64,000 nt of DNA, taken from assembly GCA_030770425.1 (NCBI GenBank), contig JASJFT010000017.1:186001-250000 (forward strand). The letters are read 5' to 3'. Below the pieces are notes generated by a model, which worked only from the letters and a program-made list of their open reading frames with translations, made no database searches and was not told where the DNA came from. The translations under genes and the position numbers were made by a program. This DNA comes from Darksidea phi. Taxonomy: Eukaryota > Ascomycota > Dothideomycetes > Pleosporales > Lentitheciaceae. Shown piece by piece: positions 1 to 64,000 of the stretch. How positions within the stretch are numbered: position 1 is the stretch's first letter; the number at the start of each line of letters is the position of its first letter.

Positions 1-1355
1 TGTTAGAATACTGCACTTTCGGTTAGCCTGTTCAGAGCGTCGGCCTCATCTCCTCATGATGTTACAACGCACATCATCGCGAATCCGTTATAGTATCCAA
101 GTGTGTTTCTTGATTCTATCAAAACGCTTGTCACTATCTGCTCATGTTAGTTCACTAAGTTTATGGAATCCGCTGACGTTCTTTTAGTGTAGATTAAAAG
201 GCAAACCGTGGTGCACCTTACCTAGGGACCTAGCGCACGATTGCGAAAAACCATTGAACTACAAACTGGGTACCCATCTAGCTTTACTATCTGCCCTTTC
301 CCCTAACATCTATCGAACCCCCGTTGTTGGTCATGTCAGATCGCTTTGCCCAACCTCGACTTGCGACAGCAGTTACAGTTCTAAGCACTAAGAGAAGATA
401 GTGAGGTCCGGCCTATAATTGCTGATCCCATTCATTCCGCATTTTCAGTGAACGGAATAAGCGAATAGCAGCTTCTTCAAGCTCGTGTCACCCAAGATAC
501 TCGGAATGTCACCGCATTTATTTCAGCCTTTATCTATCTGATAATGCCCCTCCTGCTAGCCGTACCTAACCAATATTTACCCATACCCCCAGTATATCAC
601 ACGTCTGCTGTGCGTATCCCTGTATTAAAATCGCCTCCGCGGTCAGCATGTGAACGAAGTGGTAGTGATATACAATGAATAAGCTTGATTGTATGTCTGC
701 TATGAGTGCGTGGTGTCGTTTATCCTAGGGAGAGTTCGAGATGATCTCGCCGAGTGTAGTAAGGGTGTTGCGCAAATACTAGCCGCATCACGAGGAAACG
801 TTTGGTCGCGTCGGTAGGCTATCGTGTTGTACACCGTCTCCTTCATATTCTATGCTCAAGTTGCTGATACCTAACGATTGGGGCAAGCAGTTGGATTTTG
901 CAATTTCATCGCATGTCGGAACCGAGTAATTAAAGAAATTAAAAGAGAACTTTAATAGAGTACTGGACTCATTAAGCTCATTCACTGGGAGAAGTGCAAC
1001 GTGAACCTCAGCTGTTTGCAACCTCTGTTAGATGGATAAATTTTCCTATAGAGTGGAGGACGGTATTATGTAGCAACAAATAGGCTTTTGACCACTCATG
1101 TGAGCCATACTTCCTCAGTTTATTCTATTGGCTTCAAAATATATTTATGTGCAGCCGATTGGAACAACTAACGACTCGGTTCGCCACCTTCCCTAATTAC
1201 CCCTCAAATGGTTCTGCCCCACTCCGCCCTACCCCTCAAGCTTACGTTTTAGATTACCTTTCAAACTACCATGCAAAGCCAGTTTCTCCCGGCTGGAAAA
1301 ACTAAATATGATTGATCTATGTGTTAAAAATCTTATAAATGTGAAAAACATACCA
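1..1355. other. AT-richer stretch without a recognisable gene
   Basis: No open frame here is longer than about 80 codons, and none resembles a known protein or has a plausible splice structure. The sequence looks richer in A and T than the gene-dense part that starts near 1.9 kb. I see no inverted repeat, tandem array or second RNA gene. The last 25 bases contain a TATA-like element belonging to the tRNA gene that follows. Confidence 0.5.
1334..1340 (+). promoter_or_regulatory. TATA-like element upstream of tRNA-Gly
   Basis: A TATAAAT stretch lies about 16-22 bases before the mature 5' end of the tRNA. This is a common place for an upstream element that helps TFIIIB at fungal tRNA genes. It is inferred from position and sequence only. 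Confidence 0.35.
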
Positions 1356-1488
1356 GCATCGATAGTTTAGGGGTAGAATTGAAGCTTCCCATATTTCGAT
1401 ATCTGCTTCAGGCACGGGTTCGAGTAAGTGACACGAGTAGGACTTCAATTGGAATTAGCCTAATACTTCGAAGGTCCCGTTCGATGCA
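1356..1488 (+). tRNA. tRNA-Gly (anticodon CCC) with two insertions
   Basis: This is a glycine tRNA gene reading CCC. The acceptor stem pairs 7/7 (1356-1362 with 1481-1487). The D-stem pairs 4/4 including two G-U (1365-1368 with 1376-1379), and its loop AGGGGTA has the A-box features. The anticodon stem pairs 5/5 (1381-1385 with 1405-1409), with loop bases TT, anticodon CCC at 1388-1390 and A37. The T-stem pairs 5/5 (1414-1418 with 1476-1480), and the discriminator is A1488. Two segments interrupt it: 12 bases (1392-1403) at the canonical 37/38 intron position, and 50 bases (1424-1473) inside the T-loop. Removing both leaves 71 bases, the usual tRNA-Gly length, with T-loop TTCGAGT. A T5 terminator follows. 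Perfect stems argue against an old decayed copy. Whether the T-loop insert is removed in the cell is unknown, and it splits the B-box, so transcription could also be affected. Confidence 0.75.
1424..1473 (+). other. 50-base intron-like insert in tRNA T-loop
   Basis: The insert separates T-loop bases 58 and 59. It begins GTAAGT, contains CCTAATAC (a CTAAT branch-like site about ten bases from the end) and ends AAG before G. These are the three signals of a short fungal spliceosomal intron, at the size of protein-gene introns in this window. The junction is ambiguous by one G. A short hairpin (ATTGG with CCTAAT) lies inside it. Alternatives are a second endonuclease-removed tRNA intron at an atypical place, an introner-like insertion, or a recent inactivating insertion. 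No similar segment was noticed elsewhere in the window. Confidence 0.6.
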
Positions 1489-1504
1489 GAAGTGCACATT
1501 CAAC

Positions 1505-1509
1505 TTTTT
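1505..1509 (+). terminator. RNA polymerase III terminator (T5)
   Basis: A run of five T begins 17 bases after the tRNA discriminator base, the expected form and distance for Pol III termination. This supports an intact transcription unit. Confidence 0.55.
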
Positions 1510-1862
1510 GCCTTTCTCCCAAAATACGCAGGTAGGAGAAAAGGCTCCATTTTTGCCGGCAATTGCGCATAGCCGGTAAGTCTTGAGGCAAGGCGTGTGC
1601 GAATCTCTTGCTACGATTATTAATGATCTGGGACTGGAATTAATCGAGAGGAATTCTTTATATATTGATCCGAAGCTATTATTGTGTGTAGAGTGTGGGT
1701 ATGTCACCTCTACTGTGTACAAACTCTTACTGTGTTTTGTTCTGACCTTATAGTGGGGACCCCTACTATACAAATCCAGATAAACATTAATCCAACGATG
1801 CTTCACGGAAGTTGAGTTTATTATCTTGTATCTATTTGCATGCGCCGGTAATAGAGCGCGCC

Positions 1863-2132
1863 CTACAAATTTTCTTTGAGCGTCAAGCCCGAGTACACCA
1901 TCTCAAAGACCTGAACGTCAACAGTCTCCCCACGTCTCTTCTTCAGTAGCACCTCCTTCTGCATCACCGTCGGCAACGATGCAACCGGTAAACCCCTCAA
2001 CACCCCGCTTTCCTTCTTTTGTAACCGAGGTCTCCTTGTGAAGATCAATCCACCGCCCTTCATGGTGTGCCTTAACCGCACGTCGTTGTAGCTGGAAAAG
2101 TTATGTTTTGGACTTGTGGTCTTTTTTGCCAT
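1863..2132 (-). CDS. small basic protein of unknown function (89 aa)
   Basis: An intact ATG-to-stop frame encodes 89 residues rich in Lys and Arg, with no signal peptide or membrane segment. I do not recognise a family. It lies upstream of and divergent from GET4, 570 bases away, at the point where the sequence changes from AT-richer to gene-dense. It could be a single-exon small gene, the last exon of a longer gene, or a chance frame. Missing homology information keeps confidence low. Confidence 0.35.
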   Translation of the reverse strand: MAKKTTSPKHNFSSYNDVRLRHTMKGGGLIFTRRPRLQKKESGVLRGLPVASLPTVMQKEVLLKKRRGETVDVQVFEMVYSGLTLKENL

Positions 2133-2702
2133 GGTGTATGTTTACAATCCTTCAAGTCTGAAAGGAACCAACAGACGCCGGAATAATGCTCACGAAGCCA
2201 TATCCATGGGTACGGATTGATTGGACGAATGAGCTTCTTCCGCACTGGAGGCTCGTCATATACTCATGAGAGTAGCCCAGGCGACCACTCAGAAGCACCT
2301 CCAGACCCTATCTCGGACCATTTGAATCTGCAAGACGCAGCGACTGAAAGATCGAGCAAGACCTAGCGAACACAACCGAGGGACGAGAGGAGGTTGATCG
2401 TGAACATACTTGCTCCAGATGAATATGCAGCACAGTATCGACCGTCTCCTATTCAATTGACACAACACACGCTTCTGGTCACCGTGAGCTGAAGCACTGG
2501 GTCATGGACGGAGCAAGCCAACGGCGCCATCCTGTGGCGGTGTTGAGTGAAAGATTCTGTCGGTACCCGCTGTTCGATATACGCCTGAAGCTTAATTTCA
2601 AAGTGGGGTCTTTCCTCTGGGCCTGTGCGTCATCGCCGCGGTCAACTTCATCCACGAAGCGCACCAGCCCCAAACATAACATCAGTCCCAAACTTCGCCA
2701 GT
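2133..2702. promoter_or_regulatory. intergenic region upstream of GET4
   Basis: This stretch separates the 89-aa ORF from the GET4 start codon. Short overlapping frames occur on both strands (for example 2479-2757 minus and 2504-2713 plus), but none looks like a protein. It presumably holds the GET4 promoter and leader. Confidence 0.4.
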
Positions 2703-3762
2703 ATGGCAAATAAAATTGAGAAGACCATTCAGCGCCAGCAGCAAAAGTGAGCTCCACTCGTCTCCCTCCACTCCTCTCTTAACCCTCCCACAGAATCGCA
2801 GAAGGCCAGTATTACGAAGCCCACCAACAGCTTCGTGTAATCGCCTCCCGCTACACTAAAGCATCGAACTGGGACGCCGCAACCGACATCCTCTACAGCG
2901 GCGCACAATCGCTCCTGCAAGCAGGCCAAGGTGGCTCCGGCGGTGATCTCTGCATATTCCTGCTTGATGTGTACCACAAAGGCGAGGTGAAGCCTGATGC
3001 GGCGAGCAAGGGCAAGCTTTTGTCGTTGTTGAGAGCCTTCCCGAAGGAGGAGCCTACACGCAAAAAGTTTGTTAATGAGATGGTCGGATGGAGCGCAAAG
3101 TGGGGCGAGTTCCCCGCGGGCGACCCAGAGCTGCATCATGTGGCAGGGTCACTGTATGCTGAGGGTATGTTTCAACCTTGACAATTAGACGCGATACTGA
3201 GCTGATTGTTCATTGCGTAGACCTTGAACCCTATGACGCAGAACGCCACCTAATCCTCGGCACAAAAGACTCTCCCGAGACTCTTGCCTCCCTCGAGTAC
3301 TCCTGGTATCAATCCGACGACTCACATACGGCGCCTCTCTACTGCGCCCGTGGCGTCCTGCCCTACCTCCTCTCGGGCAACCTCCGCGCCGCAAACAAAT
3401 TCTTTTTACTCTACACTTCCAAGCTTGCGCAGAATCCTTCCCTCGGCGTCCAACACGTTTCCACATCGCACTCCGATTTGCGCGTATATCCTAGCTTGCC
3501 GCTGTTGAACTTCCTTGGGCTGTTGTTGCTTGCGGTGGAGAGGGGTGAGGCGTCGCTCTTCAGGCAGCTGAAGAGCCATTATGCTAGTCACCTGAATGAT
3601 GTGAACTGGGGCGAGACACTAGATACGATTGGGGAGATGTATTTTGGGATTAGTCTTCCAAGGCAGAGCAATCCCATGATGGATATGTTGGGTAATATGT
3701 TCATGGGTGGAGGATCGAAAGCGAAGAAAGGTAATGCACCGGCTGCGGCGGGGCTGGACTGA
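2703..3762 (+). CDS. GET4: Get4, GET-pathway cytosolic factor
   Basis: Get4 with Get5 bridges Sgt2 to the Get3 ATPase in the cytosol, delivering tail-anchored membrane proteins to the ER. Exons 2703-2746, 2794-3164 and 3221-3762 give 318 aa, close to yeast Get4 (312). The first intron has a GTGAGC donor and the second GTATGT; the joined frame reads without break. The start is supported by the N-terminal helix that runs through the first junction into KIAEGQYYEAHQ, typical of the family. The rest is a helical repeat solenoid with the conserved stretch around LLNFLGLLLLAVERG and a C-terminal Met-rich MMDMLGNMFMGG followed by a basic, alanine-rich tail. It converges on LYS9, which ends 322 bases away. 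Family assignment is firm; the exact first exon is inferred. Confidence 0.92.
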
Positions 3763-4084
3763 GTGATTTTGTGTGGTCAGATCCATGAGTTATGATGGCA
3801 CGATACATGCATGGCGCGGTGCATATAAGATCTCGCAAATGTTGGCGAGATGATGTTTAGGGCTTGAGGTTTTCAGACTTTGATACCAGGACATATATAC
3901 GTGTATAAATATGACCTGAATGTCTCACAAGAGACGGGGTACGTCGAGCGTCTACCTAACGACCCTTTTGTCTACCTTTCTGTGGGGCTGATGCTGACTT
4001 TTCGCTTGCCAAATACCCCTTCCACGAGTGAGGCTTCCGAATTAGCGTTTGGTAGTTTCCAAAAATCGTCTAGGTCATGCGACT
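3763..4084. other. convergent 3' region between GET4 and LYS9
   Basis: Only short frames lie between the two stop codons. The stretch should contain both 3' untranslated regions and polyadenylation signals. I see no RNA gene or repeat. Confidence 0.5.
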
Positions 4085-5699
4085 CTACTGAGGAATGCTC
4101 TTCTCCTTGAACGCAATACCATACTTGTCCGTCAGCGTCTTCATCAATGGCCTGCATAGCTCCGGGCTCATTGGTGCAAGCACACCCTTCTCGCTGATAG
4201 TTCCGTCAAGCACCTGCTGCACCGCAACCGCACAAGGCACGCCTACCAACTTAGCCATCGCCGAATACCCACCGATCTCGCCATACTCAGCTAGTGTCGA
4301 TGTACGAATCTCCTTGCTGCCATCCTTGTTTTCAATCTCGAACTTGTGCTGAAGCATGACGAAGTCACGTTCACCTTCCTCGTACTGCATCTTCTGCTCG
4401 AGCGTAGCGCAGAGTGTGTCGAGCGGGTTACCACGGGGAGTGATTTGCTCATCAGAAAAGAGACCGATCCATCGGAGGCCGTTAATGATGCGCTCTTTGT
4501 CTTCAGTGGACTTGAATTTGGTCTTGGAGCTGATGGCCCAGATGAGATCTTCTTCTTTGTCACTTGAAGCGCCGAGGACCTTGGAGGTAGCCTCCTTCCA
4601 GGTACGCTTCTCGCCTTCCTTGAGGAAGTCCTTCGGTTCATCAGAGAGGAAGCCAATGTCGACGAGGCACTTGATATACTCGGGGAAACCCTGGTATCGC
4701 AGAGTTCCGCGAACGATTGTCTGAGCTTCGGGAATGTTGTAGCGCTCCTTATAGGGGGTGGAGTCACGGTTGGGGTACGCGACGAAAGCGTAACCAGGGT
4801 AGATGAAGTACGGCTGTGCCTCAGCCATTAGTTCCGGACCCTCGATCTCAACGATCTTGCCATCCTTCCAGTACTTGGCCGCGTTCCGCAGCGCAAGCAG
4901 CACGCCGCGCGAACTCCACGAGAACTTGTATCCGAGCGGGTTGTCCGAGGCTTCGGGCGCAGGCAGACCACCGCAGTATGACTTGAAGGAGAGGATCTTG
5001 CCGCCTGCCTTGTGTACTTCGTCAATGGTAAGGACGGCGGAGAGATGATCGATTCCGGGGTCGAGACCGATCTCGTTCATAACGGTAATGCCAGCTTCTT
5101 TCGCTTGTGCGTCAAGCTCGGTCATGGCGGGGGAGACGTACGAGGTGGTTACCACGTGCTTCTTTTTGCGGATGGCAGACTTGATAACAGTTGCATGGTG
5201 GGTGTAAGGAATTAAGCTAATAACAACGTCAACCTTCTCCACTTCGGCGTCGAGGGCGGCATCGTCGTTGACATCGAGCTAGACAAGTTAGTAGTGCTGG
5301 ACGAAAACATTTGAGGAGAGCAAACATACGCTGATGGCGGAGGCATTCTTGATGCCGTTGGCTAGCTTCTGTGCGCTCTCTAATGTCCTGCAAGCTAGAG
5401 GATATCAACAGTGTCTTCTCGTCTTGGTGATCGAATAGCGTACCAACAGTGACTTTGATGCCAGAGTTTCCGAGGATCTCAGCGGTTGGTCGGGTCACGA
5501 AACCTGCACCAAGCAGAAGAACGGAGCTACATATTGATTAGTTCCTTCTGTACGGATTGTGGCATCAACGTCTGCACTCACTGGCCGGTGGTGTTGCCGC
5601 TGACATCGCCAAGAACGGACTGGAATTTGTCTGTGTCGAATTAGCATTGCGTTGAGATACGTCAACTACATAGATACACTCACTGATGACTGCCTCCAT
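4085..5699 (-). CDS. LYS9: saccharopine reductase (glutamate-forming)
   Basis: This enzyme (EC 1.5.1.10) condenses alpha-aminoadipate semialdehyde with glutamate using NADPH to form saccharopine, the penultimate step of fungal lysine synthesis. Five exons on the minus strand (5684-5699, 5582-5630, 5444-5526, 5330-5394, 4085-5278) give 468 aa, slightly longer than yeast Lys9 (446). The Rossmann motif LLGAGFV is at about residues 26-32. Downstream are family signatures VDVVISLIPYTHH, MNEIGLDPGIDH, SYCGGLPAPEASDNPLGYKF and ITPRGNPLDTLCA. The first four exons are tiny; junctions were fixed by keeping the conserved CRTLESAQKLA and LDVNDDAALDA segments in frame. The first about 20 residues precede the Rossmann strand and are less certain. 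It is divergent from SEC15 across 372 bases. Confidence 0.95.
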
Positions 5700-6071
5700 C
5701 TTGTATGACTTCAAGAATTGGGATAGAACGTACAAAGTGCGAGGAGATATATATTTATTATTGCTCCGAGTCGGAATTTTCGAAACTAGTGCAGCGTCAT
5801 CGGAGCAATCGTATGCCCCGCAGCGCCACTCAACAGGGGCCAAGGGGTGGATTAGCGCTAACCTCAAGATGAAATGCATCACGTGAGCGGGTGTTACCGA
5901 GATCGATTCCGGCGACGTGAATGTTCGGGGACCACGTTTCATCATCCAGCCAGCAACCTCTACATGAACACTTTCGGGGTTTGAAAAGGGTAGCGCGAGG
6001 GCATTAGCATAGAACACTAGAGCGATTGAAAAGAGTTTGGCGCGCTTTAGTCGTGTTAGGCAGCCTTCGAC
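5700..6071. promoter_or_regulatory. divergent promoter, LYS9 / SEC15
   Basis: The 372 bases between the two start codons must serve both genes. I looked for a Lys14-type TCC(N5)GGA palindrome and did not find a convincing one. No other coding potential is apparent. Confidence 0.45.
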
Positions 6072-8559
6072 ATGCCTTCCGCCACGGATTACAGGGACGA
6101 GTTGTGGATCGCCATCAAACAAGTATATCACCAACATCCTCAACAATACCGTATATTATTACTAACCGCAGGCCAGATATCACAGTCAACCTCGGATCAA
6201 GACTACATCGAGCAATTAGTCCCCGTTATGAAAGATGCGCGGTACACCAATCAGCTCCTCCAAGCCTTCGACCAGTTCTCCACCGACAAAGAATCAGAAA
6301 TAGAACGAATATGCAGCGCCAACCACCAGGAATTCGTCAGCTCCGTCAACTCCCTTTTACAAGTTCGCCAAGGAACCGTTGACATGACGGACGAGATCCT
6401 GTCTCTCAATGCATCGATCCAGGAGAGCATCGACAGGCTCGCGGCGCAGAAGAAGGCTCTCGTTGACTCGCGTGGTGTGCGCCAGAATATTAATGAAGCG
6501 AATCAGGCGCTGAATGCGTGTTTGGACGTGCTGAGAATCGCGAATCAGGTGTATGATCTACTAAAAGAGAAGAACTATTATGCGGGTTTGCGCTCACTGG
6601 ACGAGCTGCAGACCATCCATCTCAAAAGCATCAGTCGATACAAAATCGCAGAATGGATCGATAAGAATGTACCTGCGATTAGGGAGCAGATCCGTGATGC
6701 TGTCAAGTCAGACCTGAGCATGTGGCTTTACAGGATCCGCGAGTCGTCGCAGTTCTTGGGCGAGGTCTCATTCTACGGCACCGAAGTACGCCGGACGAGG
6801 AACCAAGAGCGCGGCGAAGCGGACGCGCGCTTTAGCAAGTTCAAGCTAAACTCCGCAATCGAACTCGTAGCGGACGAAACCGATGAATTCGACGTCCTAA
6901 ACTACGAAGAAGCAGCCATCGAGACCGACTTCACGCCCTTGTTCGAGGCCATGCACATCTATGACACCCTAGGCAAGAGAGAGCAGTTCAAAGAGGAGTA
7001 CACAAAAGACCGGAAGGAACAGGCAAGCTTGACAATGCCCCAGAGCCTGAGGCTGCTCGACGAGGACTGTGGGGATTTGAGCAGTTTGTTGGAAAGCATT
7101 GCAGGCTTTTCAATTATTGAGAAGGCTACGCAGGCGAAAACCACCAATCTACGAACACAGGCAGATGTTGATGAGCTTTGGGATACTATGTGCGCCAAAG
7201 CTATCGAGCTTATTACGGTTGCTCTACCCACTGTCGACAACGACGAGCTACTTCTGAAGATTAAGGGCCGGATAGCTCTTTTCATGCTGACGATGGAGGT
7301 TTGTACCCTCCGAGCAAGTGACTTATTCCAAGCTGATTCGTGTCCAGAAATGGGGGTATAACGTCTCAGCCATGAAGGATCTTCTCCTCACCCTCTTTAC
7401 CAAGTACTCAGAGCTCCTCAAACAACGTTTCAGCGACGACTTCCAAGAGATCGTCACAACAGACGATTACATGCCTATGCCCATCAACAGCATCGAAGAA
7501 TACGACAAAGTCGTAACCGTCAGCTGGTACACACCCGACAAAGACCGAGAAGAACTGACGTATGTCCTCGCCTCTTCCCTCTCCGAACACAACAGATGAC
7601 TAACCGAGTCCCACAGCTTCCCATGTGTTCTTCCCTTCTCCCAAATGTACCCCCTTTGCTGCATCGACATCCGCAACTTCCTCAACCAAATCTATCTCTT
7701 CAGCGATGACTACTTCCAGAAATCCACAATCATAGACTCTACTTTGCGCGCCTCGCTCGATGATCTGCTCTGCCAAAATGTCTGCCAATCCCTGCTCGAC
7801 CGCCTCTCCTCGCAATATCCAGGCCAGATCGTTCAGATCCTGACGAACCTCGAACATTTCGAAACAGCTTGCTCAGAACTGCAATCTTTGCTGTTCGAAG
7901 CGCGGAGCTCCCCCTCTGCTCCAGGGCCCGTTGTCCTCGCTGCTACAGAGAAGTTCAAAGCAGCGAAGAAAACAGCGTCTGACCGGATCTTCGAACTAGT
8001 CAATTCCAAGATTGACGATCTAATCGAACTAGCAGAATACGACTGGATGTCCACTAAACCGCCCATGTCCGCCGAACCGAGCGAATACATGGGCGAATTA
8101 ACGCGTTACCTCTCCAATATAATGTCTTCGGTGCTCCTCGCCCTCCCAACCGAGATAAAAGAATTCATCTACTTCGACGCTCTCTCCCACGCCACCACAG
8201 CTATTCTCAACCTCCCGCTTGACGACAGCGTTCGTCGCATTACGCCGTCTGCCGTGAAAACTCTTGCGAATGACACTCGCTATCTGGCTGCTTTTGTGGA
8301 GGGCTTGGGCAATCCTATTTTAATGGAGAACTTGGACGAGTTGACGCAGACGGTGGCGCTAATGGGGACAGAGAATAGTGATGAATTTTACGATATGACT
8401 CTGAGGAATAAGAAGTATAGTCGAGTGGATAATATGAAGGGCGCCATACTGTTGGAGAAAGTGGCAGAGGGGGCCCAGGTGCAGGCGCAGAGTCCGGCAA
8501 AGCCAGTGGAGAGAGAGAGGTTTGGAACCTTAGGGAGTCGGTTTGGGCTGGGGCGGTAG
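6072..8559 (+). CDS. SEC15: exocyst complex component Sec15
   Basis: Sec15 is the exocyst subunit that binds the Rab GTPase Sec4 on secretory vesicles and helps tether them to the plasma membrane at growth sites, such as the hyphal tip. Exons 6072-7298, 7348-7559 and 7617-8559 give 793 aa. The N-terminal part (about residues 85-210) is a long helical, coiled-coil-like region. The middle and C-terminal parts match the Sec15 family, including WGYNVSAMKDLLLTLFTKYS, FSDDFQEIV, DDYMPMPINS, FPFSQMYPLC-like and IRNFLNQIYLFSDDYF segments. Intron donors are GTTTGT and GTATGT; the second acceptor restores TFPCVLPFSQ. It converges on RAI1 188 bases away. Assignment is firm. Confidence 0.93.
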
Positions 8560-8747
8560 ATGGAATAGGAGTTGTGTTAGCGATGAAGATGTGGCATTTT
8601 GGCATGATGTATCATAGAGTTATGGTATGCATTTCTTGGAATTGGATATTGTTGTTCGTCCGATTCGTCATGCTAAATTGCCCGCACGTCGCTCCATGTC
8701 ACATCTGCCGGCATAGACACATGCTGAAAATAACTGTTCGTACGCGT

Positions 8748-10073
8748 CTACTTCTCTGATTCGTTTTGTAGCGTCTCCATTCTCCACTTCAGAAAACTGT
8801 TACTGACGATATCCCCGGTACCTTCGCGAACTCTCTGCACCTCCACCACTCCTGACTTCTTTCTAAGTGTAATTCTATACACTCCATCCCCCTTTACTGT
8901 GTCTTTCAAATGCGCCAAAAAAGCAGTAGCGAAGTTGATACAAACGTTTCCATCCCAACAAGCCGTCCCCCTCCTTACCATGCCAGGTATCTTGCCCGTC
9001 TCAAACTCCTGCACCCCTTTCAAGATCCCATTCTTACTCCTCCACCCCACAACAATCTTGGGCACACCGAGGAGGAAAGACTGGGCCCAGAACTTTAGCA
9101 ACTTGCGTTCAAATTTCAAAACGTCGCGATTTGACGGATTAGGCGGAAGTTCTTCAGACGTCTTGAGCTCGACCCATGGGATGGGTTGGTTGGAAGAAGC
9201 AGGAGGTTTAGGACCGGAGAGACCGTCGACTTCACCACCAAGGAGGAGCGTGTGTGGGCCGAAGGACGTTGATATAATGGAGCAGTGCTGCGCGTGGTTA
9301 GACACCCTCTCCTTCGTCCGATTGTGTATAACTTCCTTTGGTGTGTCCGGAGGCGGTGTGGATAACAGGGCCAAGGTTTCAAACTTGTAGCCCCAATACG
9401 TCATCATCTGTTGACTCTGCTGGTTTGGATCCTGATATCGCGGCGGTGGACGGCTGGCTTGCGCCTGACGGTCGGCGTGTCGCGCTGGAAAGTCTTCTTC
9501 GATGTATATCGTGCCCTCATGCAGAGTCGCGAACATGCTGAACTCGGCGAACATGTCGAAAGGTGCGGTCATTATCTTGGTCATCATGCCTCTCCAGGTC
9601 ACGAAGTCAGCCTTCTCTCTTGTACCTCCTTTCTTCTCCTGCGTTATGAGTGCTTGGAGCAAGCTATCCAAATGCGGATCCTCGGTATCCTCGTAATGTC
9701 GAAATGTGTCGAAGCCTTCTTTTAGATCCGCGCCGAGCTGTGGAGGGCAGTAGTAGCTGATTGATGAATCATCGTCGCGGTATGCGTGATGTTCATCGTA
9801 GGAGAAGCGGGCAACTTCGCGAGGGCGCTTAATAGTTGCTGAGGTACCCTGAAAGCGATTGACCGGTTGGATGGAAAAGCGGTGGATCTGGGAAGAAGGA
9901 CCAAGGCTGTTTGATATCGGAGCAGTCGGAGGGGTAATTGAGGAGACTGGAGGGGGAGCAGGTCGCGATGGCGCATGGGTGCGCCGGCGTTTCTGGGGTG
10001 GTGAGGGTAGATCGTCGTCGGGCGATGAGGGGGGATGCGGAGGTTTCGCAGGGAGGCTCGACGGAGCAGGCAT
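8748..10073 (-). CDS. RAI1: Rai1/DXO-family decapping nuclease
   Basis: Rai1 partners the nuclear 5'-3' exonuclease Rat1 and removes incomplete or non-canonical 5' caps in mRNA quality control. A single exon encodes 441 aa. Residues 1-80 are Pro/Ser-rich and disordered with a basic cluster near 28-32, a possible nuclear signal. The catalytic fold follows: GYKFE at 228-232, EVDG at 281-284 and ELKT at 302-305 match family motifs whose acidic residues and lysine bind metal and substrate. An RGMM segment at 161-164 matches the upstream conserved block. No intron is needed. It is divergent from the 157-aa gene, with only 230 bases between start codons. Confidence is high from the three motifs and length. 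Confidence 0.92.
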   Translation of the reverse strand: MPAPSSLPAKPPHPPSSPDDDLPSPPQKRRRTHAPSRPAPPPVSSITPPTAPISNSLGPSSQIHRFSIQPVNRFQGTSATIKRPREVARFSYDEHHAYRDDDSSISYYCPPQLGADLKEGFDTFRHYEDTEDPHLDSLLQALITQEKKGGTREKADFVTWRGMMTKIMTAPFDMFAEFSMFATLHEGTIYIEEDFPARHADRQAQASRPPPRYQDPNQQSQQMMTYWGYKFETLALLSTPPPDTPKEVIHNRTKERVSNHAQHCSIISTSFGPHTLLLGGEVDGLSGPKPPASSNQPIPWVELKTSEELPPNPSNRDVLKFERKLLKFWAQSFLLGVPKIVVGWRSKNGILKGVQEFETGKIPGMVRRGTACWDGNVCINFATAFLAHLKDTVKGDGVYRITLRKKSGVVEVQRVREGTGDIVSNSFLKWRMETLQNESEK

Positions 10074-10303
10074 TGAGGTACGTGGCTGCGCGATAGGTGG
10101 GAGCGGAACAAATGGTGTTTGAAGCTCAGCTCCATTCCACCCCGCAAGCCACCTCCGCGCTACGGCGCGTCAAATCTACCAGCACCGCAAAACACCAGAC
10201 AATCGCCGAGCTGCTTGCAACAACACTCAGCCATCCCAATTGGATTTCTCCCACTCAACAATTCCAAACCCCACATTCCAGGATTCGGCCTCCTTAGTCG
10301 ACC

Positions 10304-10825
10304 ATGGACCACCGCCGTCCCGTCCGCCCACCTTCAACCGCCCGCCGCGCCCTCTTTCACGCCACAACAGCACGCCGTCATCCCCACCTATCAAACTCTC
10401 TGCACAGCCAAAACTCGCTCCACGCCTCAAACCCTGCCTCCGTCAACGTCAACGCCAGACCTAGCATACCCATCGCGACCGAAGAGCCCGACTCTGCCAA
10501 CGATCTCGTTGAGCGCGACAGCACGGGCAACTACAAGATTAGCGCGCCTATTACGGCGATGAAGATGGGGTTAGGAGGTGTGAGGACAGAGGCGGATGAG
10601 GAGGTGGAGCAGGAGAAGCAGATGATCGCGTTGTATGGGAAGGAGAACTGTCACTGGGACCAGGCTAGTACGTGGGAATATTTGGGGTTTGAAGGGCGAG
10701 GCTAACCATGAATAGCGATACTGGAGGAGATTAAAGTGGCGCTGCAGTCAAGCTGTGAGCGAAAAGTGCAGAGCTTGGAGCAGGATAGGTGGATGTTTGA
10801 GGGAGACGGGACGGGCAAAGGATAA
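10304..10825 (+). CDS. conserved-looking fungal protein of unknown function (157 aa)
   Basis: Two exons (10304-10667 and 10716-10825) are joined by a 48-base intron with a GTACGT donor, a GCTAAC branch site and a TAG acceptor. The N-terminal half is Arg/Ser/Pro-rich and disordered. The C-terminal 60 residues are acidic and helical, ending in a region with DQATILEEIKVALQ and DRWMFEG, which looks like a constrained motif. I do not recognise the family. A frame upstream (10097-10297) is in the same register but ends in a stop, so it is not part of the gene unless spliced. The ideal intron signals are the main reason to accept the gene. Confidence 0.65.
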
Positions 10826-13800
10826 ACCAACATAGATAACCAGCTAGGCATTGCATAATGGATAATCGGTCATGGTGGCGGAGTATGGGAGGGACTTTTG
10901 AGCGAATATGATACCCAGAATACGACTCGATTCAACCACAGCTTCTACAAATCTTGCTATTGTGCATGTGTGAAACTGACAGCCTCAATGTGCGCAACCT
11001 AAGTCAGGATAGACCTACTGGGCTCTCTCAACACGGCTTCTTGATACTAAGGGGCGTCTAAGGGCTGCTGGAGGGTTTGCATCAGCGTTATACGTAGAAA
11101 TAAAGCCCGCACTCGAAGAAAATACGGGTCGCGTTCCGGTCTATAGCAAACCTTGCCATGTCGACTTGAGCAGGGTCTCTTTGAGTGCTTGGACTCATTC
11201 GTCTCCGGCTATTGCTACGAAGAGCTGGCCGGCGAACGCGAACTGGGCTACGTGCCACATCGCCCATCTCGGGAGCACCAATTCGGGCTCTCAAGGGAAG
11301 CATTGTTCCGTATACTTCGCTTTAGGTCCGCCTCTCAAGCGCCTGCCGAATTGTGTTGGAAGCTCGTGCAATGTTGCAAGAGCGCCCTTTGTGACCTACT
11401 CCGTTCGGCGTTCGATTTCCATTCCATCATCTAGGCATATTGATACCCTTCATCATCCTCAAACCTGCCTTTGTACCCGCGCCGGGCCGAAAAGAATTTC
11501 GTATGGTGAGGTTTTCGCGGGTCTACGGTTGCCAGCGCTTGCCGGCTACTATGAAGCCATCCGCCTGACCGGCTGAAGGTCAATCGTAGGGAAGTTTCAT
11601 TCCTCAATTCGCGCATGTATATATGCCATCAGTTATAAAGGGGAGGCGGGTTTTCTCTTGGCCGTGGGCTGGAGATGGCGAAAGGGATGGGCGAAGGAGG
11701 GATAAAGGCGCCGCCACTGGTTGGCCTCGCGGGTTGACCCGTAAGTGGGTGGTCTAGAGGGATGATACTGTAGTTCAATTATGGTTTGCACCATCTCTGG
11801 ATGCTTGCCCGCGCCGTGCTCTACGAAGTGACCGCGGTGGCCATCGTTATGCGGTCATATTGAGAGTGGTCGAAGCCCATCGATCCATTTCAGCACCTCT
11901 GGTCTTGCAGAACGACCCAGTACTGAAGTTCCTACCCGAACGAGGCCTTGTGCCATGCTCGAGATCCGTGAAGCTGTTTTGAAGCACCACGAGATGGCAA
12001 AGTTGGTAAGCCGGAACGCTACAGCATCTAGAGGTAGAAACTAGGAGAAAATTAGGATTCCTCAACTTAGTTGTACGTCGCAGACGGTAGTGGTAGAGGC
12101 CCGGGAGATTGCGAATAGTGGTCGTCTGGGAGATGGTTTCTGCTTCACGGCCACCATTGCCCCTACTCATTCCTGAGACGTGTCACTCACCAAGGGGACT
12201 CGGTGGGACCCATGAATCAAGTTCCCGTGCTTGCGGCTCCTATTGAAGCCCGCATCATGAGGGTATGGGGCCTTTCAGACGGCGAGCCCATCGGCCGTCT
12301 TCGGCAAGCATCTGCACCCCCGCGCCCTCACAACATTACAGCTTCCGATGCAATAGCCATAGCAAAAGCTGAGAAGTCAAATACAATGCCAACAGAATCG
12401 ACAGGAGCAGTCTCGTTGGAACCTTGCGCCATGTGTAATAGTACCTCCGACATCGTGACGCTGGTCGTTGCCAGCACCATCGGCAGCCCGGAATCGCGTC
12501 GGGCGCGCCTTCCATCCATCTCAGCAGCACCTTCACCCTGGCTTCAAGGGAGCGCCCTGATTGAGCGCAACAGGATGAGAGCAAGAGACGCAATTGAGTT
12601 GGTGCCGCGGAGACACAAGGATAGCTGACTGGAGACCTATAGTCGATTAACGAGTCCTGCGGTGCGGATGTATACCCATCCGGACGCATAACACGCCGCC
12701 GACGTACCCGAACGGCCACTGACGCATATGAACACTTATAAGCAAGGCATACACACAAAGGGCGAGGGGAGGACGAGCTGGTTGGCCTTGGACGGTGCCG
12801 GAAGGCCCTGGAGCCCGGATGCTTCAAGATAGCAGGGGAAGACACAAGAGCCAGAACAAAGCGACGAGAACAGACACGAAAAGGAAAATATCAAGAAGAA
12901 CATCGACAACAATCAGAAACATCATACCCGTTGTGGTTGCGACTGTGGCACGGTCTACATACCCCGTGGGGCGCGTCGGGCTCGCTTCGGATGGCTGAAA
13001 CCTGCCCAGCTGATCCGCACAGGCATCGAATGGCTTACATAACGGATCTCAGGGGCTTTCGCCGGTTCTGACATCGGATCTAAGATGTTCAAGTTCCTAG
13101 AGACGTAAAGGAATGGGGGTGGGGTGTTGGAGGATGGCGAGTAGTGATTTAGGAGCTCTCGGCCTGTGGATGGGCTTTCTGGGAACTGGAAAAGGGGTTG
13201 GGGAGTCTAGTATCGTCTCGCCTTTTGTTAATGGCAGATAATTCCCAACCATTCATTTCCGGCGCTTTCCGCAATCCCAAAGTCCATCTTTGAGCGGTTG
13301 TCCAGATGTGGGAAGCCAAAGTGCTTGAAGTCGCTGCAGTGCACCTGAGCTCGCAAAACGAGGGATAGGGGTGGCAATATACTGTAGCACATAGTCCCCT
13401 GGTCCAATGCTATTTGACGGCTGGTAGACGTCCTCCGTTGCGACATTGCGCGTTCTGACAGCTGTGGGAGGGGCCGGTGGCTGCAGGAGGCGCTCGATAT
13501 CTAAAATGCTGCGCTGCGATGCCTCCAGCGCCGGTTGTCAACCACACCACGCCCAAACAGTTTCAAAGAAGCCCGGACACTGTTGAGAAATACCGTGACA
13601 GCATGCACATGTTCTCAGAATGTCAGACGGCCCTCTTGTTGTCGGTGCATCCCTCACGCAAGCTCGGCAGTCTCCTCGTAGGCGTCGCGATGCTTCCAGG
13701 ACGAGTTTGCAGCCAAATCGCCAGCACGCCGCCCAAAGAGCCTCCGCCCCTGCTCATAATGCTTCCTGGGCGTGTCTCGCATATATGCAACTCGTGGCCA

Positions 13801-14581
13801 CTTTGCCATTGGCCTCACGGGCTCTGGCTTGCCCTTGAACGGCCTCAGCTCAACGCCGCCATCTTCCCAGACGGCCCTGTACCCGTACCCGTTCCCCACC
13901 CGTTCACGCACCTGCCTGCCTGCTGCAGCGGCCACGGCTCCTTCCGTCAAAAGCCAGACTTAGCCCCTTTCGGCGAGGTGGACAGAGGTGGGAGGTACTT
14001 TCCCACCCAGCCGGGCGACCACGGCGCGTGAGAGAAGGCGCGATGGAGGGCTCAGACTCGGAACTTCAAATCCAGGGACAGTCTTGCAACGAGGCTGCAT
14101 GCTCATCCGCCCGGCGAATCCACATCCGCAAATAGCTGAGGAAGGAGAACCCGTCAAGGGCTTTCGGATGGTGCCCATCTCGTCGACAGCCGCCTTTTCC
14201 TCGTCGAGATAGGGCCGTCCAAGGGTAGGCGGCGCCTTTGACCTTTACTCGCGAGCTCCTCGAGACAGCACGCCAGACCACTCCCCTCGCCAATTCATTG
14301 CTCGCCGCTGGGAGCCTTGGGCCCTCGCCGTCGACAGGGGTCGTTGGCACAGACCAGCCCTCTCTGCATATATAAGTCGACCCCCCGCCTGCTCCTCTGC
14401 TCCTTCTCCCCCTCCACCACCACCCCACCTTCGATTCTCCTATCCTTCGTTGCCATTGACCTCTTCCTGGGTCTTGGCCAACTTCAGACGACTTGGGTCT
14501 TGACCATCAGTCACCGGTCTTGGCCACCTTTCTTCATCACTCTTTCTCTCATCCATCCCTTGTATACTATTACTGTATATC
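10826..14581. other. 3.8-kb region without a recognisable gene
   Basis: Frames of 130-185 codons occur (11166-11576 plus, 12203-12628 plus, 12336-12845 minus, 13477-14031 plus), overlapping each other on both strands. None shows a domain, splice structure or family likeness. The sequence becomes GC-richer toward 14 kb and ends in a pyrimidine-rich leader before the Mei2-like start, so the last 1 kb is probably promoter and 5' untranslated region. A non-coding transcript cannot be excluded. Confidence 0.45.
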
Positions 14582-16770
14582 ATGTCTGCCTCACCCTCGT
14601 CTGCTGGCCATGGTCCGCCATCCAGCCCCTTTGCCGGCACAGATCCTACTCTGTACTCGCCCGAGACGGTCCGCAAGGTCGTGAAGAGTGGTCGCGCTCA
14701 CCTTCCCATTGTCGAGTCCTCGGTCGCCAACGGCAAGAAGCCTGTCAAGTCCATCACCAAGGTCGTCATCAAGGGCATCGAGTACAACGGCCTCCATCCT
14801 CAGCCGCATAGGCTTGGAACCTTCATTGATGAGCTCGCCAAGAACGACCCGGACTTTATCTCTCGCTTCTTGTTTGTTACTCGCATCTCAGATGGCACGG
14901 TTGCCGGTCAGGATCATGAGATGGAACAATATCACATCCAACATCAGATGAAGCTGGTGAGTATGACCCTTCACTTCCATAACACCTTGCTGACCTCCGT
15001 CCAGTACCAAGTCTTCGCGTGGTGCGTTCCAGTGTACTCCCGCGGTGTCCATCTTCGCTTCGACAACTTGCGTGACACCTGCGAGGCCAAGCAGCTTCTC
15101 GAAGCTCGCGGCTTCGAGTTGTGCTTCATAGACAACTATGACTTCGCCGTTGCCAAGTCGCAGGACACTGGCGCCATTGACGAATTCGAGGGTCAGGTCA
15201 AGGTCGTCATCATTGTTGAGCCTCTCCAGAAGCACCCCGCCCTTGTCTTCAGCCAGAACAATCTCGTGTGGCTCACTGAGTCGATCGAGAACGCCATGGC
15301 TGCCTTTGGTAGCGTGCGCACCTATGTACATACCAAGACTGACGACCAGAAGATGCTCTTCACCTTCCGTGTCGAGTACCATTCTGCTGAGGCGGCCACG
15401 CGCGCTGTTGCGAGCCTGAAGAAGGACCCTATGTGGGACATGAGCGAGAATGTAAGTCGTCATGCCTATTGTCTTGCTGTCCTGTGCTAACTCTTTCTCA
15501 GAAGCTTTGGCGCTGGTCTACTGTGGATGTTGCCAACTGGGTGGGTCCTCGGGCTCCCAATTCGCCGCACCGCCGGATGCCGCGCATCGATGACCAGGGT
15601 CGTATCGTCGGGTTCCGTCCGCTGCCTCAACCCAACATTAACCTTGGCCGGAGACACCCGGCTGATGCCCATAATCGCGTTCGACGAGAGCGTATCAATG
15701 ACGGTACCGATGTCCGCACGACCATCATGCTTCGAAACATACCCAACAAGCTTGACTGGGTAAGTGGTCCCGTTCTCTTCCAAGTCAACATCGCTGACCC
15801 TTCTGAACAGTTGTCTCTCAAGGCTCTCCTTGATCAGGTCTGCTTTGGCACGTACGACTTTGTGTACCTTCGCATCGACTTCAAGACGGGTTTCAACGTC
15901 GGCTATGCATTCATCAACTTCTCAGATGTTAGCGGCATGATCGCTATGCTCGATAGGGTCGAGCACCGTGGTTGGATTGGCTATCGTTCGAACAAGAATG
16001 CCGAGATCTCTTACGCAACGATTCAAGGCCGTGAAGCCTTGGTACAGAAGTTTCGTAATTCTTCTGTCATGCAGGAGACGCCATTTTGCCGGCCTCGTCT
16101 GTTCACCCCTTACAACGATGCTCTCGTCATGAATGAGCTTCGTATTGCTGGCTTCGAGCAACCCTTCCCCGCGCCTGACAATCTGAGCAAGCTTCAGCGT
16201 TCCATGGACAGCGCTCGTAGCATCGGTCTCTTCCCGCCCTCCGGTATCACCAACAACGGTCAGCGCACCACCGTCAGCGGTTGGGATCGTGGTAACCCTC
16301 GTGACGTTGGACACAACGCCTACACGACAGTTCAGCAGAATGCCTCACGAAGCATCCCTGGCATGTCCGAGCAGATGAAGCGAGAGTGCGAGCAGTACTA
16401 CGCTTGCACCTATGGACCAAGCCAGTACGGTGTGATGGTTCCCTTCGACTATCTTCCTCTCAACGCCGTGTACGAGTTCATGCGGCGGTACGGCAACACC
16501 ACTAGGGTTCACATCACTGACCCCGGCGTCATCGGTCGTCCTCCGGCCAACCATGCTGCTGGACCTCAGCTCTTCAATGCCGGTGGTGCTCCCGTCTTCG
16601 CTGGTCGCTATGGTCAAGCCTTCCAGGCTCACACCAACGGCGGCCAGACTTCCGGTGCTGCCGCTGCTGGTCCCTCAACCTCCTCCCGCGCCTTTGCCTC
16701 TGCTGGTCGCGTCCTCGGCGACTGGGGTGGCATGCGTATGGGCGAGTCCTACAATATCGGCGAGTACTGA
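14582..16770 (+). CDS. Mei2-type RNA-binding protein
   Basis: Mei2 proteins carry a distinctive C-terminal RRM (RRM3), which in fission yeast binds a non-coding RNA to drive meiosis; the role in filamentous fungi is less defined. Exons 14582-14956, 15005-15451, 15502-15759 and 15811-16770 give 679 aa. Donors are GTGAGT, GTAAGT and GTAAGT. The RRM3 domain starts at TTIMLRNIPNKLDW (about residues 347-360, end of exon 3) and continues through FGTYDFVYLRIDF, NVGYAFINFSD and the family-specific SNKNAEISYATIQGREALV. The first 270 residues resemble degenerate RRM1/RRM2 regions. The C-terminal 200 residues are low in complexity, rich in Gly, Ala and Asn. Long gene-free stretches on both sides suggest extensive regulatory sequence. 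Orthology to S. pombe Mei2 itself is inferred only from RRM3. Confidence 0.88.
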
Positions 16771-19700
16771 GCGCCACTCGAGCTTCAGCTCTCCCACTCT
16801 GGTCGCCGGCAAGTCTCATGACTAGCTTCGTGTCGCTGCATTCGCACACATTCTCGCCGTGCCACGTCGGTGACCACTTGCAATCTTTTCGGGTTCCAAT
16901 ATATATTTTCTTCAGCATATCTTCCAACTACCCGTATCTAAGACGATGCATCGATCATCGATCTTTCCTCGCGGGACTCTAGACGGTTTTCCCTTTTTTC
17001 TTCTTTCTTTTTCAAAGCCAGGTCTTTCGAGACAGACATCTGGTCTGTATGATTATGACGTACATGTCACAACGATCTGGCTGTCTGGCGATCTGGTGGT
17101 TGTTGTGTGACTGGTCAGGTTGTCTCCATGGTTTCCAGGATTTTCGGATCGAGGTTACGGACATGAATGTACCATACATGTTTCCTTTGTCGTGCGTTCT
17201 CCCCAACATAGTTTCAAAACGGTTTCTCCCAGCATTTTCTTCTTCTGTTGTGACGTGGTTGATGCTCTTGATTCTTGTCGTGCTCGTGAATCTTGTGAGG
17301 CAGTATCTGTGTATATGAAGCTGTGGTGTGGTGTTGAGGTTGTAGGCTGAGTAGATGTCTTTTTGATCGGCGTGGCGGCGAGCTTCGAGTAATCATGTAC
17401 TTACAGATGGCTAGGAAGGCTTCGATGCAATGGCTTGATGGTTGTGAATAGCTGCGCGTACGAGGCAGGAGACGAGTGCTCTCTCAACACCACGACGGAC
17501 GAACCCCTTGAGATATTACCGTAGAAGACGGTGACAAATCACCTCAAAGGGTATTCGCAGGATCTCAGCAGTCGTTGGCGAAGAGAGAGCACCGGTTGCG
17601 TCTGGTGCTCGCACAGTTGATAGCAAGAGCGGGTAGGCCGAATAGGGAGTTGACCATTGGCGTCGGATGATAGGAGCTTGATGAAGGAGGCATCGACTGC
17701 AGGACGTTTATGCAAACTTCAAATAGACAGTGTCGAAGCGCTGTATCGATACTGAGAAGGCGTTGAGGAGATCTCGACGCCGCTGAGCTGAGGTTTGAGG
17801 CGGCGGTATGGACTGGCTTGAGGGTTTGCGGCTTTCGCGAATACCGGCATTAAGTGACACCTTCCGGACTGGCCAATTATCGACTGACGAGCGGAGATGA
17901 CGAGACTGTTTCAATGAGGTACTAATGTACGTTTCTGGGAGGGGTCGCTGAGTCGTACCTGGTTTCGGTGCCGCTGCATAACCTTGACTGCTCGAGATGC
18001 TAGGTGTTGGTGATGATCGAGTGATCAGGGAGAGAAGCTTACAATAGATGTCAATCTACCCTGGCTCATCGATTCGAGTGCGTGTCGCGGATGCTTCGGA
18101 CCAATAAATATTGATCAAAGGAGCCTTGCCGTAGGTGCTGCATCCTGGACCACAGCAGCTAAATGGGGGATTGTCTTCGAAAGCGCTCATTACCATAGTC
18201 TTGCCGATGAAGCTCAGTCGATACCTGCTACTCAGAGAGACAACTGAGGAACTGTCGTAGGTCAACAGGTTGCATGATAGAACGAGCCCCGTAGACAAAA
18301 TGTATCAGACCAGTTACGGAGGCAGGAAGTAGCCACAAAATCTCACTTCATCCTCAGGGATCAAGGAGGAAGTTGAGGAAAGAACCATCAGGTAGTTGCG
18401 GAGCCAACTATGCTAAACCCTTCAGGAGCCATGGAGTGCGGAGGTATTTGATACGGCAGGCGAGATGATGCTGCGAAGTAATGATTTGAGACTTTGATCA
18501 TAGCAGCTCTCGAACTCCCAGGCGTACATTCTCAAGTAATGCACATACCTACGACTCCACCTCCCAGCATCAGAAGGAGGCTACAGTCACCTAGGAAGCT
18601 TGCTGGGAAGTGTCGAATTCCATGGATCTCAGCAAATAGATACAATCGATGCAAGTCGTGCCGTATCCTAATAACGGATTCGCACCACTTTAGGGCCATT
18701 CAGGCTCTTATGCGTTGAAACCTGGCCATACATAGGGGTTTGAATGACGCACGGACCCTGAATGTGTGATACCGCGATGCGGGCGCCTTCAATGTTTGGT
18801 ATTGTATGTCGGCCATCGCCCCCTCGGCTCGTCGACTGCGACAGCCAGTACACCACCCCTTTCTGGACCTCTCTCGTGTCCTGCATGTTTTGGTCGACGA
18901 AGTTGCACATTGTTTGCTTGGTGCGCCTATACTTGATTGTCTCGCAGCGCTGCTCTTCGCTTCTTCGCTCAAACGGGACCTTTCCGCAACCCCACTCTTC
19001 GCATCGTCGACGAAGAAGGATCTTCCGAGTGCTCTCTGAAATCGCCATTGACATACCGTCGATAACATAGAGCAATTCCACGAACCTTCTGGCATATACC
19101 GGTTGCGCAGCACGGCGGGAGTTTAACGTTTGACACCCTAGGTCAGGTCTTCTGTCGGCCGCCCTGCCGATACTACGCCATTAGGGAGCTTGAACTTCTT
19201 AGGGATATTCAGAAGTATAGGTAGCAGAAGCAGGTACGTTCTCTCAACCTCATCTATCCTGTCTCTGCTGTCGGTGGCGGCCGGAGATCCGGCATTCCCG
19301 TCGGAATACCACACCACCCGACAACGACGATGGACAGGGACAAAACATCATTTGATGAGCTCGCCGGACCCCTTGCTAGAGAGACTGGGCGGCGCATATA
19401 GAGCACGTGAATGCTATGGTCATCATTCGCTGCATACCACTGTTCGAGCGATGCAACAACCACGAAAACGACACCCCATTGTACACCCCAGAAGACCAGC
19501 TACAAGGCCTTCTGCAGCTTGGCAACGACATCGTGTCGAGATGCAAGTACGAAAATAAGGGCATAGACGTCGCTCGCAGCAGCAAACAGGCCAAGGATCC
19601 GTGGCGCAGGAACTTGGCATGCCGAGCATCGCTGATGGTACAGAAGACAACACCTGTTTAGCAGATACGCAACACCGCCGGTCCTGCGTCGAGTTGTCGC

Positions 19701-22700
19701 GAAGCCGATGCGATATATGTTTTCGCATACCGCGATGAAGATATCGGCTGTCCAAAGGACATACACCTCGCCGGGGGAGCGGCGATGGAAGGCTTGGTGC
19801 GATCACAATCGTTGCGGACACCGGCAATCCAGCTCGTGTGAGCTGGATTGGGGAGGCGCGTGCTCTCGGAATAGCGAGCATGGTAGGGCCGGATGGAGAA
19901 TGCTACATCGGTGTGAATGCGTTGGACAATCTTCGGCTTCCCGGTTCTTTCGCGCACTTCATCGATTACCGGAGTAGACGGGCAAAAGCTGCTTGCTGTA
20001 CTAGCAGGAGAGGCCGACCTAGAGAGGCTCGATGCACTAATCCAATCGAGATATGTACCGCTACCGGTCATGCATGTCGAAGCTGAGCTAACAGGTATCT
20101 TAGGTCAAACAGGTATGCCAGGTTGAAGAAGCAGGCATCCAAACAGCGGTGCCTTTGTCGATTCGATAACCGGTCGTTTAGGGTTCCCAGAAGTTCTAGA
20201 GAAAGGGACCGTCCATCCAGACATCCTAGGATCCGTGCTCCGTCTGGATGGCATAAACGACATGGACAATGAAGGAAAAGAACACATACTTGGCCTTGGT
20301 TTCTCGAACGCCATATAAACAATAGCGCTTACTCGCTCGGTCGTCTACGGTTCGTGCCGAAGAAGGATGATCCGTATAAAGGTCGATACGGTCTGGTTTC
20401 GCAGCTGCCATTGCCTCGCCAGTTGTCACCGACCGTGGGAACGAGCTAGGAGATAATGTACCAAAGACCGGTAGCAGAACGACTGAGACTGCAGCGAGCG
20501 ACTTCCAGGTTTCCTATTCGTCGAGCTGATGTTCAAGAAACGGTGAAAATGCTCGGCTAGAGCTTGCTGCGGTAGCTGTATGCATACTACATCATGGCAG
20601 ATGGTGCTTTGCAAGAAAGGATTGAGCGAATCCGCTCGCTGTTCGAATTGTCGATGATCGCCCCGTGGGAGGTGTTCGGCACCTCAAGCCATGTGCATTA
20701 CTACCGTCTCCGTCTTTCCTCGCACTCTGGGCGCCATCACATACTGAGCGTGATTGTTCCTCAAAGGGCATGCCTAAGGAAAAGCCATTGCCGAAGCCAT
20801 CCACCGCGGCATCCAGTAGGCCGCAAGTAGTCGGAAATCCACATCTACAATTGGACTGACACATAATCGCCGAGCTGGAAACCAAGAGTGTTGTGAATGC
20901 TCCGCCAATGCGAGTGCAGAAAGAGATGTCCAAAACAGACTCCCAGCCTGTCTTATAGTCTGGGCTAAATGAAGCGTACACCCAGAGGACAGGGATGCCC
21001 TAACACTGTCCAAGGACGTGCACCACTCTCCAATCGTCGTGGTCAACGTACAATCTAAGAAGCACTCTCGCGGTGTGAACCTGTACGAGGCGTCTGCGCT
21101 AGGATGTTGTCCAATGTCGCAGTATCCGAAGAGCAGCACATCTTACAGAACACTATTGTCCTGCTATGTACCGGCGGAAAGGCGTGCACGTCGCCTAAAG
21201 TCAAACCGTACGTGGGGACATGAACCGCCGGAATTTGTGACTTTCGTTCAGGTCATGCATAACGACTCTGTCGGTGGTATCCCGGTCTGGATCCGTAGGA
21301 CACACACTCATTGTATGAAAGGCTCTCAACGTGGGATATAGGACGGCCAATGCTGTCACCAGGAGACGTCACAAGCTTTGTCAACCGGTGGTCGTCCATG
21401 CCCCCGAATCGGACTCGTTGCCCTTCCAAGAGGAGACGACGGTCATACCGTCCAGCCGAACCGCGAACCATTTCTTCTATCGACGCACCTTACACAGCCG
21501 TCCTGTGAAGGCGTCCAGGGATGCAGCAGCTGATCTTTCTTTCCTTGCTCTTTCTTCTTAAAAAGGCGAAATATTCTAGGCCACGGTCATGAGCGTATAC
21601 GATATGCGACGTACGTGTGTCGTGTGGATATGTACATAGAATGGCCGTGAAGAGAAGCAGGCCCTGTCACCAATTGTTTCCATGACCAGCTTCTATGGTC
21701 GAGGGTTCCTTGCATGTACAACATGCGCTGACCATGGAACGACCCTTCTGCGCTAGGCGTCGCTATCGCGAAGTCAAGTGGGATATCAGTCCGGCTGTAA
21801 TCATGACCTGTAGGATACGGTTGCCACCTTACGAGCAGCTTCTCAGATCTAAATCTGATGGAGCATTCCTTGGGCGTACCGTACGATGGTCTGAACCATA
21901 TTTTGAGCGGGATAGCAAATCTCACCGGCAGTAAGCCACGTTCGACGAGGCAAGCAATGCGACAGCCATTTCAGGAGTTGAGAGCGCCTGCGAAATGTGG
22001 TGAAGGAAATAATTCCTGAAGACCACCCAATGTCGCACGGAATATGCTCAGATCCATCAAGCTAACATGACATATCCAATGCCCGGCGCTCTTGCATTAT
22101 ACCTCGCCGGCACCCTAAGATCTTAGGCCTAGCCCATAGGTGTTGTTTCGTACATGGTTGGTGGACCAAGCGTCGCCGTCGACCGTACGGCGTTATGCTG
22201 TATATGCCTCTGCTCATATCGTCCAACGGGATTGACCTTCTCGTCTTCCCCGCCCCGTCGTTAGGGATAGACGCCGTAGCCACGTATTCGTCACGGGGAG
22301 CTGGCGCTGCTTCGGGTAGTCGCTTCTCGTGGGAAGGGTATGCCGCAGCGCGTATGCACGTCAACGGGAACGGGCCGCCGATGTCCCCGTACCGCGCCTG
22401 CAACAAAGATGACCAGTGTTATCTTCATCGACCCAGGCAGGCGCTTCTAGGGGTGATCTGATTCGAAGGAAGCGTGTTGCCGTTTGCTATGACCGGGTTG
22501 TTGTCATTCCCGCCGCTATCGTACAGCGAAGAAAGTCCGTCAACATCAAGGAAGCACCTGTCTCCTAAGATGTGAGGGGGTATTCAAGATTAGTATGAGT
22601 ATGGGCGAGGCTTACCGGCTCATATCCATGACAGACTTGCTGTCGTAGGCGCCGGCGGGTGTGGCAGAGCGCTACATCTGGCCATGGCGCGAATGGAGGC

Positions 22701-24303
22701 ACGGCTCGCATGATGAAGTTGTTCCTAAAGCTATCCAGAGTTCGGCGCTACCTTCCTTGCTCTCCTTGCCATCCTCGTCGCGGTATTTCTGTCAGTCTAG
22801 GCGTGGAAGAAAGACCGCCGTCGCGACGGATGGCCCCTCGATACGTTCGAGTCGCCTCCGTCTCCGTCTTCGAGACGCTTGCGAAAGCCATCAAGGGTTC
22901 AAACCAGACGCGCTCCTCCTCAGTCTCTCGTCGCGGGCACTCCGCTGTCGGCAGAGCAAGGAGGGTGTGCTGGGGAGGGTGGCGGACGCGGGGAGAAAAG
23001 CTTGAGGCGCGGTCTCGAATGGGGTGAATGTGGCTACAAATGGCAATGCAGCAAAGTAACACACTAGCTCAAATTTCCTGTCGGACTCTAGGCAATGGAA
23101 ACCTGCAGCGGACAACGGTGCCGAGGAGACGAGCTACCCCACATCCCTTCGTTTCAGACAGGGGGAGCTTCGAGAGCACAGACCAGAAGTCCCAGAACAT
23201 TTGCCAAAACGTGGAACATTGCAAATTGAACAGTGCCATAATCGCCATGGGAGAAATAGCAACCGGTTCATCGAGCTCTCGAGGGATCCGAAAGGGAATT
23301 CAAGGTCGCCTGTGGACTTTGTGCACATGTTGAGACAGACCAACCGTGGCACCCCGATGCTTCTAACCAAATTTTCTCTCCCGAAATAGCTACCACCCAC
23401 CCACGGCACCATCATACGTACACGACCGAAAAGACCACTACTGCACACAAGGGCAAATCCTAGCGGACAGCCACCTCAGTCTTGATTACCGGCTGACCAC
23501 CCTGTGTAACTTCGCTGACGGACTTGACCCCATCTTCAAACCCGGGCGAGCGCCTAAGTAGTTACACGGCACAGGCAGCATCTTACCTCAGAGCACTGAG
23601 GAGCCTACAATCAACGAGATAAAGAGTGCTGGGAATTCGGGCTTGTGCAGGGTGCCCGCGTGCCGAAGATCCGCTCACCGCATCGTGCAGAGCTCTGCTG
23701 CATTCAGTATCACGAGGCTTACCTCTCTTCTCAGTAGGCAGGACATTTGATTGCGTCGATTGCGGCAATTACGCCACCTACTCACTGTGAGATTGTACAG
23801 GGGACCTTGTGTCGTTTTCAGCTACTGGGTGCCCGCTTGACGTTGCCATCTCTGCCCACCCTACCCCGAACTACTACCCTCCACCCCCTCAGCTCGCGAT
23901 CCCCTTGGCAACCACAGCAGTTCCTCTACGTATCCTGCCTGTTTTTTGCTCTGCGCGCACACCTTCGCTCGCAACGTTTCCTCAGAAAAATGGTCAACGC
24001 AGCCCCTACTACATCCAGATCCGTTTCGAATCAAGCCTAAGTACTTTGACGGTACGCTGCATAGAGGTCTTTCAGTATCACAAGACTCCGTTCTCTATCG
24101 AAGGATACCCTGCGCGCGCTCCCGTGACCTCACCAACAAGCCGGCTACCTACCTGAAGCGACGGCAACACACATCTGCACACACAACGACATCTGTCGCG
24201 GCCGCATCTCGATATATCGTTTCTACCTAGCGTTCATTCAGAGCGCCTCCAGCACCGTTCCTACCAGACACACCCCCCTTATTCTCAACCCGAAGCCGAC
24301 GTC
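16771..24303. other. 7.5-kb block with no intact gene
   Basis: Nothing here gives a continuous product. From about 19.3 to 22.7 kb the plus strand shows many frames of 50-110 codons that follow each other with frame changes, for example 19838-20086, 19917-20126, 20594-20830, 21018-21341 and 21695-21934. They could be remains of a decayed gene of about 3 kb, but chance frames of this size are expected at this base composition and no family is recognisable. The final 500 bases are pyrimidine-rich and probably belong to the next gene's leader. No tandem repeat, inverted terminal repeat or RNA gene was found. Confidence 0.4.
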
Positions 24304-24878
24304 ATGCCTGCCCTCTCCGGTGAAGCACTCCGCGATATCTCTCCCTCAGACAAGCAGAGTTTGAAGGACATTCACGAACTCCTCGAGCGCCTCTTCGCGC
24401 GCAACCGAAATCAGCACCGCCGCAATCACTGGTTCAAATCTCTTCACCAGTTCCGAAAACAGCTTGGCCTCCTGCTCGGGGAGATGGAGAGCACGAAGAA
24501 AGACACCGCCGTCAGGATGATGTCGGAGCGTCTTCAGTTCTGGGACGAGAAGTGCATTCACCAGTGGTATTTGTAAGTGATTCCTACACTCGTCCGCCAA
24601 TAACTATGGTATGAAGAAAACACTAAACCTTTGAAAGGCATTTCACACAACTTGTCGCTGTGGGACCGTTCGCGGTGCTTGGCCTTGTCTTGATGGCCTG
24701 CACTGCCAGACTGTGTCGAATCACTGGAATCACGGCGCATTATGAGGAAATTGCCTCGGAGGACATGAAGGGGATCTTGACGGCCGTTGATAGCGGCTCG
24801 GTCGCTGATGAATTTGGCGGCTTGCTCGATGAAGAAGAGGAGTGGGATGAGGGGGTCGTCCTGATGAGGGAGACCTAG
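24304..24878 (+). CDS. RMP1: RNase MRP protein subunit, Rmp1-like
   Basis: Rmp1 is a protein specific to RNase MRP, the ribonucleoprotein that cleaves pre-rRNA in the nucleolus. Exons 24304-24572 and 24638-24878 encode 169 aa. Residues about 25-60 (LLERLFARNRNQHRRNHWFKSLHQFRKQL, read here in parts) match the family signature: a helix with LL-x-R-NRNQHRR followed by WFKSLHQFRKQL. A second conserved helix, WYLHFTQLVAVGPFAVLGLV, spans the exon junction and supports the splice sites (GTAAGT donor, CACTAAAC branch site, AAG acceptor). The C-terminus is strongly acidic (DEEEEWDEG). Yeast Rmp1 is about 200 aa. The call rests on motif likeness, and a fungal-specific relative is possible. Confidence 0.72.
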
Positions 24879-25348
24879 ATTTTGGGAAAGACTGGCTTCG
24901 TCTGTATAATTAGTCATGAAAATTTTCCGTTAAAGGAAGCCTGGATATGTCACTAAGGCGTTTCTCTTTCGGAATACGGCTCTGACTTGATTATGAGTGA
25001 CCGTTTCGTCCATTCTGCATTGGGTTTCTCTTGACGGGTGACAAACCTGTATTACCTTCATTCGAAGTCGCATTACGGACTGAGGGGCTTCTGGATGACT
25101 TTTCCATTACACCTTCAGTGCATATCGTCCCATCACACGACACACTGTATGTATCTCGCCAACTCACTCGGCTGTATAGCGGACTGAAGATTCTCTGCAT
25201 GTCCATTCCATTACACTACTTACACCATGCCTCCCATCCCACAACGCGCCGATTCCAACGGTTACATTCGGCATCATGCCACCTCAAAGTCCATTTGGCG
25301 CCTTTTCGTTGAGCTTCTCGAGGCATCTACCCCATCGCACGACGCTCT
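24879..25348. other. convergent 3' region, RMP1-like / hydrolase
   Basis: The two flanking genes converge here. Only short frames are present (25031-25312 plus is the longest), and it presumably contains both 3' ends. Confidence 0.45.
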
Positions 25349-26278
25349 CTATCCAACCAGGTCCTGCTTCGTAATCCATACCATCTCATCTTCCATCTTC
25401 CCACTCACCCAGTCAAGAGCCCGTGCCCCGGATTCCTCGCCCATCTTCTTCTCTTTATCTTTCCCTTTCACGTGCATACCGTGGTCTGCACCTTCGACTA
25501 CTACCACATGCGAATCAGCGGCCATCTTCTCTCGGGTCGCCTTGAGGAGGTCCAAGGGGCACATGGCATCTTTGTCGCCCACCACGAAGAGAACGCCCAC
25601 CGTAGCGGGTAGGTCGAGGAGGATTTGGTCGCGGATGTCGTCCTTTGGCCCTTTGAGAGGATAGGAGACGAGGACGAGCTTTAGATTGGGCAATGGAGTG
25701 GGCGAGGATGAGAGAAATTCACTCGCGGCGATTACGGCTGCTCTAGCGCCCATACTGCGGCCTCCCAGGACCGGTGTCTCCGCTTTGGATTCTGTGCTCT
25801 CGATATGCGATATGCAGGCATGGAAGCCCTTGACTCTTGCTTTCAGATTCATGGACCCTTGAAATGCGAGCACGGGCGCGTCCTTGGAATAGCCAGTACA
25901 GAAGTTTACTACGGCGGGCGCGGAGAGCGTTCCCCCTGCGCCATGGGTGAATATTAGTGTCGGAGAACCTGGAGGGGCTTTGGAATCTGGAGTGTAATAG
26001 TGGCATGTGATAGGGTTTTTGATAGAGTCATGTTTGATGGTGAGGATTTTGTGGCCTTTCGTTTCCTGCCCTCGTTGGTCGTCTACCCTTTGCTCGGGTT
26101 TCCTCGCTTTTGGTGAGACTGATTCTGCCAATTGCGAAGTTTTTCGTGCAGATTTCATTGATTCAGATAGCGCGAGCTCTTGGATTGGTGCCTTTGCTTT
26201 GGTAGACGAACGGGTGACGCGCTTTTTGGGATCAGGTGCGTCTTCCCGATTAGCGACTCTTTTGCGCTTGGGCGCCAT
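25349..26278 (-). CDS. KANL3/TEX30-type alpha/beta-hydrolase
   Basis: A single exon encodes 309 aa. Residues 1-80 are basic and Ser/Thr-rich (PKRKR at 3-7 and PKKR at 17-20), a likely nuclear signal and disordered tail. The hydrolase fold follows: oxyanion motif HGAGG at 112-116, nucleophile elbow GGRSMGAR with Ser175, acidic residue in GDKDAMCP (Asp235 or Asp237) and His266 in ADHGMH. The pattern and size match the family containing human KANSL3 and TEX30, whose fungal members have no established substrate. All three catalytic residues are present, unlike in some KANSL3 proteins. Its start lies 84 bases from a divergent 53-aa ORF. Family call is good; function is open. Confidence 0.8.
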   Translation of the reverse strand: MAPKRKRVANREDAPDPKKRVTRSSTKAKAPIQELALSESMKSARKTSQLAESVSPKARKPEQRVDDQRGQETKGHKILTIKHDSIKNPITCHYYTPDSKAPPGSPTLIFTHGAGGTLSAPAVVNFCTGYSKDAPVLAFQGSMNLKARVKGFHACISHIESTESKAETPVLGGRSMGARAAVIAASEFLSSSPTPLPNLKLVLVSYPLKGPKDDIRDQILLDLPATVGVLFVVGDKDAMCPLDLLKATREKMAADSHVVVVEGADHGMHVKGKDKEKKMGEESGARALDWVSGKMEDEMVWITKQDLVG

Positions 26279-26362
26279 ACTGTCAAATCGAAGCTCGAAA
26301 GACGTGTGAGTAGACGAAATCTGAGTCTGATACAGTTCTCAATCGGAGTTGGGGTAGCCCCG

Positions 26363-26524
26363 ATGACGAGTCCCCAGCCACCCTCCAGCCACCTCGCCAC
26401 AGCCAACTACCGCTTCACCCAAAACGCAGAAGCTGCATTTAAGGAGCAGCAGTATCGTGTAGGAATGCTCGGAAAGGTTATCAAAGGCCCAGATACCTCG
26501 GACTTGATATTCGGGCCTTGGTGA
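26363..26524 (+). CDS. small ORF, 53 aa, unknown
   Basis: An ATG-to-stop frame encodes 53 residues beginning MTSPQPPSSHLATANYRFTQ and containing an alternating charged and hydrophobic stretch (AEAAFKEQQYRVGMLGKVI) that could be a helix. It is divergent from the hydrolase, with only 84 bases between start codons, so a shared promoter is required if it is real. I do not recognise a family. It could instead be an upstream antisense transcript of the hydrolase. Confidence 0.35.
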   Translation: MTSPQPPSSHLATANYRFTQNAEAAFKEQQYRVGMLGKVIKGPDTSDLIFGPW

Positions 26525-27958
26525 CTCGAATCTCATACCTTGATTGACCATCCTCGACATCAAAACTGTAGATCCGAAAGGCGGTAAATAGTGGAACTTT
26601 CATTAAGAGAGCCCCTTTGTATGTTGAACTCCAATATTACATTTCTTTTCGCTGCCACTGTATATGTAGAAAGTTTGCGTAATCAGGACAAGCGATATCT
26701 GAATGCGTACATAGGTCGCGATTTCGGGCATCAGTTCAGTCGCCACTGACAAGATTTGTATGATGGTAGCGTGTGGAAGCTTGTATTCCAGTAAGGTATA
26801 CATGTAGCAGGTGTTTCTCGTGAGAGAAAGGATATAGAAGCCGAATAACTGTTACTGTGTCTAATACGACCGTCGAGATTTCCTTGATAACGCATCTGAA
26901 TCCACAGTAGTCTTCAATAGATAACGGCCTTCAAAACAGAATCAGTAATACACATTTTGTCTCAACAGATACACCGAACATGTACTAGACTGACTAAAAT
27001 AAGCATCAGCTATTCACTTTACAATCTTGCCCTGTTACGAATGCAAAAATGCCGTGGTACATCGCCTTCACTGATATACTTCACAAAGATAAGGTCAGAT
27101 CTAGGTCATGAGTCCGCTATCTCGTGTCAACATATTCAACAACGCAGCGGGAATATTTGTATTGACGCAGATTATTGGCACGCCGAACTGCCTGTGGGAC
27201 TTCACTGCGGCTGCAGCTCAACTCGTTTCTAGACGGAACGAAGAGTTTGAAACCTGGTATGCATGCTGTCTTCGTTCAGGGCTACCTTCAGCGTTAAGAG
27301 GATGCTGACAGAGCTTGATCTTGCATGCTGGAGTTACTGGAAATGTACTCAATAGGCTGTTGGGAGAATCGTGTGTGAGTGAAGCCGGTCGGCTCTCCAA
27401 GGCCGAATATTGCTAGCTGGGAGACTTTACGAATAGGTCTCTAGTAGGGAGATTGAATAACGAGTTCTGGAGCGTGTGTGATAAAGGAGTTAAAGATTAT
27501 TTACAGCGTGCGTTCATGCGCTTTGAACGTGGGCGTGCCTCTCTACTGCACAGAGGACCTGGACTACAATGTCCCCGCCCGCCCAAGTCGCAATACAAAG
27601 ATTGATTAGAAACTTCGTCTTGCCACCTCCATGCTATATGGATACGCGACAGGCCAGTCCCAGAGCTGCCAAGCCTCTGTGCTGTGACCATATGCAACCA
27701 CCCTCTGGACGAGCTTTGCTTTATTCCATCGCCTCCAGCACTGGGCGGGGCTCAGTCAACAAACAGCAAAGAGTGGGTTAGACATCGTACATTCTTTCAA
27801 CATAACATCGCATAGCAGAGCGCGAACGTATAGTGCAGAGATTTTTCATTCCCTATCTGCCCCTTACGGTCCGCCGTTACCACCCGACTGAGTCCGGCAT
27901 ATGCCGGCCCCTGGATTCTTCAGGCTCACTATGATCCTCGCTGAAGGAACTGCTCCCT
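26525..27958. other. 1.4-kb region without a recognisable gene
   Basis: Only short frames are present on both strands. The sequence looks AT-richer up to about 27.1 kb. I see no reverse transcriptase or integrase motif, although a Gag-like relic ends at 27959. No tRNA or simple repeat was found. Confidence 0.45.
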
Positions 27959-29380
27959 TTATAGGGACACTTGGTCTTCAGGATGGTCTAGCTCGCCACG
28001 TTTGCGGCAGCCACCGTACCCTTTGTACAGAGCGCTACACTGAGCCTGCTTATGGCTCAGTTCTCTACACTTGAAACATCTGCGGGAGTCTCGCCGAGCG
28101 TCCTGTCTAGTGTTCGGCCTCGGGGTGGTGGTGCGGGCCTGACTACGTTGACCCCGTAGCGACGAGGCCCGGCGCTCGATGCACGGCACTTTCTTGGGCT
28201 TGCTTCCGGGGACGCGCGGCGAAGATGGAGTTCGAGCATCCTCGCTGATGCTCGTTGGGTGCCAATTCTGGTCGGGCTGTGAGCAGCTGCCTGACAAAGG
28301 AGTGATCTTGGGGTTCTGAGCGGCATTGCTGCTGCCCGTGCCGAACAAACCCTTCATGTGAGAAGTCTTCCCACTTCCACTCTCGCTTGACTAGACGCTG
28401 GTCCCAATCGGGCCTGTTCTGCTCATTGACCGTGTCGGTCCGTAGCCGACCTCGCGGCAACACACTACGGGTTTCTGACGTGCTTGGAGTTGTTGAGGTG
28501 GTCCAACAACCCTTCAGGCACCGCCAGCTTCTCCCACAGGGCGAGCCTCCGTTTATACGCCATCTTGGGGTCGAGATATCCGGTGAGACGCTCGTGGCGG
28601 AGCAGCTGCTTGATCCTTTGGTCATCCGAGCGTACTTTACCTAGCTCGACCCAGTTTTGTTGGGCTCTTGTGCCTGCGGACTGCGGGCTCACTCCCTTTG
28701 TCGGCTTTTCGCGCTTGTTCGGACCGAGCTGCTCGATCTGCTTCAACCGTTCGAACATGCGTTCGTGGAAGGCGAGTAGGGATTCCGTCGCCTGTCTCGG
28801 CCGCCGCCTCGGTGATCTTCTTGTCCGCCAACACTCTCGCCACTTCGGTAGTTTCCCATTCCTTGTATGCATCCGTTTCTGTGAGACGGCGCGTCACTTC
28901 TTGCGCTGCGAGCTCCACGAATGCATAATGGCCCTCCTCGGATATTACCTTGCAGAGTTCTTCCTCCGTTGCCCGTTTTTGCTGCTCCCACAATTTCTTC
29001 TCGGCATCAGAATTGTGCTGCTCAGGCTCGGATGCGTCGACTACTCTTGGGAGCTTTGGACGTAACTCTGCGTTCTCAGGGAAGTGCCTTTTGGGAGCTC
29101 ACTCTCGAGCTCGACAGTTCTCTTCTGCACATCCCTTTGCACCGCCCCACCTGTTTGCAGCTTCACGCGCAGTAGGGCATCGGCGCCTGTCTCCGATCCT
29201 TGGCTTGCGTTCTCCACAATGCCGGCGACAGTCGGGTCTTTCTTGGTGGTGGTGCCACCGCCTGCAACATGGTTAGCTGTGAAGGCACGCGCGGGCAAAG
29301 ATTCTAAAGCCCTCGCGGAAGATGGAGATGATAGGGCATCGAAGTGGCCGGAGAAATATTGACCGAATTGACTGAGCAAT
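27959..29380 (-). pseudogene. broken Gag-like retroelement relic
   Basis: On the minus strand, successive frames (29379-29041, 28993-28637, 28872-28465, 28625-28143, 28357-27959) carry charged helical protein-like sequence, then a zinc knuckle of the CX2CX4HX4C type at 28037-28078 (CFKCRELSHKQAQC). A second knuckle follows at 27968-28009 with an Arg and a Val at two of its cysteine positions. Paired knuckles at the end of a helical, basic region are typical of Gag-like ORF1 proteins of LTR and non-LTR retrotransposons. The frame changes several times, so no full product can be made. No reverse transcriptase follows in either direction and I see no long terminal repeats. The element is a fragment; its class cannot be assigned. 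Confidence 0.55.
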
Positions 29381-32300
29381 ACTAGACATAGACAAAACAG
29401 CGAATATGGATATGAAATTTAGGGAATGAAAACGTGATATTCTTCCCTTTCCCGCAGTTGCGTTCAACTCAGCGAGAGTAGGAATGGTATATTGACAGAG
29501 TAAGATAGCAAGAACAATGGCTGGCATTGCAGCACTCCAGCAGCAGAGCCTCCAGCCGCGCTCATCATACTACAGCGACTATACAGTCGCCCATTCTTCC
29601 TTCAGTACAATAACGGCCCGTGCAGGAAACAACCCATGTTCTGAGCCGTGGGAGATGTTCGATGCAAGTCTGCGCCCCGCACTGCCCAAGCTAGCCATGT
29701 GAATCAACGACTCTTTCGACCGTCAGCAATGCTCCGGCTAACTTTCCCCGTCCGCATGACAGGGCACTCGGGGTTAGTGGTAACGCCTACAATTCGTTTC
29801 CTATACCCCATTCTGTGTCGCGTAGTCGCGATAGCCGTACCCTACTGAGCAACGTTGCCATCGAGAGCAAGGGTCGAGACCGGTAATGACATGCAGATAT
29901 GATAACGTCAAACTCCGACTAAAGAAGTAGTCCGGGCGAGCTGCAACGCTGAAAGGACATTTGAAAGTCAAAAGTGTTCCCGTGCGCCGCTCCGCGCATG
30001 TCAACTGGTAGCGTTTGTTATCGTGATTGAACATGCGCCAATCGTACGTCAAGTGGTGGCTAGGAAAGAGCGCAGACGGTCAAAGTCAAGTCTGTCTGTT
30101 CCTGACATGATCATCATGAAACATTTGCGTGGTACTACCCCTGTGAATGGCTGTTTCGTCATGGGGTTGCGGTATCCAAGCCCACGATGTGGGGTTGTCG
30201 GACGGGGAACCGTTGTGCGTGATTGGCGTAACAGGAACCGAGTGTCGTTGAAACTGTTGGGTGCTACTCGCCTTCGAGAACGCATTGCATTTCGGCAAGT
30301 CGGCTGACACAATCACAAGATTGACTGCAGCAACGTGCAGGAATCTGATGTCAACTGCTGCGATGTTGCTTATCCTGAGATATTGTGGATGATCGACAGG
30401 ACAGTCGAGGCCATCACGGATGGTACGCTAGAGGGATCTACGTCTCTGTGAGGTGATCCGACCACCAGCTAAGGCTTAGCTCTGCGTTGGTGCGATGAGT
30501 TGAGAAATAATAAAGTTTGACGACGTGCGAACCCGAGACTGAAAGCAAAATGAACGATTGCCGTGCACCTCGCGCCTGTAACTTATACTGGTGTGCCTTG
30601 CTAGCTTGATGGAAGCGGAGAGGCCGTGTTAACGAGAAACGGTAGTCGTGTCGTACAAGTGTTGGATGCAAAAATCAAATTCTCCGCATGTCTCCGCATA
30701 GCGCGGGAGTTGGCGAGACCGGAGTTTTGTGAACCTTCTGGACATACTTGGACGACTGTGCCAAGTCAAAACAATCCTCCGGTTTATGCTTTCCACAGTC
30801 GTGTGTGCATGCGGATGCCATAACATGGCCACGGTACGGCCCAAGGCGGGATCCCGAGATACTAGTCTGCCGATGGATTTGTGCCTGGAAAAAGGGCTGA
30901 AAAGGAATTTCATTACAGGAAATGACGGCTGTCAGGCCGACGACCAAGGCAGCCAAGAGTAGCTGAGGGCTGGTGCAATGGACGATCTAAATCCCCCCCC
31001 TTCTCAGCGAGTACACCGCCTGCGACGAAGGGTGTCTTGGCCGATGGATGTATTTTGGATCGATGGCGAACAGATTGTGGACGACGCATCTTGCCGTGGG
31101 AGGTCGGGGAGACGGCTTTTCATGAGCACGGCCAAAGACGGTGAATGAAGTGGACAAGCATAGTGCCTGGTGCCGCAAACTTGCAAGCACTGTGTTGAGC
31201 GCGGCACGGCGGATGTTAGAGGTAGGCACAGTCCGGCGGTGCGGCTAGCATAGGGACCAGCGGAAGCCTAGACGGCGGAAACGCACGACGAAAATCTCAA
31301 AGGGGTTTGCCAAGTCGTGATGCATACGCCAAAATGACAAAGTGCCCTCACCTGCGCAAGGATTGTGGCGCCGTTAGCGTCAAAGTCAGCTGAAGTCGTC
31401 GCCCTCGCACATGGATCCTTGAACCTGGCCCGCGGCCGAGGACCCATTTCCCCAGTCAGCGTTCTCAAGGACACTGGCAAGTACAAGCACCAGACCGTCT
31501 CGCTACCTGAGACTTGAGGTGGCCATATATGACGCTGTTCACGGGCCGCGATGCGGGCGCGCTGCGTGAAGCCGAAAGAGGAGTCGGGGACTGAATTTGC
31601 ATCTACAAGTATCGTGATTCTTGGCGGAGGGAGGGATGCTTGTGAACCGGAGATCGATACAATGGAAGGCAGAAGATGGACTATTGGCGGAGATGGCCCC
31701 TCGGAAAGCCAGGGGTCTCCCGGCGAGTGCAATGGCTGCATGAAGAAGCCAATGTGCTGCCCGCCCGGAACGCTGAGTGGGAGGTCCCGGCTGCCATCGG
31801 CCAATGCCTCGGTGGCATACGCAATTGATGGCAGAAACACTCGGTTGTTTGTTTGGAGCACAGCTTCCTATAATTGCTTTTGTTAAGATTGACATGATCA
31901 CCCGGGCACTGCTTCTGTGGGAGCCGGGGAGCCATTTGGATTGGTGCGTTAGACTTTGCAACGGCGGGCTAGAGAGTCCGGCTCAGCGGTTCACTTCAGC
32001 CTTAAATACGTGCCTGAGGCTATCTCAACGTCGACGGTCGCCATGGACAGAGAGTTGCAGGCCGGACTTGGTTCGGGGTGCGAATGACGCACTCGCACGA
32101 GTTTGCAGGCTCGTCTGATCGCGATTAAGAGGGCTAGGACGGTCCGAGCTGGCCGACTAGAGCCAGAACGGGGAACTCTGGCCTCTGGCGACGCCTGAGT
32201 CGCGGAGCGCATCGGTAGATCCGCAGCCGGATTGCGTAAAAAGAGCGGGACTTGGGGAGGGCGCGCAGGAGAAGATGTTCCTGCGCCGGAGGGAGCTTGT

Positions 32301-33169
32301 GCGGCCTCTGCGGCCATATTGGCCGGGGTGGGCGCAGCTGCATCAGGGCATGTTCAATATCACCATATCACCTGGCTGCTCGGCGTGATTCGCAGCGGCG
32401 CGCCATGCAGCGGGCGGGGGTGGAATTCTCCGCAGATCAGAGCGCGGTGGAGGTGCAGGCGGAGGTGCAGGTGGAGGGGAGGGCGAGGGGGGGGCGAGGG
32501 GGAGGGCGAGGAGCATGTGCCGGCTGGTGAGGGCACGCCCGCTCGACGAGGCAGCGCTGGGGGGGAGGGGGGAGGCTGCGGAGGGTGTGTGGGCGTGTGG
32601 GCGTGGTGGTGGTGGGCGTGGAGGTGGAGTCGGGCGTGGTGTGTGATGGAGGTGCGTCTGCGGTGCGTCTGTGGTGCGTCTGATGCTCGCCAGCGGCCCT
32701 AGCGCCCCCGCGTCTGGGCCGGGATCCCCTGCGACGATGCGCCGCCGGAAGCAGTTGCATGCAGACCGCCCACATCGGGCCTGGCACGGGCAGAGTCGCG
32801 CTAGCCGGACAGGGGCCCGAGTTGAAACCTAGCACCCTTTGGTAGCGCACCGTGCCGGTTCCGCGCTGGGCAGGCCGGCTGCTGCAACGTGCGCCCGTGT
32901 GTCGCCTAACGGCACCGTCTCTCCTCCGCAGCCGTGGCCGTGATTGATGCGCTTCCGATGCCCTCTGCGGCCGCCCGGCCAGGAACTCGATAGCGCGCGC
33001 CGGGGCATGGCTGCTGGCCGCGAGAGGCTGCCCTGTCGCTGCGGCGATCGTCTCATGGGCCAGACCAGCGCGTCCTCGACCGCGCCGCCCGCAAAGGGCA
33101 TAGCCCCAGCTGCGGCCAGGGGCGATCGCGACGCTACTTCCCACACACCTCCCCTCCAACCCCCCCCCA

Positions 33170-33262
33170 AAGTGCCCCCAGTGCCCCCAGTGCCCCCCCA
33201 AGGGCCCCGATGCCCGCCGGCTGGAGCTGCGTGCCGGGCGTGCTGGGCGTGCTGGGCGTGCC
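33170..33262. repeat. C-rich and CGTGCTGGG tandem repeats
   Basis: A run of AGTGCCCCC units (33170-33200) is followed by three to four copies of a 9-10 base CGTGCTGGG unit (33229-33262). Both are simple repeats within the GC-rich upstream region. Confidence 0.6.
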
Positions 33263-33406
33263 AGGAAAGCCCCCCCCAGCGCCAGACGGCTGCAGGTGTG
33301 TCATGGCCGAGGCGAAAGCTGCACCTCGCACCACCCCCCTTCCCAGCACCCGCACCGCTCTGTTTGCTGCATTCGCCTCCGTCTGCAGCTGCTGCTCGTC
33401 GGCGTT

Positions 33407-33430
33407 GTCGTCGTCGTCGTCGTCGTCGTC
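33407..33430. repeat. (GTC)n microsatellite
   Basis: Eight consecutive GTC units form a perfect trinucleotide repeat in the GC-rich region upstream of the WOPR gene. Confidence 0.7.
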
Positions 33431-34350
33431 TCGTCGCCGTCCCTGGCGGCGTCCCTGTCGCCGTCGCCGCCGTCGCCGCCGCCGCGCGTTACTTGCCCCT
33501 TCGATCCACCCCAAACGCCTGCCGCATGCCAGAGCTGCTATTCTCCGACCAGGCCTGCATCCCAACCGCAAGCCTCGAGGCCGATAGCGCGCTGCCGTCG
33601 CGTGGAGACAGGCCTATGCCGGTACCTTGCCGGCCCTGCTCTCCTCCTTTCTCCTTGATACACCCTGGACGCTACGCAATTCGCCGATCAACCCCCATCT
33701 CTATCCGGTGCATCTTGACCCTCGTGCTCATCTGTGCTCAATTGATACCCACCACCCATTTGCGCCATCACCAGTGGTACGTGCGTCCCCAGCGTCCTTC
33801 TTCGCCGCATCGTCCGCATTGACACACCCAGCTGCTTTTTTACATCCCCATCTCTCGCCGTAGCACCACCTTTCGTCGAGTTGCTGTCCAGGTCCTTCAC
33901 CCTCGCGCCGCTCTGACTAAGCAGCCTCCACCCTTACCCCCCAACCGCCCCGCCTCTTCGTCCCCCATTCACCCGCTCTCGCCCGCCCTCGTCCAGCCAT
34001 CTGGACAAGAGCACGCTGCACGGCTGCGTCTCCCTCGACCGCCTTTACTTCTCACTCCACCCCGTTCCTGTGAGTCGACTCGCCCGGTCCCCTCTGCCTA
34101 TGCTCCGACGATGCACTGACTGACCGAAGCTATTTAGCATTGCCACCTTGTTCTTGTAGCATCCTCTCCTCTTCCCTGCATCATACGCTCCATTCTTCCT
34201 TCTGGGCTGATTCGGCTTCGGCTTGCCCACCCACTGGAGGCAATTTCCATGGTTCCATCGTGGACCACGGCCCTCCTGTAAATCCGCCCCTAGATCCGGG
34301 CGTCGTTGATTTGAAGACCACCCCCACCTTCACAAACCCCGCGTTTCCTC

Positions 34351-36162
34351 ATGTTACAAGGCATCAGAGCGTCGACTCTGACGATGCCACCTTTTGGGCA
34401 CCACATGTCCCTCACGGGCTTCCAAAAGGTGGAGGGCTACGGCGACGCGGATTCGTGGAACTGGCCGCACCCATCACATACGCAGCCCTCTTCTTTTACA
34501 CCCATCTTCGACCCCTCGTTATATAGCAACTTCGCTCCGCAGCTGCCGGTCCCAGGGAGTGTCCAGTCTCGCCACCATTCGATTGCGACGTCTCATGTGA
34601 TCAATGCCGGAACGGCCACTCCGCCCCCTCCGCGGCAGCACCATGCAGGCAGCATGGTGAAGGCTCAGCCAGCCTTCAAACCGACCTGGCATGGCTTCTT
34701 GGATACCACCAAGGACGCCATGACCATTGTCGAGGCTGCGTTGCAAGGCCGACTGAGCCATATCAGCCGGCGGCCACACGACAAAGAGCGAGCCGAAATG
34801 CTCACTTCGGGCACCGTTTTGGTCTATGAAGAAAACGCCTCGGGTATCAAGCGATGGACCGATGCCGTACACTGGTCTCCGAGCCGTGTCATGAACAATT
34901 GCCTCATCTACCGTCAACTGATCCGAGCTCTCAAGCCGGAAGAGAAAAAGTCGGCTCTGAATCCCTCATGTGGTGGCAAACGGAAGCGCAAGGAGAACTC
35001 GGGCCCCTCCATCACCAAAACCGGAGAGAACGTGCACAACTCCGAGGATGAATACGAAAACCCCGCCTTTGATGGTGCTGTTGCTGGTGACATGACTCCT
35101 ACGGATCCGATGGGAAAGGTCTACGCCAACTTTGCCCAGAGCCTGTCGCCCGACCAACAACGACGCTTCTGCGGCTCTCTGATTGACAGCTACGAGTTCA
35201 AGGAAGGCGGACTGATGAAGAAGACCATTTCCGTCAAGTACCAGGGCACAACGCATCACATCATCTCGTATTACAGCCTGGAAGACGTCGTTGCCGGTAA
35301 GCTCAAGCGTCCTTGCCAAGACCCAAAGCTAGCCGAAATACAACCCAGACCCGAATTGCTCGCCAACTGGAAGGTCAGTCTCGAGGATGAAGAGAGCAAA
35401 GATGCTCCCTTGGTCGCCGGTTACTCTCATCAACACCAACCTAGCCACATCCACCACCAGCCCGTTGCCACTGTCGCACAGGGAATCGTGCAAACACATC
35501 CCCAGCTCCACCTCCAAGTTCCGGACTACTGGCAGGGCGGACAGGTCAACCAGTACACCGCGACACATCAGAGCCCTCAGCATTATACGCCACCTCCACC
35601 GGGTGCTCATTATGCACCTCAGCAGGCCCCGCAGCAGTATCCAGTGCGGCAACCCTCGCCTCTGCAGTTCGCTTCGCAGCAGGGTACTACAAGGTCGTAT
35701 TCCCAGGCATCTTCACCTCAGCATTATTCCTCACAGTCTGTTCCGCCTCAGCAGTATCCCTCCCCGACAGCTTCGACCCATCATTTTACTCCACAAGCAC
35801 AACAACCGTCCCAACAGTATTCCTCCGAGCAGCATGTAAGCCCGGCCCAGCACTACGCTCAGCAACCGACGGCCCCCCAATATCCAGCGGCACACCAAGA
35901 CCAGGCCCCGCAGCCCTCACCGTACACGGTCCCCCAGGCTCCAGCGTATGACGTCCATGCCCAACCTACTACTACTCCCATCCCGCTCAAGACAGAAAGC
36001 CCCATCCCGCAACATGAACCTAATCGAAGGGCGTCTGCCCCCGTGACAGTACCATCGTATGGTCAACCTTCCTATACGGCCCCACTGGCGCCGCAACCAC
36101 ATCCACATTCATACTACGTGACGGATCACAAGTTCCCCCCAGCTCACAGTTACGGCTATTAA
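34351..36162 (+). CDS. WOPR-family transcription factor (Wor1/Ryp1/Sge1 type)
   Basis: WOPR proteins are fungal-specific DNA-binding regulators controlling white-opaque switching (Wor1), the yeast phase (Ryp1) and pathogenicity or development (Sge1). A single exon encodes 603 aa. WOPRa spans about 112-190, with TWHGFLDTTKDAMTI, RRPHDKERAEML, GTVLVYEENASGIKRWTD and WSPSRVMNNCLIYRQL. A variable linker contains the basic cluster KRKRK (210-214). WOPRb is at about 286-330 (MKKTISVKYQGTTHHIISYY). The rest is a Gln/Pro/His/Tyr-rich activation-type region. The RRPHDKER and IKRWTD signatures favour the Wor1/Ryp1/Sge1 subgroup over Pac2. The start is uncertain: in-frame ATGs at residues 12 and 102 exist, and many relatives begin just before WOPRa, as residue 102 would. 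It sits alone between long gene-free stretches. Confidence 0.93.
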   Translation: MLQGIRASTLTMPPFGHHMSLTGFQKVEGYGDADSWNWPHPSHTQPSSFTPIFDPSLYSNFAPQLPVPGSVQSRHHSIATSHVINAGTATPPPPRQHHAGSMVKAQPAFKPTWHGFLDTTKDAMTIVEAALQGRLSHISRRPHDKERAEMLTSGTVLVYEENASGIKRWTDAVHWSPSRVMNNCLIYRQLIRALKPEEKKSALNPSCGGKRKRKENSGPSITKTGENVHNSEDEYENPAFDGAVAGDMTPTDPMGKVYANFAQSLSPDQQRRFCGSLIDSYEFKEGGLMKKTISVKYQGTTHHIISYYSLEDVVAGKLKRPCQDPKLAEIQPRPELLANWKVSLEDEESKDAPLVAGYSHQHQPSHIHHQPVATVAQGIVQTHPQLHLQVPDYWQGGQVNQYTATHQSPQHYTPPPPGAHYAPQQAPQQYPVRQPSPLQFASQQGTTRSYSQASSPQHYSSQSVPPQQYPSPTASTHHFTPQAQQPSQQYSSEQHVSPAQHYAQQPTAPQYPAAHQDQAPQPSPYTVPQAPAYDVHAQPTTTPIPLKTESPIPQHEPNRRASAPVTVPSYGQPSYTAPLAPQPHPHSYYVTDHKFPPAHSYGY

Positions 36163-37845
36163 GCCAGCACATTGCGAGGGAGAGCGGGCACACGAAGCAC
36201 ACGCAATACGGTACATTTCAGGAAAATATACGAAAAATGATCAAGAAAGAATGATCAGGGCTATGATACCCCGGGGTTCACAGGCGAAGATTCCATCTCA
36301 TCCACATCCGCATCTACCTTTCTCGATTTGACGCACCATATACTCGCACATCTTTGCATCTTTTGTTCGGCGCTGGGGAAGCACGTACATCGGTTCACGC
36401 CTATTCCCCCCATCTGAATTTACGCCTCGGCACAGCATCTGCATGTTTTCTTCACTTCGGTGACACTATGTTTTAGCGTTCGCATCTAAGTGCACAAAAA
36501 CTTCTGGTGGATGCACGGTTTCTAGTATACGAGTTTTGATCTTGGATTCGCATTTGCAAAAGGCTGCTACTATTATTACCGGCATTGGCACACCGTCCAT
36601 ATGTGCTCATCTGTAATTCTACATATTCATCTAGCTCGGGTTGAGAAGCATCCTGTTTCGCAGTCAAAGACACGGAGCTGCGGAACACGCCGAGCTACGC
36701 AAAACAGTCCAACCCATAATGTATATGTACGCATAATCTATGACGACACCTTAACAATCTCTTCAACTCTAATCTCGACATGGATATCTGCACCCACCAC
36801 GATGGCTCGCTGTGTACCACGTCCGGCCGTACCTGTTCCCACCTCAACGTGCCGTACCCCGAGCTCAGAGATTGTTTCCGACCCTCCTCCCGCATTGTAT
36901 ACTCGCAGCTAGCTCCGGCGTCTTCCAGCAACCAATTCTTTCACGTGAGCCGTGGCCGAGGTACAAGCCGTGGTATCGTTGCTGAGAATTCGGCATGCCG
37001 TCAAGTTAATTTCCGAATGCGAGCGCGCTGGAGACGGGCCGACTCTAGGTCTCCGCCGGGCCATGCGGTGATGAGGTGGAGGCTTGGATGCAGCCACATT
37101 CACGCGGTGGGCCGCCGTGATAGGTCGAGCATGGTAGTGAGATTCAGCAGGGTCGAACCATGTGAGCACTACTGGAATGGCTTTTCTGCTGATTGTCGTC
37201 GTCAGGTGGCAAGGTGTGTCAAGAAGACTAGTTCAGGCGGGGGGCTTTGCAATGCACAGTGGGCCCCTGCAGGAACGTTCGATCACGTGGGTTTGAAATC
37301 GCGGGGTAGCGCTATTCCAGACTCCGTTCATCCTTCTCGTACAGAGAGCTCCGCACAGCCCGGCTGTTTCGAACAAGAAAGTAATATCAGGTGGTGCATT
37401 GAGCATTTCGACTCCAGCTCCCACCTATACGCCGAGTCACAGCAAACACAGGCTTTAGCGAAAGATGGCGACGCCCAATACAGAGTGAGGCGGACTACCC
37501 ATGCCGCCTGGAGAGTGTTACTTGTTTTAGAAAAAGGGCGTACGTGGAGATGGCCGTGCAAGCAAGGCATGCGCTTGTGCCAAGCATCGCCCATGGGCGA
37601 AATCTCACGGTTTGGGTGTATTGCATGTGTATGAAGCTATCCGCCTAGGCACCCTTGACTCACATGCAGTTGCCCATCTTCGACAACCATCTCAATTGAA
37701 ATGCACTGCAAGGTGGCTCAACAGCAAGTCCACATGTCGAGATATCACTCTTTTGTCAAAGATTCCCTCGCCCCCCTGCCTCCAAAAGTAGAAAGCCATG
37801 TGCCTTTTACGATTGCATCCGAACTCAATCCTGAGAATATCCTCC
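36163..37845. other. downstream of the WOPR gene, no firm gene
   Basis: A plus-strand frame at 36780-37634 stays open for 284 codons, but its Ser/Arg/Cys/His-rich product has no family likeness. A minus-strand frame around 36735-36900 has more natural protein composition (VGADIHVEIRVEEIVKV near its end) and could be a terminal exon or fragment. Neither can be joined to a gene with confidence. Confidence 0.35.
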
Positions 37846-37846
37846 G

Positions 37847-38255
37847 TTAGTCCCTTCGCTGGCTACTACATGTCCGGATGATGCCGCATCCAGGGAACAT
37901 GTCGAACACAACCCCTGCCAAATAATTGTCCTTGGCATTCTGGTTGTCTTCAACCTCAATCTCCACTGGACTTGGTACCAAAGGCCCGGACCTGTTGCAT
38001 GAAGTGCGGCAGCGTGGCGACATGGAGCAAAATAGCACAGTCGCACAATCAGTTTGACGTTGCTCAAGATTGGTAAATTCAAGTTGGTCCTTCGCCAGCT
38101 TGACGACAAAGGCCGGTCCTGCCGGTGGCGCTTGTCGGACGTGTCGGACGTGTCGGCATCGACACAGGGGCAGAGCCCGACGTACAGGGTGCGAATAAGT
38201 GGGCGCGCGGCGACGTGCGGGATCTTGCTTGTTCGTTTCTAGATCTCGATGGAGT
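37847..38255 (-). pseudogene. possible fragment of an unidentified protein gene
   Basis: A minus-strand frame is open for about 136 codons but has no ATG in its first two thirds. Its second half reads like a folded protein (PVEIEVEDNQNAKDNYLAGV, then VFDMFPGCGIIRTC), with several cysteines. An overlapping frame supplies a Pro/Thr-rich linker-like stretch (SMPTRPTRPTSATG). This could be the last exon of a small secreted protein gene, a decayed gene, or chance. No family is recognised and upstream exons could not be placed. Confidence 0.25.
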
Positions 38256-39070
38256 CAGTGGCGATACGACACACACTTCCTTGACTAGACCAAGTGAGAA
38301 GCTGGTTTACATCTTCCTTATTACCGCTCGTTTGACGCGAGTAACCGCCTCCCTCGATCTCGATGGAAATGCTCTTGGAGAAGACTCCTACTCCGATGAG
38401 GGCAGATCAGATCATTTCCTTGGACTGGGCCTTGGACCATTGGTGAGCCTCGGACTTGTCGCAGAAATTGTCGTTTATTAATAGTTAAGGTACGTAGTTC
38501 CTGCTGGTATGTGGCAAGGAAGAAGAGCTTGAGCAACAGGGGTGGAGATGCAAGGGCCTCTCATGTACACGCGTAGATTGGTGATCGAACTCTCGGTGAA
38601 GGAAATCACATCAAGAGTCCTCCAAGTGCCCTGCCAATACGCCCCGATAAGTTCTCCCGTCGCACAGTGCAATCGAGCTGTTCTCGTAACTTTGATCATT
38701 AAATTCAGTAGTGAGATGTATATCTGTCCATTATGGGCTTCGACACTTCAATAAGGCCGCAAGCCAAACGCTGCCATCTATCTATCTATCTAGCTATCTA
38801 TTTAACAAAGCATCTCATCCAATACTCTTTTTCCAAACAACCTCCCAATACTACAATTACATCCAAAAGACACCCAACCGTTTGTAATTTGTAACATTAT
38901 AGTATTACACGGGCTTTTAAATCCTAAGGAGCTAGCAGACTGGTTTCCACCGAAGACGTACATATCTCGTCGACGACGATGACGACGACGAACTAGACTG
39001 GAGATTGATCAGATCTCAGTCGGCATGTTCATTGTCATTGTTCCGGAAAAAAAAAAGGGGGGGGGGGGGG
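38256..39070. other. region without a recognisable gene, with microsatellite
   Basis: Short frames only. A (TATC)n repeat lies at 38776-38800. The stretch ends in a run of A followed by a run of at least 14 G at 39047-39070, directly before the near-duplicated segment and assembly gap. Confidence 0.45.
38776..38800. repeat. (TATC)n microsatellite
   Basis: About six TATC units, with one unit changed to TAGC, form a short imperfect tetranucleotide repeat. Confidence 0.75.
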
Positions 39071-39193
39071 CAGAAAAGAAACGCGGCACCCATCAATCAA
39101 AAAGAGCAAATAGAACCGCCACCCGCCCACCCTGTCGCGGCTAAGCTCTACCCCGTGGCCGCGAANNNNNNNNNGCCCCCCCCCCCCCCCCCC

Positions 39194-39262
<69 letters not shown>

Positions 39263-39370
39263 GCGCGCCCCCCCAGAAAAGAAAAGGCGCAACCATCAAT
39301 CAAATAGAGCAAAAAGTACCGCCAACCGCACAACCTCTAGCGGCTAATCTCTAACCACTGTCCGAGAAAA
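39071..39370. other. assembly gap with poly-C tract and near-duplicated flanks
   Basis: Nine N (39166-39174) mark a gap. It is followed by a poly-C tract (39176-39260) with only two interruptions. The 95 bases before the gap (39071-39165) and the 95 after the tract (39274-39368) are near copies in direct orientation. Both begin CAGAAAAGAAA, both contain CCATCAATCAAA and AGAGCAAA, and both continue through a CGGCTAA core. Differences are scattered and many are A-to-C changes in the left copy. This looks like one locus assembled twice from poor reads next to a homopolymer, not a biological repeat. Apparent proline- or glycine-rich frames here are artefacts. Confidence 0.75.
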
Positions 39371-40614
39371 AGACGACGTCGAGTACCCTTGAACCCAATC
39401 GACCATATCTCGAGCACATCCACATCATTGCTCAAAGTCAAGATTAGAAGTACATAACTGAAACATTGCTTAGTAAACGAAGATGCGCATGCGAATCGAG
39501 GCCCAATTTTCGTAGCAATAACGCCGTTGTTTGTACTCAAGAACGAAGAACGACAAATGGGGACCCGCGAGTCTCGGACTACTGGGGGGTTGGCGAATAT
39601 TCGGGCGATGGATGATGTCAAGGCCGTCGAGTGAGCTGTGTAAGGACTTGAGGACTTGTTGGGCAAGTGTGATGGATAGAAGAAGGATGGCTTGGTGGGA
39701 AGACTTGTGGTCGGTGGAAGACCTTCGCTGCCGAACTGGAAAACGAGAACAAGAGGTGGGGAGTATGGGCTGGGAGATAGGAAAGGGGTTGGAAGAAGTA
39801 AGGCTTGAGCGAATTTTTCTCTTGGCTAAAACGAGCTATATGTCTTACTTTCTTTTTATATTTAAAGCTACGACTCGTATTCGAGTAGTAAAGAGAAACC
39901 GACCAAGATACTCTCCAGCCCAAGTACCAGGGAGTCCCGCGGGAGAGGTATGAAGGGGAGACATTCTATCCTCCCAGCTTAGTCAGCTCTAACCCCCCAA
40001 CCCCCAGGAGAAGACGAAGGGCAACTGGAGATGATGAGATAGTCCCGGGCCTAAGCCCTATTAATAAATACCTTCGCTTCTCATTCTTCTTCCTGTTTGG
40101 AAGTATTTCTATCTTGAAGTGTGGAGTGTGTTGAAGCAGCTTCTGGAAGTGGGATGATGGCGAGGACTCGAAGGCAGCGGTGGGTTGTTGTTGTTATTGT
40201 TGAGCTAGGGAGTTACCAGTGTGCCTTGGCGACTTAGGACTTTCGACTTCCAGCGATTCATCACAAGTACGAGGGCGAGTATTGATGCATGAATATGTAA
40301 CGGACGGAATGTCAAGCGTCCACCGGAGGACTGAGGAGAGAGGGCGGTTCGGGATATCCGAGCACACGAGGGAAGAGCACGAGGTCACATCATGGCTGAG
40401 GTACAGTCAAGGGCACGCATTCATTCATTCATTCATTCATTCATCATCTACGCCCAACCCACCCCATCAGCTGTTACAAGAACAGTCTGCTCGTTGCGCA
40501 GCTCGACAAATTGCCCAGAAACCATTGTTCTATTCAAACGCTTGCATCAGCGAGCATATCTCTTTCCGGAAGAAGCAGCAATCCTTACGCCAATTTGGCG
40601 CGGACGTTCCACGC
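39371..40614. other. region without a recognisable gene
   Basis: Short overlapping frames (39531-39953 plus, 39337-39666 and 39618-39923 minus, 40219-40881 plus) have no family likeness. The plus frame at 40219-40881 is in part the shadow of the coiled-coil relic on the opposite strand. A tetranucleotide repeat lies at 40418-40444. Confidence 0.4.
40418..40444. repeat. (ATTC)n microsatellite
   Basis: Nearly seven perfect copies of CATT/ATTC form a tetranucleotide repeat. Confidence 0.8.
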
Positions 40615-41560
40615 CTACCGCCTCCGTTCTATCTCCATATTCTTCTGGATGCCTTGTCTAGCATTCTTCTCACTCTGGAGCTCTTGCTGAGCATCCTGTT
40701 CCACAACAGTTTCGAGCTGCAGAGAAGACTCAGCCTTCTCCTTGCCCTCTTTCGCTTGCTGAAGCTCTCGTTGAGCATCTTGCTTCGCAAGGGTCTCAAG
40801 CTGCAAGGAATACTGTACTATCTCTCTGGCCTCTTTTGTTTTCTTGACTGTCTTCGGCTTCGGATCTCGTTCTCAATCTAATAGCTCTTGTGTTGTCTTC
40901 AGCTTCAAGCGTTCGCGTGCACTTTCGAGCTGCGAGAGCAATAACCAACTGTCTTCCAGGCCATGTTTCTGTTCTACAAGGGCGTTGGTGCGCGTGGCCT
41001 CCAGTGCACGCTTCTGGGCATCAAGTACATTTGCAACTTCCGCCTCGACAGCCTCCTTCCGGCCTGTCATCTTCTCGTCGAGCTGTCTATAATTCGGTGC
41101 GATGGTCTCGTTGCTTGCATCGAATCCATCGCACCTCGAGTAATCTTCCAGGAGCGGTGCCTTGTTTTTCTCGTGAGCTTCTCGGTATCTCTGCTTGATA
41201 GCAAGTTTCTGGTTTGAAAGATCTCTTGCGTGACCAAGTCGGTGCGAACCTCCTCATCTTGTCCACCAAGTTTGCTAGCTTGCTCTATGGCTAGCTCCTC
41301 GCCGGGGTCTTTCTCGGCGTTCGCCACCGCTTGACCAATTCTTTTCTTGAAATTGCCCTCTAGTTCTTTGGATATTTCCTCTCGCTGACCTTGGGCAGCG
41401 ACCGCTGGAAGACGTCCCTGTATTCCACACTTGAAGCACTCACCCCTGGTCGCGAAAACCAGTTGGCGAACCTATGCCGAGGGGCGGTTCTGCCATTTCT
41501 GCGTGACAGTGCGACCATGAAGGATCCAGGTCTCAGCTCGTCGTGATGCTGCTCATGGCG
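40615..41560 (-). pseudogene. broken coiled-coil protein gene
   Basis: Read on the minus strand, a charged helical protein runs from about 41455 through AVANAEKDPGEELAIEQ in one frame. It shifts frame near 41225 and continues (AIKQRYREAHEKNKAPLLED onward) into a Leu/Glu/Lys-rich coiled coil. An in-frame TGA at 40873-40875 interrupts it. The same frame then resumes for 85 codons with two copies of a 28-residue repeat built on LQLET-x3-QDAQ-x-ELQ. The frame stays meaningful past the TGA, so this is best read as one gene with a nonsense change and a frameshift, not separate ORFs. An earlier in-frame TAG and a possible start at 41494-41496 or 41514-41516 lie upstream. No family is recognised; a spliced but living gene is less likely because no good donor sits at the shift. 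Confidence 0.5.
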
Positions 41561-41856
41561 TCAAGGAGGGCATGAAAGATGACATCGCCTAGGTAGCGTG
41601 GCTTTTAGAGACCGACCCTCACCCTTGGAGGGACTCTTCAACCGCGATGGAGTTGAGGTGCGGGCGCAGCGGACTCGAGGGCGCCGGCGCTGATTGCTTT
41701 GCGTGTTGGCAGGATGGGTAGCAAAGGATAACAAAGTGCAGAATCTGACCACAGATTGATAATGTTTCATCCAACCAAAAATCTAGGGTATTATTGCATC
41801 AACCTTCCTCACCCTCCCATGTAGGCAAAACTCCTGGAATAACAGCACTCATCACC
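41561..41856. other. intergenic stretch between coiled-coil relic and NIPA-type gene
   Basis: No gene is seen. It should hold the 3' end of the NIPA-type gene and, if the relic was once transcribed, its promoter. Confidence 0.4.
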
Positions 41857-44066
41857 TCACCCCTCAGCCCTCTCTATGTCTGCACCACTCTCTCCCTCAC
41901 CATCTCCCTGCCCTCTCAACCCCCTCCAAAGCTCCCCAAGTGTCCCACTAAGACTCCTTCCCCTCCCCCCTGCCCCCGCCCCCATCTCCTCATCCGTCTG
42001 CGTTCTCCGCCTGTCAAGTGGCTCGCCAACAGCCTCGTCCATCTCACCCACCCCAATACCCAAAACACTCTGCCTTCTGTTGACATCACCACCATCTCTA
42101 TGCACAGTCTGTCCCCGCACAGAACCACTCCGCGTCAAATCTGCGACCATGGCACTTAAACTAGTCGAAAGGGGACTTGCAAGTAACGGCCCTGGGATAC
42201 TGTTGCGCATACGCTCGGCAGTGTCTATCCGGCGGAGACGTGGGTTGGTGTGTTGTGCGGTGGGGGTGACGGCGGTGGTGTCAGATGTGTTCCGTGCGGG
42301 GGTGTGCGGTAGAGGTAGGTTGGTACGGAGTTCGGGGGTGGACGTAGATGGCCGGGATGGCTCCATTGCTTCAGAGGGAAGAATGGGCATTGATACTGTA
42401 GTGTGTCTGCTTAGATCTGTTGCTAGTGGGTGCAGTGGTGAGTTGTCTGTGGATTCTTGTTCCCAGGGGTTCATTGTCAGGGGGGATGGGTCGGGTGCTT
42501 CTTTAGGTGTTGTCGGAGTGCGTGGTATCGGACCTTCGAATGCCCAGGAAGAAATTGGTGTAGAGGGTTGTGATCCTTCCCGTGTCGAAGGCCTTTTGTT
42601 GATATTAGCGGGCGGTGATCCGCCCCGAAGAGTTGAGGAGCGACGACTCCTTACAGTGGCCTGCTCACTTGCTCCATCAACGCCGTCGCGATACCGCTCC
42701 CCGTCAACGAGATTAATGGCATCTTCATCTTCTAGATCTCGGTCTGCTTCGTCCTGATCTGTCCTCGGAGGTCTCCCGCTGGTGATCAGCCACACTCCTA
42801 AAAAGGTCAAGGCACACCCTCCAACGAACTTCCCTGCATCTTCTCCCGAAGTGCGCTCAAAGTCACGGTAGAGAATTGCGGATCCAAGAATGACGGACAG
42901 CGTAAAGAGGACGAATTGTACCGGAATGACTTGCGTGGCGTCAAAGCGCTGAAGTGCGCGATTGACGTACTTGATCTGCATTATGGCCGTGCCGATCAGG
43001 ATAGCGGCGAGCAAGTAAGTGACCGGGAAGGTGATGGCTCTCCAAAGTGTATACGAGAGCATAGAAGCGACGCCCTTGGTGGAGAGGGCAGTATAGCCGC
43101 CTGTCGTGATTAGCCTTATGTTTGATCACCCACTGCAGTAGACGTACCGAACAGCCCCACCAACCCCAGGTCAATGAGTATGCTCTTGTCTCCATAGCGA
43201 TTACTCGCCGCCATCAGCAACGCAATAACCCCTACCGTGATCCCCAGATACGTCTCAAACTCCCACGTTGCAATCAAGTCCCAGATTTCGTCCGGTCCTA
43301 GTTTGGGGTTGTTGTCGCTCGCTGATAAGACGACCGTAACTGCTCCACCGACAGCCACCAACAGACCCAGTCCATCGCGTGCGCGGAACGGTTCTTTCAG
43401 CATGAAAGGCGCGATTATGCAGTTCGAGATGAGGGCGACGACGCCGAGCGGGCTGACGATCGAAGCAGGCGCGAAGCCGTAGGCGAGAAAGTTCCCGGCT
43501 TCTCCGGTAGTCATGAGAATGATACCAGCCCACCAATACGGACTCTTCAGATAGCTCTCCTGTCTGTATGCCTCTTGGCCCGCCTGCCCCTCTTCTCCAA
43601 TTGGATTTAGACCCGGTCTCGGCGCAGCGAACATATTCCCCCTATCTGGCAGCAAAGGATCTGCCTCGCTTGGCACAAAAGCTTCATCCACCCTCTCTGT
43701 ATCATTCTCCCCCAAGCTGGCCCTCTCCCGCATGCCTGTGCTCCACTTCCCTCCCCTGTTTAAATTCTTCTTCAGCCTCTCATCCGCCCTTGTCGCCTGC
43801 TCACTTCTACATGAAGCGCTTCTCTTCTTGCGCCGCCTCTCCTTCTCTTGCCACTCTCTTTCCAGCCGTATGTGCGCGTACCGTTGTGTGTTGAGCGCAA
43901 AGGATATCATGACGTTACCAACGATAGCCGTGACGATGCCGATGATGGAATTCCACTGTTCACTCGAATAGCCCGAGCCCGGAGAGCTCGGCGAAGGCGT
44001 GGAGACGACATGGTTGAGGGTTGTCGTCGCCGGGCCTGTCGCAACAAGCGTGGGGAGTAAAAACAT
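41857..44066 (-). CDS. NIPA-type magnesium transporter family protein
   Basis: NIPA proteins are multi-spanning membrane proteins implicated in Mg2+ transport at the plasma membrane or endosomes. Exons 43148-44066 and 41857-43100 encode 720 aa, joined by a 47-base intron (GTACGT donor, GCTAAT branch site, CAG acceptor) that restores LFGGYTALSTKGVASML. The first membrane helix is at about residues 38-58 and is followed by an unusually long basic insert (about 60-170). The conserved block SPYWWAGIILMTTGEAGNFLAYGFAPASIVSPLG follows, with several more helices to about residue 430. The C-terminal 280 residues are a Ser/Pro/Thr-rich cytosolic tail with no membrane segment. The family signature is clear; ion specificity is inferred from the family. 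Confidence 0.88.
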
Positions 44067-44549
44067 GGTCCGCGGAGGTGACGCAGGAGGGGGCGAGAAA
44101 CTCTAATGGCGGAAGTAAAACAGAAAGGCTTATATACTTAAAGATATACAGAGGCGTGGAATGGGCGGCATTATCGCGGTGGTGTTGTAAGAGGTTGACT
44201 GCAAGAGCCGGGCAATGCAGTGCCGTATTCCGTGGTAGCTGCATCTTGGCCGCCCGTTGATGACAGCACAAGGTCCAAGCTTTCGAGACATCCCGGCGCC
44301 ATCCATCATCATGCAGTGCCGCACGAAACCTCGCAAGATAGCCTCACATAGCAAGTTTTACTTTCCAGTCTGTTGTAATGGGCCAAAGTTCGCTACTATA
44401 CAGTGCTCCGTAGAATGTTACAAGGACGACGCCATTCGCCGAGTCTATGCGCCTCCTTCGCCATACAAACCGCAGTTTACAAGGCTTAGAAAATGTTTGC
44501 CAAGCTTTTCCTGCCTTAACGATACAATCCCCACATGAATGAAGCGGGC
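44067..44549. other. intergenic region between NIPA-type gene and CBC1
   Basis: It contains the NIPA-type promoter and the CBC1 3' end, because both genes are on the minus strand. Only short frames are present. Confidence 0.45.
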
Positions 44550-47370
44550 TCACAGCATCTCATCGCCACCGTCCTCCGCCTTAATCGCACCATTCGCATT
44601 CTGAACTTGCATAGCCTCGGGCTCCTCGTCCGGCTGCGCAGCTAGGAACCTAAGCTTTGCGTCGACTGCCTCCTCTCCAACGACCGACTCCTCGACGGCA
44701 GCCTTGCGTACAAAGACTATGTGCCAGCGCTTTCCCCAGGCACGAATGAGTCGGCCATCTTCCGCAGATAGCTCCCCGTTCGATTCCTTCTCGATTAGGC
44801 GGTCGGTAGCACCCTCGGCGACTCCCCTGACCGCATCCTCAATATACTTGAACAACTCGCGGGCACTGTCACGATCCTTTTTCAGGGTGGCCTCGACCAT
44901 CTCCACCTGCTCCGTTGGAAGTCCTTTTTGGATGCGGGCCGATGCGATCTGACGATTGCGATTGGAGACCTTGGCTACCGTATTCGACACTATCTCAAAG
45001 ACCCAACTTTCCGCAAGGGCTTCTCCTGCGCCCATGTGATTTCCAAACACCCATTGAACGACCGTGATCGGGGCGAGAATGGTGTAATTGAGCAGTATGT
45101 CGATGATTCGCACGGCTACACCGGGCTGGTCTTTCCAGTACTCGATCACACTGGCCACGATCTGGCGCCTCGCGGGCTCGGATTCCTGAGCGATGTTCAG
45201 GAGACGCTCCTTGCCTCGCTCGATGCAGGATAGAACGTGGGATAATGACTTGGCGCCCAGTCTACATATCGCCGTCACAAAGGCATCGGTGGAGGGAACG
45301 AGGACATCGGCGAAGCCGTGGTCAGCAGCTTGCTCGTGTATCTTGTCAATAGTCTGCTGAATCTCTTCATGTGTGGCCTTCTTTCTAAGTTGGACCAATA
45401 GGGTTTGACCTTCTGAGGCGAAGGGTGTCTCTGTACATTGGTTAGATACATCCACATGGATCATGATTATAACGTACGAGGATTCTCATATTTGAAGTCT
45501 GGGCTGTTGTCTTCGTCCAACCGCTTAGGGATCAGCGGGTGCATGTCTTCCGGTAGGGTTGATCTGATGCGCTTGGCGAACGAGAGGCGAATCTCCTTGT
45601 CGAGCGCAGCAATGATGAATGCCTTCTTTGGATGTAGGTTAGAGAGCTGAAGATCCTCAACCCTGCATGATTTAGCCTTATAAGATACATGTTGGAAGGT
45701 TCTGCTTACCACTCCGCCCATCGCCACCGGAACTCAAAGTTGCTCAGATGATGGCTGAACCAGTCCAGGAACCGATAAGTCAATTCTAGGTCCATGACAT
45801 GGATGCTCTTGTAGATGGTGCGAATTGCCCTCCCTAGCGACGGAGCAATAGCAGCAGGCGCGACTTTGCAGCACTGCGTGATGAGCGAATGGAAATACAC
45901 GAGTTTGTGCTCTGGCGTAGGCAGCTTGAAAAGCATCGAGAAGATTGCGTCGATCACCATATCCTCCGACTTGTACATGACCTTGTCGCCGACAGACTCA
46001 CGGAACTTGTCAAAAGGTATGCCGCGCTTGGCGAAGGTGTCAAGGGACCAGTAGCAGTCGAGGTCGACGAGGAACTTCGCTACGACTTCTCGATTGAAAT
46101 CTAGCAGCTCGATGGTGTCGACAATAGCATCCCGGATAATGGATGATGCGATCTCGGTAGTCTTGGGCACGGTCCCAAATTCTTGGTCCGCGAACAAGGA
46201 GAAGTAAGCCTCCGGGAACAACGGCTTCGGTCCAGGGTTTACGGGAGATGGAATGGTGAATGTCGGAAATGCGTGGGTTGGCGGTGCCTCTGGCAACGTG
46301 CCCTCGGGATTCTTCCTGCGCATCGCGTCTCCATCAAACTTTGGGATGCACGACAGATCCCATCCAGATTGAGATTCGATGGTCAGTTGCTGCTGTAAGA
46401 GACCGATGACGCTGTGATATCCAATTACTTTTTCTTCATGCTCAGAGTCGTAAGGGTGGATAAGGGCTTCCATTGGGAGCATGTTGTCAGCGACAATACC
46501 CGTGCTGTTGAGCAGCTCCTGCGCTTTCTCATAAAAGCGGCTGCCTCCGGAAACCAGAGCATATGGAATAGTCAGAAGAATGATTTTGACAAGTTCGATG
46601 CCAACGACCTGTAGCTGTTAGTAGATGCCACACATCAAAGCACGGGATCCCTACGTCGTTCTCGTTTGCGCTCTGCAAGTCAACAACCGTGTCGAACAGC
46701 TGGCCCAGAAAGACGAAAATGCCATCCTCCTCGAACACCGGCTGCAAACAAGCAAAGAAGCGCAGCAACAGCTTGAATTCCTTCCACTGCCCGGTCTTTA
46801 GAGCGTCTTGTAAGCGCCCGCCTACACGCCTCATCGCCTCCGTTGTGATGTCAGCTTTGATCTGATTACCGTAGAATGCCACTGCTGCAACGAAGGGAAT
46901 CTTGAAAGGTTGTTCAACGACGCTGCGGCGAGTTAGCAGACACTCGAAGAGAGAGAACCGGCGGAACGGACAGTTGCACAAGCACGTCGAAGAACTCATT
47001 TCGCGCGTCTTCGTCATCGTAGTGGTCGCGGAGGAACTCTGCAATCTCGATAGCCTCATCTTCCGGCAGTTTAGTAGAGCTCGCGATGTTCAGGAGCATT
47101 CGGCGCAACTTCGCAAGTGGTGGTTCTTCGTAACGACGGCGCGGCGGCTGTGGGTCATCGCGGCGACGGCGCTGGGGTCCACGACGGTCATCGCGGTTGT
47201 TGTAGTGATGATCGTCCTCGTCTGCAATGCACGTATTAGCGCTCACCACCAAGGCGTTCGGAAGCTTGATGCTCACCATCACGACGCCTCTTGTTTCCAC
47301 GGTTGCGGCCCCGATCACCCGCACCCCGCCTATCATCCCATCCGTCAAGCCTAGTATCCATATCTGCCAT
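44550..47370 (-). CDS. CBC1: nuclear cap-binding complex large subunit (CBP80)
   Basis: CBP80 binds CBP20 to hold the m7G cap of nuclear transcripts and couples capping to splicing, export and decay. Exons: first exon to 47277, then 46972-47221, 46655-46922, 45710-46608, 45478-45662 and 44550-45430. Starting at the ATG at 47370 gives 858 aa, matching yeast Cbc1 (861). The N-terminus is Arg/Asp-rich (RRRRDDPQPPRRRYEEPP), then the MIF4G domain (VVEQPFKIPFVAAVAFYG, LLLRFFACLQPVF) and two MIF4G-like repeats (FPEAYFSLFADQ, CYWSLDTFAKRGIPFD, RWRWAEWVEDL). The C-terminus is acidic. The second intron has an unusual GTCCGT donor. The same frame stays open upstream to an ATG at 47865, adding 165 Arg/Ser-rich residues; the family length favours 47370. 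Confidence 0.92.
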
Positions 47371-49463
47371 TGCGCTGACTAGATAATTGAGATTCCGCTC
47401 CGCGTCAGGCACGCCAGAGAAATAATCCGTCGACGACTGTCTGCCACGGGGCAGAGGGTTGTACTCGCCGATGCGAGAATAGGACCGTTTGCGAGGCAAA
47501 TAGCGAGGAACGTAGCGGTCAGGATAGAGATTGCGTTCCCGAGAGCGACGTCGACGTGGGACGTGGTTGCTTGGTGGGTGCGTGAAGCTATTGATGAGGA
47601 AGTCGCGCTCTCCCGCGAGTGAAGCTCGCTCGTCCCGGTTAGCGCCCACGTGTAGTTTGGATTCTTGCCTATCACGTGAATTCGCATCCCAAGCCACTGC
47701 ATTCGCACGCTGTATGGCTCTTGCAGGATGAACGTCGGGGAACGGTTTGATCGGCTTGACGGCTGGAGTCGGAAAGCTAGAAATTTCTAGCTCAACGCCG
47801 AGCGTGTCCATGGTGCACCCGCCCGTCCACTCCACAGCTCCATCCGTGCTCGCACTCCTATCCATAGCTCACTCGAAGTTTGGTCAAAAGTCCTGGCACC
47901 TCAGATGAGCCCTAGGTGAACAGGTATAGCTAAGTGACGTGCTGACAGAGGTTGCTCTGAGCCTAGTCGATATGTCGAAGCAATACAGCCTTCGATAGGC
48001 GGAGTCCAAGTGAGAACTCACTGTAAGAGAAGCCTTTGAGCGTCACTACTGTAAGCCACTGATGGTTGAGCGTTGGGGTTGGGAGAGGAAGAAAAGGGAA
48101 GGCGGCTTTAAGCAGGCCGGCTCAGTCTTATATGAGGGCATAGTGAGATAGTTGGACAGAATGACAGGTGAGATACGGGTCAGTCAGTGTCCCATGGTAA
48201 AGGTCCTTGGGTTCATGGAGGTAAAGGGGCGTTGTTGGGCTACACCTTTCGTCCTCACGCTCCACAACACCGTGAAGGCGGGAGATCTCAGTATCGTGCC
48301 AACCCAATGTCTTGATTTATCCCTTGCTAGTGGATCGGTCCATTAGAATAGTGGCGGGTGAAAGAGAGATGCGTGTCCAAGGAGCCTTTGTGCTAGAAAC
48401 CTGTGAAGGAAAAGGACACTAAGATAGCACTGGTCTGGGCTTCCGGAAAGATTGACGAGCGTGTGTGATAGCTGATAAAGGACTACCGGAAGCCATGCAT
48501 CGCCATTCATTGCACGTCACAATCGTCCCAGTCCAGTCATGTTCCTTCTCTTTTGCAACATGAGCTCGAGTCAAAAGCCTTCCGGTCCCGTTCGTAACCG
48601 ACGGTACTCTCGTTTGACACTCTTGAAAACCGTGTATCCACGCGAATCCATCACACTGCACCGAAGCTCGCAAAAGAAGCCAAAGAAAGAGGAGTGAAGG
48701 AGGAATCTACTCATCATAAAGAGCCCCCAAAGGTCGAAGAAATAGCATGTTAAACCTGCGCCAGAGCGAATCATCTCGACGTCTGCCTACCTCTAACTCG
48801 AACATGGCCGACATTCCTTCAGCAAGCTCCAGAACTAACCAGGTGGCAATCCTTCACATCTGTCGTGCCTCCTCGCCGAGGGGCCCGCACCCACAGAATA
48901 GCCGATATAGCCTCCCATCTTAACCTCCAACCCCACCATGCGCGAAGAAGAATAAAAAAAAAAAAATGAAATGACACACCGCATGCAGAAAGGGGACGAC
49001 AGCCGCAACCATGCGTGTGCCGTCGGACCAAAAACAACCTCAAAACCCATCCTAAGATGTCCGCGCCAGACGGTCCCTTACTTTTGTCGTGTTTCCCCTT
49101 CCCTCAATCGCACACATCGGCTCGCTGACCATTGTCAAAAGAAAGGGCAAAGAAAATACACCTACGGAGCCTGCCCGCGGGTGTATTGACGAGACGGGTG
49201 CAAGGCCTAATATTCGGAGGGAAAGCAAACCGAAGCCATTCTCAACGCACTGGAATGAGGTTCGTGTCATTTTCAGTCGAGCTCAGATATTGCAGGGGAA
49301 GGGTGTACAGTCGGCGGAAGCAGCCAGAAAACCGACGCCGAAATGAGACTCCAAAATGTTTGCATCCTTCCAGGCGGACAGGCTCTTCCTCGAAAACCAA
49401 GAGGACAAAAGCCACGCCGCGTGAGTAAACATGATATCGTAACGCATACAGCAGATGTTGGCT
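47371..49463. other. upstream of CBC1 and downstream of GSK3
   Basis: The first 495 bases (to 47865) continue the CBC1 reading frame and may be leader or an N-terminal extension. The rest has only short frames on both strands, a T-rich/A-rich tract near 48950-48966 and no RNA gene or repeat of note. It should include the CBC1 promoter and the GSK3 3' untranslated region. Confidence 0.45.
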
Positions 49464-51017
49464 TTAATCTAGCCGCGCCATCATTTGGTCTTTGGTTAAA
49501 GGCTTGAAGTTTGGCGACTCAAAATCCAAGCCTTGAGCGGCTAGCACCGGGCGGATGTGCGGCGGAACGAGTTGCTGGTTGAGGTGAGGCGCGATTGAGA
49601 GTTCTGGCGCATGACGTTAGGCTCAGCACGAAAAGTGGGGTAGGGAACGTACCGTGCAGGGTGAAGTTGAAAAGCGCAGGGAGGTCACGCGTAGCACCGT
49701 TTGGATGGCGCGAATCGGGGAGACGGGTGCCGGGTTCCCGTAATTCGTCGAAGAAGGGTTGCACCATGGCATCGATGGCTGACAGGCGCTGTGTCGGTGT
49801 GTACTCCAACAACTTGGAGATCAGATCGATTGCGCTGGGGTCGGCCTTCCTGAAAACCTGCGCTTGGTGAGCTGTCTGCCCCACAGTTCCGAAGCCGCTG
49901 GTGCGTACCTTATTAAAGGGGTGGGGCTTGATTTGTGGAAACTTGTGCTCCATGTAGTTGGGGTTCATGGTGCGAATCTGGTCCCGCGTCGGTGTTCCTA
50001 GAACCTTGATGATCTCGACAAGTTGATCGATGCCCGACTCGCCGGGGAACAATGGCTGTCCAAGCATGAGCTCGGCCATGACACAACCAGTGGACCAGAC
50101 ATCTAACCATAGCCATCAGTCAAAAATACTCGCATGCGAGGGGGAGGAGGGCGTACCGATCTTGGTGGTGTAATTCGTGGCTCCGAAGATGAGCTCGGGA
50201 GCTCGGTAGTACCTGGAGCAGATGTACGAGACGTTGGGCTCATTCTCCACCAGGATCTTTGCGCTGCCGAAATCGCACAGCTTCAATACGCCTGTAGAAG
50301 GGTCTAGCAGCAGGTTCTGGGGCTTGATGTCTCTGTGGCAGATGCCCTGTGAATGGATGTAGGCGAGCGAGCGGAAGAGCTGGTAGATGTAGAGCTTGAC
50401 CTCGAGGATGGGCATCACCGACTTCATCTTGTTGAAATAGCGTGACGCGCGGTATACCGTCTCGGGCACAAATTCCAGCACGAGGTTGAGATATACTTCG
50501 TCTTTCTGCGGCTGGTTAGCCGTCAGCAACACGGCGGGGGATGGCAAGTGGGGGACGTACCCGCTCGCCATTGTTGTAGAAGAAGGCTTTGAGCTCAACG
50601 ATGTTGGGGTGTCGCACGATGCGCATGATTTGGAGTTCGCGATTCTGTCCTCGTCAGCATTGGCGGCCCCACACACACGTCACAGGCCTGGGCCCACCTT
50701 GAAACGCTTGTCCTGGAGAACGCGCTTGATGGCGGCGTCCTCGCCGCTAGGCGACAGCTTTGTTTGGAAGACGACGCCGAACGAGCCATTGCCTACAATC
50801 TTGCATTGTGTATATGCCAGGTCCTAGGGTGGTGGTTAGCGGAGCCTGGGCCCTGGCGCCGCAGGGGCGGCCTACCTTGTAATCGCCCGTCAGGCCGTCC
50901 TGCACCTTCTCGCGGATGACTTCTGCGGCCTGTTAGCATTGGGCGGCGTTGCGGGGCAGCGGGGCGCGCACCTCCCATTCTCAGCGACGAGAAGGCCGAT
51001 GGCCGGTTCTGGCTCAT
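49464..51017 (-). CDS. GSK3: glycogen synthase kinase 3 homologue
   Basis: GSK3 is a Ser/Thr kinase acting on primed substrates in metabolism, development and stress signalling. Eight exons (50972-51017, 50876-50922, 50698-50823, 50561-50644, 50157-50505, 49909-50102, 49653-49857, 49464-49603) encode 396 aa, the usual fungal size. Motifs: GNGSFG 42-47, ATP lysine K64, HRDIKPQN 158-165, DFGSAK 179-184, activation-loop Tyr195 in [14 protein letters not shown]71, R159 and K184 correspond to the primed-phosphate pocket. The start [20 protein letters not shown] and the end DQMMARLD agree with other filamentous fungi. The animal N-terminal inhibitory serine motif is absent. Every junction restores conserved sequence, so the model is firm. 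A 3.2-kb gene-free GC-rich stretch lies upstream. Confidence 0.96.
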
Positions 51018-54000
51018 TGTACGGAGGGCAACAGTGAGGGGATGCGCGGAGGGCTACCGGGAGTAGGGCGGGCTGAGGTTGAGCAGGTCGTGGATGCAGC
51101 GGCGAGTGGGGCGGAGGAGATCCGTCGTGGGTGGACGAGGGCGCGGGCGGGCGGGTCGAGGAGCGGTCGCGGGCGTGGTCGTGTGGCGTCGGGGAGAGCC
51201 AGCAGGTGTTGAGGTTTTCGGTGCGGAAGCTGGGTCAAATGATGCGTTGAGGAGGTGTGGCTTGGGGGTGGCTAGCGAGAACGAGGCAGGCAGCACGGGG
51301 CCCGCGAGGCGGCGAGGGCGCGGGTGCGGGTGCGGGTGCGGGTTGCGTGAGCGTGAGCGTGTGCGGAGCGGGCGTGCGGTGAAGGAGGACGTGGATGGAG
51401 GAGGGGGGAGGGGGGAGGGGGGAATTGACGTCGAGGGTAGTAGCGGCGAGGTGCAGGGACAAGAGGACAGGACGTGGGCGGAGGATGATGAGTTGGGAGA
51501 ACGGCGGGGCAGGGGCAAGCGCGTGACGCTCTCTGGCGGGCACTTGACAGTCAGCGCCTCGCAAAGCTCTACAGCGTCAAGTGGTATTATGCCTCCGGGC
51601 GTGGGCCGACTCGACGCTCGACGCTCGACGCTCGAATGGGGCGATGACGGGCGTGCTGCGCTCCACGGGGCGGGCGACGGAGAGAGAGGGTGTTTGGCGT
51701 GCCATCGCAATGCCGTGACGCTTCGCCCGCCTCGCACGCCTCGCACGCTTCTCCCGCTTCTTTGAGCGCCGGCGCGGCGGACACACACGACGGCCGTCCT
51801 CTCCCCCCGTCGCCGGGCAATTCACTGCCCGCGCGCTTGCCTCAGTGCCGTCGCCATGCAGGCGGCCATGGACACAACGCACGCAGGCTGGGCAATCACC
51901 GCAGCCGTGTTTATTTGCACCACCGCCCGGCGATTCGTCATGAAGCCCACGCACCGAACGGGCATGCCATGGCAATGCCAGCTGACCTTGAACGAGCCCT
52001 GGCCTGGGGGGCCTGCAGCCCATGGCGAGCGGCTCCCCGAAGCTGCGTATCCAGGTACCCCCGCCCCGTGCCTGTATCGTGGGCCGCCGTGCTGAAGGGG
52101 AGGGTGCGCCTGCGCCTGAGCCCGCCGTGTCGTCGTCCACGAGCAGTTGTTCCTGGCCAGCAGCGCGACGCCCGCCGTCCAGCGCCCGCCGTCCAACGCC
52201 CGTCCGGCCCCCGGCACACAGGCACACCGCAATGGAGCGTCGCACAAACACCTCGAGATGCTGCAGCTCTTGCACGCATCGAGCCAGACGTGCAGCCCGG
52301 CCGCTGGCATCCCAGCTCAATAGTCTCCGTCGTCTGCGTCGTCCGCGTCGTCTGCGCCCTGGGCCCTCGCCGCCACGACCTCACCTCGAGCCCTTCCGCA
52401 TCGAAACCACCACTCGCGCTGCACACCACGTGCCGTCCTGCCCGCCCGCGCCCCCGTGTCGCCCAGTCAATTGCGCAGGCCCTCTCCCGCGCGTCGTCGC
52501 AACTGCACAGCGGCCGCAGCCCCCCAGCGACGAAGCTGAAACGCTTACCATCCCGCCGTGCCGCGAGAAACAGCCAAGCTCGATTTATGCTCGCGCCGTG
52601 CTCGCTACGTCAAGCTGCAGAGTGGTGTGCATGACGCTAGCGGGTCACGTGAGCTGAACGCCAACGCCAACGCCGTCCTAATTAGCAACATCGAACCAGA
52701 ATCTTTTCATAGCCCGCCGCGTCGCACCGCGCGCGATACTCGACCCCCTGAGACTCACGACATGCTGTCCTCCCATGGGCCTCGTGCTCGCCGTCCATCT
52801 TCCTCCGCCCCCTCTGCATGCGTCCTTCGATCCGGCCTGGGAGAGAAAGAGATAGACAAGATGCCGTGCGCCGTCTGGTTTCGACTACCGACTTCGGCCG
52901 GGCACCGGCTACGCCCATCTACAGGTGCCGCGTCTGATGCGTTGCGTCACATCAAACCCGCTCGCCATGGCTCGAGCTTGGTTGCTGTTCGTAGCCGCCA
53001 TCACCACCCTCGACGTGGTGGACGGGCATCGTCAAGTGCGACCGTTTGCAAGCCGTTCCAACCATCCGGGCAGTCCGATCCAGGTGTCAGCTTTGATGCC
53101 ATGAACTCGAAATAAGCTACCCGCGTCATCTGCAGCTCCGTCTCGCACAACGCCGTTTCTCCGACGTGCATCTTCATCAAGCAAGGGATGCAGCTAGAGG
53201 ACCGAGCGCCATCTCGCATATCACATGGGCTAGCTGACGAACTAACGTGAAAGGAGATTGTCTCAACAGGTCGGCTGCGAGTAATGACCAGAGAATACGG
53301 TAGGTTCCCAAATGTCCCGGCACTGAATCAGTTCAGTCTTCGGCTCTAGGCCCTCCTCCCATTTTCGCCAAATCACAGCGAGCGAGCTATTTCCCCTACC
53401 CATTACCCTGCAGTCCCATGAACCCTCCGGCGGCACGAAAAGTTTACCGTCATTTACCACTCTCTCCCGTCCAGCATCGCCTCGTGCAACTCATCCTCCG
53501 GCATATTCCACCTAATCCTCCCTCGGTCCGTCTGCACGGCGCAATTTAGACCTCTTTTAAGATTTTCTTGCATACAAGCACGCGAAGCAGGCACCAGCCC
53601 AGTAGCCTCGCTCCGACCTCATTGATACCATCAGGCATCAAATTGAGGGCCCGATGGACGGTGGGTGGACACTGCATCGCAAGTTTACCGTCAACCTGCA
53701 AGCGCCCTTGTCGCCCTCGCGATACGCCCTTCGAGTATTTTCCACATGCGGATATGCACATTTCGTTTCCAGCACGCATAAAACAGCTATCACACTGCAG
53801 AAGCGAGGAATGCGGGCCATCACGGGGCCATCATACCACGCTGCATCCCAACGTGGTGGCGAGCTATTGGGTCGGGTCGGGCAGGGTCTTGGGGTCTGAA
53901 TGGTGGTGGAAGCAAGGTAATGTTGGAATGCGAGCAACGAAACTCAAGCATGGGAGCTGAACATGTAGATGAACTAATACATACAAGAGCCTTCGTAGTA

Positions 54001-54171
54001 GCAGACTTCGAGCATGTGGAACGTCCATGCGACATGTCACAGGCTATTGATGTTAACAAATAATGTCTATGTTAAGCCGCCAAAGGTCCGGTAGCTCGAT
54101 GCATGAGAAGAAGCCCAAATGCGCCATTGAATGCAATATCCCATTGCCCAATCTTCCTTCATTACCCCGCC
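51018..54171. other. 3.2-kb GC-rich region without a recognisable gene
   Basis: Frames up to 314 codons overlap on both strands between 51.0 and 52.7 kb (for example 51690-52634 plus and 51577-52320 minus). Their products are Arg/Pro/Ala/Ser-rich in all registers, as expected when high GC removes stop codons. Short tandem repeats occur at 51321-51345 (GCGGGT), 51400-51421 (G4-5A) and 51611-51635 (CGACGCT). From 53.1 kb the sequence is ordinary intergenic. The part next to GSK3 probably carries its promoter and leader. Confidence 0.5.
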
Positions 54172-56299
54172 TCAATCATACTCGCTCCTCTCCTTCTTCG
54201 CCCTCTTCTTGTGCCCCTTGAAATGCTTCTTACTTCCCATCCTCAGCTCAGCAGGGTCTACACCCTTCTCAATCGCCGTCAACGTCTTCAACTTTCGGCC
54301 TGTAACCTCCTTGCCCCTCTCACTATACTGATGGTGAAACGGCTGCGTTAAATGGCCCGCACCCTGCCCGGCACCAAAAAATCTCTTGTCGAGGCGCGTT
54401 GACTTTTCGCCCGTCAAGGGAAGGGCGACGGTATCAAGTTCAGAGTCCATAAGGGAAGCGTTTTCGGTACCGGCGAGGGACGATGTGCCGGCTAGAGAGG
54501 CGAGATTGGCCCGACGTTTAGCGGGAAGATGGTTGACGTCGTCTAATTGATGTTAGTATAAATTTCAAAAGACGAGTGCTGACTGTCCGGGAACACGTAC
54601 AGAGCTCACGATTGAACTGCCTAGGGTCGATTGGTGGATCCGAAGGTGGCGGGTGACAGAAGAGCAGCTTCCCCTTTACATAGTCCTTCAGGACATACCG
54701 CGCCGCACGAGACTCATCAGCCTGACCTACACCCTGCGTCTGGTAACCTCTAGCAGTCGCATAGGCGCGCAGCATTTCGTCTGCGGTTGGGATACCCGTG
54801 CCGCCCTCTTCGAGCGGACGTATCTGAATCTTCATACCATAGATAGCTTCCAGGAAAGCTTGCGGTATCCGCTGCGCAACGAGGGTAGCCGGGCCTGTGA
54901 ACTCGCGGAGCTGGTCGATTGGCAGGACGCCAGAGCAGACGAGCTCGGCCTTGGTAGTCGCAAAGTTGGGAAAGACCAGGCCGGGGCAATCACACAGAAC
55001 GACCTGTTCGCTAAGATGGATGGTCTGGAAATGCTTCGTCTTGCCAGGTGTTGCTGAGACAGAAACCTTCTTTGCCCCGATCAGAGCATTGATCGTGGAG
55101 GATTTACCGACGTTAGGGTAGCCTACGAGACCGATTTGGGTCTTGCGGGTTCCTCCATCGGGCCCGGTATCTATCTCGGGAGCATGCTCGAGGAAGAGGG
55201 CTTCTAACTCGTCTGTGGTGATTATTCGCGTTCGCTCCTCGTCTTCGGAGAGCGGAATGCCTTCAGGGGGTGCATTTACCGTCCCCTCATCGACCCACTC
55301 CTCTTCTACTTCTTCCTTGTCTTGGAGGTTGACCTTCTGCGTTTCTTTTGCTAGATTGTCTCCGTTAATGTCCATCTCTTCCTCCACGTCGTCTTCATCA
55401 AAGTAGTCATCTGTTCCATCTGTGTCATCCGACTCATTACCTTCTTGGAGCGCTCTCGCCTCATTCATTTCCTTCGCTAGCTCGGCAGAGAAGAACTTGT
55501 AGTTAATGCCTGCGCTAGCGAAATAATCAGCCCACGTCCGCCGCTGCTCAAGAGTCATCATGTCGGCCTTGTTGACCAGTAACAGATTGTTCTTCTTAGG
55601 ATCCACCTCTTTCACGTAGACCTCGAGATCCTCGCTTCGGAACAGCAACGGGTTTCGTGCATCCACAATCTGAACAACTAGATCTGACCTCTCAATGACT
55701 CGCCACAGCTGCCTCCATACTTCCAGATTTCGCTCGAATGGGGTCATGAGCAGGTCGTTGTTCTCTTGCAGCTCTGCTAGTCCCCTCCGCCATTGTATCA
55801 GAGACTCCCTCTCCCGTGTGTCCAGTTGCTGTGGCGTAGTTTTCTCGTCCCAAGGTGGCCGTCGCGGTACAGTCAGCCGCTCCTTATTCTCTCGATGCTT
55901 GCGAACAGCAGCGCGTTCATCTGCAGCTGACAACAGATACGGGTTCTTCTGATCACGATGGATGATCTTGACATTGTTGAGCTTCTCAGCTGTGAAGTCC
56001 GTTCCGGCGAGCTCGGCAGTAGACAGGAAGTCGTCGAGGGCGGCCTGCTCGGTCACGGAGCGCATCTTCATGTACGATGCCTCCTTCTTCTCGTTTGTGA
56101 TGTACTGCTTATATTAGCACGCTGTGATCTTCCTTGCATGCGCATGTGCATAGCTCACTCTCTCTCCATTCTGACCTGTCCTTTCAATGCCACCCGCAAA
56201 GTTACCTCGTCGCATGTCTGCACCCTTGCCCTTTCCGAACCGGTCGTTCATTAGGCTGTTGCCGAGCCCGACGCTCTTCTTCGATTTTGCGAGCACCAT
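54172..56299 (-). CDS. LSG1: Lsg1, 60S subunit release GTPase
   Basis: Lsg1 is a cytoplasmic circularly permuted GTPase that releases the export adaptor Nmd3 from new 60S subunits. Exons 56159-56299, 54601-56104 and 54172-54542 encode 671 aa (yeast 640). The order of GTPase motifs is permuted: G4 NKAD at 225-228, then G1 GYPNVGKS at 375-382, the TPGKTK switch region and G3 DCPG at 419-422. A highly acidic insert lies between G4 and G1 (about 268-330), as in the family. The N-terminus has MVLAKSKKSVGLGNSLMNDRF-type basic sequence, and the C-terminus is Lys-rich (KKHFKGHKKRAKKE). Intron donors are GTGAGC and GTACGT. It is divergent from LTV1 over 265 bases. Firm assignment. Confidence 0.96.
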
Positions 56300-56564
56300 A
56301 GTGAGTGTAGCGATAGAACTTATTGTACGATGTGGTATGTTGTGTGGTATGCTTTCGGTTTGGGGGAGGGGCAGAGGGGCTCCGACTTCTGAAAAACGTT
56401 CAGCAGAGGCTGCCCCACGTCATTCACCCTCGCTTAAATTTTTAGGAAAATAGGAAAGATCAAGGGCGAAGTTCAACGTGCTCTTTGTCAGCCTGTTCCT
56501 CGCCCTTCCACACCTCGCTGTCCCACGTCTAGTCTGATTGCTGGTAAGCTATTCACACACCAAA
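56300..56564. promoter_or_regulatory. bidirectional promoter, LSG1 / LTV1
   Basis: The 265 bases between the two start codons serve a 60S and a 40S maturation factor. The element AAATTTTT at 56436-56443 equals the core of the ribosomal-RNA-processing element (RRPE) known from yeast ribosome-biogenesis promoters. A clear PAC element (GCGATGAG) was not found. Confidence 0.5.
56436..56443. promoter_or_regulatory. RRPE-like element
   Basis: AAATTTTT, reverse complement AAAAATTT, matches the RRPE core. It lies 122 bases from the LTV1 ATG and 137 from the LSG1 ATG. A short A/T motif can occur by chance, so support comes mainly from context. Confidence 0.4.
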
Positions 56565-58079
56565 ATGCCGCGCCGGAAGTTCATGTAAGCATTGGCTGTT
56601 CTCGCTGCGACCATGACCCCGCTGACCCTTCCCAGAGACAAGAAAACTGCCATCAACTACCGCCTCGTACACCGCGCCCAAAATGACCCTCGTATCCACG
56701 ATACCGATGCCTCGGACATGGTCTTTTCGGAGGTGGATGCGCCTAATGCGCGCGAAGGCTGCGAACCAGCGGGTAGCTCTAGAGATTCCCAATACTCTTC
56801 AGCGTCAAAGTACTCGTCGGCAACAGGACGGAGCAAGATCAAATCTAGAGGTGATTTAGAAGACGAATTCAGCTTCAACGTGCGAAAGAATGAGGGTGAG
56901 GCGGCGAACCATGGCATTTTCTACGATGATACCGAGTACGATTACATGCAGCATATGCGGGACTTGGGCACAGGTGGTGGAGCATCATACTTCTTTGAAG
57001 CGAAGGACGGGAAGAAGAAGGGCAAGCAAAAGATGGACCTTGCGGATGCGCTCCGAGCTGCAAGTTTGGACGACCGACAGAGCGAGGCTGGGATAAGCGT
57101 GAGTAGCAGCGTCAGCCGGGCTGCGAGTGATGTCTTTGGGGAGGACTTGGCTCCTTCTGATTTTGTTCGGAAGACGACATACCAGGATCAACAAAACATT
57201 CCTGATGCGATTGCTGGCTTCCAACCAGACATGGACCCAAGGTTGAGGGAGGTGCTTGAAGCGTTAGACGACGAAGCATATGTGGATGATGAGGAGGACA
57301 TCTTCGCAGAGCTGACAGAGAACCCGGCGGAAATGGATCAGAGAGACTGGGAAGAGACCAGCTTTGAAAGAGATGATGCCATGAACCGCTTTTTGAATGA
57401 AGAAGACGAGGGCTGGGAGACAGACGACACCATCAAAGCATCTTCGCCTACGACAGCCTCGAAGGAGAAAATACCGACGGATCCAAGCACCCTTCCTGCC
57501 CCTGACGAAGCTCCAGCACCAACGGAAGAGAGGGACCTCGTCTACCTAGAGGAATTCAAGAAGTTCAAGAACGCTAGCAAAGCACCCAAGCCTTCCGCTC
57601 CTTCAGACGTGCAAGGTTCCATTCTCACCGGAGCGTCAGCTCTTACAGCCGGCGGCCGCCACAAGAAGCGGAAAGGAGCCCTCACAAACGCCTCCAGCTA
57701 CAGCATGACCTCCTCCGCCCTCCACCGTACCGAAGGCCTCACCCTCCTCGACCAGCGTTTCGACAAGATTGAAGAAGACTATGCCGCTGAGAACGATTTT
57801 CCAGACGATATTTCCATGGTATCTGGCATGAGCAAAATGAGCGGTTTCAGCAAGATGTCTGGCATGAGCCATATGTCCGGTACGAGTGAGGCGCCGCAGC
57901 TGAGGTCAGATTTCGATAGCATCATGGATGATTTCTTGGGAAATCATTCCATGGCGGGGAGCGGGAAGAGGAGGGTCAGGAAGGGGAAGCCGCAGACGGG
58001 ACTGGAGCAGCTGGATGAAGTTAGGAAGGGATTGGGTTCTGCGCGAGTTGATCGGTCGAAGTACACAAAGGCTGTGTGA
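56565..58079 (+). CDS. LTV1: Ltv1, 40S ribosome assembly and export factor
   Basis: Ltv1 binds pre-40S particles with Rps3 and Rps20 and is released by phosphorylation in the cytoplasm. A 20-base first exon (56565-56584, MPRRKFI) is joined by a 51-base intron (GTAAGC donor, CAG acceptor) to 56636-58079, giving 487 aa. The N-terminal MPRRKFIDKKTAINYRLVHR is the family signature and justifies the tiny first exon. Further conserved parts are AGFQPDMDPRLREVLEALDDEAYVDDEED and the C-terminal LTLLDQRFDKIEEDY. Between them are acidic, disordered stretches. Near the C-terminus a short run repeats SG-(M/F)-S-K/H-MSG five times, a local oddity. Firm assignment. Confidence 0.94.
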
Positions 58080-58562
58080 AAAGCTCATGTTACGCAGTGT
58101 GGGCATGGCGTTCTGGATCAAAATGCATAATATACCCGGCAAAGAACAGGGGGACGCAAGGCGGTTCCTACGAACGGCGTAGAGAGGAATTCAACGTGTC
58201 CACGTAACCGTTACCGCTGAAGTAGTACACTCCGTAGTATCATGTGATGGTGGCGCTCCAAATAGTGTATTAGCTGTGCATATCGCAGGCGACCCCGGCC
58301 AGGCATGCCTGTGACGTTCAATTGTTCAGTTGAGCGGTCACCTGACCAGCATCTCCTCGATTGCCACTCACTCACTCATGCCTCAGGCCCTGACAACTGC
58401 TAGGTTCACGCTTCTTAGACAGCGCACAATGCGCGGGTATCATCTTTCCTTCCTTCGTCTATAATGACGTGCTTCCACCTATGCTTGTGGTTTCTGGGCT
58501 TATCGGTGCTTCGTATTGTGGAGGTGTGCCTTGCGACTTCTTCGCATCTACAGCGACAGAGC
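58080..58562. other. convergent 3' region, LTV1 / BET5
   Basis: Both genes end here. Only short frames are present, and nothing else is recognised. Confidence 0.5.
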
Positions 58563-59104
58563 CTATGCGGGCAACACGGCCGTGATAAACGCCTCCAAAC
58601 CCCTCTCAAACATCTCATTCGCGACCCCAATACCTCCCGGATGCTCGACCGGCGCCAGTGGGTTCTTGACCACGTACTCGACATATAGGTTCGCCCAGAT
58701 CTGATGGAGGTATGGGCGCAGGTTATTCTGCTTCGTGTCGGTGAGCATAACGAATTTCATCCGCGTTGGCGTCTCGTAGTAGTGCAGTTTATATTCGCCC
58801 GTCCTGTAGCTCAGAAAGGTGTCGTCCTCGCCACCCAGCTTCTGGATCATGTTGCGCAGAGAAAACACCAGGCCGAATATCAACTTCTCGTCATCGGCCT
58901 GCTTGCGGTTCTGCGCGGCCGCCGTGTCGCCATTGGAGGTGACGCTGGAGCTGGACTGGGGACGAGTGGAGGCCGGGCGGGCAGGCGTCCACCGACGGCT
59001 GTAGATGCATTCGGCTGGGAACGACGTGGTCAGCGGCGCAGGAGGAGGGGAGCGGTGGATTCCTCACTGTGGCGATCGAAGATGTAGAAGGAGTAGAGGA
59101 CCAT
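58563..59104 (-). CDS. BET5: TRAPP complex subunit Bet5 (TRAPPC1)
   Basis: Bet5 is a core subunit of the TRAPP complexes, which activate the Rab Ypt1 and tether vesicles at the Golgi. Exons 59068-59104 (MVLYSFYIFDRH) and 58563-59014 encode 162 aa, joined by a 53-base intron with GTGAGG donor and CAG acceptor. The longin-type fold is shown by the first strand YSFYIFDRHTECIYSRRW, then FGLVFSLRNMIQKL, FLSYRTGEYKLHYYETPT, MKFVMLTDTKQNN and the C-terminal IWANLYVEYVVKNPL. A Ser/Thr/Arg-rich insert after the first strand (about 20-50) is common in fungal members. It is divergent from the CaMKK-type gene across 384 bases. Firm assignment. Confidence 0.94.
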
Positions 59105-59488
59105 GGCTACGGTGTGGGCAGGAGCCGTAGCTGCGGTCAAGCTCGGTACACGTAGCGGCAGGGTGCGTCAACTGCATGTGGTGTGCTGTCAAGGAGAACG
59201 CCAAGAAGTGAAAGGCGGAGTTTGGCCCCCGCCAAGCCAGAGTGGAGGGTTGAGGGGCTGTTTCCCACCTGATGCCTGAGGCTGAAAGAAATATTGGGGA
59301 GCAGCGATCGAGAGGTCCCCACCTGCGAACTAACCGTCGTCTGGACCGTCGTCTGTCGCAGTCCGCGTCACAATTACCTGGCATATTCCTTTTGCCTCGC
59401 TTTTCCTCCCCTCTGTCTAGCAGGCGAGCATTCATATCCTCTGCGAATCCGTTCGGGAGTCCTATCGCTGTCGCGGGAAGGCTAGACT
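59105..59488. promoter_or_regulatory. divergent promoter, BET5 / CaMKK-type gene
   Basis: These 384 bases separate the two start codons and must hold both promoters. No recognised regulatory motif stands out. Confidence 0.4.
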
Positions 59489-62272
59489 ATGCAACCACCG
59501 CCCACGATCAAGCAGCCCTCCGAGTCGGACATACCCGGCATCTACACGTCCGAGAATGTGACGCTGGACGTGCCCGTCGAGGACCACGACGGCCGCCCGC
59601 CGCCGGTGAAGTACAGGTACGCAAGCCCGCGGCCCTCGTCGCTACCCCGCCGCGATGCTTAGTCGGTGCCTCAAGTTCCCTACCCGCATACCACTCCCCG
59701 CTGCGACACCACAAGCGAGCAGCGTCCTCGACCAGACGAGTCAAGGTTCGGACTGTCCTCAAACCTCAGTGAGACTGCCACAGCCTTACGCGGCACAGGA
59801 AACGCTCAATGCGCGGTCCGAGTACAGCAACAGCGAAGATGACGGCACCGCACAACACCGCATCAACCAGTATCTCATCAAGCAAGAAATCGGCCGGGGA
59901 TCTTTTGGAGCAGTCCATCTTGCCGTTGACCAGTATGGCCAAGAATATGTGAGGAACCAACCCGCGACTCCAGCTATGGCAGCGACTACCACGATGCGGG
60001 TGACCTACGAAACTGGTGGCATTGGCTCTCGCTGACCGCTGCGATGCAGGCCGTGAAGGAATTTTCAAAGTCCCGCCTGCGCAAACGCGCTCAGTCGAAC
60101 CTTCTGCGCCGACCGAGCGCGCGACGGCGACGCCAAGGTGCGCTGGCAGCCGGCCTGGGATTCAACTCCCCGCTTCATCGCCATTCGTCTACGGAAGAGA
60201 ACAATTCGCTCGACTTAATAAAGGAGGAGATTGCCATCATGAAGAAGCTCAACCATCCCAACCTCGTGACATTGATCGAAGTGCTTGATGACCCAGAAGA
60301 AGACTCGCTGTACATGGTCATGGAAATGTGCAAGAAGGGTGTCGTGATGCAGGTCGGTCTCGAGGAGCGTGCCGATCCGTACCCGGAAGAGCAGTGTCGG
60401 TGCTGGTTTCGAGACATGATATTAGGCCTTGAGTATCGTATGTTGCTCGGATAAGCTCTGAGGGACCCACTAATGCGTGCCTAGTCCACGCCCAGGGGAT
60501 CATCCATCGGGACATCAAACCAGACAACTGCTTGGTCACGGATGACGATGTCTTGAAGATCGTCGACTTTGGCGTATCGGAGATGTTTGACAAGCAAGGC
60601 CAGATGAAGACTGCCAAGTCAGCCGGTTCACCAGCTTTCATGCCGCCAGAACTATGTGTCGCCAAACACGGAGAGGTCGATGGTAGGGCTGTCGATATTT
60701 GGTCAATGGGTGTCACGCTCTACTGCCTGCTGTTCGGCAGGATACCGTTCGAAAAGCACGGCATGATCGAACTGTACCAGGCGATACGGATGGACAACCC
60801 CGAGTACGACGACTGCAATGCGGACCTCCGTGACCTACTCGCTCAACTGTTAGAGAAAGACCCACAGAAGAGGATTAACATGGATGGAATACGCGCAAGT
60901 CCTGCTACAGCGATTTCTGTTCGGCACTAACATTCGTAGGAACATCCTTGGGTAACGAGACAAGGCACAGATCCGCTTTTACCCGCGTCGGAGAACGTCG
61001 CTATTTTAGTCGAACCACCTACCGATGAGGAAGTGAATGCTGCTATTACCGGCAATATGGGACATTTGGTAACGGTCGTAAGTGCAGCTGTCTTTTTATC
61101 AGTGGTGGCATTCTCAGCATTCTCCCGATGATAGACCATCACTACCCCAATTCATCTGTACAAGACGTTCCCGTGTACCCCGAAAACCAGGCTGCTTACC
61201 GGGTTTCCAGGTACGAGCAGTGAAGCGTTTCAAACAGCTTCTTTTCAGAAGGAGGCCGGAACGACTAGAGGGAATATTAGGAAGCGCCTCGCGCATCGTT
61301 CAGCCTCCCCTATCCATACGGCCTTCAGGACTTCGGAAATCAAAATCGCAAGACACTGACGACCGGCGACCCCTAGAGGGTGCTCTCACAACCGAAGGGG
61401 TCCACCGCGACATCGAGATTGACAACAATGCCCATCGTGTTCCTCAACACATGGATGAAATGGCCCATCACAAACCTGGTCTCCGTACCGCTATTGCGGG
61501 AAACAAGTCTCCTAGAAAAGGGGCAGGGACCCACAGCCCGCTCTCTCCACAGCCTGTCTCCACGATAGATGCTAAGGTCATCCACGAAAGCATGTCCTAT
61601 CGACCTCCGGTCACAAAGCCTATTGCTATTCCCTCCACAGCAACATCCTCAGCCCCAACCACACCCCTCGGCAAAGGTCACGCGCATGATCCTCTGGAAG
61701 ACACACTCTTCCTCAACATCGGCACCGGCGAAGACTGGGCTCCTTCGGCCGAGGACAGCAATTGCGTCGTGTCCGAATCGCCCGGTGCCGTCGACATCAA
61801 TGTCTACGAAACCGCGTACCGCGAAGAAGTCGACCGCATCGTCAAACGCCGCGAAGGCGGGACGCCTGGCCGCCCCACGCTCTACCTCACGCGACGTGTG
61901 GAGAACATCAAATCCCTTGTCCGCGATCATGACCACGACCTCATCTTCGACCACGGCAAGTCCCCTACCGAAGTCAAGCAAGATGTCAAAGGCGGGTTCA
62001 AGAGCTTCGTGGAAAAGGCGAAGAAGGAGATTGAAGCGCGCGGGGAGTTGCAGAAACTGACCGAGGGAAAGGAGGGCAAGCTCAGTAGGATTACGCGGAA
62101 CGTGAGAGAGAAGAAGCGGTTAGTGGAGGAGGAGAGGGAGATCATCAGGCGCGAAGATCGGGAGCGCGAACGGGAGAGGGTGGCGGTGAAGGAGAGGAGT
62201 CGGAGCTCGACGCCTGTGGCTGGAATAAGGGGGTCGAGCCGCAGTGCGACACCAGTGACGGTGGACAAGTAG
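59489..62272 (+). CDS. CaMKK/Sak1-type protein kinase
   Basis: This is a fungal calcium/calmodulin-dependent kinase kinase, related to Aspergillus CmkC, S. pombe Ssp1 and yeast Sak1, which activate SNF1/AMPK-type or CaM kinases. Seven exons (59489-59616, 59676-59745, 59799-59948, 60050-60437, 60485-60894, 60940-61077, 61211-62272) encode 781 aa. Kinase domain: GRGSFG 98-103, AVKEF with K119, HRDIKPDN 253-260, DFG 273-275, and SAGSPAFMPPE in the activation segment. A basic Arg/Pro insert after the ATP lysine is typical of CaMKKs. The fifth intron starts GCAAGT, a GC-AG intron, and its use restores GIREHPWVTRQG. The last intron is 133 bases, the least certain junction. The C-terminal 350 residues are Ser/Pro- then Arg/Glu-rich. 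Confidence 0.9.
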
Positions 62273-63599
62273 GAGGCTGGTCACATGGACGTGGCGTGCT
62301 TTTTGGCATTAGACTGTAGCGAATGATGTCCTGTTTGGATAGCTGTACATGACTACGTAAAAGCGGACCGTTGTGCGGATAGACCAAATGGAGTCTTGGT
62401 GGGGGGAAGGGGAGGGTGGGGGTCGCTCGAAGCTTTCACCAAGCCCTACTCAAGCTCCCGTCTGGCTGAGGCGGGGAGGTTGATGGTGCGTCTTGGCGGC
62501 CGCAGCGGGTTCTGCGCCGACAGAGGGAGTGCGCTGACGGCTGGCGTGGAGGTCCAATGGAGTCGCTAGCCGGGACCACGAGCTCGGTGCATCAGCGATT
62601 GATATTACGCCGCGGAGGGGGGACATGGAGCGCTTTGCGGGGGGGAGTTGCTTGTCGGGCGGCAGCACCGCTGTATGTACGTACCGACGCAGCGAACGAG
62701 ACGGAATCCGAGCGAACGGATCTCGCCAGCGCTGCGGGTTCTCGGAGAAGGTCAGTGCGAGCAGGCAAAGGGAATGGGCCGCTGGTGCGCGTGGCTTGCC
62801 GCTCCAACGCCCTTGTGTGTGTACCGGTATGCGGTATGCAAACAGAGACCGTCGTACCGCAGACGTTGAGACAGACATGCCTTTTCGACTTCGGGACGGG
62901 GAATGGGCTACGGGCGCCCGTGTGTGTGTGTGTGCGTGTGTGTGCGTGTGTGCGCGCGCTGTGAGGGCATCCGCCGTGGTAAATGAAGGCGTGAGCAGCC
63001 ATGCTCCGAAGAGCTAGCCCTGGGAGGAGACGAAGGGCTGCGAGAAAATACCGCACACGCACACCCACACCCCGCATGCCGCTCGGCGTTGAAAGCCCGG
63101 CCATCATCTCTCGACCACCCCGTCCCTGCTTCGTGCGCGTCTGCTTCCCATCCGCCCATCGCCTCCCTTCCCAAGAACGACGCCGACATCATCGCACGCC
63201 GCCGATCCCCCTCCTCCAGGTGCCGCCAGCTTTGAACCCAGCACAGCCACCAGGCCCTCCCCGATTGTCCACGCGCTTGGTAATCCGTCTGCTGCCGCTG
63301 CCACCTTCCACGCTTCCACGCTCCCACGCTTCCACGCCCCCCGGCTGCCTTTGCCTCGGACTTCGCCATCTCGCTGGCGACTGCACAGTCACCGTGTTTT
63401 CGCACACAAAAGCAGCCCACGCCCAACACACCCTCCCAAACCTGATCTCCACTGCGAGCCGGCGACGACTATACGCTGTTTTGCGAGTTCTACAATAACC
63501 ACGCCGGGCTTCTAGCCCGCGAGACACCTGCGTCTCCGCCGCAAACGCATCTTTTCCACGAAGCCCCATATTCTCGCCAAACCCCCAGCCTTTGCAGAG
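62273..63599. promoter_or_regulatory. 1.3-kb region upstream of the last gene
   Basis: Overlapping frames on all registers (62450-62878, 62592-63107, 62557-62964, 63001-63498) have no family likeness. The part from 63.0 kb is pyrimidine-rich and repeats CTTCCACG-like units near 63308-63342, as in a long leader. It probably carries the promoter and 5' untranslated region of the gene starting at 63600. Confidence 0.45.
62920..62959. repeat. (TG)n/(CG)n microsatellite
   Basis: About 40 bases of alternating TG with interspersed CG form a purine-pyrimidine alternating repeat with potential to adopt Z-DNA. Confidence 0.75.
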
Positions 63600-64000
63600 A
63601 TGGCCGCGCCCGCCAGCACCAACCCCCAGGGCGCCGTCGCGAAGCCCGCCGCCTCCCCGGTCGCCTCTGCTTCTACCGCCTCCTCGTTGCGTAGCCAGCC
63701 CGATGGCGACTTCGCGCTGCCCGTCTCCCCCAACGCGACGGCAAACGGCGCATCCCCTGCACCCGTTGCCTCGGCCAACGGCGACGCCCTCTTGAAGGCG
63801 AAAAAGCCCACCATGACATCGCGCATCAGTGGCATGTTCAGCCGGAGAGATGACAGCAGGGATGCTTCGAGAGCTAGCGCTTTGGAGGCGAACGGTGCAA
63901 ACGGGCGCCCCCAGCCCTCGCGGCAAGGCTCCGTTACCAAGAAGGAAGGCACCGTGACTCCCTATCGGCGCTTCTGGACCAACGAAGACGGCTCGCACGA
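63600..64000 (+). CDS. N-terminal part of an unidentified protein (cut by window end)
   Basis: The ATG at 63600 follows a long pyrimidine-rich leader and opens a frame that continues without stop to the end of the window (133 codons). The visible part is Ala/Ser/Pro-rich and disordered, with a basic RISGMFSRRDDSRDASR stretch, and ends in TVTPYRRFWTNEDGSH, which looks more conserved. Such tails precede the catalytic domain in several fungal regulatory proteins, including some protein kinases, but no domain is visible here and I cannot name the family. Codon use looks like that of the neighbouring real genes. Confidence 0.6.
   Translation, partial: MAAPASTNPQGAVAKPAASPVASASTASSLRSQPDGDFALPVSPNATANGASPAPVASANGDALLKAKKPTMTSRISGMFSRRDDSRDASRASALEANGANGRPQPSRQGSVTKKEGTVTPYRRFWTNEDGSH

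Follow-up and report, generated by a model that had tools for sequence, protein, structure and literature searches.

Introns in U6, which is a Pol III gene, are known in other fungi, and one paper is said to deal with their repeated gain. The U3 snoRNA has also been described as Pol III-transcribed. Introner-like elements multiply as similar copies. Nuclear tRNA introns are situated at position 37/38, with red algae and nucleomorphs as exceptions in the parts of the literature drawn upon here (PMC3978253, PMC4090602). Among the matches listed in our literature searches, which covered titles and the start of abstracts, none describes a tRNA gene with a spliceosomal intron. Here we report on a tRNA-Gly(CCC) gene of Darksidea phi located in a stretch of 64,000 nucleotides (the window, i.e. 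all DNA analyzed at this locus). Its T-loop contains an insert that is very probably a U2-type spliceosomal intron in a working Pol III-type tRNA gene, and one of a genome-wide set. The features are provided in Table 1; position numbers within the tRNAs are our own reading of the arms.

Table 1. Features of the tRNA-Gly(CCC) gene, mRNA introns of the window, and insert sites of the interrupted tRNA genes (locations are window positions unless a contig is given).
Feature	Location	Strand	Insert site	Signals or length	Basis
TATA-like element TTATAAAT, upstream of tRNA-Gly(CCC)	1333..1340	+			putative promoter motif
5' exon of tRNA-Gly(CCC): acceptor 5' strand, D-arm, anticodon arm up to base 37	1356..1391	+			
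A-box-like TAGTTTAGGGG in 5' exon	1363-1373	+			by eye, against the A-box consensus
Anticodon CCC	1388-1390	+			
Canonical tRNA intron	1392..1403	+	37/38	12 bases	
Middle exon: base 38, anticodon 3' strand, variable loop, T-stem 5' strand, T-loop up to A58	1404..1423	+			
B-box heptamer in middle exon	1417-1423	+		GGTTCGA	
Spliceosomal-type intron	1424..1473	+	58/59	50 bases	
5' splice site of 50-base insert	1424-1429	+		GTAAGT	
Branch of 50-base insert	1460-1464	+		CTAAT, A at 1463	
3' AG of 50-base insert	1472-1473	+		AG	
3' exon: T-loop end, T-stem 3' strand, acceptor 3' strand, discriminator	1474..1488	+			
Pol III-type terminator, 17 bases past tRNA-Gly(CCC)	1505..1509	+		TTTTT	
mRNA intron, Sec15 gene	7299..7347	+		49 bases	homologous proteins
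mRNA intron, Sec15 gene	7560..7616	+		57 bases	homologous proteins
mRNA intron, saccharopine dehydrogenase gene	5279..5329	-		51 bases	homologous proteins
mRNA intron, saccharopine dehydrogenase gene	5395..5443	-		49 bases	homologous proteins
mRNA intron, protein-kinase gene	60438..60484	+		47 bases	kinase motif rather than an alignment
Gly-CCC	window		58/59		
Second Gly-CCC	C11		58/59		excision scan
Pro-CGG			58/59		excision scan
Ala-AGC	C132		58/59		excision scan; locus from similarity search
Ala-AGC	C79		52/53	GTAAGC...TACTAAC...TTAG	Rfam search
Glu-CTC (two genes)			52/53		excision scan
Gln-TTG			53/54	GTATGT...TACTAAC...AAG	Rfam search
His	C16		53/54	66 bases	excision scan
Initiator Met (L056)	G000:C312:8199-8556		54/55	GTGAGT...GCTAAT...TAG	Rfam search
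Lys-TTT			28/29	GTAAGT...TTTAAC...TATAG	Rfam search
Gly-GCC			60/61		excision scan

The first-pass annotation had read positions 1356-1488 as a tRNA-Gly(CCC) with paired stems, and both ARAGORN on the excised form and direct reading agree with it. After removal of bases 1424-1473, ARAGORN calls a tRNA-Gly(ccc) of 83 bases with 7 acceptor pairs, 4 D-stem pairs (two of them G-U) and 5 T-stem pairs. Running a tRNA finder with and without these bases had been proposed as a check, and the call is indeed obtained only after excision: uncut, the gene gives neither an ARAGORN call nor an Rfam match at the gathering threshold in the window, and it is absent from the results of the genome-wide tRNA search. 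The 37/38 intron, likewise claimed before, was placed by direct reading; ARAGORN left it unplaced and drew the anticodon arm differently. The anticodon stem GAAGC/GCTTC forms 5 Watson-Crick pairs, loop and intron together measure 19 bases, and removing bases 1392-1403 as well gives a mature length of 71. The claimed boundaries of the T-loop insert, with its GTAAGT, CTAAT and terminal AG, are borne out, and so is the claim that its exact removal restores the tRNA: only one product among 2,665 excisions (40-80 bases) of the window gene is perfect, defined as 7 acceptor pairs, 5 T-stem pairs and a 7-base T-loop. This product has three equivalent placements, one of which reads GT...AG.

The insert lies at 58/59, and a separate intron occupies 37/38, the usual position in the nuclear tRNA genes of eukaryotes. 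After excision the arms are intact, an A-box is present (by eye, against what we take to be the A-box consensus), a terminator follows, and TTATAAAT is presumably a TATA-like promoter motif. An earlier suggestion that the insert splits the B-box holds in part: the heptamer GGTTCGA is contiguous, but the final two of the 11 consensus bases are shifted away from it. Within the window the insert sequence occurs once. Queried against the genome (an assembly of 51.35 Mb in 477 contigs), the whole gene matches its own locus only, with no second copy of the insert, for which a search had been recommended; near-identical copies as expected of an introner-like element are absent, the insert query matching only itself. 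The joined exons, including 4 bases of the 37/38 intron, also match only their own locus. As to the host, the saccharopine dehydrogenase piece of the window has its best named match in Trematosphaeria pertusa, with 93% identity; Periconia, Massarina and others come next, and all of these belong to the Pleosporales (Dothideomycetes).

Across the genome we resolved 12 tRNA genes with a GT-AG insert, the window gene and 11 others, with inserts of 49-66 bases (Table 1). Two more Gly-GCC genes, seen from the 5' side only, share the break point of the resolved one. In 11 of the 12 genes the insert is located at T-arm positions 52 to 61, and in one at 28/29. Eight genes, the window's included, have a further intron at or near 37/38; the other four are without a 37/38 intron. 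By our own reading, with repeat-like and decayed copies excluded, 31 or 32 nuclear tRNA genes have no such insert, so that about 14 of the 45 or 46 genes found are interrupted, counts that are lower bounds as the searches are heuristic. Two ARAGORN names were mended by hand from the anticodon loop: Pro (called Ser) and the Ala on C79 (called Arg).

The glycine genes stand out. A search for further tRNA-Gly(CCC) genes, as suggested previously, yielded one more, and both of the two found are interrupted at 58/59. The spliced Gly-GCC query finds three genes, each match stopping at the junction (query base 58), and in the pattern search GTAAGT or GTGAGT comes directly after GGTTCGATT at the three places. 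If a decayed Gly-GCC-like copy is set aside, the heuristic searches made found no uninterrupted Gly-CCC or Gly-GCC gene, though an intact one may have been missed. Human and yeast probes gave no matches in the genome; the probe search yielded 6 matches at 3 loci, all from 3 probes of the genome itself. Empty sites also speak for introns: for initiator Met an intron-free paralogue (L009) is identical to the joined exons of L056, and of the Ala-AGC genes one lacks a T-arm insert while two have inserts at different positions, which therefore probably represent two gains.

Several other tRNA-like loci were noted. A His-GTG gene (L022, G000:C434:323432-323502) has no insert, unlike the other His gene, on C16. 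The nuclear tRNAs read did not include Phe, Tyr, Trp, Val, elongator Met and some further isoacceptors, whose genes may be interrupted as well or may have been missed. Long introns near 37/38 are placed by ARAGORN in Lys-CTT and Ala-CGC genes (L029 and L037, 35 bases; L048, 31 bases). Two tRNA copies look decayed and are not called by ARAGORN (L026, G000:C51:47971-48038; L051, G000:C119:9624-9693), and a Gly-GCC-like interrupted locus (L058, G000:C29:73791-73885) has a partly duplicated 3' end, a decayed look and no clean excision. A tRNA-like 94-base family (GGAGGGATGGTCGAGTGG...) has 13 matches, for instance G000:C425:82584-82677 (L055, L080); two of them lie at the very start of a contig (C136:1, C321:1), and the family is perhaps a tRNA-derived repeat. 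The sequence GGTTCGAGGTAGGT, perhaps also a repeat, occurs at eight places (G000:C69:24565, C92:7596, C137:65767, C165:12979, C174:38802, C270:18954 and 19042, C435:32908).

How the genes were found matters for reading their signals. The Rfam tRNA search of the genome, in which 63 of 1,735 candidates were scored, gave 57 matches, many of them on the mitochondrial-looking contigs C304 and C417. In the excision scan each GT..AG stretch was removed and ARAGORN was run on the joined flanks, at loci taken from pattern and similarity searches. The pattern CTAAY..AGGTTCRANNC gave 18 matches, all scanned, with three tRNAs (one already known). For CTAAY..AGTTCGANNC there were 23 matches: 13 were examined and yielded one new gene (His), one was known, two lie on the mitochondrial-looking C304 and seven were left unexamined. 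Pattern GGTTCRAGTRNGT matched 29 times (two known, two new genes among 21 others examined, six unexamined), and CTGAY..TTCGANNC 83 times, with no tRNA gene among the 20 examined. Finally, GGTTCGAN{1,2}GTRNGT gave 30 matches: two examined with one new gene, two explained by the Gly-GCC similarity search, and 26 unexamined. Both Glu genes and His came from the CTAAY patterns, the Gly-CCC on C11 and Pro from GTRNGT, and Gly-GCC from GTRNGT placed one to two bases on. Since these six genes were found with splice- or branch-motif patterns, their signals are partly selected; the window gene, too, was chosen in the first pass partly for its splice signals. No splice-site criterion was involved for Gln, Ala on C79, initiator Met and Lys (Rfam) or Ala on C132 (similarity), and all five show both signals. 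Among the six genes found without T-arm-aimed patterns, the window's included, five have their insert in the T-arm.

Each of the 12 inserts opens with GTRNG, the next base being T or C, and carries a YTRAY motif in which the A is 9-13 bases away from the end. The five mRNA introns of the window measure 47-57 bases and have their branch A at 9-13 bases from the end in every case; four start with GTRNG and one with GTTTG. One of them was placed with what we presume to be a kinase motif. An early in-frame stretch of the Sec15 gene was not counted as an intron because its removal would shift the frame. The length of the window insert falls within the range of the mRNA introns, and so do those of the set except for two longer inserts (63 and 66 bases). 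Splice and branch sites of the inserts resemble those of the host mRNA introns, bearing in mind the selection in six genes, as expected of U2-type introns.

Removal of the inserts is also exact. The test covers the 11 T-arm genes; Lys, with its whole T-arm, lies outside its reach. In 10 of the 11, excision at GT-AG yields a perfect acceptor/T-arm product. No other excision does so in two of these genes (window and initiator Met); the remaining eight have two to four such products, the GT-AG one included. The eleventh, Gly-CCC on C11, falls short by one acceptor mismatch. As a control, excisions bounded by other letters were run through ARAGORN at 126 of 154 loci (152,348 bases; left out were 18 on mitochondrial-looking contigs and 10 duplicates). 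GT/AG succeeded at nine loci, against four for TG/GA, four for CA/TC, three for GA/TG and six for AG/GT. Almost all control-letter matches occur at the same interrupted loci, with L069 as the only one outside those discussed here, and because the scan drops loci overlapping direct ARAGORN calls some true genes are absent from it. The ARAGORN-only excision test is looser than the perfect-product test.

Promoter and terminator were compared on the unspliced DNA. Against GGTTCGANNCC, which we take to be the 11-base B-box consensus, the 52/53 genes and Lys match at 11 of 11 bases and the 53/54 genes at 10. The 58/59 and 60/61 genes match at 9 or 10, and this loss of one or two bases counts against a working Pol III-type gene with a spliceosomal intron. 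For Pro the best unspliced stretch lies elsewhere (9 of 11), and its own junction GGTTCGAGTAA also scores 9. The best unspliced match of initiator Met (L056) sits within the intron: TGTTCGATTCC. A T-run starts at most 17 bases downstream in all 12 genes; such a run is within reach of 3.6% of window positions, and of 9% of sampled places at the fetched loci, where the reach was slightly longer. Promoter match and T-run fit continuing Pol III transcription. The mostly readable internal promoter may explain why the T-arm is the favoured site, although the pattern searches were also aimed at the T-arm.

Alternatively, the tRNA-splicing endonuclease might cut the inserts, which would then be ectopic tRNA introns like those of Cyanidioschyzon merolae, nucleomorphs and Crenarchaeota, with the splice-like letters a coincidence. 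T-arm introns of the endonuclease kind are described for those groups in the parts of PMC4090602 and PMC3978253 used here, and the frequent second intron at or near 37/38 (8 of 12 genes) is in keeping with this idea. Nonetheless, at all equivalent cuts of all 12 genes at most three of the four central pairs of a bulge-helix-bulge are formed, so the motif in its strict form is absent, and the endonuclease model offers no reason why every one of the 12 genes should have GTRNG, a branch site and the spacing seen. We consider this explanation very unlikely. An artefact of assembly or sequencing is the least credible of all and can practically be dismissed: the inserts are known from one assembly, but the 14 loci are spread over 12 contigs, and the 12 insert sequences known all differ and sit at functional boundaries.

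Somewhat less improbable, yet still unlikely, is that the genes are disrupted copies in which mobile or introner-like insertions recently inactivated the tRNA. Insert-free paralogues of initiator Met and Ala-AGC would agree with this, as would the decayed copies L026, L051 and L058. The insert of the window gene, however, has no repeat in the genome, and no two of the 12 inserts exceed 63% identity. Pairing of the acceptor and T-stems is preserved, except for a single mismatch in one of the 12 genes, and the three Gly-GCC genes detected by similarity share one site of interruption. Furthermore, splice signals are kept between the two Glu-CTC genes despite diverged introns: the second exons are identical, the introns 62% alike, as against a mean of 51% and a maximum of 59% in 500 shuffles, and the 100-base flanks 58% and 49% alike. 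The very recent inactivation by an introner-like insertion considered in the first-pass annotation is not supported in view of these data, the shared anatomy of the 12 genes and the glycine genes, for which the searches made found no uninterrupted copy. The unusual processing route offered beside it gains support from the recurrence of the same anatomy throughout the genome, with splicing as the presumed step. The underlying observation is confirmed as real and its interpretation partly supported. One further result speaks against reading the inserts as spliceosomal introns: the U6 gene of the same genome gives a full-length match and has no intron.

Taking the inserts as spliceosomal introns, the precursor would be transcribed by Pol III from the internal promoter and end at the T-run. 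The spliceosome would remove the T-arm intron in the nucleus and so restore the T-loop; end processing would come next, and the 37/38 intron, in the eight genes that have one, would be left to the tRNA endonuclease and ligase. A tRNA with both introns would pass two splicing machineries. In yeast the tRNA endonuclease acts outside the nucleus, so the spliceosome would act first. From the sequence features we infer Pol III transcription, spliceosomal splicing, the order of the steps and the function of the product, and together they suggest that the mRNA splicing machinery is needed for making some tRNAs of Darksidea phi. Likely, though less firmly held than the reading of the window insert, is a wider picture for this fungal lineage, in which a considerable share of its nuclear tRNAs relies on the spliceosome, introns entered presumably about 10 or more times, mostly at T-arm sites, and glycine codons need the mRNA splicing machinery. 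As no uninterrupted Gly-GCC or Gly-CCC gene was found, translation of glycine codons would require this machinery to act on Pol III transcripts.

If true, the mRNA splicing machinery acts ahead of the tRNA endonuclease wherever a 37/38 intron is also present, and a set of tRNAs dependent on the spliceosome breaks the rule of nuclear tRNA introns at 37/38 with a dedicated endonuclease. It also makes it testable whether the spliceosome can act on Pol III transcripts other than U6 and U3, and bears on intron gain outside mRNA and on isoacceptors overlooked by standard tRNA finders. The interrupted tRNA genes are real, recurrent and, as far as literature searches go, undescribed, in agreement with the first-pass statement on T-loop inserts with messenger-type signals.

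Compared with known systems, the present set shares with the introns of fungal U6 snRNA and U3 snoRNA that spliceosomal introns occur inside small structured RNAs, whereas here the hosts are tRNA genes and U6 is intron-free. The ectopic introns of C. merolae, nucleomorphs and Crenarchaeota are similar in their T-arm and anticodon-stem sites and in hiding tRNAs from ordinary finders. However, in the portions of PMC3978253 and PMC4090602 relied on here, the introns of G. theta measure 3-24 bases against 49-66 in the present genes, and archaeal ectopic introns have a bulge-helix-bulge and are cut by the tRNA endonuclease, in contrast to the GT-AG ends, branch signals and lack of a strict bulge-helix-bulge seen here. 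Introner-like elements of Dothideomycetes, as treated in the main text of PMC4457414, where a term search finds no word beginning with tRNA, also represent spliceosomal intron gain in the same fungal class, but the present inserts share no clear sequence. Canonical nuclear introns, finally, are present at or near 37/38 in most of the same genes, and from these the T-arm inserts differ in position, signals and presumed enzyme.
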